Source of the DNA: Heliocybe sulcata
Taxonomy: Eukaryota > Basidiomycota > Agaricomycetes > Gloeophyllales > Gloeophyllaceae
NCBI GenBank assembly: GCA_004369045.1
Contig: ML213503.1
Span: forward strand, 2,280,341-2,344,340
Length of the DNA stretch: 64,000 nt
Direction: 5' to 3'
The first letter of the stretch is position 1. Each line of letters opens with the position of its first letter. The notes beneath the pieces are model-generated. The model was given only the letters and a program-made list of their open reading frames with translations. It was not told where the DNA came from and ran no database searches. Position numbers and translations under genes: made by a program. Below are positions 1 to 64,000 of the stretch, one piece after another.

Positions 1-100
1 CACTGTGCCACATCATGTGATGCCATGTGAATGTCACGTGCATGTGACTTGTGACTGTGACATGGTGACATGTGGCGCAAAACTGTGACAACATCATGGA
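1..100. repeat. CATGTGA-type short repeats at window edge
   Basis: The first 80 or so bases are a run of overlapping CATGTGA, TGTGAC and TCACGTG words in both orientations. Such clustered words are typical of the subterminal part of DNA transposons, but no matching far end was found, so the element is not defined. The following stretch to about position 600 has small open frames without recognisable protein character. Confidence 0.35.
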
Positions 101-605
101 ATGAAATGTTGTAGACAACACATTAAAACCGTGACAGTTATTGCAAAAATCCCAGCAGTCGTAGCATTACACACCACAGGGACAACAATCAAACCGAGCA
201 AGTACTTGTACATAAATAATGATAAGTCAAAAAGATTCTACCTCAGAGGTATAATATATTTTGGTGAATACCACTTCACCTCCCGATTCATTGATTCAGC
301 AGGAGACATCTGGTACAATGATGGCATATCAACAGGCAGAACATGTGTAAAAGAGGGAAATATAAGCACAACAAGAACATCCACACTACTCAACGCCCAC
401 CAAAGATCAGCCACACTAGTAATTTATGCACAATAATTATTATACTATTAAATAGGCTCAGGACTCGAAAAAAAATGCCATGCTCTGCAATGGCCGACAC
501 CCTCAAGTTTCAAACTGATGGTCCAATCTTTTCCCGTACCAGTCCTTTCCCTCCCATTCCCGTCCTTTCCCTTCATTTGTCTTTCTTCGTGCTGAGCCTA
601 TTTAG

Positions 606-725
606 ATCGGTACCGAAGCCGAGGAGGCATTTCATAGCGGTGAAAATGAGTCCGAAGAAGACTTCACTATGGTGGATGACTCTGTGGAGTCTATGGCTGA
701 TTTATGCGTAAAATTACACTTGTAA
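606..725 (+). CDS. Possible acidic terminal exon (fragment)
   Basis: After a good acceptor (CTATTTAG) a 40-codon open stretch runs to TAA at 723-725 and encodes an acidic tail with the motif SEEDFTMVDDSVESMADL. AATAAA follows at 753-758 on the plus strand, and the transposase gene on the other strand has its own AATAAA complement at 783-788, so two 3' ends seem to converge here. The upstream exons were not found with confidence; an open frame starting near 475 may belong. It could be the end of a transposon-borne second gene or of a broken host gene. Function unknown. Confidence 0.3.
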   Translation: MGTEAEEAFHSGENESEEDFTMVDDSVESMADLCVKLHL

Positions 726-819
726 TCACAGGTTGATCGATATTTTTCATGTAATAAAATTGCGTGCTTGTAATCAAAAGCTTTTATTCAAGTAATAGAA
801 AGTGTACAAAGCCGAGAAC

Positions 820-3800
820 TTATTCTAAGTTCCCATTCAACTCGATATACCCGCCCAGGATGTCTATTGATAAGCCAGGCTTCTCGACAAGGAAGAATCG
901 ATGTTGAGGAATATCTTGCCTGGGTAGCTTGATATGGTGGGGAACCATGGCGATGACCGAGAGTATCGACTTGATGTCGATGGCGAGGACATCGTCGGGC
1001 ACTCCGGGAAGGCATGATGATAGGGTACCATGTGATAGATCTTCCAGAGTAGGGTCAGGATCAGAAAATCGTCGGATTAGGGCGCAAGGGGGACATGGTG
1101 GGCAATTGTTGAGGGCTTCATCCAGCTTGATAAAGTAGAGTACTTCGGTGATGAACACAAACACACGACAAAACCCGGAAAGAGGAAGACCTAAACAAAC
1201 AACAACAACCACACACCAGCACCAATCCCTTGGTGCTGCCGCAGCTGCGAGGCCCCGGGAATCGAAGGGTATGAATGTAGTTCGGAGGGAGTCAATGGGA
1301 AATATAGGACTGAGACCACAAGCCACAAGAGCGACGTAGCAAAGCGCTAAAAATAGAACAAGCGGCAAAAGCGACCGGAAGCGACGGAGAACGCTACAGA
1401 AGCGACAAACGTGCTGAACGCTAAAAACAGATGTAGACTCCAAAAATAGAATGAAGCGAAAAGACCTCTGGTGTCTGGCAAAACACAGACAGCAAAAGCT
1501 CTGAAAGAAACGGACGGAAAGCGCACAATGAGCGAAACAGCGACGCGTGGGAAAATATGACGAAGTGACAGCGGCGGGTGTAGCGACAGCACCCAATAGT
1601 TGGCAATAGCTAGGGACGACTCGGAGCGTAGAGTGGCGAAGATTTCGTGAAGCGCAGGATAGTGAGCGACGCTTGCCAGCAGTTTAGCGACAAGCAGCGA
1701 CTTTAGCAGGTTTAGCGACGATGAGCGGGATTAGCGACGGCGACGCAGGAAACTCAGACAGAGATGCAGGATAGAGAGGGGAACACTGGATTGCGCAGGG
1801 AGGACGAGATACAAGCTCTGGGGGGACTCTGGTAGCCTCGGAAACCTGAATTACGAGTACAGGAGGTGCTACTCTAGTAGTCTACCTGCCTAAACTAAAT
1901 ATCCGAGGTCCCTGTGCTAAACAATAAGAACAATAACTATATGCAAAACAATAAGAAAGGCTAGACCCAAACCCGAACCTCGGAACAAGCTCCTGGAGCT
2001 GCAGTGTCCATATACGGAAGCGGCCGCTGTCCGACACAAGCGTGGGAATGTGCGCTCGTCGCATCAAAAGCGCTGCCGATGAGCGGCCGGACGACGGACG
2101 GTGCCGGCAAGGCACGCACACTCTCGGAAATGACTCGAAATGACTGAGACGACCTAGAACAAGACCATCGGCTATTGCCGAAGTGTCGCTGCGTCGCTGC
2201 ACTGCACCGCTACGACGTGCCGCCAGCGCCGACGCCGACAGCGACGAAGCGCCGCTGCAGCGCTGCATATCGAGAGGCCAGCGACAGCCTATGGAACGAT
2301 TCGGAGCGTCTGTCGGGCGAGATCGGAGCTCAGGAAAAACCAGGAAATAACGGAAAAATCCATAGAAACTCGAATATCGCTCGTAGCGTGACGCCGCGGA
2401 TACGCTCACTATCGCACAGAGCGTGGGAATCTGCGTAAATGGCCTGAAAATGTGTTTTCGGTGCTCAGAGACACGTAGGGCGTATTATCGGCAATAAATA
2501 CCTTGTTATTGTTCTGAACCTAGCAACGATGGAATGAATATCATTGCAGGCATAGAGTATGGGGCCGCTCACCTTCACCATGCGTGATACACGCGCATTG
2601 TCATTGGAGCGCTCAAGCTCCTTCCAAGCGGATCGTGCTATATGACCATTTGGAAGCCGTACCTTTGACCAGTGGTGGATGCGAATGTACGGTCGCGCAC
2701 GGTCCTCATAGCAGGACAGATACTCCCGGATAGCCCGAGCTTCTGATCCCTGTATACGGCGTGCATACCTGTCCCAAGCACGAAGAAGTACATAGCCATC
2801 GCCTAGATCAACTGCACCGCAAGGGAGTGCAGTCTCATCTGGTATAAGGTCGGGGACCATTGCCTGAAGCGCAGACATGCATACATGGCGTAGTGTGACT
2901 TGGGTGAGGTTGGCAAACGGGTTGGATGGCTGGTGAACTAGACGACCGAGGAATCCAATCGCGTTTTCTGTAGAGCACTGTGAATGACAAACCCCAGGGC
3001 CATATTCGATAACAAGCTGAGGGAGGTGCGTTATGGTGTGGGCAGAGGGCCGTACGAGTGGAATCCGAGAATCCTTGCGCTGATAATAGATGTGCTCGTA
3101 TTCGTCCTCCCATGACACCAGTGCCTTGTGGGCAGAATCGATTTGCTGCTCCGTAATAGTACGCTGGCATATAATTCGGACACCGTAGACCAGCTTGCAG
3201 TAGTGTCGCCAGATTGGAAGTGGAAGGACATCATAAAATAGTCCCGGGCCAATACCGTAGATGTAGTTCATGTATTCGATAGCCTTGTAGCCGCTACTAA
3301 TTTTCTCAACGGGATTCCGAGGTGCACGCCCAAATGAGGTCGGCAAGTATGGGCGTACAGCTGCAACATCGTCCCCGTGTCTGGTCCAGACATTTCCCTG
3401 GAGCACGGCCCAATCCCAAGTGCGCTTATCCTGCCCAGGGCATTTGAGAGTTCCGCGCCAGAGAGGGATCAGAAGGTCGAGTATATTCAGAGCTGGGAGA
3501 TGCATGATGTCGACACCAAATACTTTGGGAGAGCCGAAACTACGGGAGATACCGCTGAAGATTGTCGGCTTGCAAATACCTGTCTGTAGACGTAAGTCCT
3601 TGTAATGTGAGGGATTGTTGGCAGTCTTGAGCAGGGTCAGATTGCGGTCGTATTCTTCCTTGGTTGGATTGGGAGGGCCGAGAGGAAGATCCGGAAAGTC
3701 AGACCCAGCAACGGCGCGATCAGGCTTTAGGCGGACGGGATAATATCTTGTTCCATCCTTCTTGCGGCGTCCTTTCTGAGGACAGTATATCCGGCATCCA

Positions 3801-5421
3801 TGAAAGCCCTGGCTGCCGACAAGGCCATTTAGTGCAGCCATACCAGGCACATCGGCAAGGGCAAGCAGAAGCCAAGGACGGGAATGGAATACCAGGCCCG
3901 TGAGCGCATTCCAGATTGGAAGACCAGGCTCGGCGGAGATAGCGGAAAAGTGGTGCAGGCCAGGGAAAAGAAACAAGTCCAGGTTTTTCGGCTTGTTTGG
4001 TCCAGGGATAATAGTACCAGGTATGATATGCTTCTTTTTGTAGCGCTTATTGGGCGAGAGGTCAACTATAACCCAAATATATATCCAAAAGTCGGATAGC
4101 TTGTTCTTGTACAACTGGGCGCCGTCGGCAGAGAACATGAGAACCATGTCCTCATCTTGGATATCGCCAGAGTTGACTGCTTCGAGATAAGCATTGCCAC
4201 AGAGCACATCGTCGAATTCATCGAGATGAGGTCGGTTGCTGGTCTCAAGAAGGTCGAAGAGTTGTTTTGTACGAGTCTGACGGTACATCATAGACTCAGC
4301 GCTCTCGGGGGACCGCATGAGCGCCTGTAGCTGTGGACCAACTGGGAATGTCGAGAACGTCTGGTAAGGGATGTGCTTGCCTCTTTTGCTCTTCTTTGGA
4401 TCATAGTGCAGGTGTGCGCAGTACTTGCAAGTGTCGAGATCAGCATAAGGACCAGTATATGCCATACAGCTGTTCTTGCACATGTCGTAGACGATTGGGT
4501 AGATGCCAGTCAACTCTCCTGTCAGTTTCCGGACTTCGTAGAATGAAAGCATTTTGACACCTTCACCGAAGCGTTCGCGAACTGCTCGTTGCATGGACTT
4601 GTAGCACTGCTCGGAGGCCTCAGTGAGCGAGAGGTAAACGCGTATCGAGAATAGAATGTCGGGGTCGTCAATCTCAAGGATGGACTGGGGGGGGGTCGAG
4701 GAGACGTTGGAGCACTTCGTCGTCCATACGAGAGTGGCCGTCAGACAGCGTAGCATTCTTAATCAACTTGATATATTGATCAGCGTCCCTAATCTCGTCT
4801 ATGTTGCCAATGTACTCTTCATACTCTGGATCTGTATCAAGTTGATCTTCGTCATCCAAATCACTCTCGTGCAGAAGGTTGTCGTCCACCAGCGCATCTT
4901 CATCGTCATCCTCCAGCTCATCATCTATGTCAGAGGCATGCTCAGAATGTTCTTCGTCAGAGAGATGCTGGAAGAAGTCGTTGGCAGGGAGTTCGGGCAT
5001 GTTGAAGTCGTGTTCGTCGCGTAAATGGTCGTCAAAGTCCGGATGCTCTGGCAGTTGGGTGTGAGCGTTATTGGGATATTCCGCATCATGCATGGGACTG
5101 TCATGGTTGGATTCCTTGTGGATTGTCAGTATGTCTCATTTGGTGCAGTTCAAACTGTTTACTCACTATACGCTCACTGTCAGATCCTGTGTCAGGAGGA
5201 CCGCGCTTTCTGGCAGCACCGTTGGTACTCCGAGAGGATGCTTGTACCGCAGTGGAACTAGTGGTACATAGATATGCTTGCATGTCGGCGATATAGCGGT
5301 TTTGAGTCTCTTCATGACAACGCTTTTTATGTGTGTAAAATGTGCGCTCGCTGATCCATTTGCCCCCACCGCATTTTTCTTCGCAATCGCAAAAGACCTT
5401 GCCTTCGGGGTTTCGACGCAT
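820..5421 (-). mobile_element. Tnp2-like (CACTA-type) DNA transposase gene, disrupted
   Basis: Exon 5421-5167 encodes an N-terminal zinc-binding segment (CDCEEKCGGG, then ISERTFYTHKKRCH) as in Agaricomycete Tnp2-like transposases. After an intron, the exon from 5114 down to about 2573 carries an acidic linker and the transposase core, with ADGAQLYKNKLSDFW and PGTIIPGPNKPKNLDLFLFPGL. The last part, 1142-820, matches the family C-terminus as I know it (SILSVIAMVPH, FFLVEKPGLSIDILGGY). A run of nine C at 4687-4695 (read on the minus strand) throws the frame out, and the final exon is separated from the core by 1.4 kb of GCGAC-rich DNA. Probably inactive. Class is confident; exact ends of the element are not. 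Confidence 0.8.
1143..2572. repeat. GCGAC-rich insert or giant intron inside the transposase gene
   Basis: Between the transposase core exon and its C-terminal exon lies 1.4 kb in which AGCGAC and its complement GTCGCT recur many times (dense at 1330-1780 and 2160-2300). Most introns in this window are 50-100 bp, so this is far outside the local range. It is most simply a second, non-coding repeat inserted into the gene or its intron. No clear terminal inverted repeats or target duplication were found by eye. Long minus-strand open frames here (for example 2409-1882) look like side effects of base composition. Confidence 0.55.
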
Positions 5422-5844
5422 GGGTAGGAGCGTGAACGACCTGGGACAGAGGGGAGGGAGTGCCGGACGAGGTTGACAGACAGACGCGAACCAGTGACAA
5501 ATATGCAATGAGAGAGTGCGTGGAATCGGCGCTATACGCTGATTGCACGCAGCTATCGTGCTGCCGCACGCAGGAGCCGCAGTCACCAGATGCAACACGA
5601 CTGTCGTTTGTTGTTCACTCATTGGGAACTCGCGCGTCCGAATTAGGCTATGTGGCGGTGTCAGATCAAGGCGCTCAGCAGTTTAATGGATTACTAAACA
5701 TAGCAATGGCGCTTAAACTATTCTATTGGGTCGCAAACGAGGGCAAAGTCACCGGTTTTGACTGGGGTTCACAGGGAGGTCATGGTCTCCGAGCTTCGAT
5801 CGTGCCTTACCGTTATAGAGCGTGCGGCAGTCACTGCATTCAAG

Positions 5845-5995
5845 GGACAACTAGTCGGTACCCGACAAGCCGAGGTAGTCCCGGGTAGTCGGTACTGGCC
5901 GACAACCCACAACGAGGACTACCACGTTGGCATTGGGCGCCGTCTGACTAGCCGAACGAGTCCAGGATAGTCAATATCTGACTATCTGGGACTGC
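5845..5995. repeat. CTAGTC/GTAGTC subterminal-type repeats
   Basis: Words of the type CTAGTC, GTAGTC, GATAGTC and their complements occur about ten times in 150 bp in both orientations, upstream of the transposase start. CACTA-type elements carry short repeats like these near their ends as transposase binding sites. The same words return at 7210-7250, beyond the second transposase fragment. Confidence 0.5.
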
Positions 5996-6088
5996 TCGCG
6001 GCCGGTCTGACTATTCCGCTATTTGTATCCGCTGCCCATAATCGATATAAAATTCCAGAATATATTGTATTAATCAGGATCTGGTAAA

Positions 6089-6818
6089 TTACATAAGCGC
6101 AGGCAGTGCGTCCCGACCCATATCTGCGATAGAAAGCCGAAGGGTGCTGCAGGCTCGCGACAATGTGAAGAGGTTGAGTCCGAGGTTATAGAATGTGAGA
6201 AAGGCGAGGAAGAAGTCGAGGTAGCATAGGGAGCTGATCGCGGGAGTCGAGCGAATAACTGGAGTCTGGTCGTGGAGGGAGCAGGTATATGTGCGCGAGT
6301 CTTTAGTGTAGAAGGGGTGTGACTGAGCCTGCTACTACCGCAATATAATAAGCAGCACTCACCTCAATTCCTGGCATGTCAATCGCCATAGCATTCAGCA
6401 TATACTCGCCGCTGAGTGAGATGCTAGGTAAGGAGTGGTTGTCGGGCTCGATATCGATGATATCATGAAGGGAAGGACTACCCTGGCCAGTGGAAGCATT
6501 AGAGAAGCATCATATGGTATGAGCATCGAGATTAGTGGAGGATCCGGATGCCTGTGGGGCTGGCGAGGCTTTGTGTCTGAGGATCTTGGGCAAATCGCGG
6601 GCTGTTGCTCACCTGAGAAGGCCAGCCAGTCTGTCCTCCAAGTCACATCCAAAGCCCTCGAGAGCGCTGAGGCTCTTGGAATGGATCTCTTCCTGTTTCT
6701 GCTTGTTCTTGACATGCTGAGGTTGCAATTTCCCATTGCATTTCGAGCAATGACACTTGTAGAGCTTGACTGGTCGAGAGCTGCTCTGCAGGTCGTCTTC
6801 GGCCTTGCGCTTGAGCAT
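6089..6818 (-). mobile_element. 5' part of a second Tnp2-like transposase, truncated
   Basis: Three exon-like pieces are visible on the minus strand: 6818-6613 with a cysteine-rich motif (KCHCSKCNGK) near the N-terminus, 6482-6363, and 6265-6089, which encodes the hydrophobic segment LDFFLAFLTFYNLGLNLF. This layout (zinc motif, linker, hydrophobic stretch) resembles the region before the catalytic core of fungal Tnp2-like transposases. The join between the first two pieces is not resolved. Nothing like a catalytic core follows; after 6089 come the repeats and promoter region of the other transposase. I read it as a remnant of a different element, cut off by the neighbouring one. Confidence 0.5.
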
Positions 6819-7059
6819 GGCGAGCAGTACAGAGCACAGTTGACAGTTGAGCAAGGGTCTGAGAGTGGCTGCCAAGGTGGGCGTACAGGACAGAGCGACG
6901 GAGGGACTTGCTACGATTCTGCGTCAAGGCTGCAAAGGGCGTTTGGCGGAGCTTGAACTTGACGAGTCAGTCAGCGTGCAGTTTGAGGGACTTGGAGATT
7001 GAGCAAAGCAAAGAGCACGTCAATGTTGTCGAGGAGAGACTACGGCACTCAGCTAGTAG

Positions 7060-7260
7060 CTGGGGGTCACAGCTAGTAGCTAAGAGCGAGTAGATGAGCG
7101 CGCCGCGACGTGTCGATCTCACGTAGTCTAACTTGATCTTATAGAGTCGGGGTGATCTTATCTCATCTATTTGTGGCAACCAACCATCTCCGACTAATCA
7201 CGACTGCAGCCACTACGTTGGGGCTAGTCCCAGCAAGTCCCGGCTAGTCGGTGAGCATCT
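7060..7260. repeat. Repeat cluster, probable element end
   Basis: CAGCTAGTAGCT occurs twice (about 7061 and 7072-7084), and 7210-7250 holds CTAGTCCC and GGCTAGTCGG words like those at 5845-5995. The right edge of the transposon block probably lies near here. CACTACG at about 7212 and CAGTG at about 7276 are both possible termini, and I cannot choose between them. From 7260 to the next gene at 7573 no feature is visible. Confidence 0.4.
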
Positions 7261-7572
7261 AGACGACCGTTAAATGCAGTGAGTGGCAGTGGCAGTTCTG
7301 TGGAACGAGTCTCAAACGGCATGATCAGTTGGTGATATATTAGGCTTTTAAACTTCTGATCCAAAGTCGGCGTTTTCCGAGGTCCAGGTGCCAGTGTCCG
7401 CGGATACATTAGGCTATACTTTGTGGGTCCGTATGTAAATGCGACTGCGGCGAAGTCCCAATACCAAGAAAGAAGTGGAAAGGCTACAGTGTAGGGGTGC
7501 CTACAGGTATTGGCTACAGTGGGTCATGTCTAATACGTGCAAGATTTCGTATCTCATTAACCAATGGGGTGT

Positions 7573-8488
7573 TTATTTGCCACCACTGGTGACATGCAGT
7601 TTCGCCAGAGCAGCAACGAGAGGTATGGCATAGAAAGCGTATGCCACATACACCACTGCGAGTAAGCATTAGTGCCACGCCCGGATCATGAGCACCCCAG
7701 GAACTTACTGATAAACCCGTTACTCGTGTTGGCGATGAGAGCCGGCCCACTCCCGCCTGCCTTGGTGATCGTCTTGTTAAAGTCTTCCACAGCCTTGCCA
7801 AACCACATGCGGATGATCAAGAAAGAGGTGAAGCCTGCAAGAGAGATGAGCTACAGCGGGGTGGGAGAAGATATGCAAGGTACCGATCATAAACCCGAAA
7901 AGACCCAACCAGGCGACAACGCGCTGGATCGTGGGTTTGTCAAGAGCCGCCTCCATCTTGGGTCCCAGTTTGTGACGGAAGGATGTCATGGTGAAGAGCG
8001 TGAAGAACAGGATAGAGAAACCCAGGGACACAGCAATGAACGCCGGAGTGGTGGCGGTGGGCGCTGATAGAAGGTCCGGGGCATTCGCGGGCAAGACAGA
8101 TAGATCTACAGTCCTCTGGTCAGCTCCCCACTTGGACAGTCGGTACTCAAATCGTACCATAGACAGGCGAAAGGGTTAATACAGTGCAGTTCACCGGAGT
8201 CGCGTTATTGGGCCTGGTGCACGAGCCTTGGCAGCCACATGAGAACAGGCCAGATGCGACTTGTACCACATAAAACTCACCAAGTGCTCCTAAAAAGACG
8301 GTCGGACCATCGACACTTTGCGACGAGTCCGACGTCAACGACAATGAGGGCGTGACAGTCAGTAGTGCAACCCGGTCATGTAGCATCACTGTCGGGGCCA
8401 GGTAGGCGAAAAGAGATAGGAGCAGAGCCGCCAAGGACAGGGCAGGAGAAAGATAGCAAGTGATAAACTTCGAGAGACCAGCAATCAT
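7573..8488 (-). CDS. SUR7/PalI-like four-helix membrane protein
   Basis: Five exons (8488-8281, 8226-8158, 8105-7884, 7834-7709, 7655-7573) give 235 residues. The N-terminus is a hydrophobic segment (SPALSLAALLLSLFAYLAP). An extracellular loop follows with cysteines in a SCTRPNNATPVNC context, then three more hydrophobic segments (FIAVSLGFSILFFTLF, VVAWLGLFGFMIG, VYVAYAFYAIPLVAAL). First helix, cysteine loop and three-helix bundle fit the SUR7/PalI family of plasma-membrane proteins, which act in eisosomes, wall stress or pH sensing. The exact subfamily is not certain. It is divergent from the amidase, with a 717-bp shared gap. Confidence 0.75.
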
Positions 8489-9205
8489 GACGTCTAGCGT
8501 TCAAAGGAAAGTACCAGCTAAGGGGAGGCTGAAGATTAAAAGGATTGTTAGGATTGAACTTGAGTAAACAGAGAAATAGACGGGTGCTGCGAGACCAGGC
8601 GCAATGGAAAAGCCAGAAGGGAGTCCATCCAGTTTATGTAGGGCGGCGTATGGGTCCAGAGTTCCAGTTCCAGTTCCAGTGACATTACGGCAACTACAAT
8701 AAGACAACAAAGCGCGAGAGACCGACCAGGACAAAGGACAATGCACTGGAAGAGTGGCGGTCCATTGCACGATCGAAGACCGTGGTAACCAGGGCGTATG
8801 ACGTAATCACGTAAAGACCGCCTTGTTCTCTGGGCGGCGTCCAATTCTGTCTTGAGCGTCGGCGATTGGTCTTGCTGCTTGCAGACAAGTATAGCTACCA
8901 AACAGGCTTAGCTATTGTGGCCCGCCCCAGGAGTCTTCCGTCTCTGAGATCGCAATAGGCGACCCCATTTTCCAGTCTGTGCATTCCTTGTGCCGGATAC
9001 TGCAACCCGCAAGAAACACCTTCAAGCAGTGTACGCTTCAGGAGTTGTGTGCAACTTACTCTGGCGCGAATTGATTGAGTCGAAAGGCACTACTCATTCA
9101 ATCCTGGTTATTTGATGATGCGCCGTCTCCTATGTCAATAGCCACGGGACTCGATGATGCGCATGATCGGTTGTACCGGCAACCTTGGCTAGTACTTTAA
9201 TCGCG
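8489..9205. other. Intergenic region between divergent genes
   Basis: 717 bp between the starts of the membrane protein gene and the amidase gene, so it should hold both promoters. A minus-strand open frame at 8770-8501 shows no family features and lies in this promoter space. Nothing else is recognisable. Confidence 0.5.
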
Positions 9206-11354
9206 ATGCTGCCAGCCAGGATAGCAAGAGCCGCAATGTCGACCACCAGGTGGCAAGAACTGGCCAAGGTGAAGAGAGACCAGCTCCAGGCAGCTATCCC
9301 GAAGGAATGGATTGTCTCTCCCCGGTCCGAGTCGAATGTCCTTAGAGTACCCCGCGAATGCGGGGTACTGACATCGACAGAGCTCGAGATCACCGAGGAG
9401 TCCGACGTATCTGTACTCCTTCGCAATGTGGCGGGCAAGAAGTGGACCTCCGTAGAGGTCACTAGGGCTTTCTGTAAACGGGCGGCCATAGCGCATCAGA
9501 TGGTGAGTTATTCCCGGCCAAATGTATTAGATTCGCTTCTAATGAGGACATCTTCCCTAGACCAACTGCCTAACCGACGCCTTCTTTGATGCTGCCCTCA
9601 CAAGAGCAGCGGAGCTCGACGAGCATTTGCAACGCAATGGCAAGGTCGTCGGTCCCTTACACGGCCTTCCTGTATCCCTAAAGGATCAATACAAAGTTAA
9701 GGGCCTGGGTACTTCCATGGGTATGTCGGTCTATCCAGGTGTAAGAGCATCCAAATGGTAATAAAAACAATCGCTAGGGTACGCCTCCTGGATTGGTGAC
9801 ATCGCTGAAGACGACGCTGCCATGGTCCAAATCCTCCGAGAATCTGGCGCGATATTGTATGTGCGAACAAACGTGCCTCAGACACTCATGGTAAGGTTGT
9901 GAGCCCTCTCCGCCTAGTCTAAAATTTAGTGCCCTTTCAGTGGACCGAGACTCACAACAATGTCTACGGTCGTACCGTTAATCCTCACAATCGAGCCCTA
10001 ACTCCAGGAGGGTCTTCTGGAGGAGAAGGCGCCCTCATTGCAATGCACGGCAGCGTCCTTGGTCTTGGAACCGATGTCGGCGGGTGGGCGCTTTTCCTTG
10101 CTTGATCATTGGTCAGCTCATCGTGGTCGGAACCAGGTCAAGTCGTGTCCCGGCGCACTTCTGCGGTGTATACGGTTTCAAGCCTTCTTACCACCGCCTT
10201 CCGTTCTTTGGAGCTGTCAATTCCCTAGACGGCCAGGAATCCATAGCCACCGCTGTTGGACCGATGTCGACTTCTATGTCTGGACTGCAAATTCTTACCA
10301 AGACGGTTCTGGAGTCCAAGCCTTGGCACAAAGACCCTCAGACGATAAGGATGCCTTGGAATAATGACGCCTATGCATTGGCTGAGCATGGTGGAGGTAA
10401 AGGCTTGTGCTTCGGGATAATGTGGACAGATGGGACGCTGAGCCCTCATCCACCTGTCGTGCGAGCATTGGAAATCACCAAAAAAGCCGTGGAGGCAGCA
10501 GGCCATAAAGGTATTATTTATTTAAATGCCTTGGATTTACGCTGAATGCATTCATCGCTTGTTAGTAATTGAGTGGACTCCCTACAAACATGCCGAATTA
10601 GCCAATATCACGGTCAGTCCTCCTCAAACTCGTTTATCTCTGACTAACGTACGGAAAGAGGGCCATCTGGGCCGCCGACGGCGGCGCAGACTATCAAGCT
10701 GCCTTGGCAACCTCCGGGGAGCCGCTCATCAATTCTATGAAACTGGACGCAGACCCTAACGAAGTCGTGGCACACCGGAAACCACGGGACCCACTTACGG
10801 CTTACGACTTGTGGCAGCTCCATAAACAGAAACGTCAACTGAGGAAAGAATACATGGACCTGTGGCTCGCCACCGCATCCCAGACGGGTACAGGTCGGCC
10901 TATTGACGCTCTCATCTGTCCTGCGGCCCCATACGCTGCCGTTCCTCATGGTCAGACACGGTAAGCTTCATTGGATTTGCAGTCGCTTTCTTCTGAGTAT
11001 CACCCCGCTATACAGATCTGCGGTGTATACGATGGTGTGGAACGCGCTCGATTATCCGGCATTGGTATTGCCTGTGACCGAAGTGGATCCATCGGTCGAC
11101 ATCGTCAAGACGCAGGAGCGATTATTTGGTCCGCAGGACGAGTCACTATATAAGATGTGTACGTGCGCATATTTTGCCTCCTCTTCCGTGTCTAAGACTA
11201 TCCCGCAGACGACCCGGAGATCTTCAAAGGTGCACCTGTGGGAGTCCAGCTCGTGACCCAGAGTCAGGAAGAGGAGGCGCTACTAGCGATGGGACAGATT
11301 GTGGACGACTCTCTCAAGAATGGTGGTTCTGTAGTTACTGGTCCGAGATTATGA
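9206..11354 (+). CDS. Amidase signature family hydrolase
   Basis: Nine exons (9206-9502, 9561-9720, 9778-9890, 9941-10083, 10137-10510, 10566-10612, 10659-10960, 11016-11158, 11209-11354) give 574 residues. The amidase-signature triad is visible: Lys in GLPVSLKDQ (about residue 140), the cis-Ser in PGGSSGGEGAL (215-216) and the nucleophile in GTDVGGSSRVP (239). The family hydrolyses carboxamides, often fatty-acid or other primary amides, releasing ammonia; the substrate cannot be told. The start could also be the ATG at 9236 (MSTTRWQEL), which looks like the common start in fungal relatives. The C-terminal segment with KGAPVGVQLVTQ is intact. Confidence 0.92.
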
Positions 11355-11426
11355 TAGATTGCACGACTTGGATGAAATTCCACGCTCAAGCGATGTGGCA
11401 AGCTTGCCACATTCACCAAAAAAGGC

Positions 11427-13968
11427 ATGGATCGACCCGAGCTTGCGGCGCCTACCTTCAAGTTTTCTGCGATCGACCCAGCCACTCAGCCCGTACTGGC
11501 TCCATCTGTGGCTCGCAAAATGGCTACCGACACCGACGAGTGCTTGAAACCGCTGTCTCAGCTTTCTGAGCTTATTGCGGACCAGCCAGAGGCCCTTGCC
11601 AGTGGTAGCAAGGACATCCATCAGACTGCTCTGCTCGCAGCCAAGTGCGTATTTGACCTTGGTAAGGTCCTCAGTCTGAGTCTATGAAAGGAAGCTGAAG
11701 CATTTCGCATTCAGCATTGACCACTGAGGCACACTCTCAGAAGTATGTCCGTCAACTTCTTTCCTCGATGGCACCGGAACTCGCTCCTCAGACGCGTTCA
11801 CAAGCCCGCGCGAATGGTAAACGCAAGCGGAGCCCTAGTCCTCCTCGTCCGAAGACTGGAGAGCCCCAGACGACTCCCCTTCTCTCCCTTTTTGTAGAGG
11901 GAATGGACGACGATCAGATTTGGGCGCAACTGGAACTGCGAGCGAAGCATGTTTGTGAGACTCTGGAGGAAGCTCTGGAGGGGGGTGCCGGACTACGCGG
12001 GAGTGATGATGGCGATTCGGATGGGTCTGGGGATATGAATGGTATTAATGAAGAGGAAGATGAGAGCCTTGAGGATGAAGAGGATGAAGAGGACGACGGT
12101 GACTCGGACCAGGAAGAGGAAGAGGCAGAATGGGACGACGAAGAGGGAGAATCAGCTTCCCGGGAGGAGCCGGCGACGGATGAAGAGACTACCGCTCTAC
12201 GACGCTCTTCAGAGGACGAGGATGACGAGAGCGAGGAAGAAGACGAAACAGATCCGGACATCGACTTGAACGGAATCTCTGCGCCCACAAGCAGAGCGTC
12301 TGCCAAACCTTCGAGGCCAAAAGCTCGAGGGCACCCTGAACTGGATGATGGCTTCTTTGACCTAGCGTCTTTCAATGCGGAGATCGAACAGGCTGAGGCG
12401 CGAACGGCTTCCCGAGGTGCTCTGGGCTCCGACGACGAGGACGAGGACATCGAGAACGGTGATATCGACCTGTTCGCCCCAGTTAATGACTTACAAGCTT
12501 TGGAGGAAGATGACATAGAAGATACAGGAGGAGGTACGTTCATGTCGATCTCCGGCGCCGTCAATATTCTGATGTCAGTCGTAGAAGCATTCTATAAGGA
12601 TTTCTTCGAACCACCTCCGAAGAACAAAACTGCCACGAATCGCCCAATTCCTTCGAAGACCACCAAAGTACGGTTCCACGACGAAGTCCGAGTCAAGAAA
12701 ATCAAGGCCAAGGGCAAAGGATTGCCTACCTCCTTCATCAACGGCGGCTCAGATAATATGAGCTTAAGTGACTTAGCTGATCAGTATGGTGAAGATATCT
12801 CGGACGATGCAGAGGAGGGCATGGAAGGGTCGGAGGAAGAGTCATGTCTCGAAGATGACGACGGGACGTCCGATGGCAACGGAGAAGACGACGATGACCA
12901 AGAATTTGACGATGTCGATACCATGGAGCGGTTCAAAGACGATCTGTTCGCGGAAGATGATGAACAGCCTGAGTCAGGTTAGTAATGCCATCTTATGTCA
13001 CTGAACGACCTCTTTACATGTTATTCTTAGATCTTTCTACGCATGAGAGGCGCATGGCAGCTCTACGTGAGCAAATATCCGCATTGGAGGCAGAGAATGT
13101 CGCAAAGAAGGACTGGACCCTCATGGGTGAAGCTACTGGACGGTCGCGACCCCAGAATTCTCTTCTTGAAGAAGACCTTGAATTCGACCGAGTCATGAAG
13201 GTCGTACCTGTTGTGACCGAAGAGGCGGTACAGAATCTCGAGGATCGGATCAAATCAAGAATCCTTGAGAGTAATTTCGACGATGTGGTTCGCAAGCGTT
13301 CCGTCGACGACAAACCTTTCTTGCCCTCTCGTTTTTTCGAACTTCAAGATACAAAGTCCAAGCAGTCTTTGGCTGAGATCTACGAAGACGAGTACACTGC
13401 TGCTCAAACAGGTGGTGTTGCTGGCGAGGACCGAGACGGTAAACTCAAGGCCGAGCATCAAGAGATCGAGAAGCAATGGGAGGGTCTCTGCGCGAAATTG
13501 GATGCGCTATGCAATGTGCATTTCCTGCCGAAACAGGTGCGTTTTATTCACAGTGTGGCCCATTCAGAATATTAACGGCGTAATCAATACCAGCCGAAAG
13601 CTACTATATCCACAGTGTCCAATGTCGCAGCCGCTGCGTTGGAATCTGCCCTGCCAACTTCGAAGTCGACAACAACTATGTTGGCTCCCGAGGAAGTGTA
13701 CGCGCCGTCTGGCTCAGCACCGCGCTCTTCGAGCGAGCTCACACCGGCGGAGAAAAGGGCTCTTCACAACAAGCAACGGAAGAAGAAGCGAAAGGCTCGA
13801 GACGTGCTTGACAAGACAGTCGACAAGGTGGCGAGGATGCGGGGTGTCAAAAATGTCAAGACGCAGAAGGAGGCGGCGCTCAACAGCATTGTAAAGAGTG
13901 GCAAGGGAGTTACAGTCATTGGGAAGAAAATAGATAAAGGCGTGAAGAAGGGTCGTAGTAAGGGCTAG
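11427..13968 (+). CDS. MPP10: U3 snoRNP component MPP10
   Basis: Four exons (11427-11661, 11715-12977, 13031-13536, 13594-13968) encode 792 residues. The first exon and start of the second form the conserved N-terminal block (LTTEAHSQKYVRQLL). Long runs of Asp and Glu follow, separated by blocks such as DDGFFDLASFNAEIEQAE and PPKNKTATNRPIPS. The C-terminal half is the conserved Mpp10 region (KKDWTLMGEATGRSRP, FDDVVRKR) with a basic tail. MPP10 works in the small-subunit processome with IMP3 and IMP4 during early 18S rRNA cleavage in the nucleolus. It starts only 72 bp after the amidase stop. Confidence 0.93.
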
Positions 13969-14190
13969 TCCAGAGTTGCTATCTTCTTTCTCGGTAATAG
14001 GATACATAGGTGTATCAGGAAGACTCGTTCATGCTGGCAATGTCTTCAGTGTTTTCTCCTCCATTGAGAGATCTTAGAGCACTTAGAGCACGTGCGCCGA
14101 AGAACAGCCACTTCGGCTCGTATAAACGAGCCGGTAACACAGCACAACAGCCACCACATCCCTTGCTAAACGCCCTTCACGTCCACGAGA

Positions 14191-15405
14191 ATGTCGTTCC
14201 TCAAGCGCAAGGACAAGAGTCTCATACCTCCAGTTGAGTCAGGGGGCGCCGCTCGTAGTGAGCTCCTGGGCTCGAGAGGGAACAGCTCATCTCCGCGCCC
14301 CCCTCCTTCGTACCGCTCGACTGCCAGCACCTATGTCGCCAGCAGGGATGGCGATCCTTATAATGGCTACTCTCCAACCAGCAAGTCTGGCTCTCAGTCC
14401 GACCTTAACAGCAGCACTTCTCGATACACTAGAAGTACCCCCGCCGGTGACACGTATTCTAGAGGACAAGGAAACGTGGACAGAGACCGGCAGGAGCTAT
14501 TCGCTGGCTATAATCCCCAGAAGGCCGGCTCAGGTCGCTTCTTCAATGACCCTCCTGCGGAGCCTGGAGAGAACGAGGAAGAAGATATCGAGGGTATCAA
14601 GTCGCAGATTAGGTACACTAAGCAGGAGAGTGTAAACTCAACGAGGAACGCGCTGAGGATGGCTCGTGAGGCGGAAGAAACCGCGAGGAACACGATCAAC
14701 AAGCTTGGTGAACAGTCAGGTGCGCGATGGAATCCTCCTATATAATGCTCTGACTGACGTCGACTTCCGTCCAGAGAAACTTGCTAACACGGAGCGTCAC
14801 CTTGACGTTTCCAAGGGACATACGCTCCGGGCCGGAGATAAGACGGATGAGCTGAAGCAGCTCAATCGATCGATCTTCCGTCCGGTCATCACGTTTAACA
14901 AAGACGCGAAGCGAGCCGCTCAGGAGGCTAAGCTGCAGCAGCGATACGAAGATGAACGCGAGGAACGTGAGAAGGCTATGATGGACATCAGGGAAACTCA
15001 GAACCGTCTCGGTAGAGCAGCTACGTACGGCAACCAGGATGCGGACGAGGAAGGCATTGGCGGTGGCATCAGGAGCAGGTTCAAGACCGCTGACCAGCAG
15101 GCGGTTAGGAAAGAGCAGCGGAAGCGGTTCCAGTTCGAGGAGACGCAGTCCGACGATGATATGGAGGATGAGCTTGACGATAATCTCGACGAGATATCTG
15201 AGGCCACAAGACGTCTCAAAGCTCTGGGCATGACCATGGGTCAGGAGTTGGACACCCAAATCGGGAGAATTGGGCGCATCGAGGAGAAGACCGTCAACTT
15301 GGACAACAAGGTCTTCTCGACTACGGAGAGGGTATGTTGTCGTTCACGTATTGACTACAAGTGTATTAACCGATTGTCCCCTTACAGCTCAAGAGGATCA
15401 AGTGA
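14191..15405 (+). CDS. SEC9: SNAP-25-like t-SNARE, SEC9 type
   Basis: Three exons (14191-14719, 14775-15331, and 15388-15405 with only six codons including the stop) give 367 residues. A Ser/Pro-rich N-terminus precedes two coiled-coil SNARE motifs: one around IRYTKQESVNSTRNALRMA and continuing past the first intron, the second near the C-terminus (RLKALGMTMGQELDTQIGRI). There is no membrane segment, as expected for SNAP-25/Sec9 proteins. In yeast Sec9 pairs with Sso1/2 and Snc1/2 to fuse secretory vesicles with the plasma membrane; that role is inferred here. The short last exon ends the second coiled coil. Confidence 0.9.
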
Positions 15406-15779
15406 ACTTCCCCGTTTCCCACATCGTGGCTTGGATATTATGGTCTGCAGGTCATCTGCAGTACATTTGGGTGATTTTCATTCTCAGAATTTGAGGTCGA
15501 GCATCGTATATGTGGACTATGTAGATTAAGGGACTTCGGACATCGATGCACTGAAAGTATACTGGAGCGACGGCGTCGTCGGGCATGAGACCAAGTTCGG
15601 GGAATGCTGCTTGTTTTCAATAATAGGACCAGATCTGATCGGGCCGAGCGCACCTTAAAGCGAGTCAAGCAACCCGCCACTCCTTCATTTCACCTCCCTT
15701 CAAACTGGTCCTACTAGCTCCTACTGCGATTCATATTGTCAAAGTCTCCATCTGGCCCTCTTGGCCATGGAGGAGGAGA

Positions 15780-17700
15780 ATGCGGATCTTGGATTGTGGT
15801 AAGCGCCATATCTGCCACTGCTAGTACCTTATCTCAAAGCGGTGGCTTCGGGGTAGGGAAAGGCTGCTTGGCGAGCAAACCGGTAGGCTTCCGCGAATTA
15901 GCCCCATCTTTCAGGCGATAATCATTCAGTCTTTGTAGCTCTCTTTCGCAAGACTACATCGGAAAATGTGGAACTCAAGGCCAGAGTCGTGGAACTAGAG
16001 CGAGAAGTATCCGTATGGAAACTTGCCCATAAGACGGGTGATGAGGAGAGAAACGTCATGAAACAGTCGATGTCTAGGCTGGAGCGTAACATTGGTTCAT
16101 TGAAGGTGTGTAAGTAGTCGCCTAATTTTCCGGCTCTAATTTATAGCACTCAGGACGACAACCCACTTATAACCTGTCTCATTGATGGAGATGGTCATAT
16201 CTTCTCCCAGGAGCTCTTGACCAAAGGGCAGAATGGCGGCCGTCAGGCGGCCATGTTACTGACGAAAGGCATCATAACCTACATGGCTGACCACGGCGGG
16301 GCTACGACTGGTCGTAGCCAGCTGTGGCTGACTATCTATTGTAACAAGAGCGGTCTGTTAGAAACACTGATGAACCATCACATTTGCACGGCCGAGCAAT
16401 TCGAGTCCTTCATGCTCGGGTTCAACCAATCCTCTCCCTTATTTTGTATGGTTGACGTCGGCAGCGGTAAAGAGGCCGCTGACGCTAAGATTAAAGGTAC
16501 GTGATTTTGCATGCTCCAATTTTGTCCTCCCGCTTAGCCATGATCTTGTCGCCAGAGTGTCTCCGCCTGTTTGCGCGCTGGCCTCAGACATCGCGCGTCT
16601 TCTTCGGTGGCATGTATAACTTGTTAAAGGTACATGGTAGGGCTGCTGACTTATCTGATGCAGGTGGTCACGACAATGGATATACATCCACCCTGAATCA
16701 CCTCCAAAATGAAGGTCTATTTGAGAAGATTGTCCTACTACGAGGCTACAAAGATATAGCTTGGGAGCTGAGAAGCTTAAACCTACCCGACTTAGAAATT
16801 AACGGCGTTTTCATGCCGAGGAAGTTGTCCAACTATCCTCACAAGAAGACACCCACACCTCCGTCGACAATAAAAGCTGATGATTTTGAGAAGTTCAGGG
16901 CGTCCCCTAGAACGCCCAGCTCTTCTCTCACTATGAGCCCGAAGCAGACTAACAAAAGCCTCATGAATCGGTATCCCGACCCAAACTTGGTAAGTATTGT
17001 CCTAGCATTCCCTGAGTCAGACTTCGCTGACCGCCAGACCAGCCTATCAACAAACGTCAGTGGTAACTAGTCGCCTTCATTCTCACTTCCGATTGACCCA
17101 TTGCTATAGAGAAACCCCCGCCGTGTAATTTCTATTACCTCGCTGAGTGTAAATCGGGAGATCGTTGCCGTTACGGCCACGACTATATTCTGACCAAGCA
17201 GCAACTCGATGAGATTCGGTATAATTCCAAGAAGTCTCCGTGCCCCATGATCAATAAAGGTAAGTCTCTCCTGCGTCTTTTTATATGGAATAGCAAGCTC
17301 ATCACCTATCTGAAGACCATGTCTGTCCCAAAGGGGACAGTTGCTGCATGGGTCATTACTGCCCAAGAGGGCCTAAGTGCACATTCTTGAAGCAAGGCAA
17401 ATGCAAATTCATTGGAAGTAAGAATTAGTTCCGCCCCCTCGCGAACTTCGCACTGATACGGCGCCAGGGGACATGCATCAACAGATGCCATCCTCCACAG
17501 CAAGTCTTGATCTAAAGGGCAAATCCAGGGATACCACAGTGGAGACCAATGAAGGGACTCATATGAGTCCCCTCTCGTCTTCGATCCTCCTGAGTCCTGT
17601 TGCCGAGCCGTACACACCTATGTCACCATCAAAATACTCATCACATGCGGCATTCATCAATCCTTCTAACATGGAGTACCCTATGTATCCTCAATACTGA
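15780..17700 (+). CDS. DUF7923 and CCCH zinc-finger protein
   Basis: Nine exons (15780-15798, 15915-16105, 16154-16496, 16538-16606, 16664-16989, 17043-17055, 17110-17259, 17316-17417, 17468-17700) give 481 residues. A coiled coil (about residues 20-65) is followed by the DUF7923 domain (CLIDGDGHIFSQELL, GGHDNGYTSTL). The linker PINKQKPPPCNFYYL then leads into CCCH fingers (C-K-S-G-D-R-C-R-Y-G-H, then CPKGDSCCMGHYC). Proteins of this layout are widespread in Agaricomycetes and probably bind RNA; no exact role is known to me. The start is the weakest point: this ATG is the one that keeps frame with exon 2. Exon 6 has only 13 bases. Confidence 0.82.
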
Positions 17701-17904
17701 TCTATAGCAATGTGTATGCTCTTGCTTTGGTTGCGGTAGTCGTGGCAATAAACTAGTTACGTATGAACATTGGCCTCTGAACTTCCAAGCAACGCGGTGT
17801 GACATGGTGGACGCGCCCGTGACGGCACGCGACACGGTGTAGGGCGCGGAAATGCTTCCGTCTGATCTCATCTTACAGGGATCCCTCACCCACTCTCCGA
17901 CGCA

Positions 17905-19387
17905 ATGGCTCTCACTGCCTATGAAATACAGCGTCAGAAGAATATAGAATCCAATCGCCTTTTACTAGAGGAGCTGGGTTTGGAGACACCCTTCTTCCCA
18001 AAGGAGGAGAAGCCCAAGAAGAAGCCCGCAGCGCCCAAGAAGAGGAAGAGCGCCCCTGCTGTGGAGGACAATGCTGAAGGCGAGAACTTTCCTGTCAAGA
18101 CTGCGCGCGTGTCCTCTGAAGACGTGACGGGCACGGACGGGCCTCGCAGGAGTGCGAGAAACGCGGGCAAGAAGGTGGACTACAACAGCGAGCAGCTTGC
18201 TGCCGCGGCGAGACCGCGGATGATCTCCCTCAAAAGCAGCGACTCTACGATGGAGAGCGATCCCAGGCGCGGAGACCGGAGGATTCATGATCCTAGGACG
18301 TACGGGTCGATACCCGGTATCGACGTGGGCACATGGTGGGAGACGCGTCAAGCGTGCAGCGTCGACGCGATTCATGCGCCCTGGGTAGCAGGCATTGCAC
18401 CAGGCCCTAAAGGGGCGTTCTCTGTCGCGCTCTCCGGAGGATATGAAGACGACGTCGACTTGGGGTATGGTTTGTGAGTAGATCAGTCCATCTGTTGATG
18501 CGTCTTCCGCTGAAAATTGCTATCACGATGCAGCACTTATACGGGATCAGGTTAGTATCTTTACAAAGGAGCGCGCAGGTAACTGACCCCATGGTATGCA
18601 GGTGGTCGCGATCTCAAAGGCACCAAGGCCGCTCCCAAGAACGTACGCGTACCAGACCAGATCCATAGCGGTGACTAATTATTGTCCAGCTTAGGACTGC
18701 TCCCCAAAGCTCAGACCAGACCTTTGAAAATAATTTTAATGCGGCCCTCAAGGTAGGCTGAACTATCTCGGGCCTGCACCCGAATTTATCTCAACGGCTC
18801 CCATTTCAGAAATCCTGCGAGACGAAGAACCCAGTCCGGGTCATTCGAGGGTTCAAGCTGCACTCCCAGTTTGCACCTGCCGAAGGGCAAGTCGCGAATC
18901 CGATGTTCCCTCAATGGAGTGCTTATTGTTGCCGTAGATATCGCTACGACGGATTGTATACGATCGAGAAAGTGCGAGGCCACGTTGAGCGGTCGTATTC
19001 TCGTGCTAACTATGATCATTGGATGCTCAGGCATGGCTGGAGAAGGGCCTTAATCCCCACGGCTATCTCGTGTGCAAGTTCGCGTTCAAGGTAAAGAAGG
19101 ATCCTCTGTGACCTGTCGCAACCGTCTCATATCGACTCTTTCCCTTGCAGAGGCTCCCCGGCCAGCCGCCTATCCCGACCAAAGATGGGTCCGTGCGGGC
19201 ACAGAGTGACAAGGTTGAGAAGGCTGATAAGACCTCCGAGTCAGACGATGAGGAGGAGACGAAGGCCGTCCTAAAGGAGAATGAAGAGGAAGGCGAGGAA
19301 GAGAATGGAAAAGAGCGGAACGACCTCGTTGTCGACGTCGCCAATTCGGAAGGCTCAGCGACGCCTGAAGGCGGGGAAGGAAGCTAA
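17905..19387 (+). CDS. SRA/YDG-domain methyl-cytosine reader
   Basis: Eight exons (17905-18473, 18534-18550, 18602-18642, 18690-18752, 18810-18886, 18938-18971, 19031-19090, 19151-19387) give 365 residues. A basic, proline- and lysine-rich N-terminus (about 1-110) precedes a complete SRA domain: GSIPGIDVGTWWETR, GGYEDDVDLGYGFTYTGSGG, APAEGYRYDGLYTIEKAW. An acidic tail follows. SRA domains flip out and hold 5-methylcytosine in hemimethylated CpG (UHRF1 family), linking DNA replication to maintenance methylation. There is no RING, PHD or tandem Tudor domain, so it is an SRA-only protein. Exon 2 is 17 bases, and the intron after exon 5 uses a GC donor. Confidence 0.92.
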
Positions 19388-19521
19388 TGATTTTTTACGT
19401 TCGGGTTTTAAGCGGGAAGACCTATTGGAAAAGTACTGATCTACTGAGGCAGTTTGTCCTGTACCATATATCGCTGTCTAGCTTTCAATCCACTCTCTCG
19501 TCTTCCTTCGTACTTGCTTTA
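19388..19521. other. Short 3' region between SRA gene and MITE
   Basis: AT-rich 3' flank of the SRA gene with no open frame of note. It ends at the TA target dinucleotide of the MITE. Confidence 0.4.
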
Positions 19522-20356
19522 CTATCATTTGTATAGTTTTGCAAATTTTGCAAAACTACCACAGGGTGCTGCAGCGCCTTCCATACTCAAGAAAAAAAAT
19601 TGAGGCTTTATCAGAGTATAGAAATACACTGTTAGACACCCTCTGTGAAGTCCGATTGTAAAAATCTTGTTGTGGTAAGAAATGCGAGCAGAAAGACATG
19701 AGCGAAGGCACGGCTTAAGCAACATATCTGTCAGATCTCGTCTCTGGGCTTACTTCGATCCATTCTATTTAGCTTGGCCAATACTTATACACTCTCTCTG
19801 AGATGCTCCGTCATGCCCGATAAGCATTTTGACGATGTCATGAGTTTCTGTGAAGGCATTTGCATGTTTATGCGCGCCGAGCGTGACATCGCGTTGAGGT
19901 CAAATTCAAGCTCCGCTTGTTCACGCGCCGACGCCTTTGCGATGTTGTTCAGCTGCCTCAGTGGTTCTGCCTTAAACGAGAGCTAGTCTCCCTTCACTTC
20001 TTATTCTTCTGTTGTAGTATAGACACTTATGTATGCACGGTTCGGAACGTTCAATTGCGCGAGCGTGGAGGCCTGAGGTGCGAGCGTGCCGAATCAGGCA
20101 ACCTGCCATGTACGGCTATTGCCGCGTCGGAGATTGAGCGTGCCGTGTGACACAAGTGTGACATAGTTTTGCAAAACCCCATGCATGTTCCGGCAACGCT
20201 CCTGCAGCACGTACGATAGAGACTAAAATACGAAAAAAACATGAGCATGTACAGAAGAGTCCAATACATGATGCATGATGCCTAGGAAAAAAACCGGCAA
20301 AAGGTCAAGTGTAGTGGGCGGGAAACACATTTTTTGCAAAACTATACAAATGATAG
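19522..20356. mobile_element. 835-bp MITE with perfect 24-bp terminal inverted repeats
   Basis: The left end CTATCATTTGTATAGTTTTG (then CAAA) at 19522-19545 is the exact reverse complement of the right end at 20333-20356. Each end is flanked by TA (19520-19521 and 20357-20358), as for Tc1/mariner-type insertions. The TTTTGCAAAAC motif recurs inside, just after the left end and again near 20165. The inside has no convincing coding sequence, so this is a non-autonomous copy. Perfect ends suggest a recent insertion. Confidence 0.85.
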
Positions 20357-20473
20357 TAATGGTTCATTCATCCTGTACATTTATCACATCCATCTAGCCT
20401 GCTAGAAATCCAAGATTGCATAGAAATACACCAGGGTATATACGATGTGTTCAGCCGAAGACCCAGAGAGAAT

Positions 20474-21754
20474 CTATGGGAGACCTATGACCATGTCCCT
20501 CACGACCCGCAAGAACTCTTCCTTTCTATCCTGCTCCGTAGCTGCATCTGCAGGCCTGGTACTCTTCCACAGTTGGTACACGCCAGTGATGCTGGCCTTC
20601 AGCGCAGCTTCCACACCATCTTCACGGTTAACGATTGGCGACTTCTCATCCGACGCTACCTGCTCTGCAGCCGGCGACTCTACTTTAGGACTCAGGATCT
20701 TGGTATCCTCAGAGCTCCCATCAGATGAATCTCCATCGGCGTCAGTGCTGTCCAGGATCTGCACCGTGACCTCGCTGCCCTCAAAAGGAGGTGAAGTGGG
20801 CAGGGAGTAGGGTTCGCTGAATGAGTCACGGGGGGAGGCGTTGCGAAGGAGGTTGGAGAGGGTGACAGGGGAGGGGCAATCTCGAGGAGGGAAGTGGACG
20901 ATTTGCGGGTCAGTGTCACCGGAGTCGGAGGGGCGGGTCTGGGGTTGGAGGACTTGGCGCCTGTGGGCGGGGAGAGGGGAGGGGATAGTGGAGTCTGCGG
21001 TGCCTGCATGAAATGCTTAGCCTAGAGGACTGAGAAGAAGAATCCGAGACGCACCATGAACAGAGGAGTACTGCGCCCAGTAGGCAGCTTCTGCTGCCTC
21101 CTCTTCGGACATGTTTGTATCAGCGGTGGAGGTTGCATTGGTAGCCCGGTGCGGGATTGATTCTTCTTCTCCGTCGTCCCCAGCACCATATGAATTCCAG
21201 TAGTCGTCGTCGTCATCGCTCTCAAGTGTTGGCGCGGCGGGATCGTCATCTCGCACCTCACTGCTCTCGGCGCTCGAAGAGACGGATTGCGGAACCACCA
21301 GTGACGCCGCTGGAGGCAGCTCGAGATCGGGGCGGCTGTTAGTGGGGAAGGGCATTAGAGCGGCGTCGTGATACTTCCACTCATCCCCGTCCCATTGGAA
21401 CACCAGCCGGAGGTCTCCATCTCCGTCAGACGGGATATCAGATGGGATATGAGCATGGGCATACGTGCTCTCCTCGTCAGATGTGTACTGCACGTCGTAG
21501 TGGGCGTCCTCAGGTTCTATTCTGGGGAGGTCCTCGAGCAGGGCAATGACGCGCTCCCGGACGTCAGACAGAGAGGACGGCCAGCAGAGATACTCCTGTG
21601 CATCGTCTGAGGCGATTCCAAGGAAGTGGTGCCGCTGTAAGAGAGCTCGTGACAAGAGGTGCGGCGGAAGCGGTTGCGTTATGCTCGACGGTGGCGCGAT
21701 GTACTGGAGGGCGAGGAAGACGGTGTGAGAAGGAAGGGACGAAGGAGACGCCAT
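20474..21754 (-). CDS. Conserved acidic protein of unknown function
   Basis: Two exons (21754-21055, 21003-20474) encode 409 residues. The N-terminal 60 residues look folded (HTVFLALQYIAPPSSITQPL, HHFLGIASDDAQEYLCWPS). The middle is rich in Asp, Glu and Ser with a Trp-containing motif (LVFQWDGDEWKYHDAALMPF) and DDDDDYWNSYGAG. The C-terminus is again ordered and helical (ALKASITGVYQLWKSTR). The pattern resembles fungal orthologues annotated only as hypothetical; I do not recognise a family with a known role. The long Asp/Ser tracts suggest a nuclear or scaffold protein, but this is a guess. It is convergent with the SRA gene. Confidence 0.75.
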
Positions 21755-22024
21755 TGTCAGAAAATGTGGGGGAAGCGAGGAAAGCGAATACCTTGACCTG
21801 TGATTGTTTTATAGGCGAGAGGAGTTCTGATGCAGATGTGCGGGGCAGCCAAGCAGAGCGCGTACAGAGGTCACGCTTCCTCGCCCACGTGGCATTGATG
21901 TCCATATCGAGTTCGCACGGCGCATCTTTGCGCCCTCTCACGACAGCTGCAACGTCCTCCTCGGCCAGACAGGCTCATCTTTCTGCATCTCTCCTCGTCG
22001 AGCACGACCTCTATCACGACAAAC

Positions 22025-22582
22025 ATGCAGCCCTTGTCGTTACTAGCATTGCTCTTTCTGCCTCTGCTCGCTCTGGCTCAGGTGCGTCTCTCGCCATGTT
22101 CCCAGACCAGTCATCTCACACATTCTCGGTGACCGCAGAGCTCAAACAATAATGCCCAAGTCATAACAAGTCTCTCTACCGGTATCGTCTTCGTGTCTGG
22201 CGCATCCGGCAGACAAGAGTCTACCACCGTCGCCACCATCCTTCAGACGATCACAAACGCTGCCTCCGGGACCAGCTCTGGTTCCGCGCAACCCACCGCT
22301 TCGGGTAACTCGACACGGTCAGGAAATCAAACGACTGCCGCCGCTTCTGGGACGGCCTCCGGCAACGTGTCTACAATACCCTACAGTATGCTACCAACCG
22401 CTCCGACAAGCGTCGACGGCGGAGGAATCAACGGTGGTGCACCCTCACCGGGAGCGACCGGTGCAGGCGGCATCTATGGGCCCGATGATGGCTACATCTC
22501 AGGAGTACTCGGAACACATGTCAACACAGTGTTATTGAGCTTAGTAGGAGTGGTTATTGGCGGGGCATATGTGTTGGCATGA
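22025..22582 (+). CDS. Secreted Ser/Thr-rich protein, likely GPI-anchored
   Basis: Two exons (22025-22081, 22139-22582) encode 166 residues. The first exon is almost exactly a signal peptide (MQPLSLLALLFLPLLALAQ). The middle is rich in Ser, Thr, Gly and Ala, as in O-mannosylated wall proteins. The C-terminus is a hydrophobic segment without a charged tail (NTVLLSLVGVVIGGAYVLA), the expected GPI attachment signal, after Gly/Asp-rich candidate sites. It is divergent from the acidic protein gene, 270 bp apart. The exact role is unknown; it is likely a cell-surface structural protein. Confidence 0.78.
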
Positions 22583-23787
22583 GTTTAGAGTGGGTGCACT
22601 AGGGTCGGGATGATTCGGACTGAGGATATTTCTCGTGGATTGGTTCACAGATGAGAATCCTGTGATTGGATGGACTGCTACTTGGACTTGAACATTATAA
22701 GTATGGTTATACGCACTTCTCTCATGGCATAATTTACCGCATTATACATTCACTCCCAGCAATATATGTTGCCACGCGTGAGTCTCCGTCTTTCAAGTTC
22801 CCTGCGCATTGATGAGTTGCTGACTTGTGCCGGCTTCTCACAGACTGTTACGAAAATATCCGAGCTTATTATGAGACACGGCTTTTTGAAGCCTTCCCGC
22901 ATCACTGCCTTGAAGCAGCCTGAGTCAATCCTTCCTTTTGCGCTATAATTAGTGCATTCATCATAATGCTGCCCAAGTCTTTGGCGCCTGTCTCTGTTTC
23001 GCGAGTCTGACAATTCTGGATATTCAGATATCAGAGCTCGCAACGGTCCATCGTGGGTATGACAGGGGTGTCTTGATAACTGACTTCGATATGCAGCCTG
23101 GTATAGAGATCCTCCGATGCAATATCGATAAATTGGTTTATGGAATCGATGAGAGGAGTGACGCCTCAGACGCACTGCGCCTTGTATTCCGTTTGCGGCA
23201 GTTAACGGCGTTGTGACGATGCTCGGATCCTCCATTTCCTTCGGCCTGTGCACCGTCTAGGAACTATTGATGCCAGCGGAGACGGTCCACCGAGCTCGAT
23301 GTCGGTCCCGCAATGATATCTCCCAGTAAGTTTACGGAGGTGATCCGGATCCACGTTTGAGCGCCGAGTATGTATCAAGGACGTGCCCTGCACGTGTCTA
23401 CCAGGCGGAGGTACTTATCAATTCCATTCTACGCGTTGCAACAAAGGCTGACATTGTCGGTCTCATTTCAAGCCGACAAGATCGAAGAAATTCACGATCG
23501 CCCAGCACCGCAGGCAGCAGCACCGTTGCCAGATTCTGTCCGAAATCCCTCCTTGATTCTTGCAGGAGGAAGGCTACTGGACTGCAGGAGGTTTACATAA
23601 GCTCAGGCTGATCGACTTGCGCCTGCCTGCAAACACGCGCACTGCGCACGGGTATTAACTACGGATGGTTTGCTGCACTTTGCGTCCCCGGGTCTTCCCC
23701 TGGGTCGTACCGCCCATAATACCCTGTCTCGTACGCCTATCCTGCTATCCTCTCTACCTCTATCATCCTACTAACTTGCCATATTTT
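22583..23787. other. 1.2 kb without an assignable gene
   Basis: A 167-codon open frame on the minus strand (23253-22750) and an 84-codon one on the plus strand (23357-23611) are present. Neither shows a signal peptide, membrane segment, motif or codon pattern I recognise, and no splice pattern extends them. The region includes the promoter of the next gene. It may hold a decayed gene; I cannot support one. Confidence 0.4.
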
Positions 23788-24660
23788 ATGACTGTCAGCG
23801 CTACCTCTCCGACGGTGACATCCGTTGCGAGTCCTGCTGATACGACTGTCGATCTCATCCAGGCTGACACGGAATCGACGATGGTCTCGAAGGCGCATTA
23901 CCACCCGTTCCACCCGTACATGTTTGGGCTGATGACGTTCTGTGCGCTGGCTGAGCTGGGGCTGACGGCATTCTTGATTACGATGGGGAATGAGCATCAT
24001 ACGTGGCCGAGTATCCGCTATCATTCGCTGTCAGTCTCTCAGCCTCGGGAGTGCGTACGGCGCGCTAATCCTCGTCAGTTGTGCAGGTTGATCCTGTTCT
24101 GCTTTGACGCAGTATGGACAATGATATTTTCCACAGCGTATCTGCTATGGATGATCGACGGGTCCGTGCACGTCCTAGCCAGCATCGCTAGCTCCGTGAT
24201 ATGGCTGGTCATCACGAGCATCGTATGGGTGCGTGATTTCTCCACCTCATATACGAACCGCTGAAGATGTCCCCGGCAGGGGACCGCATCCGGAGTTATG
24301 CACAGCACTCGAGGTGGGCACGACTGTCCGGGTGCCCCAGCCAATTCACGGTCTGTCTCCCTCTCTTATCCTCCCTCCCCCCTCAGGTAGCATATCCTTA
24401 CACTCTCGGGACAGATGCCGACAATCCCTGACCGTAGAAGCCCTCGGGTGGACCGAGTTCTCCTTGTGCGTCGTCGCGCTGGCCGCGACGGTCCTGTGGA
24501 TACGGCTGAGCAGGCGGAGATACGTGAGTGATTCTCGCCGGCTCGTGTAGCCTTATCATGTATGTGGAATTGATTTGGACTTTTCACATATGGGTATGTG
24601 CTTACTGGGTTGATCTGTGTGCAGAGATCTCCGTATCTGCGGCTTATGTCGAGCTGGTGA
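23788..24660 (+). CDS. MARVEL-like four-helix membrane protein
   Basis: Five exons (23788-24029, 24087-24228, 24280-24350, 24415-24523, 24625-24660) give 199 residues. Helices are visible at YMFGLMTFCALAELGLTAFL, LLILFCFDAVWTMIFSTAYL, LASIASSVIWLVITSIVWGT and LGWTEFSLCVVALAATVLWI. A short loop before the last helix contains two cysteines (DCPGAPANSRCRQ). Four helices with the loop between three and four fit the MARVEL-like proteins common in Agaricomycetes, which sit in membrane domains; no specific function is known to me. An ATG further upstream exists, but the N-terminus chosen matches the usual short cytosolic start. Confidence 0.75.
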
Positions 24661-24932
24661 AGGACTCTGGCGTTTGTTGTGGTACGGTTCTGGCGTACTC
24701 CATGTATAGGTAGCAAGAAATGGGACATTGGGATGCTCCAGTGTATGATTCTGTCTGGCACGGAATCTGCACCTTCCTGAGACAACTCTGCTGATCCCAA
24801 GAGTGCGCAAAGACGTGTGGAACTCGTTAGCTTTGTGGCGCAGTCACGGTCACGTGTTGTCGCCACCGTGACGCCGTCGCACTGTCGCAGGCAAGTCGCA
24901 CCTTGCCCTGCCCCCTAGTGTTGAAAGTCACT

Positions 24933-26139
24933 ATGCGTAGCTTGTCTAAGGTATCAGTGCAATTGACTCCTGCTCAGAAGCATCTATACGCTACAGAGAC
25001 CCAAGTCAACTTCCGTCTGATTGCAAAACTCGTTGCTACCCGATCTCGTCGCATTTTAACTGCAGCGGACCTAGTCTCAGCTGACCTCCAAGCCGAGCTA
25101 GCTGAATACTCGCAGTTCGTGGAACTGAGCTACGATGCTATGCCAGTGGAGACGGTGTATCAGAAAATGGACGTTCTATCGCGGCCAAACTTTCCGCTGG
25201 AGCAGTCTGACGCTGTTCTGGAAACGAAGCTTCTGAAGTCCCTCCATGGTCGAGTTGCGAACCTCCATGCTTTCCTGGCTTATCGACCGTCGAAGAAGCA
25301 ACTTGTTTTGGCTATCTCAGGGACTCATAATATAAAGCAAGTCTTTCAAGACCTACGTGCAATCAGGAAACCTTATCGTCAGGGGAAGGGATGTGCTGTG
25401 CACACAGGCTTTTGGAAGTTGTACAAGGGCATCAAGGAGGCAGCGATGGAGAGCCTCCACGACACTCTACAGCCACTATCGCAAGATGTTCAGGAGATCG
25501 TAATTACTGGACACAGCATGGGCGGGGCTGTCGGCTCACTGCTAGCCCTGGACTTACTTCTCAATCAAGCTGAACTTCTCGGCGGCCGTAGGCTCAAGCT
25601 GATATTCTACGGCGCTCCAAGGGTCGGCAATGCGAAGCTAGCGGAACTTTGGAGTGATGCCACTCAGAAGTATCGCTCGGAGCACGGCGAAGGCTCTCTA
25701 ACAGAATGCCTCGTCAAGGGCTACAATGATGGTGAGGTGTCCGCCATCATATCATCTCACTCTCCCTTGCTGACTGGTTCGCATGTCGACAGGTGTTCCT
25801 TCGCTTCCTCCGTATAAGCTCGGTTACAGACATGTCACCAAGAGCCAGCTCTACTCTGTAGGAGGGCGGTTGTACCACATACCTCCTTCCGAATGCGAAC
25901 ATGGGCTTTTTGATATCTCTGAAGACGCCAAAGCAGCGGGGACTGCTGTGCTTTATCCCAGAGGCGGTCACAATTACTACAGCGAAAGAGATTGGGAACG
26001 CATCATGCGGCGTCTTGCCTGGCTGGTGGACAATATGGACCGGTACCCGGACTGGGAGAAGCGATATTATAAGGAAGTGATCGGTCCAGAACAAGCATGG
26101 CAGCGCAAGATAGCTGGTTCCAAACCGAAATATGCATGA
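24933..26139 (+). CDS. Class 3 lipase-like hydrolase, copy 1
   Basis: Two exons (24933-25731, 25793-26139) encode 381 residues. The nucleophile elbow GHSMGGAV puts the catalytic Ser at 195. The Asp is probably that of YNDGVPSLPP, split by the intron, and the His that of RGGHNYYSERDW. Class 3 lipases cut acylglycerols or related esters. There is no signal peptide, so it is probably intracellular. The next gene is a close paralogue with its single intron at the same place (after the codon for Asp in NDG), so the two arose by tandem duplication. Confidence 0.88.
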
Positions 26140-26376
26140 ATACCCCCATGTCCCGGAGCACCCAGCTGCCGTGACTCCTGCTCTTAAAGTCGAGCATTCC
26201 TGTGCCACGTGCACGTGATTACACGTGTTGTTGCTGCCCATGGTCTTTTTATAGTTGCTGACCATTGCATCATTTACTACGTGCGTATGGGCGCTCCATC
26301 CTCCATATAACTTACCCATCACGTCTCCCTTCAGCTAGACTCTCTTCCTCACCTTGCTCCAGCCGACTAAGAAGGA

Positions 26377-27657
26377 ATGTTCAGCTATGTCGGCCGGCTA
26401 CTGTCGAGGGACGCGTTGGAGCTGGCGCCTGCGCAGAAGTACATGTACGATCACGAGTCTCTCGGCAATTTCCGGGTCATATCGAGGATCGTTGCCACCC
26501 GCTCTCGCTACGTCCTGACATCCAAGGATGCTGCCCCTTCGGAGCTGCAGCGAGAGTTGGCCGAGCTGGGGCACTTCTCTGAATTGGCATACAATGTCAT
26601 GCCTGTCGAGATGGTCTATAGCAATTTGGAGTTATTGACGCAACCAGGCTTTCCGCTAGAAGATGCCGAGGTCATCAAGGATTCCCAGTTATTACAGTCC
26701 TTTGTCGGATCTGTGGCAAATTTACCGGGATTCACTGCATACCGTAGTGCCAGAAAGCAGCTCGTCGTTGCGATATCTGGAACGCGTACACTCAAACATG
26801 TTGCGTACGACTTCCGCAATCAGATGACCCGTCACCCTGCCTGTAAGAAGTGCTTAGTGCATAAAGGCTTCTGGAAGCTATACCTAGGGTTGAAGGCACC
26901 GGTGATGACTGCCATCCGAGATGCTTTGATGGAGAAAGCAGGAGAAATCGAAGAGCTCGCTATAACGGGGCACAGCATGGGAGGCGCCATGAGCTACCTT
27001 CTCGCTTTGGATTTGTTGTTGGAGAAGGAAATTTTGCTCCCTGGTCTGAGAATCAAGTTGGCTGTGTTCGGTTCTCCGAGAGTCGGGAATAAACGGCTGG
27101 CCCGCGTATGGCGGAAGGCTGTAGATGACTACCGTATGGAGTACGGGCAGGAAGCGTTACTGGAATATTCGGTGAAGATATACAACGATGGTAAGTCTTG
27201 TTCATATTCGCCCACTTCCTGTAATAACTGTTCGATGCCATGATTAGGAGCAACTTCCCTTCCTCCCCACAGCTGGAAGTATAGACATTTCACGAAAACG
27301 CCTCTGTATCACTACGGCAGCCGACTTTATCGCGTTCCATCCAGCGAGTGCGAACACGGTGTTTTCCGTGTATCTGTTGGAGAAGAGGAAGAAAGGCGGA
27401 GGCTGCAATTTCCCAGGGGTGGGCATGGATACTACAACGACCGGGATATGGAGTCGTTTGCGAATCGTCTGTCATGGATCGCAGAGCATATGGGGGAGGA
27501 GGGGTGGAAGGAAAGGTATTTGGAGCAAGTCAAGGCCCGTGAGGAGTTAGCGGAAGCGCAAGCTGTTACGAAGAAGCGGTGGAAAGCCATAGCACGTCCG
27601 ATTGTCCGCAGACCAAGTGGGTCGGAGACCACCAAAGTCGACGATGCAAGACAATGA
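26377..27657 (+). CDS. Class 3 lipase-like hydrolase, copy 2
   Basis: Two exons (26377-27190, 27248-27657) encode 407 residues. It matches the upstream gene along its whole length: AISGTRTLKHVAYDF, TGHSMGGAMSYLLALDLL (Ser 200), FGSPRVGNKRLA, then SSECEHGVF and RGGHGYYNDRD near the end. In place of GVPSLPP it has GATSLPP, and it carries a longer, Lys/Arg/Glu-rich C-terminal tail of about 40 residues. The two copies are 237 bp apart and in the same direction. No signal peptide. Confidence 0.88.
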
Positions 27658-27764
27658 GGTATATTGTTTGACATTGATAACGGTACATGCATTGATACAG
27701 TCTAATAGATTACAGCAATCCCTATGCGGCAGGAAGCCCATGGCTAGCATATCAACACAGACCT

Positions 27765-30044
27765 TCAGCTGGATCCACCAGATGCCCCACCTCTCTCCTG
27801 TTTCGAACGCAGGCGCAGCCACGCGGTGACCATAAATAATACCCATGCAAAGAGCACCAATACTGCCGACGCTGTGGCAGCCAATTCTCCTCTCCTGACC
27901 TCGCTCTTCGAGGTGACCACAACCGCTGGGGGCGGTGAAGTCGTGTCATTGCTGCCACGAGCCTCCCGATCTTCCACTTCATCGGGTAGAATGAGATACT
28001 GGTGAATCGGAGGCGTCTCGAACCCTTGGGAAGTCCTCTCAGGCTCTCCAAGCAGCGGTGTGTGCTCTGTGGAATCCTGGGAGGACGTGGAGGCACGGGG
28101 AGCCTGCGACTGGCGAACAGCCGGGGTCTGTGGCACGCTACCACGGCCATGGGACCGCTCCTTACGTGACCCCGCACTTTGGCGCTGTTGAGACTCCGCG
28201 GCGGCACGCGACCTGTGTCGGATGAGCTTCACAAGACCCACGAGAACCAGGATCTCTGCGATGTTGACCGCCAAGAACCCATCCAGAAGGTACTGCATAG
28301 GCTGCTTCGATGCCCGGGATTTGAGGTCCAAAGATAGTCCCGCGAGTGTCTGTGAAATCGTAGAGCCAGTTTGTTCAAGCTGGAGCGGGATACCTGTTAG
28401 GATTGCGTCCGACATAGCCTTGCGGGATCGAGACTTACAGCTTTATGGGCTCCGAGGGTGGTGGAGACATATTTAAAGGGGACGATTTGAGGCACGATCA
28501 TGACGAGGAGCACTAGAGCTTGCTCAGCAACTTGAGAACACCCGAAGCTGAACGCCACTTACAAGGTGAGAACCCCTGCCCGATTCCAAAGGCTGCGATA
28601 CCTGGCATCGGCGTCCCGGTCCATGCCGGCGGTAGAGCTAGCCAGGCGTAGCAGCACGCGGTTAAGATTGCGGAGAGCATAAATAACTGTAAGACGATCG
28701 GCCTATTCTTGAAGTGGTCTGTGATGTATCCGCACTATCGGAGAGCAGAGTTCAGTCATGGGGCACAACAGCAATGGAATGGTCGGGCACTAACAATGGG
28801 GTAGAGAACCACACTGCCCGCGAGCAAGTAGGAAGCACTGTTGCTTGCCTCCAGCTCGGTGAGGCCATAACGCCGCTCGATAATGTTACTAATGGAATCG
28901 ATAAGTGACGTTAGAGTTGAAAAGCTTGCCGTAAGAGCGAGTAGAAGATGCGTACGCAGCGAGGTGTGTGAAAGGCGACCATATCATTCCGCAAAGTATA
29001 TTTAGCCCAATATAACTGTGAGGGTGAATGTGTGAGATGCCGGATGCGTTCATAGAAGGTCACGTGAGTAAGATGACTTACACCCAGAATACATCCCCGA
29101 GTTTTGTGATATCACGGAAGTGGACCTTGCGCTTTTCCGCAACGCGTTCCAGAGCTTGGGCTTCAGACATGTTCTGAGGCGCCAGTCTGGATGCCTCGTC
29201 TTCGATCTCAGCGGCCTCGAGTTCCGTGTTGGAGTTGCGGACGAGCCATTTAGCTGCGGAGACGTAGATCAAGTTGATGAGGACGGAAAAGGCAGCAAGT
29301 GCTGTGGCTGCGATGAAGGGAGCGTGGGGGCCGAATTTCTGTGAGAGCGGGTACGAGGACCGGGCCGAGATGAAGGATGCGCCTTTGCCCGCAACGAGCC
29401 CTAAAGCGAGAGACACGCCGAGTCCGTGAGACTGGAAGAACCGGACGATAATAGTCTCTTGGACGACCGCGAGTGGGGAGACTCCAAGGCCAAAGATGAA
29501 CAACCCAAATGCCATAAGACGGACGTTCTCGGAGATATCCCCCACGAGGAGAAGCGCTTGACCTGGGTGCAGTTGAGTCAGGACGTCGGGCTGGGCCTTG
29601 ATAAGGCTGGCGCTTACCGAGGAAGATGACACCCGTGGCGAGGATGCTGGTCAGCGTGGTACCGAGCCTGCTTGCCATGATGCCGCCGACGAGCGGTGTC
29701 CATGTGCTGTTGAGACTGAGCGCTGAAATTAGGAGGCTGAATTCGGTGTTGTCGGTGCCCATCTCTCGTGTGATGCGTGACTTGAGGGGACCGAGGATGT
29801 AGGAAGCGCTGCAGACACAGGCGCCGTCGGTGTGACGGAGAGCGGGTGGAGTGGATGGCACTTACTAATGGCTCCCGATGCTCAACGAACAGGCGCAGAG
29901 TAAAGCCAAGGCACGGACAACGAAAGCGCTCTTTTTGGTTGTCGTCGGGAGTCGTACAGGTCGTGAGCCATCGTCGTTGCCGAGAGTGTCCTGGAGGAGG
30001 CGTTCTGCCTCGTCCGACCTCCGTCCGGAAGCATTAGTCGGCAT
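27765..30044 (-). CDS. MFS transporter, MFSD1-like
   Basis: Eight exons (30044-29866, 29808-29618, 29562-29082, 29015-28956, 28888-28795, 28734-28563, 28518-28439, 28379-27765) give 623 residues. About eleven or twelve hydrophobic segments can be traced, with motifs of the major facilitator fold (ALSLNSTWTPLVGGIMASRL, GLGVSPLAVVQETIIVRFF). The middle loop between the two halves is acidic, and the protein ends with a Ser/Pro-rich stretch and one more hydrophobic segment (VLVLFAWVLFMVTAW). The overall pattern is like the lysosomal/vacuolar MFSD1 group, whose animal member exports dipeptides; substrate here unknown. An upstream in-frame ATG at 30173 overlaps a TATA-like word, so I prefer the later start. 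Confidence 0.85.
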
Positions 30045-31502
30045 TGTCGTCGTCTCGGAAAGGTCGTTGTCGGCGTCGGCGGTGCTGAGGGGGCGGAGAG
30101 GAACGAAAGAGGGAGAGCTGTGGGCAGGAAGGAGAGATGCGAGGCGTTTCCCCAAAGGCTTTATAAATGGCATGGCTGGAGGGAGTAATTATGGATGGAG
30201 GAGGAGGTGGGTTGTCTAATCTGATAAGTGGGCCGACTTCTAACGGGACCCATCTGTGACGTAAGCAACTTTGCCCGGCCCTTCCCGTCCCACAGCCACC
30301 GTTTTCGGACGACCTCCGCCTCTTCTTCCGCTCTCTTGGCTACGCTCGGGAGTTTTACGAGTCTGCTGCCCCCTCCTGCTGGACGACTTTCTCAAGTTTG
30401 CTCAGTCGTCGTGCTCGTCGGTCGCACCGTGCTGGACTCTTCTTCCGGGATACGCGAAGCGAGGCTTCGTCGAGGGTGCTGCGCGGTCTGGGTTGCTTGT
30501 GATAGCCTTGCCAGCTCCGAGTAACGCTTTCCTGAGTAGATTTCATCTATTCAGCCACATCGCTAGCACTTGCTAGCGTTGCGCCGAACCCCTTATACGA
30601 TGACCTCCTGAATCTTATCAGGTCTAGTCCACCATTCATCCGATACTCTTGCCTGGTCATGGGTGCGTCAGCTTGATGGACTCACTCACTCTTGGGTGCC
30701 ACTGTTTGCTCGATTCCCCGAGTTAGATTATCTCGCGTCGTCCAATATCGTTTTGCAATTGGTTCCCTGTGCTTGGAAACGAATGCACTTCCCCGAACTT
30801 CTTGAGCGTCTACATCTTTGATATTGCGATGCGGTGAAGCAATCGGGCGTCATACATAGCGCGGAGATGAACAGTTTGTGGCGTCTTGTTCCACCTCTTG
30901 TACAAGTAGCATATTGCAGTTCAAATACAACTCACTTTCGCATTCACTGTCGCATATGCATGTCTGCGCGTGTCTATAGTCACGTCAACTCAAGAGCCGG
31001 TTTTCCAAAATCAACTTGATCCGATAAAACCTCGGTCCGGGGAATAATGAAAGTAGAGTGTGGGGAAGCCAGTACGTTGAACTTGGTCAGCTTGACCTCA
31101 CACCTCTTGGTCCCATACCCCACCCTTCCCAATAACGTGCTTTTAATCTCCAAGGATACCCGTCCTCAAAAGGACTCCAGCAGAGGCATGCATTCGTTCG
31201 AATAGATTCCAACCTCCGGACATCAAGCTTGTCAAAGTTCCTCGCTTTCGACTGACCCTTGTACCGCTTTCATCGGAACACGTTGTGGTTTCGCAATCGC
31301 GTTTCTGCCTCGTTGTCTGCTGACGATTTACGGTGAGCATTCTCTCCGCCGGCGCCGGGAAACCGTACTCACGTTAAATCACCCCGAACTCCCGAAGACA
31401 CGCTTATTCACGTACACTACTCACGTATTTTCACCTCACCTGTAACGACCGGCGGCCCATCAAGCGACTTTGTGAACCAGTATCGACCTCACATCTCCGC
31501 CA
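30045..31502. other. Divergent intergenic region, 1.46 kb
   Basis: This lies between the starts of the MFS transporter and the GH16 gene. Open frames such as 30228-30524 have no recognisable features, and their Pro/Ser/Arg-rich make-up suggests non-coding DNA. It should hold both promoters; nothing else was identified. Confidence 0.45.
30154..30162 (-). promoter_or_regulatory. TATA-like box of the MFS gene
   Basis: TTTATAAAG on the minus strand lies about 110 bases before the chosen ATG. It argues against using the more upstream in-frame ATG, which would put the box inside the coding region. Confidence 0.4.
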
Positions 31503-33432
31503 ATGTACTCACACCTGCCTGCAACGCTGCTCCATCTCCTGCTCGTCCTACCGTCCCTGGGACCCAACGGAGCCGTGTCCGCACTCCCAAGTCTCAACTT
31601 CTCAGGGGTGTCAATACCATCTCTCTGGAATGGCGATCGTCGGGACGCAGGTTGGTCTTCCCTGTTTCCGCATGCCGCTTCATCCCATGGTTTCAGGGTG
31701 AAAAGAGGGTCCTCGGCTTCGGGAAGTTCCAGCTTTGAATACGACCAGAATGGAACGAGCTTTCTGTGGGTGATCCAGGATACGTACGAGGGCCAATCGT
31801 TCTTCGAGTGCGTGTTCACGGTCATGAGTGCTGGGGATTGGTCCACGGTTGACGTGATGCGTGCAAAGCCGATTTGGATTCTATAGCGACTTGGATCCCA
31901 CACAGTAAGTCCTCCGATTCGTTGACACTGCCTCGGTGGAGCTCACGCAAGCCTACCAGTGGGACGGTAACGTCAGTCCTGACTATGGAGCCAATGAAAT
32001 AGGCTCTTCGCTGATATCGATTTCGCATCAGCTATGTGAATTCCTCGACTGCATTCTCAAGCGGCCTCGCATATGTTACCAATGATAACAAAGTGATCAT
32101 GAAGGGGGATAATACAACCTGGCTGCCCCAGGGTACCGACCGCTCTAGGTCCGTCGCCGGGATTTTGCATAATTGAATAGAATATTCATACGTGTCCCTG
32201 CAGTGTCCGCGTTTCCTCCTATGCGCAGTACAATACTGGACTGTTCATCCTGGACGTCGATAGGGCGCCATGGGGCTGTGGTAAGTCCCGCCACTTAAGC
32301 CCAACTTGCTCAGAGCGCGAATATTTGCTACAGGCGTGTGGCCTGCGTTTTGGACTCTAGGTGGAGGCACATGGCCTTACGTATGTCATACATACTTTGC
32401 ATTCCAGTCGGGGCCCAACTGAACTCTCCTCAGACAGGAGAGATTGACATTGTAGAAGGCGTGCACGACAATCAGCATAATCAGGTCACCTGGCATACCG
32501 GCGAGAGTGTGTATACTCTGTTTGCGCAGTCCGGGGTTGACTGACCCTGATACGCCTACCCCAGACTGCTCGTTGACACCGTCCGCGAACTTTACGGGAA
32601 CAGTCGTCGTACGTGGCCAGGTCCTCTCTGACAGAGCGATCGCGCTGACTGTCGCTGCAGCAAACGAACGGCCAGGACAACCTAGACTGCTACGGCAACT
32701 CCAACAACAACGCGGGATGCGGTATCACAGAATGGAGCCGCGCGTCCTACGGACCGACGTTTGATGCTCAGGGCGGCGGCGTCTTCGCTATGAAATGGGA
32801 CGACGAAGGCATAGCAGTGTGTAAGCCTGTCCTTAGTTGCGACCAGAGCTTTCATTTACTGGGTATCGTTAGGGTCGTTCTATAGGGCTGCCGTGCCAGC
32901 TGACGTCGTCAGCGGCCAGCCCGATCCCTCGGGCTGGCCTGAGCCTGTCGCCGCTCTGGATCCCGCGGGGTGCGACCCCATCACGAACTTTGTGAACCAT
33001 TCAATTGTTTTTGGTGCGTGCCGGCGCGTTCAAGAAGGTAATCTGTGCTGACGGTGTTAATGGTATGTAGATATCACGTTTTGCGGTGAGTCTGTGAAGT
33101 CTCTTGTTGGAGATGTATGTGCTGAGGAGGGCTAGGCGACTGGGCGGGGAACTCGTATGCGACGTCAGGCTGCCCGGGGACGTGCGCGGAGCGCTTGATG
33201 GATCCCAGCAATTTTGTGGTGAGTGCTCAACGGGCGTGGACGTGGACGCGGAGATCTGACTGTCGTGCAGAATGCTTCATGGATCATCAACTCGCTCAAG
33301 GTATACAAGAAGCAGATTATCAGTGGTCGGGTTTCGGGCGCAATTTCTCAGTTGTCCAGCCCTTCCCTATCAGTGCTATTGGGATCGACGCTGTTGTTTG
33401 CGGGCTTGAGCTTGCTCGGGTTGGTGCTATGA
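31503..33432 (+). CDS. GH16 beta-glucanase, probable GPI anchor
   Basis: Thirteen exons (31503-31807, 31869-31904, 31960-31971, 32032-32148, 32204-32280, 32334-32380, 32435-32507, 32565-32608, 32661-32820, 32873-33013, 33071-33085, 33136-33218, 33271-33432) give 423 residues. A signal peptide leads into the jelly-roll enzyme. The catalytic motif GEIDIVEGVH gives Glu201 (nucleophile), Asp203 and Glu206 (acid/base). VWPAFWTLGGGTWPYTGE and WSFYRAAVPADV are conserved GH16 segments. GH16 enzymes of this kind cut 1,3- or mixed 1,3-1,4-beta-glucan in the cell wall. A hydrophobic C-terminus (LLGSTLLFAGLSLLGLVL) suggests a GPI anchor. Exons 3 and 11 are only 12 and 15 bases. Confidence 0.92.
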
Positions 33433-33597
33433 CGTTGCTGGATGCTTTGTAGTCGAAGGCAGACAAATTTGAATGCGATACTGCAGAATTTCGAGTTCAA
33501 TGCGCCGACGGGAAGAGATGCCGTGCATATGGACCAACGGCTGCGCACTAACGCTGATACCTTACAGCCCCTACTTAACACATTATAGACCATCAAT

Positions 33598-35014
33598 TTA
33601 CAGCTTTAATATCCGCGCTCCTGAGACACTGCTGTCTCGTGTAGCGATCTCTAAGTTCGGCTCCGCGAAGCTGGCCCGCATAGGCGTGACGCTGGCATGA
33701 CCTTTATGCATGGCCCAGCCATCGGAACCGACAGGCAAAATATCCTCGCCAGGGAATATGAGGTCATGCATATCGGGGTGGAATTTGAACACCAGCTTGC
33801 CAACCTGGGATGCATCAGAGTCCTTCCCGGACTGTTCTCGCGAGTCTTGGGCTACGGGAGCGTCTGGCCCACCAGACGAACCTGTACGTTGCAGTGCAGG
33901 GGCTTCTTCGGGCGCATGTGCAGCGAACAGTCTCCCGTATGCGTTGCGCCATATTGTTGTCCAGTGGATCTGGAGACCGGCTTCGCTAAGGAGTTCTTCG
34001 ATCATGGGGATGTTGATGTTGTAGAGGTCTACTTCGCCGTTGCGTAGACCCCCTTCGTCTTTGCCCCAATTTTCCCATAGATGGGTGATGATGCGGCCAG
34101 CGAGTTGGTGCGCCGGGTCGAAGTAGGTTGTCGGTGTTGGACGGTTGACGGTCCCGTAGGATACAGCGATGGAGCGCACGTGGGACAGTGATGAGGAGAG
34201 AGCTGCTCCTATGGTTCCGGACGATAGAGCAAACGCCGCTGAGCAGGCAGCATTAGTAGTAGTTGGACCATGGATTAATATCGCGGTTACGAACATGAGG
34301 TATTCCGACCAAAGTTGGGTCCTGACAGCTAATCGTCAAGAAAAGTCGCGTAAGATGTGACGGTGCGAGATGGAGCCGCGAGATTACGAACCACCAGGTC
34401 GATCTCTCCTTTGTATAGGTTGTGCAAAGCTATGTTGGCGCAGGTAGCTGGGGTCTAATATTCCATGCAGCATCTGGTCTAGGAGGGCGAGTAGCACTTA
34501 CGCCATCTAGGAGTATCCATTCCGCAACCTCGCCGTCCTTTAATTGGCGAGAAACAGGAGAAGTTTCGCCCTGCCCGTCTGGGATAACAATGAGGGAGAT
34601 CACCAAGCGGCGCTACAAAACACATACCAGGCTCGCGAGGATAATAGTAGCGTCCTTGGATAATGTCCTTGATCTGGTAGGCCTTGCCTATGGACGGGTT
34701 TGACGGATTCAAGAGCGACGGTTCCGAATTCTCCTACCGATCCAGGACTTTTGCGTACTTGGTACGACCACCTTGACGTCCCAACCTGGCGGGGCAGGTC
34801 ATCATTCGTAACAGATATAAGTACAAATGGCAGGGCACATACCAAAGTTGTCTGTCAGGTAGCGGTAAAATCCATATACGTATGGCGAATCGCGGCCTGG
34901 TGGCCCGTCGTCGTTCTTAACGCGACGTCAATTCACTTCAATACGATATATTTCCAGCTAGGACAATGCGTTGATACTTGCGGTCAGCAATACTCTGAGT
35001 TTCCTGTGAGCCAT
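33598..35014 (-). CDS. SurE-type 5'/3'-nucleotidase or acid phosphatase
   Basis: Eight exons (35014-34982, 34915-34843, 34785-34738, 34687-34628, 34578-34502, 34454-34392, 34328-34295, 34238-33598) give 342 residues. The SurE metal-binding start is clear (VLLTNDDGPPG), followed by DSPYVYGFYRYL, VVVPSTQKSWIGKAY and the second site SGPNFGRNTSSAFALSSGT. SurE enzymes remove phosphate from nucleotides. Yeast Pby1 fuses this domain to a tubulin-tyrosine-ligase domain; here only the SurE part is present. The first intron starts with GC instead of GT (ACC, then GCAAGT), needed to join the codons of the TNDDG motif. Confidence 0.9.
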
Positions 35015-35290
35015 GGTATGAGTCCAAGAGATCCAGGCAAGGAACAGAGTAAATCGCGCAAGAGTAAGTTGGTTCGTACTTGCAAGCCTGAGAGCAATCG
35101 GCATCGGCATCGGCATCTTCCACTTCCTTTGCCCACTGCAGTCTGTATGAATCTCGCCTTTTCACGGATAGTGATCTTGCGGAATTCACTAGTGCAAAGC
35201 TCTCGTCTTCATACAGGACTCTGTCACCATCGCTTGTCGTACAAGTGCTCCCCACCAGTCTTGCACCAGTTTCCCAGTCTGAGAGCCAGC

Positions 35291-36703
35291 ATGTCTTCTG
35301 TCGTGGACGCGATCGCTCAACCATTATTGAAAAGGCAGAAGACCGATAACGGTCCTGCTACGAAGGTAAGCCAGTGTTGCAATCAATTGCTGATTGAACT
35401 GCAAAGAGTAATGGGCTCAGATTATAGGCACTCATAACGGAACGTTCCATTGCGATGAGGCACTGGCAGTTTTCCTGTTGCGACAGACCGCCGCTTACGG
35501 GGGTGCCGGTCTGTATCATCAGAGATTCCCAGTTTCGCATTACTGAGTCAATTACCCAAAGCTCTGAAGCGCTCTCGTGACCCCAAAGTCTTGGACACCT
35601 GCGATATCGTGGTGGATGTCGGCGGTGTGTACGACGAAGGCCTACAACGATTCGACCATCACCAGAGAGGTTTTGAGGAGGTCTTCGGACATGGCTTCAC
35701 CACGAAACTATCTTCGGCTGGGCTTGTCTACAAGTGCGATGCTCGTATCAATATCAAGGCTGTCGCTGACTCTTCGTTTGCAGGCACTTCGGAAGAGAAA
35801 TCATTGCCAGCAGAATGGGGACAGACGTTAAGGATGAGAAAGTAGACACACTATGGCTCAAGCTCTATAGGGTCTGTAGATGTTACATTCAGTTTTACTC
35901 CCTGCTGATCTAAGGAATCAACAGGAATTCATTGAAGCCCTTGATGGTATCGACAATGGGGTTTCTCAGTATCCGACAGACATACAAGCAAAGTATCGCA
36001 ACCGCACGGATCTCTCCAGCCGGGTGGGCTGGCTGAACCCTGCGTGGAATGAGAGCGTCGACTCGGCCAGCGTAGACGTGGGTGACTCCTGGTTTTGGAT
36101 GCTCGAGGTGGTGACGATTCATTGCAGGCTCGTTTCGAAAAAGCCTCAAAACTGACAGGGGAGGAATTCCTCGGCCGGCTGGACTATTATGGGAAAGCAT
36201 GGCTGCCCGCTCGCGACATAGTGGCCAGGGCATTGGGGGAAAGATTGAATGTCGATTCGAGTGGGCAAATCCTTCTGTTCACCGAGTTTGCACCGTGGAA
36301 GGTCTGATGGCAGTTTACTGGAATCTATCGTATCTGAACAATCCTCTAGGAACACCTATTCGAGTTGGAAGCCCAACAGGCCATGCCCGAGGAGTCGAAA
36401 CCAGTCTACGTGGTGTACCCGGATGAAACTGCCGGAAACTGGCGCATCCAAGCGGTCCCAGTCAGTCCGGAGAGCTTCGAGAGCCGCAAGGCGCTTCCGG
36501 AACCGTGGAGAGGCTTCAGGGACGACGAGCTGAGTAAAGTGAGCGGCATAGAGGGTGGGATCTTTGTGCATGCAAGTGGGTTCATCGGGGGTGCGTTTCA
36601 TTTCTCTGCGTTTGTAGAGCAACCTCAAATATGGACTCCATTTACAGGGAACCAGACCAGGGAGGGTGCATTAGCTCTGGCGAGGAAAGCTCTCCAGATG
36701 TGA
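35291..36703 (+). CDS. MYG1: MYG1 family exonuclease
   Basis: Eight exons (35291-35365, 35421-35508, 35562-35733, 35784-35871, 35925-36077, 36128-36301, 36350-36590, 36648-36703) give 348 residues. The family hallmarks are present: IIGTHNGTFHCDEALAVFLL, then DIVVDVGGVYD and RFDHHQRGFEE (DHH-type metal sites). EFIEALDGIDNGVSQYP and GFIGGNQTREGALALARKAL close the protein. Human MYG1 is a 3'-5' RNA exonuclease acting in nucleolus and mitochondria. An in-frame ATG at 35147 would add 48 residues rich in Arg, Ser and Leu and free of acidic residues, like a mitochondrial presequence, while the 35291 start is followed by a nuclear-type KRQK. Both products are plausible. The gene is divergent from SurE. 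Confidence 0.93.
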
Positions 36704-36979
36704 CGTCGGCTGGTGAAGCGGATGAATAATTCTTGTAGTAGTTCAGGCACACGGTGTATTAACCGACTATGTGTGAGGCCGTTGCCAGTGCAACTCCCGA
36801 TGACTTGTAACCTGGATCGTCAGAGGGATTACGTAAGTCGATAACGGCGACTAAGGTTGAAGGCAGCTGTCCGAGGCAGCGCAGGCAGATGTATGTTCGT
36901 GCCCATGATCGTCGCCCCCGTCACCGGCGGGCTGTTCTGTCCATCTGATCCTTCTACAACCTGCTACTAGCTTGCAGAC

Positions 36980-39900
36980 ATGTTTCCGTCTTCTTCGTTC
37001 GAACGCGGCTCGACTTCACGACACGACACGCCCTTCCCTCAGAATGCTTTCACCGCTTCATTATCCTCTAATATAATCGCTAGTGGTGTACCAGATATCT
37101 CAGCACTTCCAAACAAATCCTTGGCTCCTCCTTCTAGTCTCAAGAAATCTGTTTCCGTGGATTCCTTCATGAGCGCCAGGCGGGACTCTGGCTCGTTGGA
37201 CGGTGAGGCATATCCGACCAGGGTGGATACCGATAGAGACCTACAAGAGGCTCCTTCTGTCCCTCCGCAGATGTCTGGACTAAGGGGAAGAACGAGTACC
37301 ATTGCCTCCGGGGGCCCTCATACGCCATGGAGAGAGGACGCCACAGTCTTCTCAAGCGTGTCGTCGCGAGACCGAGGCGTAAGCCTAAGTAAACACACCT
37401 ACGACGATTTACTGGTAGAGGAATCTGAGGAGGAACGCTCCGAGTCATCCTTCACTTCGGGCGAGAGTTCTAGGGCGTCGTCGAAAGGTGGAATACCAGC
37501 TCGAGCCGATACACGACCAGGAGAGTTGTTCCTACCCCCACGATTACCGCCCCTCACTTCCGAAATGGGATACAGCGACTCGGAATATTATACGCCTAGT
37601 CTTCGTGCGGATAGGATGTCCTTTAATGCCATTGGACCCTCCTCGCGACTGCGCAGTGGCAGCCTCGGAACGGCGGCTACCCAAAGGAACAATTCTCCAT
37701 CAGCTCATGCAGATAGCTGGACTCCTAACATGCCATGGCCCACGATCTCTATTGCAGTCGTAGGCACCTCTCATTGCGGCAAATCCACCTTCGTAGAAAA
37801 GGGTTTGAAGGCTTACAATCTCTCCAAACCAACGGCTTGTTCAGTTCCTGTCGGGGACAATGGATCCTTCAACTGTATGTACGAATGAGTCTGATATTTG
37901 AATGAGTGGCGTCATGAACGAATCTTTGTTTAGATACTTTTCGGACCGGGAAAATTCCACGTCCGCACAGTAGCCATGGCCGAGTACTTGGCCTAATGGA
38001 GGTGGATGTCCCTGCTCGAAATCTGGATCACGTCAGCACATCTGCTGGACCCGTGTGGCCTGGTGGTGCCCCGGACATACAAGGTGTTCTCATATGTTAC
38101 GACAGCTCGGATGAAACCTCGTTCCAGCCTGTCGAGAGGTTGCTAAGTAAGACAGTACTTAGTGGACACAACAGGCACTAATAGCCCAAGACTTTAGGGG
38201 AATATCGGGAGTTGAAGTTGCCAACCGTCGTCGTGGCCTGCAAATCCGATCTCGAACGTCGTGTTCCCACTCGGAAAGGTCATTCTTTGGCAAGCTCATT
38301 TGACACCGGAATTGTCGAAGTCAGTGAAGTCGATGATGCCGGGACAGAGAAGATGCAACGATGTTTCGACTGGCTGCTGCGGGCCATATTCAAAGAGAAG
38401 CGTATGTCTACAAAGCGCCCGCTCCGTGCCTTATGTGATTCGCTCATAATCATGTGTCTTTAGGCGTCATCCGGAGTGACCTGACCGGATCCTATCGAAA
38501 TCCAGCGTCGCCCGATGTGCTGGATTCCCAAATCGCATGGGAGCCACCCCGGTCGAACAACACGACACCAACTCCCGCTTCCGTCGCCGCACAGGCGTTC
38601 ATTGCATCCTCCAAGAATTCGCGGTCCGGATTGCGTACTCCAACATCACCAACGCGTGCACGGTCCACTAGTGACTTAGCTTCCGAGCACGAGCGGCAGA
38701 GGAATCTGGGTAATGGCAAGGGGAGAGCAGATCCCAGTTCTGTGGCTGGTTCGGACTTTCAAGGCGACTTAGGCTCTCGACTATCCATGGCACCCGTCCA
38801 GAGCGCCACATCGGGGATCGGCGAATCCGCCGAATCTTTGTCCGACAGTCGAGAGAAAGAAGCGTGCGTACTTTGATGTTCTGCGTTGATTAATCTGACC
38901 TGCTTGAGAGCAGTCCAGTGCCATGGGCTACCGTCGATCAACTACTGGACAAGTTGTTATTCCTTGCTATAAGCGGTGATGGTGAATATTGCTGAATATT
39001 CCTACGCAACGCCGCAACTCACTACAAACTGTCAGATCCTACTTTCATAACGCACTTCCTTTTGACATATCGTCGTTTCGCAACACCGCGTAGCGTTCTG
39101 TTGGCCATGCAGAAGCGGATGATTCAGCTAACGCAGTCATCGAGCGACCCTATGTTCTCGGCATACGCCCAAATGAGGTATGCCGCTTGAATCCGTCTCG
39201 AATCACCAATGTTGATTCGCGTTCAGAATATGTCACCTCCTTGAAAGATGGATGCAAGATTATCGTGGAGATTTTGCTGTCGGCGGGACACAGGGAGCAT
39301 TCAACGCTGTCATCAACACCGTTGTGAGCAAGACATATCTCCTGCACTACGGATCGGAGTTCCTCTCTTTCCGCGACGAGTTACCGACGCTCGTGGACAA
39401 TGACGCTTCATGGGGATCAAAACCGAGGGAGTTTTCGGAAGGCAGCGATGACTCGTCCTCTAGTCATCATGGGGATGGCGAATCCTTAGCGGAAGTTCCT
39501 AGGACTGCCAAGATGGGCGCCTCTGCCAGCGATCCTTCTGACATGCGCAATATTTCTCGAGAGCGCAGACCGAGTTTACCTCTCACCGCGAAGTCACTGG
39601 TCATACAGACGACTACTCTTTCGGTCAACTCGAGTCAGTCGAGTCAGGGAGACTCGTCCGAGATGTCCCAGAAGCAGATCATCAAAGAGCTACAAAAGAT
39701 GGCGCACGAAGTGAACAACCTCGAGTCTACACATATCGCGCAGGAAATCACCCTCATAGAAGCCAGATTGTTCCTCGACATACAGGTGAATTTGGGAATC
39801 CCTTTACTCATGCATGATGAGCGTTAATCATCGTCTGTAGCCGCGACACTGGCTTAAACATATTCTCGTGCCTGGGCGCAAGGAGCCTGATACCGACTCT

Positions 39901-40756
39901 ATTGCGAGATTCAATCAGGTATCCAGTCACCTTGCTGATTGGTGAGAAGCGCCAGTCGCTACGATGATTCTCCTTCGCTGACCGCTGTTAAACTGGTTCA
40001 GGGTGGTCTCCTTGATACTGTGCCACGATAGGCCGAAGGCTCGGGCGAAGCAGATCGAGAAATTCGTAGACATCGCTTACCATCTACGGAGGATGAATAA
40101 TTACTCGGCCTTGCGAGCCTTTGTTGCTGGCGTAAACAACTCTACATTCCAAGGAGATGAGACGATGGCTGCATTCAAGGAGAAATCGGAGAAGCATTAT
40201 AAGCAGCTTCAGTCATACGACGTCCTGCTTCAATCCATCCGGTCTCATCGCGCCTATCGTATGGCGCTCCGGAATACTAGAGGAGCATGCATACCTGCCC
40301 TGTGAGTCTGTCCAGGTGTCGATCAGACCTTTACTCAACGGTCGCAGTGAGGTTCATATCTCGGATCTCATCCGAACGCATGAAGGTAACCCTGACGTGA
40401 AGGCCGACGACCCGTCCAAAATCCATTGGGGCAAGTACAACCTCATGGGCAGGTTCATTTCGACTATCATCCAATGTCAAGTACAGTGCCGGACATCTCT
40501 TGACTACGATTTCCCTGAGCAGCCCCATATTTCTGACCTGCTGCTCAAGGACTGCCTCATGGGTGAAGGGGTAAGCTGTTTCTCAATAGGTTCCAGTCGG
40601 CACAACTCTGATTGTCCGCTGGATTGTCAGATGCAACAATCGCGTATAGCCGCTATTTCTGACGGGGCGGGAGCAGACGACGGTTATGGTGGCGGTCTCG
40701 TCAACCCGCCATCTGGGAAAGACCCAACGCTTATCAAGAAAATTTTCTTCTGGTAG
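36980..40756 (+). CDS. Ras guanine-nucleotide exchange factor with N-terminal Ras-like domain
   Basis: Eleven exons (36980-37874, 37934-38146, 38198-38401, 38464-38863, 38914-38981, 39036-39177, 39227-39785, 39841-39941, 40002-40301, 40348-40570, 40631-40756) give 1076 residues. After a Ser-rich region of about 250 residues comes a Ras-like domain: P-loop VVGTSHCGKSTFV (Lys near 268), VLICYDSSDETSF, and ACKSD in place of NKxD; no clear DxxG is seen. A Ser/Thr-rich linker leads to the RasGEF-N domain (DPTFITHFLLTYRRFATP, near 594). The CDC25-type catalytic domain follows (LDIQPRHWLKH, DWVVSLILCHDRPKARAKQI, TFQGDETMAAFKEK, NLMGRFISTIIQCQ). It should load GTP on a Ras-family protein. Confidence 0.9.
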
Positions 40757-41313
40757 ACGGACTATAAACGGACTGAAATATAGGTATCGTACCAGTGTTG
40801 GATTCTGGCGCTTAATCACCTCGTCTATATTGTTTTCACATCTGCATCTGCCTGGTACTAATACGCATTGATATTTGCTCTGTGATGTGTCCTTCTATTC
40901 GCAAGTGATGCTTCATAGATCACTACTCCATATAAGAAGATACTCAGCGCGTTGTTTTGCGTGATCTCACCTAGAAGAACGTACGTTTCTTTTCTAGCTC
41001 ATGCATACCGGCGGCTCGCGAGGTTCTGGAGGTTCTGGCTATGGGCGTTATTGCTATGGTTTTCATCCTAATAACGTGCTGCTCCCTGTACAATGTGCTG
41101 ACCCCAGGTCCTGGTATCGTGCATAAACCCGATGATGCCTCGGTCATCAGTTGTTTCCGTGAGGCATGCCAATCTGTAATCTCGATCACCCTCTGATCGC
41201 TCAGAAGCTCATCTGCCTTATGTAAGCCGCCAAGAAATTGCCGATACACAACTTTACTTTTCGGATTTGGTTTCTCGTCTCTTGTTCCCCCTGCCTTCTG
41301 GTATCGCTTCGAC
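40757..41313. other. Intergenic, RasGEF 3' end and DRS1 promoter
   Basis: 557 bp between two genes on the same strand. A minus-strand open frame at 41396-40971 overlaps the DRS1 start and has no family features. Nothing else seen. Confidence 0.4.
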
Positions 41314-43968
41314 ATGGCTCCAGAAGATGACTTTGTAATGACCATAGAGTCGGATGACGAAAGTCCATCAGAACCTACGAAGGCCACTAACACCAAGTCA
41401 CAAGTAAATCCTGATGCCGACTTCGCTCAACTGAACCCCGAATTCAACTTCAGCATATCTGGAGATGCCCTGGAAGCAATAACACTCGGAGATGGAGGGC
41501 TCACTTCAGGATCAGCTTCGCAAAAACTGGTGGGTCTGATTATATGCCGCGGTCGTGATTGCCCTTAGTTCATTTTCGCATCCGCAGGAGCCCGTGTCTA
41601 TCGACGATATCATCTCTAGACGGAGATCGAAGCTGCCGAAGAAGAGAAAAAGACAGACTAGTGTCTCTGAGGATGAGGGCGACGAGGAAGACCAATCCGC
41701 TCCTGCTTCGGACAGTGAGGAAGACCCACTCGTTACCGATGAAGAAGCAGATGAGGAGGGCGGTTCTGAACCAGAGGAAGAGGAGGAGATATCTTCAGAG
41801 AATGAGTCCTCCTTAGACGGCTCAGACGAAGAGACGCAAGCTGAGAAGGACAGGAAGGCCGCTTTCTTCTCCGAGGCAGAACCTTCCGAGGCCCATTCAT
41901 CTTTCCTTACCATGAACCTCTCCCGGCCGATACTCAAAGCGCTCACGTCCATGGGCTTCAGTACTCCTACGCCAATCCAGGCTGCTACTATTCCTGTAGG
42001 CTTACTGGGCAAGGATGTAGTTGGCAACGCTGTCACGGGTTCCGGAAAAACAGCTGCATTCATTATACCTATGATCGAGCGCCTGCTCTATAGAGAACGA
42101 GGAAAGAGAGCCGCGGCCACTCGATGCCTCATCCTTGTCCCTACTCGAGAACTGGCCGCGCAATGTTTCGAAGTGGGGACAAAACTTGCTGCCCATACTG
42201 ATATTCAATTCTGTCTTGTCGTAGGTAAGTGTACTGAAAAAAGCTCTGACTTTGCCGTCTTAATGAATCTGCATCAGGTGGCTTGTCGGTCAAGGCTCAG
42301 GAGGCAGCCTTACGGAACAGGCCGGACGTAGTGATTGCGACGCCAGGCCGTCTTATTGATCATATTCGAAACTCGCCCTCGTTTACCTTGGATGCGCTGG
42401 ATATTACAGTGCTGGACGAAGCTGATCGGATGTTATCTGAGGGCTTTCACGATGAGCTGACAGAGATCATCAGGTCGTGTCCTCCATCGAGACAGACGAT
42501 GTTATTCTCCGCCACGATGACAGACTCAGTGGATGAACTGGTCAAGATGTCGTTGAACAAGCCAGTCCGTCTCTTCGTGGACCCGTCGCGCGCGACTGCC
42601 AAAGGGCTCGTGCAGGAGTTCATCCGAGTGCGGAGTGGAAAGGAAGAAGAACGGCCCGCCATCCTTGTCACGGTCTGCAAGAAGTTGTTCAAGAGTAATG
42701 TGATTATATTCTATCGAAGCAAGAAGCTCGCGCACCAGATGCGTATCGTCTTTGGGCTCTTAGGGATGTCATGCGAGGAGCTGCATGGGGATTTGACACA
42801 AGAGCAAGTCTGTATGTTCCCTCGTCTATTGGGATATTACCAGCTGACACATTTCTCTAGCGCCTGAAAGCATTACGGGCTTTCCGTGATGGTCAGGCGG
42901 ACTATCTTATGGCTACTGACCTCGCTTCGCGAGGTCTGGACATTAAAGGCGTCACCACGGTTATCAACTACGACATGCCTAACGATTTAGCCCAATATCT
43001 GCATCGTGTCGGACGTACTGCCAGAGCTGGCAAGAAAGGACGGTATGTCCTACTGCTTGGATCGTAACATTTTGTCACTGAATGTCGCCCAGATCTGTGA
43101 GCTTAGTAGGGGAATCCGACCGCAAATTACTGAAAGCGGCAGTGAAACGCAGCTCTGGCGCCGATTCGGTGCGGCATCGAGTTTTGGCTGCTGAGGACGT
43201 CGCCAAATGGGTGCAGGAGTTGGAGGAGTTGAAGGGCGAAGTGGCTGATATTCTCAAGGAGGAGAAGGAGGAGAAACAGGTGGGTCCGCGCCCGTGTACA
43301 CTTGTCCATAACTCACACCTCCCTAGTTACGCCGAGCGGAGATGGAGTTGAAGAAGGGGCAGAACATGATAGAGCACGAGGAAGAAATATACTCTAGACC
43401 TGCTCGAACATGGTTCCAATCCACTAAGGACAAGGCAAAATCGGCCGGTACGTTTCCCATACTCTCCCATAAGCGCCTATGTGACGGAAATCGGTAGTAT
43501 TGAGCAAGCAGGCACACGAGGCAGGATCTGATGGTCTAGGCAAAGCCAAAGCCAAGACTGGTCCCGATGAGAACAAAGTAAGCATATAACCATCGTGCTA
43601 GGGCGCATCCGCTCAACCTATATTAGCGCAAGAGAGACAAGTACGCTGGCTTGACTCGGAGAGCGAAGAGGCGGAAGATGGCTATGGAGGAAGATGCTGA
43701 TGATGGCAAGGCGGTTGACGCAGCTGTCAGAGCTGCGAAGAAAGCGGCTCGTCCAGCTAAGATCGGCGAACCTGAGCGCCGTCCGCCTGGCTCGAAGAAG
43801 TCAAGGGACAAAAAGAACGCAAAGACTAAGGTTGGAGGCTCTGGGCGAGGCTCTGCGTTTGGTCAGGAACTGGGGCAATCTGCGAAGCGGGAAGGGGTAC
43901 GTGCGAAGAAGGGAGTGCAAACCGGTCTAGGTAACAAGAAGGTCGGTAAGCGCCGGACTAGGCGATAG
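41314..43968 (+). CDS. DRS1: DEAD-box RNA helicase DRS1 (DDX27)
   Basis: Eight exons (41314-41529, 41588-42224, 42278-42807, 42861-43042, 43093-43279, 43327-43447, 43498-43577, 43627-43968) give 764 residues. After an acidic N-terminus come the Q motif ([20 protein letters not shown]), motif [22 protein letters not shown], the DEAD box at 331-334 ([10 protein letters not shown]), SAT, and motif [13 protein letters not shown] very basic C-terminal tail ([20 protein letters not shown]) matches DRS1/DDX27, a nucleolar helicase needed for 60S subunit assembly. DRS1 follows MPP10 in pathway but not in position. Confidence 0.93.
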
Positions 43969-44270
43969 GAAATTTGTGGGTAATACGTGCCCTCCCCTCC
44001 ATGCGAAGATGCTTGCAATTGGTGTACCGATTCTTTGGTATGCGCTATCGTGTAGCCTGTAGCAGTGCTTCAGTTGGTCAGATATACGATCGTGTGACGT
44101 GACGGACGCGTTAGGTCACAGTGCGTGATAGATATCGATACAGCCTTGCACCAAGTCGGTGGCGTCAAATCTCATCTGCTATAGCGGGGCGTCGGGACTG
44201 TCGAACCTAGGGCAGCTGCATAACCGAAGAGAACTCCATCTAGGAACGACACAGAAAGTCTTGTAGCAGA
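43969..44270. other. Intergenic between DRS1 and APC4
   Basis: 302 bp on the plus strand between the DRS1 stop and the APC4 start, with no open frame or repeat of note. It holds the APC4 promoter. Confidence 0.4.
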
Positions 44271-47200
44271 ATGAACTTGGACGCGAGCTCTATTGTACCG
44301 CTTGCCACCTTGCGGTTCCCCTCGGCGTCTCGTGTTTTGCGGTGCTCTTGCTGTCCCGACAAAGATCTCGCCATTTTCGTCTCAAGACATGGAACTAGGG
44401 ACAGACTAAGCTTGTGGAAACTGCAAGGGTCAAGGAAGTGGGAGATTGACATTGATGTAGAGGGTGAGAGCAACGAAGTGGTGGACTTGGCTTGGGGCCC
44501 AGATGGTATGGTCGTACATATGTCCGGCAGTCGACTCTGATGATTGATCACCAGGTCAGACAATTGCTGTGGCTCATAACCCGCCTAGAATTACTCTTCA
44601 CTCTATGCAGGATGGTCGCATTGAACGCTCATATGTGGTGGAATCCCACGCGGCCCGACGACCGTTTCTACTCACGAGCGTGTGGTGGATCCGGAATCAG
44701 ACAGAAACGCAGGCTAATAATCTGATTCCAGACATTTTCAAAAGGGATAATGTTATAGTATGTGGTAGTATGCGCTGAACTGAGGACCGTCTTGACGGTT
44801 AACTCCAAGACAGGATCGTCGCAGTCGTTATTGAGGATGCTCCCTCTGCTTGACGCTTTGAAGGACGACGTGCATCCCTTAACGTAAGCCCGGAACAACA
44901 CGCAAAGGACCTCGTTGTCTCTAACTTGTAATACTGCATAGGGCATCTGATCTCTTCGTGTTCCAAGGGAATGAATCACGATCCGAGGCACAGACCAAAC
45001 TTCCTGCCACTATCGCTTCTTGGCCTATTCTTCCCTCTAGTCTCTTGCTAGCTTCCATTCAGTCGTCATCCAAACATGAGACTTCCCGTCCGGGTCAAGA
45101 ACTGGATGAAGTCGACAACTCAAACACTGATAGTATTGTCGTGGTTGCCGCAGATACTGGGCACCTACATCTCTTCCTGGAGGGCTGGTATCCTCTAGGG
45201 TCTTCGCTAGTATCACCGGATCTCTGCACTACTGCCCTGCACTGGGACCGGAATACTGCCACCTATTTTACGCACGGGCAAGCGACGCTGGGGGATGCAG
45301 GCTCTATTACCCAGCTTCGACCGGCCGTTGTCCAGTTACCTTTGTTGAAGACGCGTTATCCTCGTGACGTGGCCTCTGCTTCTTCCGCGGCACGGGAGCT
45401 GGTATGGTATGCAATGTGTGTCGTCAAGGAAATGCGAGAGTCTTGGTTTGGATCAGATGCTAATGTCGGCGCGCGAGAGCTCGGACCAAAATGGATAAGA
45501 TCGCTAGAGACGAGACAGAAGGAAGGATTTGGTCGTAAGACTCCCTTCCTGTCGTCTCATGTTCCGTCTAACCGTTGCTTTGTGAAACAGAGGACGAGCC
45601 CAACGCTGTCGTGGACCTCACTAGTCTGCTTGTTACAGGAAGAGCATCGGAAGCGCTCACGGATTTCCTTGGAAGTGGAGAGCAGATGAGTGACAGGGTA
45701 CGCCGCTCACGCCTCTGGCCTCTTGCGACTCTTGACGCTATACTACACTGTAGGGTATTCAGAAGTGGGAATCCACAGTGTCTGAATCTCTCACAAAGCT
45801 GCGTGACTTCTCCGAAAAGCGGCTTGCACCGGCCTGCCAGCGCCTGCATCTCATACTGGAGGAGGTCAGAGGGTGGTCTAAATTGTAGGGTATGCTTTGT
45901 CTGCTATACTTTCATGCCTGACTGTTGTAAGGCCTCAGCATTACGGGTTGTTCGGATTCAGGACGTCGGATGTGGATGGTCTGCTGGATCTAGTAGCCCG
46001 TACCATCGTCATCAGCGCGTGGCTTGCAGCTACTGCAAGAAGGGAGGCACGCCGGTTCAAGGAGTTCATTACTTGGATCAGATACGGTGGGACGCGTTTT
46101 CACATTCGTGCTCGGAGTGCCGTCTCTTAATTTCCGGACAGAAAATGCCCACATCACTCAGAGTGGTGAAGGAACCCCTCCCGCTCTGAAACACGACTTC
46201 CTGGAGGTGAACAACTACTTGATGTCAGGCCTCGTTGTGAGCCCGATCGACAAGTGGTTCATGGGGCCTGTGCCCCGATTCTCCGCCCTAGACTTGGGTG
46301 TTTCGCCTGGGAAGCACAGTCTCAAGGAAGTTATGGGTAGAGCTCGCAGAACCATGGAGGATCCTGAGCGGATGGCCTGGCAGCAGGTAATGTGTCTCTG
46401 GACAAATGTGTTGTCATTGGATAATCCTGCTAACATCGTGTATCACAGAGCATGAGATTCAAGGATTTGTCTCATCTGGACAGGAATCTCGAGTCCATAG
46501 TTCAGGATATCTCGGTTCGCTGCGTACGCTTGTTCCACCCAGCCGCCTACGCGACCGGTCACTCTGCCATCATTTCGCATGGTTTGAATACATCAAGCAC
46601 ACTGTCTGCACGAAGCTCGCTTCCCAAAGAAATTCTCGCTCGGGAGCGTACAATTAAACATGACGATCAGGTATGAGTCCTGCTGTGATGCGTATGTCGA
46701 CATACTCAAACTTTATTGTTATCCCAGAAGGATGGCGACTTTGTTGAGTACCTGGCAATGCAAACGCCTCCTATCGCCGACACCAGCTTCTGTATGTGTT
46801 CTGCTGGCATGTCGTTACTATAATTTCACTCATGTTATCTGCGAGGCAGTGTGCTTAGCCCGGACATGTTACGGTCATGATGTGGCAGAGACAGCCCTTC
46901 GAGTCGACGTTGCTATCTTGGAATGCCGAGGTCCGGGAGAAAGCGGGAGCCAAGAAGCGGCGGTGATGCGGGGTAGCCTGCTCGACTTCGATTTCTTTGA
47001 CGAATCCGAACTCGTGGTGGTTTACCGCGCTGAAACTTCAGGCGAGTGCTCTGGCCGAACAGATAGCATGGACCTCTTCTGAAACAACTCTACATTTCTA
47101 GGAAAAGCGTTCATAGCAACAGTGAACTACAGCGATGTGGATTATCAGCCGCTAACGCACGATGGATACGTAAGTGCCCCCACACGGGAAGATCTGATGA

Positions 47201-47521
47201 TAGACGCGTTGCAGAAGTGGAGAGACAAACAGGTACGGTATTCTTTTCTTGAATTGATCATTTAGAATATCACTGACTAGGGCTTGGTGGCTGGCGCCTC
47301 GCGCTGATTAGCTCCGTTCGGTCCTCATGCCGATCAATCGATGTCGTGAGCTGGCCGGATGCAGACAGGGAAGTGTGTCCCTTGCAGTGAACGGGCGGGT
47401 TGGCCGCAGGGTGGCCTGCGTATTGGAAGACTCTGGTCTGATTGCTGAAGTGATGGATATGGAAGGCGACCCGCAGGAGCCGGATGTTTCGGAGAACATT
47501 GACGATGGGACGGAGGAATGA
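44271..47521 (+). CDS. APC4: Anaphase-promoting complex subunit 4
   Basis: Thirteen exons (44271-44505, 44555-44757, 44810-44883, 44942-45534, 45591-45697, 45754-45884, 45932-46086, 46142-46386, 46449-46670, 46728-46791, 46850-47041, 47102-47232, 47312-47521) give 853 residues. The N-terminal WD40-type domain is visible (CPDKDLAIFVSRHG, LWKLQGSRKWEI, VVDLAWGPDGQTIAVAHNPP). The helical Apc4 domain follows (DRGIQKWESTVSESLTKLRD, HYGLFGFRTSDVDGLLDLVA, PALKHDFLEVNNYLMSGL), with conserved NGRVGRRVACVLEDSG at the end. APC4 is a platform subunit of the APC/C ubiquitin ligase. The intron after exon 11 needs a GC donor (TCAG, then GCGAGT). Confidence 0.9.
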
Positions 47522-47969
47522 TTGCTCGGCGTTTGGCGCAGATGCGACGGCGTTGATGAAGAAGTTGGAGGTGGTCGGGGGGGTTGGGCTTGGGAAGTTG
47601 TTCTGAGGGCGTGGCTAGTTAGAGTAGTAGGTCTCCGCTATATTGGGGCCGGGTGGCCTGCGAACCGGAGGTCGGCCCTGATCGAAGGTCCCCGCTGCAG
47701 GATAGGATTGAGAACGTGCAATTACGGAACTTGGGCTCTTCCACTCGACGAATATATTTTCTCCATACCAAAACCAAAAATGCTCACCTGCGCACTCCGC
47801 CTTTAACGTCTCCCGCCTGCCCCTCCCCAAAATATCGCAAAGTCCCCTCCTGCAATAGGTTCGGCTAAAGTTCCAACGGCGCGGACCCTTTCCTCGTGCC
47901 CTTGATTCGAATTCCTTTTTACATGCAATTTTAGGCGGTTTTCTAGCCACTCCGCTTGTCCTCCTGCAG
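47522..47969. other. bZIP promoter region
   Basis: 448 bp between APC4 and the bZIP gene. A pyrimidine-rich stretch (CCTGCCCCTCCCC) lies about 150 bases before the ATG. No gene seen. Confidence 0.4.
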
Positions 47970-49490
47970 ATGCCCAAGTCTAACAGCTCGCCGCCCAGTT
48001 CCTCTTGTGTCAAGTCGCCCTCGGATGAGGGCGACGCTGGCCCTCGTCTCTCTGATGTCGCGCTCAGGAAAAAGAAAAATGCCGATGCTCAGGCCGCTTT
48101 CAGAGCCAGACGCGCAAACTACATCGCTACCCTCGAGGAAACAGGTTCGTGTCGTCTTTCTGACGTGTACACATCAAATGTTGATATGCCATGTGGCGCT
48201 CCAGTTACCAGTCTTGAGTCGGTCGTCCTACAGCTACAAGAATCGTGTCGCGAGGTCCGCACGGAAAACACGGAACTGAGGCACGAGAATGTCCGCCTCC
48301 GGAGTGAAATGCGAGACCGCGACAAGTTCTGGCGAGGCCTGTGGCACGCTAAGCGGACGGGACAAGGTCCTGACTCGCTGCCAGACGAGCTACCGCCGCT
48401 TTCATCCACCTACTCTGTCCCTTTCCCCTCATCCAACGTCACCAATGCTCACATGAATTCATCGGCTCATATGGGCCCGTATGGGGACGAGAATGTACCG
48501 TACTCTACGGAGGATTCCTCAGTCTCAGTGTCTGGTGGCTCATATCACCCGTACGGAGATCACCCTGGCGGTCTCGTTTACCCTGGCGCAGAAAGCGACA
48601 CCACGTCAAGCGACAGCCGGATGGACTCTCACAAGATGTCAAAATACGCCCATTATTCATCTTACGGTGTCGGCCGAAATGGCGCCTGGCCGCAGGCCGT
48701 CTCTCAAACTTCTTCATCCGGCGGCGACTCGTGTCCCCAAGAGAGTAGCAGTTCGTCGCATTCCCCTGCTTTTGTGGAGTCCCCCACCCTCACCACCTCC
48801 GGTCTATCTTACGCGGGACGTTTCCCTCTTATGGAAGACCAGAAAGTGCCTATCAACTCTCTGGAGGCCGCGCCATACGTCTTCTCCGCTAGTCCCAACC
48901 AATCCCCTACCACGTCGACGCCTCCTCTATCCACGTCTGTCACCCCCTTCCAATACAACATGTCGGATAGTGCGACCGCTCAAGAACGGGCGGATTACGA
49001 GTATCGGAGGCGCACGATGAGCCACGGTCCGGAAGTCACTTTGCACGGCGGCACAGCCGATATTTCGCTGAATGGCGGACAGAACAATGGTGTGCGCTAT
49101 AGGTTCGGAGCACGTCGCGCCAACTCTGGTCCCGATCGACCGCTGGTTGCTCCGACGCCACAGATGCCGAGCTACCACAGCGATATACACCACGGGCGGG
49201 GCAGCAGTGAAGGCGATGCGGATGCTTTTCATCAAGCACGTCACAATGGGACCTTGTCACGGGCGTCGCGCTCGCCTTCGCCAGGGACGCCGCCGATTTC
49301 TGGGACACTGGCCGTCATCAAGGCGCAGGCCTTTGGTGCTCTGCGGCGGACTCGGACTCGGTCCAAAAAGACCACCGAGACCGCTGCCAAGGTCGCCATG
49401 GTTCTGGAAGCGCGCGGCATCGGAATGGGTCTGCATGTCGGGGCCGGCTCGAAACGCCCGCGCTTGCAGAGCGACGATGAAGACATCTGA
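47970..49490 (+). CDS. bZIP transcription factor, Yap1-like basic region
   Basis: Two exons (47970-48144, 48205-49490) give 486 residues. The basic region KKKNADAQAAFRARRANYIA has the NxxAQxxFRxR pattern of the fungal Yap/Pap1 group. The zipper follows across the intron (leucines and valines in SLESVVLQLQESCREVR and further heptads). The remainder is low in structure, rich in Ser, Pro, Tyr and Gly. Near the C-terminus a Lys/Arg block (RRTRTRSKK) could be a nuclear signal. No cysteine-rich domain of the redox type is obvious, so it may not be the oxidative-stress Yap1 itself. It binds DNA as a dimer; targets unknown. Confidence 0.88.
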   Translation: MPKSNSSPPSSSCVKSPSDEGDAGPRLSDVALRKKKNADAQAAFRARRANYIATLEETGSCRLSDVYTSNVDMPCGAPVTSLESVVLQLQESCREVRTENTELRHENVRLRSEMRDRDKFWRGLWHAKRTGQGPDSLPDELPPLSSTYSVPFPSSNVTNAHMNSSAHMGPYGDENVPYSTEDSSVSVSGGSYHPYGDHPGGLVYPGAESDTTSSDSRMDSHKMSKYAHYSSYGVGRNGAWPQAVSQTSSSGGDSCPQESSSSSHSPAFVESPTLTTSGLSYAGRFPLMEDQKVPINSLEAAPYVFSASPNQSPTTSTPPLSTSVTPFQYNMSDSATAQERADYEYRRRTMSHGPEVTLHGGTADISLNGGQNNGVRYRFGARRANSGPDRPLVAPTPQMPSYHSDIHHGRGSSEGDADAFHQARHNGTLSRASRSPSPGTPPISGTLAVIKAQAFGALRRTRTRSKKTTETAAKVAMVLEARGIGMGLHVGAGSKRPRLQSDDEDI

Positions 49491-50290
49491 CGGACACGTT
49501 TGGACTATGATGCTTGCACTTTCTCTAGAGTACTCGAGTATGTATAACTATCGCCTTGATTCACCAGCTTATTTGTCATGGACTGTGTACCATAGACTGC
49601 CGTGGAACCCCCTCATGCTACGTCTTGATATCGTGTTTATAGTCGTTGTATTAATACTTTCTGTAATATACTCTCATTGCTATGTTGTATCTCACTGTAC
49701 CTAATAGATGATCATAACGGCTTGAGCGACGTCGAAGCGAGTGAATATGCGTCACCCCGGAGGCGGGCAACATCTCATCTAGAGGCGTGATCTCGGTGCA
49801 AGCTGTTCCCGCATCTCCGCAACGTTGGGAGGTCCTATTGCTGGTTATCGATTAGGTACTGCGCCGGTGCAAGAGCCGCGGAGAGCTATGACTCACATGA
49901 GATCAATACCTCCGACGATACCCGTGGACCGACGCTGCCGCGAAGTACTGAACAGTTGGATTACCGTGCGAATGATCCCGGCTGCCATGCCCTTCATCAT
50001 TCATAGACGCAAATCCGATGCCCACACGTTGGTCTACTTAAGTCACGAAGAGACTCGGGGATTCCTCGTCTCGCTACCATACTCCTCCATTATCCCTTCT
50101 GAATGCTGCCGGGGTGCTACTGCACGCCACGAACACCATCGGCATTCTGTAGCGCTGAAGGCTTCGGGCATGCCTGGTATCTTATTATTGAGTCCTTGAC
50201 AGCACCGAGGAGTTTCACAGAACGCGCCGGCTGAGGGTGACAGAGGGCCGAACCAATAGCGACTGCTTCCCGAAGGCTGTGGCGCGTACT
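49491..50290. other. 800 bp without an assignable gene
   Basis: This is a convergent 3' region between the bZIP and GPI2 genes. A 124-codon open frame (49825-50199) begins only at a non-ATG codon and lacks recognisable motifs. AT-rich stretches near 49600-49700 suit transcript ends. Nothing else seen. Confidence 0.4.
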
Positions 50291-51437
50291 TTAATTAACC
50301 TTGGGTACAGCGACGTCCCAAGGTCCTCTGATCTCGCTGCGCTCCACGTGTCAGAGACGTGCTTGGAAAGAGGACAGACAGTACCCACTTTTTGTATTTC
50401 TGGGACCAGAATAAGACCCAAGGCGCGACGAACGTCACAAAGATAAACATGAATCCCAAAACGAACACAAGTGTCGCGGACAATGGATACGCCAGCCGGA
50501 GTGATGCGCCGGCCAAAGCCACGGTCAAGATAACCTGCACGACTTCGGGCGTTGACTGTTCACTGAGATATGATTATGGCGCTCTTGATAAACTGAAATG
50601 CATTGTCACCTGCAGTTTATGGCGTAGGATGGGAAACAGTGCAAAGACTTGCACGGCGAACAACATGAGCGCAAAGACGGCGAGATCATCGGATAGCCGA
50701 GACGCCAGCACAACTGAAGACGAGATAGCCGCGTTCATGGACAAGACAGACGTCAATCTGCAAAGACAGTCTCTATGGTCGGAAGCCCGCATAACGTTAC
50801 TGTTGGATTTATGATGCCTACCTTTCGTGCACGAGTCCCACAGAGGACCCAGGGCTGTAGTCCGCAAAGATCACATTGAAAACAAACAAGCACGATGATA
50901 GAGCCCAGATAGAGTCGGATGACGTTGCCGCAGACAGTGTTTTCAAGACAGGCGACAGCGCCAGCAAGGCAAGAAATACAAGGATAGACGATTTGCCCGT
51001 TTTAGCACCTTGAAACATGCATGAGGCTGCAGGGTCGTCCCAGAAATGCAAAGGGACAGCTCACGATCAGTCTGCCTGCCATGTGTATCAGACCGGAGGG
51101 AATCCAGTCTCTCCCATGTTGCGTATCCCAGGATAAACGCTGCTATGGAGAGCCAGATTAATATCCTGGGATCGAGCGTACGCTCTTGCAGATTCACGAA
51201 TATCGCCACAAATATGAATATAGTTGCAAGGTGCTGAACGATTGCCCCGGATGCTAGGACCAAGGACAAGTAGGCGTAAGGCTTAAAATTGGCTGGACAA
51301 CATGTGAGATCTCTGGAGCACGGCGGCGGCTGGGACTCACCGTTTCTTCTCAGGGATGACAAGAATGAGTCCGGGACATAGTTGTCTGGAAAGGGTTGGT
51401 CCTTCCATAGTAGTTTCTCCCATTGTCCAACGGACAT
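50291..51437 (-). CDS. GPI2: GPI2/PIG-C subunit of GPI-GlcNAc transferase
   Basis: Six exons (51437-51341, 51292-51065, 51008-50822, 50757-50610, 50534-50389, 50336-50291) give 283 residues. The N-terminus WEKLLWKDQPFPDNYVPDSF and NFKPYAYLSLVLASGAIVQH are PIG-C hallmarks. Hydrophobic segments follow (ILIWLSIAAFILGYA, FLALLALSPVLKTLSAAT, FVLGFMFIFVTFVAPWVLFW), and the end NEIRGPWDVAVPKV is highly conserved. GPI2 belongs to the ER complex that makes GlcNAc-PI, the first step of GPI anchors, and in yeast also links to Ras. Start at MSVGQWEKLLW; an upstream in-frame extension begins only at a TTG codon. Confidence 0.93.
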
Positions 51438-52190
51438 GCGAAGAGCACGAAGTTGGAAGTTTGGGTCAGAAGCCGAGAACAGTCGAACGAACGAGTTACC
51501 CAAGATTGAAGCCTAGCGGTCTTATGCGAAGTACGCAGACTAAAGACCTCTACGTGGCAATGGTTTCAGTGGACAATTAACCCTATACTAATACCAACAT
51601 TGGTAGAGATAGTTGACGTTAACACCACGGGCACGGGCCAGTGTCAAGTGCCACACGCACGCCGCGTCCTCTTCTTCCAATACTCTTTTTTACCGGGCTG
51701 TTCATCTGAAGGACCGGCATATAGTAAACTATCCTAAATGTTTCTTAATTGGCGCATTCAAATGTCACATCAAGCTTTGAAGCACGCCTCATTGTAGCTC
51801 AACTGACCGGCACCCGGATTCACCCATGACGGATCGTATCCAGTTTATTGTTACTTGCGTACGACGGTGGCATCAGGGTTGGCAGACACAGGTTTGGAGC
51901 ACTGCTGCACGCCTCGAGGTTCCTAGGACCCTGAAGCAGCGAAAAAATGCTACAGGGCAATTCGACATGGCGGCAACAAGGTTAAGGTATACGTTAGGGA
52001 TATGCATAGCGTTTGGATTCCGAAAATTGCCTGCCTGGCTCGAGGAACCGAGAAAATGCAGGATTTGGGGCGGGCTGTGCGGCGCGGCGGGATGCAGTCA
52101 TAAAGAATCCCTCCTCGATGTTGTCTCGCGTTCACGACACAATGAAGGCATCGGCTCCGCGGTACGCAGTAACGGAACACGTCGTATAAA
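51438..52190. other. Intergenic region upstream of GPI2
   Basis: 753 bp between the GPI2 start and the end of the next minus-strand gene. A plus-strand open frame (51826-52239) overlaps that gene's end and has no family features. It includes the GPI2 promoter. Confidence 0.4.
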
Positions 52191-52600
52191 TCAATCCCAC
52201 TGTTCAAGCAGGATTGATTTGCAATCAGACTCATGCTGATGCTGGGGTTGTGCTCACCACGAGTCTCTCCTCCTGGGGTCTTTCCAGAACAGCCCTATTG
52301 GCGTTCTTCGCCGCCTCCTCTGCTTGTGCTGCAAGGCGACCCTGGTTGGGATTCGAAGCATTCGTACCTCGTGCCTGAGCCTAAAAGCACTGAACGTAGT
52401 ATCGGAGGTGTTAAGTCTTGGACAGACAATGCAGGACGGACCGCTTTCATTCTCCTCTCGGCCGCTTCAGCAGCGGCGCTTCGTGGATCCCCACGAGAAC
52501 TTGATGCTGGTGGACCATCTCCACCGAGGACCTGGGCATCCGAACCCAGAACTGTGTGCCCCCCGCTGTGGGTAGACGACTTTGAGCAAAGGGAGCCCAT
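52191..52600 (-). CDS. Small MGxxCSK lipid-anchored protein, SVIP-like
   Basis: Three exons (52600-52442, 52380-52258, 52199-52191) give only 96 residues. MGSLCSK at the start has the Gly2 and Cys5 expected for N-myristoylation and palmitoylation. A helix SAAAEAAERRMKA and the block ARGTNASNPNQGRLAAQ follow, and the end is PQEERLVWD. The layout is like small fungal proteins related to animal SVIP (small VCP/p97-interacting protein), in which the AAERR-type helix binds p97/Cdc48. The last exon has only three codons (Trp, Asp, stop), so a simple open-frame search would miss the true end. Membrane-linked Cdc48 regulation is an inference. Confidence 0.72.
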
Positions 52601-52862
52601 ATACGAGAGGATGTTGCGCTTATGGGTCGTGTAGAGTCGCTTCGGAAATTAACCTGCTGGGCGTACGTGGGACTTGACTGTTACAGAGGGCTGTGCATGG
52701 ACTATAGATCACCGGAGGAAATGAAGGCCAGAAGCGAATCCTTAAGGGGTCTGCGTATCGAAGTTAATATACATGCGACAGCCTGAAACCTAGATGTAGA
52801 TATGTCCGAGGCGTCCGCCTAACCGCACCGTCGATTGCCACACGAAAAGAGGAACAGAGCGA
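52601..52862. other. Short intergenic region
   Basis: 262 bp between two minus-strand genes; it holds the promoter of the small lipid-anchored protein gene. No repeat or open frame of note. Confidence 0.35.
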
Positions 52863-53680
52863 CTACGAAGGATTGGCTACCGCAATATAGTCACCAGCTC
52901 TCCCATTTGTATCTCTGAATCCAGACTCCCTGGACCCGCTGAAGCTACGACGATAGTTGAGACCGATGTCTTCTGGCTGCCTTCGAGGGGTCCAGGCCTT
53001 CGGACATTCTAGTGGTAAGCACAAGCACCCGATAGGATAGTTCAGCAAACACTCCTACCTCCCACCACTTTCTTCCTGAATTCCAATTGAGACTGGTATC
53101 AAGGCCAGCTTTCACCATTCTAGCCTTGATACCAGCGCCCAAGAGCAAACCAAACACAGTCAGAAGGTATATGGTGACGACCAGCTGGTCCCTGGGCGAA
53201 TCTCGTTCTGCAAAAGTTCAGCGAATGAGTGCGAGACGGTATGAGAGCCAACGTACGGAAGCATCGAGCTTCTACGTCCCCTTCCTTTCCCGTCGCTGTA
53301 TCAGGGTCCTGATCGCCTAGAGCTGCACCAGCGCAGATGGGAAGATTCTGGTTTAGACACCATTGCTTCGTGCAGGAGAGACAAGGCTTTGACGGATTAT
53401 CAGGAATATCCAGATGTAATATAGAGTAGTTGGATCCAAAGCATATGCCTATATTTCATACGTCAGCGTCGCACAGGCGACAAGCTTGGATAATCGTACG
53501 TGCATTTGCAGAAGTTAGTTGCCTCCCATTTATGCCCTAGGATTGCATTCGCTGAGCCCTGTCACAATCGACGCTAAGACTGGCAGGAGCTTGATGCGAA
53601 GAACAAGTTGGGCTCACGACGAAAGAGAGCAGTAGCAAAAAGCAGAGGAATAGCAGGAGGGGACTTGGTCTACCAGCCAT
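52863..53680 (-). CDS. Small type-I membrane protein of unknown role
   Basis: Five exons (53680-53618, 53536-53500, 53448-53257, 53207-53059, 52997-52863) give 191 residues. A signal peptide (RPSPLLLFLCFLLLLSFV) is followed by a short lumenal domain with paired cysteines (NPSKPCLSCTKQWCL, ICAGAALGDQDPDTATGKEG). One transmembrane helix follows (VVTIYLLTVFGLLLGAGI), then a cytosolic tail. The combination looks conserved across Agaricomycetes by memory, but I know no assigned function. Cysteine spacing suggests a disulfide-held knob. The gene is split so finely that only the combined exons reveal it. Confidence 0.72.
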
Positions 53681-53830
53681 GTGTCTCGTCAGCTCGTAAC
53701 TCAGTGTACGTGGTGGCAGTCAAAAGACATCCGGATGGATGAAGTCCAAATGCAGTCGGTCGAATCCGAAGGTCGCGCTTGCGCTCTTTCCTCTACTGCT
53801 TCCGCGTCCACTCTCCAAGGCTCGCAAACA

Positions 53831-55424
53831 ATGTCGGCGGAATACGAGGATGTTCTAACAAATCAGCCAGTCGTCATTGACAATGTATGTTTTATGTCGT
53901 CAGCTTTCGATACTTTGCCTGAAGCCGTTTCTTAGGGATCCGGTACCATAAAAGCTGGATTCGCTGGTCAGGACCATCCGAAATGCTTCTTCCCGTCTTT
54001 GTGCGTCTCTACGGTTAGGGCTATCCCCTACGGGCAATCTATCAGCTTCTGACGAGTCTGACATGCACTGGTACTTGTCGACAGCGTCGGCAGGCCGAAA
54101 CATATACGAGTTATGGCCGGTGCCCTTGAAGGGGACGTGTTTATTGGAAGACGAGCGCAGGAGTTTAGGGGCCTACTGAAGATCAAATACCCTATGGAAC
54201 ATGGCATTGTTACGGACTGGGATGACATGGAACGGATATGGAGCTGGATATATGCTGAAGAGCTGGGGACGCTGAGTGAAGAGGTGTGTGTTACTGCATA
54301 CCATTCGTTCGAGTAATCTAACCAATAACAGCATCCAGTCCTACTAACCGAGGCACCCTTGAATCCGCGGAGCAATCGGGACGTCGCAGCACAGATATTC
54401 TTCGATACGTTCAATGTGCCGGCACTGTTCATGTCCGTGCAAGCAGTACTATCACTGTAAGGGTTACGCAACCTGCCCGGTGGAGAGAGACTAACATGTC
54501 GTTCGTATACTTAGATACTCATCCGGCCGAACAACAGGCATTGTGCTCGACTCAGGGGATGGTGTGACACACGCCGTGCCAGTGTTCGAAGGTTTCTCTA
54601 TGCCTCACGCCATCCGGCGGGTGGATGTAGCTGGCAGGCATGTCTTTCGTTGATCCTCAGCTCATGCACCGTAACCACATACTCTGCAGGGATGTCACTG
54701 ATCACCTGCAGTTACTCCTGCGAAAAGCTGGACACCATCTGCACACGACCGCAGAGAGAGAAGTCGTTCGAACTATCAAGGAGAAGTGCTGCTACGTGGC
54801 GTTGAATCCGTCGAAGGAGGAGAAAGATTCCTTGGGTCGCACAGAGGAGTTCCGGTTACCGGACGGTAACGTGGTTCAGGTCAGTATGTTCCTAGAGCTG
54901 TGATGTGCCATGGTCTGATATGCCATGGCCAGCTTGGCCCGGAGAGATTTAGAGCCCCAGAAATTCTCTTTAACCCCGAGCTCATCGGTCAAGAGTATGC
55001 CGGCGTTCATCAAGTTGTGGTAGACTCGATCAATCGCGTGGACCTGGACCTCCGCAAGAGCCTGTTCTCAAATATCGTGCTGAGTGGAGGGAGCACGTTA
55101 TGCAGAGGTTCGTAACTGAGATGGTCGTCTGGACTCCCCCTGATGCATGCCCCCAGGATTTGGTGATCGTCTCTTAAACGAAGTCAAGAAGCTAGCGCTG
55201 AAGGATGTCAAAATCAAGATTTATGCACCCCCAGAACGGAAATACTCTACGTGGATTGGCGGATCTATCTTAGCAGGCTTAAGCACGTTCAAGAAGGTGA
55301 GTTGCCGTATGTCCTCCAGTTTCTGGTATGCTGACTCTCCTGCCTGCGCTCCAACAAGATGTGGGTCTCTGCTGAGGAATATCAGGAAGATCCAGATATA
55401 ATACACAAGAAGTCAGGGTTCTAG
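53831..55424 (+). CDS. ARP1: Actin-related protein ARP1 (centractin)
   Basis: Nine exons (53831-53884, 53936-54000, 54085-54283, 54332-54456, 54515-54637, 54690-54879, 54933-55107, 55157-55296, 55359-55424) give 378 residues, close to the normal length. Actin-fold landmarks are [72 protein letters not shown] and [20 protein letters not shown]. The segment [20 protein letters not shown] marks ARP1, which forms the short filament of dynactin and links dynein to cargo and nuclei in hyphae. The intron after exon 5 starts with GC (GGCAG, then GCATGT). Confidence 0.93.
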
Positions 55425-55684
55425 AGTTTGGGTACTACGTCGAGGGTGTCACCTTTATCTCCATACTGCCTTCTTCACTTACTGTCATGTCTTATACCCG
55501 CATGTCGTATATAGTCATCTAATGATACTGACTTGGATCACTTTGGACAATTGACGGCCGGACGAACGGCCCCTGCATGTGCATGATATTCATGAGAAGA
55601 AGGGAGCATACACCATAGGATACACCACCATGCGATGATATGCAAAGCAACTGAAAACAATGCGAGACCACCAGCGCACCACCA

Positions 55685-56346
55685 TTACTTGCCCTTCTTA
55701 GGAGGCTCGGCGGCCTTGGCCTTTTGGGTGCCGCGAACCTGCAACGCACGAATCAGATTCAGTCCACATTGACAAAACTTGGGTAATAACCTTCTTAGCA
55801 CGGTTCTTCCGCTCTTTCCGTAGCTTGCGGCCCGCCTTGTCGACCTTCTTCTCCATCCCTGACTGTAAGATCGTGAGGGGATGTAAGCGGACGGAGGACG
55901 GAACGTGCGTACCCGAATTAACCGGTACTTGGGCTCGAACTTCCTCTGCGATGCCTCATCATCGTATATCAGCGCAAAGCCGGTACTCCGTCCACCACCA
56001 AAGTGTGTCCTGAAGCCGAAGCAGACGACACGGTCCTTCTCTGTCTTGTAAGCCTTGGCCAGCTTCTCCTGGAGCTCAGCCTTGGAGACATTAGCCCGCG
56101 ATGGGTGTAAGACGTCAACAACGAATTGACGGCGGGCGAGCAGTCGGTTGGTGATGAATTTGCGAGTGCGGAGGGTAACGGGTGCTGATTCGTCGGCCTG
56201 GTACAATCGAAGCGTATCAGCATGCCTGGTCCTACATCCAAACCTCCCGACATCAATCCATCCCCAGTCCGACCGACTTCCTCCATTCCACGGCAAAGCA
56301 CGACTGCCAGCACATCGAGCAGCATAGGGAACAGCTCACTCACCAT
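55685..56346 (-). CDS. RPS24: Ribosomal protein eS24
   Basis: Four exons (56346-56344, 56197-55913, 55862-55791, 55738-55685) give 137 residues. The first coding exon is just the ATG, followed by a 146-bp intron; the human RPS24 gene splits after its ATG in the same way. The body is typical: [60 protein letters not shown], and a Lys-rich tail ending KKGK. It is part of the 40S subunit. It is convergent with ARP1 and divergent from the next plus-strand gene. Confidence 0.95.
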
Positions 56347-56609
56347 GGTTGCGAGGTCTTGCCCTGTTTTTGAGCCTGCCGCCGAGGACTTGTCTTGTTA
56401 CGCGGTGTGAACGGTGAAGCGGGCAGCAGCTTAGCCGGCAACTCCCGCCGGAGACCGGCAACCGGCGATTTTTCGGGCCTAAGCACCGTACTGTCGCCGG
56501 AGCCTGTCGTAGGTTCATTCCACCACCGAGGGGTCAATCAGCTAGCTATTGCATACTGCTCTGTACTTTTGCTTGTTTTACCTTCATCTGCCCAGCATAT
56601 CTGTGCATA

Positions 56610-57392
56610 ATGAGTTCGTCTAATTTCGCTTCATTTGCCCCTTATGTGAGCGCCAGCCCCTTCTCTTACCGATACCGCTTTCCAACAGCGTTCCCAGACC
56701 CCTCCACCAGATGACCCTGCCTATTCCAACCGTTCCTCATTGTCCAAGGGCGCTACTCGACCATGGTTTCCAGCTTCATCGACGTCGCAACATAACATTT
56801 CATCATATCAGTCTGGAGGTATCCCTACCTTCAATACGTCGGCAGCTGGCGGGGCCGGTGCCGTAGAGGAAGCGGAGGGCCAACAGAATCAATGGGAGAC
56901 AAGATTTGGAATGAGAGTAGACTTGTTGGCTGCCTTTGCATATGTCTTGGGCCCCCTCTCCGGTGCGTCAGTCAAGCTGATACACGTCCTTCCGCGCTAC
57001 AGCATAGACATCAGCTTTGCTCTTGCTCGTACTGGAGACCCAAAATGATTATGTTCGGTTCCACGGTATGCAGTCCAGCTTAGAGGGTCGGATCGTTCGG
57101 TTTGCTAACTTCCTTGGTAGCCTATCAATCAGCATTGCTGACGACGCCTCTACTGGTTCTTCGCATGCTGTTGTCGCTGTTAGCGTTCCCGGTAACTTTG
57201 CGGACGATTATGACAGTATTAATAATCTGCGGACAACTCCTCATGGCGTACGTGCACTTTTGTAGGATGATTGTTTGTGACTGACCCTTCAGCAGGTTTC
57301 GTGCATATCATGACGCCGCACAGAACGGACTCGCCAGATACCAATTACCATACATCGGACCTATCGCTGATAATTGGGTCAAAGGGGAATAA
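56610..57392 (+). CDS. Small membrane protein, TIC20/DUF4870-like
   Basis: Five exons (56610-56645, 56689-56962, 57015-57065, 57121-57247, 57296-57392) give 194 residues. A Ser/Pro/Gly-rich cytosolic N-terminus of about 95 residues precedes hydrophobic segments (VDLLAAFAYVLGPLSALLLLV, then LLTTPLLVLRMLLSLLAFPV and TIMTVLIICGQLLMAF). Between them sits the charged motif LETQNDYVRFHAYQSAL, and the end is RYQLPYIGPIADNWVKGE. This pattern (GPLS..ETxNxYVRFHAxQ) is that of the DUF4870/TIC20-like family of small membrane proteins. The function in fungi is unknown. Confidence 0.82.
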
Positions 57393-57751
57393 CTTTGCGT
57401 AAAGTCGGTATTGCTCTACGCCCGACATCCTCAGTTCCCGAGACTGCAATGTATACTACCCTATGCGTCTTGCTACATGGCGACGCGCATGATTCTTGCA
57501 ACGCGCTGGTTTATGCGTTGATATCGTATGGAATTCAACGTGTGTAAGATCGTGCACGGGTTCCACTATCCTCACTGGGAATACACCATTTCCCATTATC
57601 TTGTCGAAACCTCCAAATGGCCCTGACGCCGAGATCGTAAAGACTGGTGTTTCTATACGCGTGTGCGAACTAGCGCGGATCATATAATACAACAAGGAGT
57701 ACATCTAGTCTTCTGCGCAGCCAACTCATGAACGAACATACACATCGCCCT
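57393..57751. other. Convergent intergenic region
   Basis: 359 bp between the ends of two convergent genes. No feature seen; a minus-strand open frame (57704-57456) has no recognisable character. Confidence 0.4.
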
Positions 57752-58635
57752 CTAAACACATATGCCCGCCACTCTCACACCCATAACACAGGAAGCATCC
57801 CTAGCTTGGTTTAGGAGGTCCTGAAGAAGAGATCCCAAAGCGTTGATAATGGCGTCCGTCAAATTCTCTGTGGCGTCTAGGACTGCATCAATGATACACT
57901 TGATCTCATATACAACTGGAAACAATGGTGGTTAATTCGGATAAAGATGGCAAACGGCAACATACTTGGACCCAAAATAGGACCTAAGCCAGGAATGTTA
58001 TAGACCAGGGCGGTGATGGCGTTGAGCGTGTTCTTGTTCAAGTTAACGATATTCTTCAACAAGGTCTCCAGTTCATTCTGGCGGTCGTAGTTAGCCAAGC
58101 CCTTCTGTAAGTCGTTGTCGCTGGCTATATTCGCCAGCACAGTATAGAAACCCTGCATATTGCTGTGGAAGGAAGTGAGCTCCAACGCGCATTGCTGCTG
58201 GAATGCTCCGTCGTCCTCCCGACGAGACGCTGACTGGGACGCGTAACTCCCTGACACATAATTAGCAGAGTACAAATATGGTTACAACATCCACATACGG
58301 AGATTGTCTGAGTTACGAGACGCCGCCAGGTAGTAGGTATTCAACAGGTTCAAGTTGTTCAGAAGGTCGACAGAATCCACGGCACGAGGCTCAGCAGAAG
58401 CAGCGAAAGTGGGAATCGGCGCCGGCTGGACAGAACTCTCGAGCTCCGTATGAGTGCTTTCCTGGATGGTCGTAGTGTGTCGAATCCGGTAAGTCTTGAC
58501 CGTTCCTACGCGAGAGGGAGAGTCTTGTTGACGGTAGTCCGCGGCGCGAAGCAGAGGCATGGGCATGGGCGTTGCGAGAGCATGCAGAACCAGAGCCGGC
58601 AGGGCGACGAGAAGAACTCGAGTAAGAGAAGGCAT
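57752..58635 (-). CDS. Secreted helical protein of unknown function
   Basis: Three exons (58635-58299, 58250-57966, 57915-57752) give 261 residues. A clear signal peptide (PSLTRVLLVALPALVLHALA) is followed by a Ser/Thr/Pro-rich stretch and then a mostly helical domain (CALELTSFHSNMQGFYTVLA, ETLLKNIVNLNKNTLNAITA, GLGPILGPIVYEIKCIIDAV, LGSLLQDLLNQAR). Cysteines are few (one near the start of the helical domain, one in KCII, two near the end). It is probably secreted or wall-linked. I do not recognise the family by name; repeated amphipathic helices of this kind occur in fungal surface proteins. Confidence 0.75.
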
Positions 58636-59336
58636 TATGCAGACCAGCGGCAGAGATTATTGGAAGACTTGATGTAGTACGAGCGACTAGCGCGTCGGGG
58701 TATAGCGTAGGAAAGAAAAGAATTAGGAGAGAGACAGTAAGATAGACTGATGGAGGAATGGGAAAGGGCGATTCCAGGAGCGTGGAGGCTCTTTATACCT
58801 TTTCACGAACACCGACCAGAACTTACTTCACGTCGCGTCGGCGCTTCCGATTGGCTCCCGACGTCTGACAGGGAAGACGCGCCGGTCACGTGGGTCGCGC
58901 AGTAGCGCACGGACCAGACATTGACAGCTGCAGACAGCGCAAAGAACACTGTATTCAAGGACCACAACGTGGAAGCATATGCATAGCTAGTACATGCAAC
59001 ACGGTCTCCGAAGCAAGACAGAACGACAAAATCCCAATGGTGAGCAAGCAATCGCCCCAGATCCAGATCAGGGATAAACGTAGTTGTAAAAGAGCAAGTC
59101 CGTGAGACGGGGGGAAGTTTTGAGAGTTAGAGCGCAGGTAGACTACACTTATCCACAATGTCCAATCAACCACAGGGCCAGGTGACTTCAAGCTGGTCGC
59201 CGAGGATACCAAAGAATGTAAAGCAAGAGAGCGGGCAGGGAAATGACAGGACGACTGGTTAACCAATCACATATGAAGTCGAGATTGTTGTGGTGCGTGA
59301 AGATCCAACGCTGTTATTCATCTAACGCCTGCACTC
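58636..59336. other. Intergenic region, promoter of the secreted helical protein
   Basis: About 700 bp. TATA-like TTTATACC (plus strand; minus GGTATAAA) near 58793-58800 lies about 160 bases before the ATG of the minus-strand gene. No gene seen. Confidence 0.45.
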
Positions 59337-60675
59337 TTAAAGTGCGACGCAGGATTGACCGTCAATCCCCACTTTGTAGCCAGCCGCGCAGGAGTACACT
59401 GCAAAGGGGCTTTAGCCAACCGCAACATGCGTCCAGAGAGGATACAATACTCACCGGCGCAGGCACCTTTGTTACAACCGACGTTCCATGCACCTTCAAT
59501 GGCAGTGCAGTCCTGGCCCTTGCCAGTCGAAGCGCAGCCACCGCAGGATTCCAGCTCGGACGTGGTGTCAAGGCACTCATAGTCAGAGGTGGCGTTCAGA
59601 CCGCGGAGACCGCTGAGACTGCTGACGGGGCAGGCCTCAAGGCCAGTCGGGCACAAAGTGCGTGACTTGTTAACGGCGCGCTTGTGGTGACCAGAGGGCT
59701 GGGGGCCGCTCGGGCTGCGACTGCAGAGCCAGCTCAACCACGACCAGCCAGCAGGGCAGGAGGGAGCAGGGGGACTAGGAGTCTTGGGAACACAGCAGCT
59801 CTTGCCGGTGTGCCAGTACCAACCGTTAGAAGGGCAGCTGTTGCCACTCGGGGGGCTGGGAGGAGAAGGGTGGCCACCGTGAGGCAAGCAGCATGACTTG
59901 GGTTCCCACCTGGATAATAGTAGGTCAGCTTACATACAGCAAGGGCTCGCTGTGACCGCTTACCAAAACTCGGAAGACTTGCAAGAGCTAGAGCCGCTGG
60001 GGGTGCTGGGGGTGCTGGGAGTCGTAGGGGCCCTCGAGCAGAGCCAGTTCAACCAAGAGAAACCAGCCGGGCAGGACGGGGTAGGAGCGCTGGGTGTCTT
60101 GGGAACGCAGCAGCTCTTGCCAGTGTGCCAGTACCAGTTGCTGGAAGCGCAGCTGGAGCCCGAAGGGGGGCTGGGAGGAGAAGGCTGGCCACCGTGAGGC
60201 AAGCAGCATGACTTGGGCTCCCACCTGGATGATAGTAGGTCAGCTTACATACTGCGAGGGTTCGCTGTGGCCGCTTACCAGAACTCGGAAGACTTGCAAG
60301 AGCTAGAGCCGCTGGGGGGACTGGGAGAGCTGGGAGTAGTAGAGCGCTTGCACATATAGTTCGACCACGAGTAGCCAGCCGGGCAAGACGGGGTAGGAGC
60401 GCTGGGTGTCTTGGGAACGCAGCAGCTCTTGCCAGTGTGCCAGTACCAGTTGCTGGAAGCGCAGCTGGAGCCCGACGGGGGGCTCGGGGCCGCAGGCTGA
60501 CCGCCGTGGGGCAAGCAGCATGACTTGGGCTCCCACCTTTGGAGTGAAGGTGAGTTTGCGAACTGGGAGTCTTGACTGAAACCACGCACCAGAACTCAGA
60601 AGACCCGCAAGACGTAGCTGCAGCGAAAGGAATGGCGACCGCCGCGAGGGCGAACAGACGGGCGACGACAGTCAT
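59337..60675 (-). CDS. PriA/CPL1-like cysteine-rich secreted protein with three tandem modules
   Basis: Five exons (60675-60590, 60536-60279, 60224-59964, 59909-59455, 59398-59337) give 373 residues. A signal peptide ([16 protein letters not shown]) is followed by three nearly equal modules of about 86 residues, each with KSCCLPHGG, a Pro/Ser linker, [16 protein letters not shown] and CPAG(Y/F/W)SW, ending CKSSEFW in the first two. The C-terminus is the CPL1-like domain ([48 protein letters not shown]). Relatives include Lentinula PriA, a fruiting-related protein, and Cryptococcus Cpl1, a secreted virulence factor. The introns between modules are also near-copies. Confidence 0.9.
59910..60536. 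repeat. Tandem exon-intron duplication inside the PriA-like gene
   Basis: The units 60536-60225 and 60224-59910 each consist of one module exon (258 and 261 bp) and its following 54-bp intron. The introns share almost every base (both begin GTAAGCGG, both contain TATGTAAGCTGACCTACTAT and end ATCCAG). A third, more diverged module begins exon 4. The low divergence of intron sequence points to recent unequal crossing-over. Confidence 0.85.
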
Positions 60676-61531
60676 AACGAATGAAGGTGGATGTCACGAA
60701 GGACGAGAATTAGGAGGGGAGTAGGGGAGAGCCGGAGCGTTCTGAAAACAAGAGGGCATGTGAGGGCCTTTATATTTGATGGATACTGGTCCGTATCAAA
60801 CACAAGGCATGTTGCCTGACTGCCCCTTGTGGGAAGCGGCGGGAAGTCCTGGGACGGTCGACTGATCTCACAGGAGCTTCTGACAGATGACATCGAAAGA
60901 AAGCGTCTTTCTGGAAGTTTACAGCCAGGATCCCATCATCAGAATGATGTATATTGCTGCACTACGGTCATTCCCTGCGTTCTGAGCAGTCCAGTCCTAA
61001 CGGACATCCGTACTTCGGGTCATAGTCTGGCTGCGGGCCTGGCCCGCCACCATTTGCCGGTGATGGTAACGGCACGGGAACGGCCGGGCCATGGACGCCC
61101 GAAGGCCGCGGTCCCTTGTGCTCCTCAGCAAGATTATTATGCAGGGTCATCCATTGTTGCTATATCGCTTCGCTGATGCGCAACCTAAACCATCCACCGT
61201 CGGGTTCTCATATGTCCGTTGGGGCTGAGCAATACTTCTGATCGAAGGAAATATATCCGCCGCGCGGAAGGGCGCTCTCGGAGTGTTCTTCGATTGTCGC
61301 AAGACAGAACAAAGAAAAGAGACCTCGATCTCACATCCGACCGTGTTTTACAGTCCACTATAATCGCACCGAGGATAGTACATTACGTTTCTTATTCCGT
61401 TTCTCATTACGGTAACGCAAATGGGTAAGCTGTATAGACCAAAGTAGAGGATGAACGACTGTTTCTTGCGGGAATGACTGTCCTTGACAACATTGACTGA
61501 GATATGAGTAACACTGGTCAAGGTCCTCACC
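60676..61531. other. Intergenic region, promoter of the PriA-like gene
   Basis: 856 bp. A TATATTT-like word near 60770 (plus strand TTTATATTTG) lies about 95 bases before the PriA-like ATG and may be its TATA box. A plus-strand open frame (60829-61176) lacks features. The right part is the 3' flank of the PP2A-A gene. Confidence 0.45.
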
Positions 61532-63759
61532 TCATCCTTCCATGGCTGCCGTCATCTTTTGCAAAGCTCGGGTAGCGAAATACCGGACGTCTGCGTCTTG
61601 ATCCTGCTTCATCTGCTCTAAAAGGGGTATGATGCGCTGCTGGCACAGCTCCTTTCCGTCGGGAGTAGTTCCATACGTGGTGGCGAGGACTTCCAACGCC
61701 TTAGCAACATTGAAGCGGATGTTTGGTATAGGATCAGTCGCCAAGGCCAGGAGAGGTGCAAGTATGTCAGAACGTATGATGTCGAGGTTCAACGAGGGAG
61801 CCATCGACTACATGTATAGTTAGTGCCATCAGTCAGGAACATACTTAAGGTCATGACGCACCGAGATGGCTTGGATTGTCGTCAGCCGATAGAGGTAATT
61901 AGGATGTTGACCCATCCCAACAACCTTCGGGACGATAGCAACTTTAGCCCACTCGACACCGAACACTTCCGCTAATTTCTTGAGGTTGACGGTTGCCGCC
62001 TCCCGGATGCTGTAGACGGTGTCTCCAAGCCATTCCATGCAGAGGTTGCCCAACTGCTCATCAAAGAATGGCTTCCCAAGCTGCGTCGCCAGCAAGGGTA
62101 TATACTCGATGATAGCTTGCCGCACTCTCCATGACTTGTCCTCGGCCAACTCGACGATCGCCGGAAGCAGACTCTCAGACAGGAGTTCGATGCCGATGAC
62201 TAGGAACAATCGGTAAATTGAACGGAGTGACGAACCCGTCATGACTCACCGGTGTTCACCGTCTCGAGCTTGCTTATGATGTTTAGCCGCACCTCGGGGA
62301 ATTCGTCCTTCAGCAAGGTCAAAAACAACGGCAAGAGATGTTCGATCGTAGCATCCTTGCCAAGAAGGGGCGCTAGTCCGCTGATCTGGTTTGCGAGTGC
62401 AGCACGAACGTGCTGGGAGGCATCCTTCGACAAGTCCCTGACGCACGGGACCATTCTCGCCAAAATTACCTCCCTATCCAGGAGCTTCGCGAATCCTGAG
62501 TAATTAGGAAAAACATGAGTGAGCACTGAACGATGCGTTCGAGGACGGCCGATGACAGACCTGGGATCTGGCCCGACCCTGCTGTCCGAACTTCAGCCTC
62601 GTTATCCTTCAGCAGCTGGACGTAGTGACCAATCAACTCCTCCCGCACGAGTTCCTGCCCAACAGCTTCGGCCAGCTGATTCCAATATGAGACACGCGCC
62701 ACAATGTTCGCGAGCGAAGACACTCGCCTCATTGAAGTGGTTTGCCGCCATATACCTGACTCTCCAGCTCTTATCCGACACAGACTGCCGGATCTGCTTC
62801 AGAAGCTGCTCCTTAACCTCGGCAGGAGACAGCTGCTGTGCGATCACGATCAAATCCTCCACCGTCAACAACCTCACCGAGTCTTGATCGTCTGACTGAA
62901 GTCTGCGGTAGATTGGCAGCCCATCAGACAAAACGTGCTGCTTCGACAACTCCTTGATGAATGACTAAAGGAGAAGGGCTGTCAGCGCAGCGGTGGAGGT
63001 AATTTCCGCCTACTTACACCCAGCCATTTCGCAGCGGCGCGTCGGACCATCGGCGTGTCATCAGATCCTAAAGCAGCGTATCCCTTCCGTAGCTCCTCTT
63101 GTATCGGAGGAGACACTTTCGCGTAGACAGGAGCAAAGAGAGCAGCAGACGATGTACGGGAGGTAAACCACTCTCCTCGCGAGAGGCGTCGGAGAAGAGG
63201 AATGTAGTATGTCTCTATCTGCCCTGATGACAGGACACCGGCAACTTTGCTGATAGACTCCGCTGCCTATTCGATGAAAACGATCAGTAAAGTGCGCTCA
63301 TTGGCGACGACCGGTGGTTTCATCCGACCGCTGATCTCTTAGGAGAGCAACCGCGGACTAGTAGGGTAGTCATACCTTGTCTCGCACGAGTGTCTCTTCG
63401 ACCGCGGCCAGGTTCTCGAGAGGCCCTAAGAGGACATGCGCGTACTCCGGCCCGCCCAAATACTCCTCGAACGACCTGCCCAACTCCTCTGCCAGCGCCA
63501 GCAGAACTTCGTCCTCGTCATCTACGGACTCTTGCAAGAATGGGATGAGCTCTTCGCGAGCACGCTCGGGGCCCAAGGCGAGAGCAATGGTCGATACACG
63601 ATGTATTGCGTTCAACCGTAATTGGACATCCTCCGCGCGCAACTCATCCATCAGGATGGCTATGGGAGCGATCTAGTAGACAAGGAAGATCAATAACCAG
63701 CGTATTGGATATGTTCATAGCAAGGGACGAACGTCATCTGGAGGAAATCCGGGATCCAT
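61532..63759 (-). CDS. TPD3: PP2A scaffold subunit A (TPD3/PR65)
   Basis: Eight exons (63759-63733, 63672-63376, 63266-63018, 62964-62728, 62675-62561, 62495-62250, 62199-61862, 61807-61532) give 594 residues, the normal size for a 15-HEAT scaffold. Repeats are easily seen: [115 protein letters not shown]. It holds the catalytic C and regulatory B subunits of protein phosphatase 2A. The intron after exon 4 has a GC donor (AATGAG, then GCGAGT), required to join HFNE to LAEAVG. The last 240 bp of the window are its upstream region. Confidence 0.95.
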
Positions 63760-64000
63760 GGCGTAGGGTAATAGGGAGCGGAAGCGTCTTGCGTTGCTGG
63801 ACGATCAAGGGATTCAGACAGGAGACGTGGCGCAGGCGTCCTCGAATGAAAGAGTACAAACTGTACAAGGATCGGATAGAAGGTAGTCGCGTAGATCGGA
63901 GTCACTTGGTTGAATGCAAGGTTATGGGTCTTTCCAATCGTGCAATGCGTTGTATGCTATCGCAGGCCCCGCAACGCGACGCAAACTCCTACTTTCACAC
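63760..64000. other. Upstream region of the PP2A-A gene, window end
   Basis: 241 bp to the end of the window. A small minus-strand open frame runs through it but overlaps the gene start and lacks features. Presumably promoter and 5' leader. Confidence 0.35.

Follow-up and report, generated by a model that had tools for sequence, protein, structure and literature searches.

For fungal RasGEFs of the RasGRP class, an N-terminal 'Miro' small-GTPase domain is described, with reference to van Dam 2009, in the accessible portion of a study from 2019 of Aspergillus fumigatus RasGEFs (PMC6522298). According to the same portion, GefC of A. fumigatus has a predicted mitochondrial-Rho-like N-terminal domain and homologues in N. 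crassa and C. neoformans, and deletion of gefC results in germination that is one hour late and in sensitivity to cell-wall stress. GefC is suggested there to serve RasB, as GefC homologues are found only where RasB homologues occur. Dictyostelium GbpC also combines a Roc domain, which is Ras-like, with a RasGEF in one chain, as stated in the part available of PMC6320773.

Degenerate domains of the Ras superfamily have likewise been described within a small-GTPase regulator. In the sections of PMC5593906 at hand, pseudoGTPases are divided into three classes, deletion of the pseudo-GTPase domains of p190RhoGAP is reported to lower its RhoGAP activity, and its pG1 domain is reported to bind no nucleotide. 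For the region of human Miro1 that comprises the EF-hand and the C-terminal GTPase, structures with GDP and with GMPPCP are described as virtually superimposable (PMC5015425, available part). Among the literature matches listed, there was no study of the role of the G domain itself in a fungal RasGEF, and the accessible text of a Neurospora rasgef paper (PMC12525002) contains no mention of Miro or a P-loop.

Here we analyze a RasGEF gene in a 64,000-nucleotide stretch of Heliocybe sulcata DNA, which we refer to as the window. Its protein resembles the GefC kind, compared here by description, in that a small-GTPase-type N-terminal domain is followed by REM and CDC25 domains. In contrast to that kind, the domain of the window protein is recognized by Pfam as Ras and not as Miro/Roc, and it is found in two copies in this genome. 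GbpC differs in that it also contains LRR, COR, kinase, DEP, GRAM and cGMP-binding domains and a Roc domain that binds GTP and is reportedly activated by its own RasGEF (PMC6320773, available part). The pG1 and pG2 domains of p190RhoGAP are, like the window domain, degenerate Ras-superfamily domains within a small-GTPase regulator; however, p190RhoGAP is a GAP and not a GEF, and the P-loop of the window domain is intact. The literature thus already contains the fusion as well as the notion that a pseudo-GTPase may be regulatory, and the window protein is of a known fungal kind. The view of the first-pass annotation that such a fusion is unusual calls for correction, given the accounts in the accessible parts of PMC6522298 for fungal RasGRP-class RasGEFs and of PMC6320773 for GbpC.

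Gene model and exchange-factor half

A single gene of 11 exons occupies positions 36980-40756 on the plus strand of the window, and its spliced frame is open over 1,074 amino acids and ends at 40756. Exons 1-4 lie at 36980-37874, 37934-38146, 38198-38401 and 38464-38863, exons 5-8 at 38914-38975, 39036-39177, 39227-39785 and 39841-39941, and exons 9-11 at 40002-40301, 40348-40570 and 40631-40756, all on the plus strand. The 10 introns are 46-62 nt long and all of the GT-AG type. When the finished protein was supplied to a splice-aware aligner, these ten introns were reproduced, which serves as a check of the aligner and not as independent support.

In this gene model, a G domain, a REM domain and a CDC25 domain form one three-domain chain. 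The N-terminal region (residues 1-254; 36980..37741, plus strand) is without a Pfam domain and is in part common to a second gene of the genome described below. It is followed by the degenerate Ras-like G domain at about residues 255-436 (37742..38400, plus strand), identified by Pfam, profile and PDB searches and spread over three exons with introns 37875-37933 and 38147-38197 inside. A little-conserved linker at about residues 438-575 (38464..38926, plus strand), interrupted by intron 38864-38913, leads to RasGEF_N, i.e., the REM domain, at residues 576-656 (38927..39278, plus strand). The CDC25/RasGEF catalytic domain covers residues 808-989 (39732..40438, plus strand).

REM and CDC25 are both present, as in CDC25-type RasGEFs (PF00618, E 4e-11, and PF00617, E 2.3e-39). 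In a PDB search with the CDC25 domain, SOS2 (E 1.6e-17) and SOS1 (about 2e-17) were closest, followed by RasGRP4 (3.5e-16), the guanine nucleotide-releasing protein 2ije (2.9e-14), RasGRP1 (5.4e-14) and a Cdc25 (7nzz; 6.1e-14); SOS2 and RasGRP4 score alike. At the catalytic hairpin, TNILKTEEGNP of SOS1 is aligned with SDLIRTHEGNP. The two inserting residues, which we take to be L938 and E942 of SOS1, read Ile, a conservative change, and Glu in the window protein, so that the nucleotide-displacing residues are in place. By sequence, the CDC25 hairpin looks intact, and the REM-CDC25 half likely catalyzes exchange on a separate Ras-family protein.

A second gene with the same layout

A search of the genome assembly (31.6 Mb, 51 contigs) with the G domain detected, besides the window gene, a single further site at C1:3201576-3202244 on the minus strand, with a RasGEF match downstream of it at C1:3199716-3200279. 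The spliced model of this second gene encodes 966 amino acids and matches Ras (E 2.7e-6), RasGEF_N (1.9e-9) and RasGEF (1.9e-38) in Pfam; in both genes the domains score above the Pfam cut-offs. Between the two proteins, identity is highest for CDC25 (60.7%, 229/233 residues aligned) and REM (58.1%, 160/162), followed by the acidic stretch before CDC25 (residues 736-800; 44.3%, 61/65), the G domain (40.9%, 181/186), the N-terminal region (residues 1-250; 36.4%, 140/250) and the linker (residues 439-570; 19.4%, 124/132). Since the N-terminal region and the acidic stretch are conserved as well, the G domain is not the sole candidate for regulation. Each gene has 10 introns, of which eight share residue and phase, one is a single residue off and one, located where the linker begins, differs. 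As the window protein guided the placement of introns in the second gene, this comparison is biased towards agreement.

Within the G domain, the P-loop residues Gly, Thr, Cys, Gly, Lys and the final Thr are invariant between the copies (GTRGCGKTT in the second), as are VACKSD and the VEV at the place of G5. Because the second gene combines the same architecture with the same lost motifs, the fusion most likely predates the duplication of the two genes and was retained in both.

For the remaining exchange factors of the genome, 15 RasGEF matches were grouped by us into 9 loci, and a splice-aware scan covered all of them in stretches of 5.5 to 7.5 kb; first exons beyond these stretches would escape it. 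The G domain was detected at two of the nine. In the other seven, the highest z was 3.2 (at locus L052, with 6 shuffles each), obtained with the C-terminal domain of the genome's own Miro (MiroC) as query. The Ras1 and Rab1 queries reached z values of only -0.2 to 2.5 even on the known domain, which makes the negatives weak for these two queries. A scan of viral contigs with the two-copy alignment returned 35 pattern hits, none of which was confirmed, and RasGEF matches were found in 0 of 14 control genomes.

Motif state of the Ras-like domain

Pfam places Ras (PF00071) at residues 346-433 of the full protein with E 9.2e-8 and 32.3 bits, above the cut-off of 21.6, and gives the order Ras, RasGEF_N, RasGEF. 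This bears out the earlier proposal that the exchange factor carries its own Ras-like domain N-terminal to RasGEF-N and CDC25. For the isolated G domain the Ras match reaches E 1e-9, far beyond chance. The Pfam alignment is confined to the latter half of the Ras fold (profile 71-160), as are the alignments of the window copy and of the two-copy profile with the genome's own GTPases (positions 91-186). In profile alignments, the two-copy profile matches the Miro C-terminal domain over positions 9-147 (probability 96.4) and the second copy matches the genome's GTPases over positions 6-179 (probability 97.6). Together with the P-loop, these two alignments link the first half to the Ras fold as well. 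For exon 3 alone, the predicted structure was of low confidence (pLDDT 56.4) and consisted of three helices without a strand, even in the stretch before CKSD where a strand is expected; it speaks neither for nor against the fold.

The catalytic small-GTPase motif G1, GxxxxGK[ST], is present in both copies as GTSHCGKS and GTRGCGKT. In the window protein the intact P-loop GTSHCGKST lies at residues 262-270 (37763..37789, plus strand) and in the reading frame, as had been proposed from the first reading of the sequence. The G3 motif DxxG was looked for in both copies and is absent. NKxD of G4 is likewise absent from both copies and replaced by CKSD, in the window protein as part of ACKSD at residues 383-387 (38236..38250, plus strand). 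At the ETSAK place of G5, neither SAK nor SAL is found, the window copy reading VEVSEV and the second VEVTSN. The first-pass annotation had read the motifs correctly in noting ACKSD for NKxD and the lack of DxxG and SAK, and its built-in, partly decayed G domain is confirmed and is common to the second gene. Under the definition given in the available text of PMC5593906, the domain is most likely a pseudoGTPase, as judged from lost G motifs and a Ras-like fold assigned by homology. No COR or kinase domain is among the four Pfam matches of the window protein up to E 10, and the Roc-COR arrangement of Roco proteins is accordingly absent from them.

The C-terminal domain of the genome's Miro (Gem1; contig C7, about 1,126 kb) shows the same motif pattern as the RasGEF G domains, with a retained P-loop, no DxxG and ATKSD, and one tree groups them (84/80, long branches). 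The shared pattern of a P-loop kept, DxxG lost and CKSD predicts a domain that would not cycle.

Relationship to Miro and other small GTPases

We assembled 28 G domains of the genome, dropped two (L079, incomplete, and L080, translation-factor-like) and used 26 for phmmer, Smith-Waterman comparison and a tree, and 25 for a tree free of MiroC. Minor local errors in some of the spliced models contribute noise. We assigned names such as Rab11, Rheb and Ras1 to genes of this genome by resemblance.

Among the 26 domains, phmmer ranked Rab11 (21.6 bits), MiroC (21.0) and Ras1 (16.9) on top for the window copy, MiroC (20.6) and Rheb (18.1) for the second copy, and Rheb (30.0), MiroC (27.8) and Rab11 (26.6) for both copies together. 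In shuffled Smith-Waterman comparisons, the window copy was nearest to Ras1 (z 12.8) and Rab11 (12.1) and the second copy to Rheb (z 11.7), with MiroC at 11.0 and 10.2 for the two copies. The tree recovers the two RasGEF G domains as sisters at a starred node (99/98), which joins MiroC at 84/80, a node without star at which long branches meet. When MiroC is left out, the G domains come to lie near Rabs at 31/0, i.e., without support, and AU tests reject neither Ras (p 0.067) nor Rho (0.49), Rheb (0.30) or Miro-N (0.30). With MiroC as query, the splice-aware scan picked up the domain at each of the two loci (z 11.6 and 6.3, the match in the window overrunning the domain), whereas Ras1 and Rab1 barely did so, which speaks slightly in favor of Miro.

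The PDB search with the two-copy profile had EhRabX3, Rit1, Rab11 and Sec4 on top and Rheb lower among the best 60 of 170 matches, and Miro was not among these 60. The best match was EhRabX3, a small GTPase of Entamoeba with a PDB chain of 391 residues (E 2.3e-8 over the whole sequence), which we take to consist of tandem G domains with no exchange factor in the chain. With the window copy alone, one Miro chain was found at E 0.03.

PF08477, which we understand to be named Roc now and Miro or Miro-like in older Pfam releases, is not among the Pfam matches of either copy. In the genome this model matches 36 places, including Ran-, Rab- and other small-GTPase genes. On this basis, the published 'Miro domain' label may rest on a general model, PF08477. 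MiroC, Rab11, Rheb and Ras1 score alike, and we neither accept nor reject direct descent from Miro. As the scores do not single out Miro, we advise caution with the mitochondrial role of the domain that is suggested from this label in the accessible portion of PMC6522298.

Discussion

We propose that an N-terminal Ras-superfamily domain became a pseudo-GTPase within a CDC25-type Ras exchange factor, and that this presumably non-cycling domain may control the exchange factor in cis, possibly with a bound nucleotide; we give this reading about an even chance. DxxG is the element that senses the gamma phosphate, and its loss removes this sensor and makes a normal switch cycle unlikely. The retained P-loop and the Lys and Asp of CKSD might hold a nucleotide as a structural ligand. 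In cis, the domain could mask or position the REM-CDC25 core, or dock it to a partner or a membrane. The suggestion of the first-pass annotation that the domain may sense nucleotide or keep the GEF in check is possible. The pseudo-GTPase domains of p190RhoGAP, which act on the GAP activity of their own chain, may serve as a model for such an influence. That a domain of the Miro-C type could hold nucleotide without visible switching is suggested by the superimposable GDP and GMPPCP structures of Miro1. Retention of the P-loop may, on the other hand, be structural only, since the degenerate pG1 domain of p190RhoGAP binds no nucleotide.

A purely docking or targeting function of the G domain, as a nucleotide-free pseudo-GTPase of class i that would bring the exchange factor to an organelle or a partner without effect on exchange activity, is our second choice, with less weight. 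It would agree with the loss of DxxG, the Asn of NKxD and SAK in both copies, with pG1 and pG2 of p190RhoGAP, CENP-M and a fungal dynein light intermediate chain, which the available sections of PMC5593906 present as such cases, and with the suggestion of a mitochondrial role (PMC6522298, accessible portion). However, both copies, which are only ~41% identical, retain Gly, Lys and Ser/Thr in the P-loop as well as Lys and Asp in CKSD, which suggests that a nucleotide site is still in use.

The proposed control in cis by a non-cycling domain could also take a more specific form, which we consider improbable: as a putative permanent stand-in for the allosteric Ras of SOS, the G domain would occupy in cis the distal pocket that lies between REM and CDC25 and set the exchange rate, and a nucleotide in its P-loop would let the enzyme respond to cellular GTP levels. 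Similarly improbable is an arrangement as in GbpC, in which REM-CDC25 would act on its own G domain. The intact P-loop would fit a substrate in cis, and for GbpC the part available of PMC6320773 reports that its RasGEF specifically activates nucleotide exchange on Roc; yet both copies lack the DxxG of switch II, the element close to which CDC25 domains operate, and Pfam finds no COR or kinase domain in the window protein.

That exons 1-3 are a separate small-GTPase-like gene, with the exchange factor beginning downstream, is very improbable: the linker between the two parts is little conserved, but the spliced frame is open throughout with GT-AG introns, the same architecture is described in other fungi (PMC6522298, accessible portion), and we rejected this reading on account of the second locus, at which the order is identical and most introns agree.

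Our preferred reading remains that of a pseudo-GTPase acting on the exchange factor of its own chain. As two genes of this fungal genome retain such a GTPase-like domain in cis, it is a candidate regulator.

Other loci in the window

The RasGEF gene lies directly upstream of a DEAD-box helicase on the forward strand (window 41540-42328, E = 1.6e-21), the N-terminal region of which is acidic. Two adjoining Lipase class 3 frames, also on the forward strand, were detected at 24831-25814 (E = 7.2e-25) and 26371-27240 (E = 4.2e-23) and probably represent a tandem lipase gene pair. On the reverse strand, an open frame of 765 codons (2468-4762) matched Transposase_21 of the tnp2 family (E = 2e-9) and represents a transposon copy or remnant of the CACTA type.

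RasGEF and Ras-family loci elsewhere in the genome

On contig C7 of the assembly (G000), a RasGEF gene (G000:C7:1130109-1130821, RasGEF match) and the Miro gene of the genome (G000:C7:1126249-1126461, EF_assoc_2 match) are located about 4 kb apart, both on the reverse strand. The splice-aware scan of this RasGEF locus did not find a Ras-like domain, and the closeness of the two genes is perhaps due to chance.

At the RasGEF locus L048 (G000:C3:1692500-1699500, reverse strand), a match to PK_Tyr_Ser-Thr (E = 1.6e-23) marks a protein kinase domain upstream of a same-strand RasGEF match, the arrangement running from locus position 4226 down to about 1860. Between the two, a Ser-rich stretch and an apparent REM start were read from the sequence. 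L048 is a possible kinase-RasGEF fusion.

An automatic splice model at L065 (G000:C20:54300-57000) yielded a divergent Ras-family protein with VFDPVDTA at the place of ILDTAG in Ras, possibly another degenerate Ras-type GTPase of this genome.
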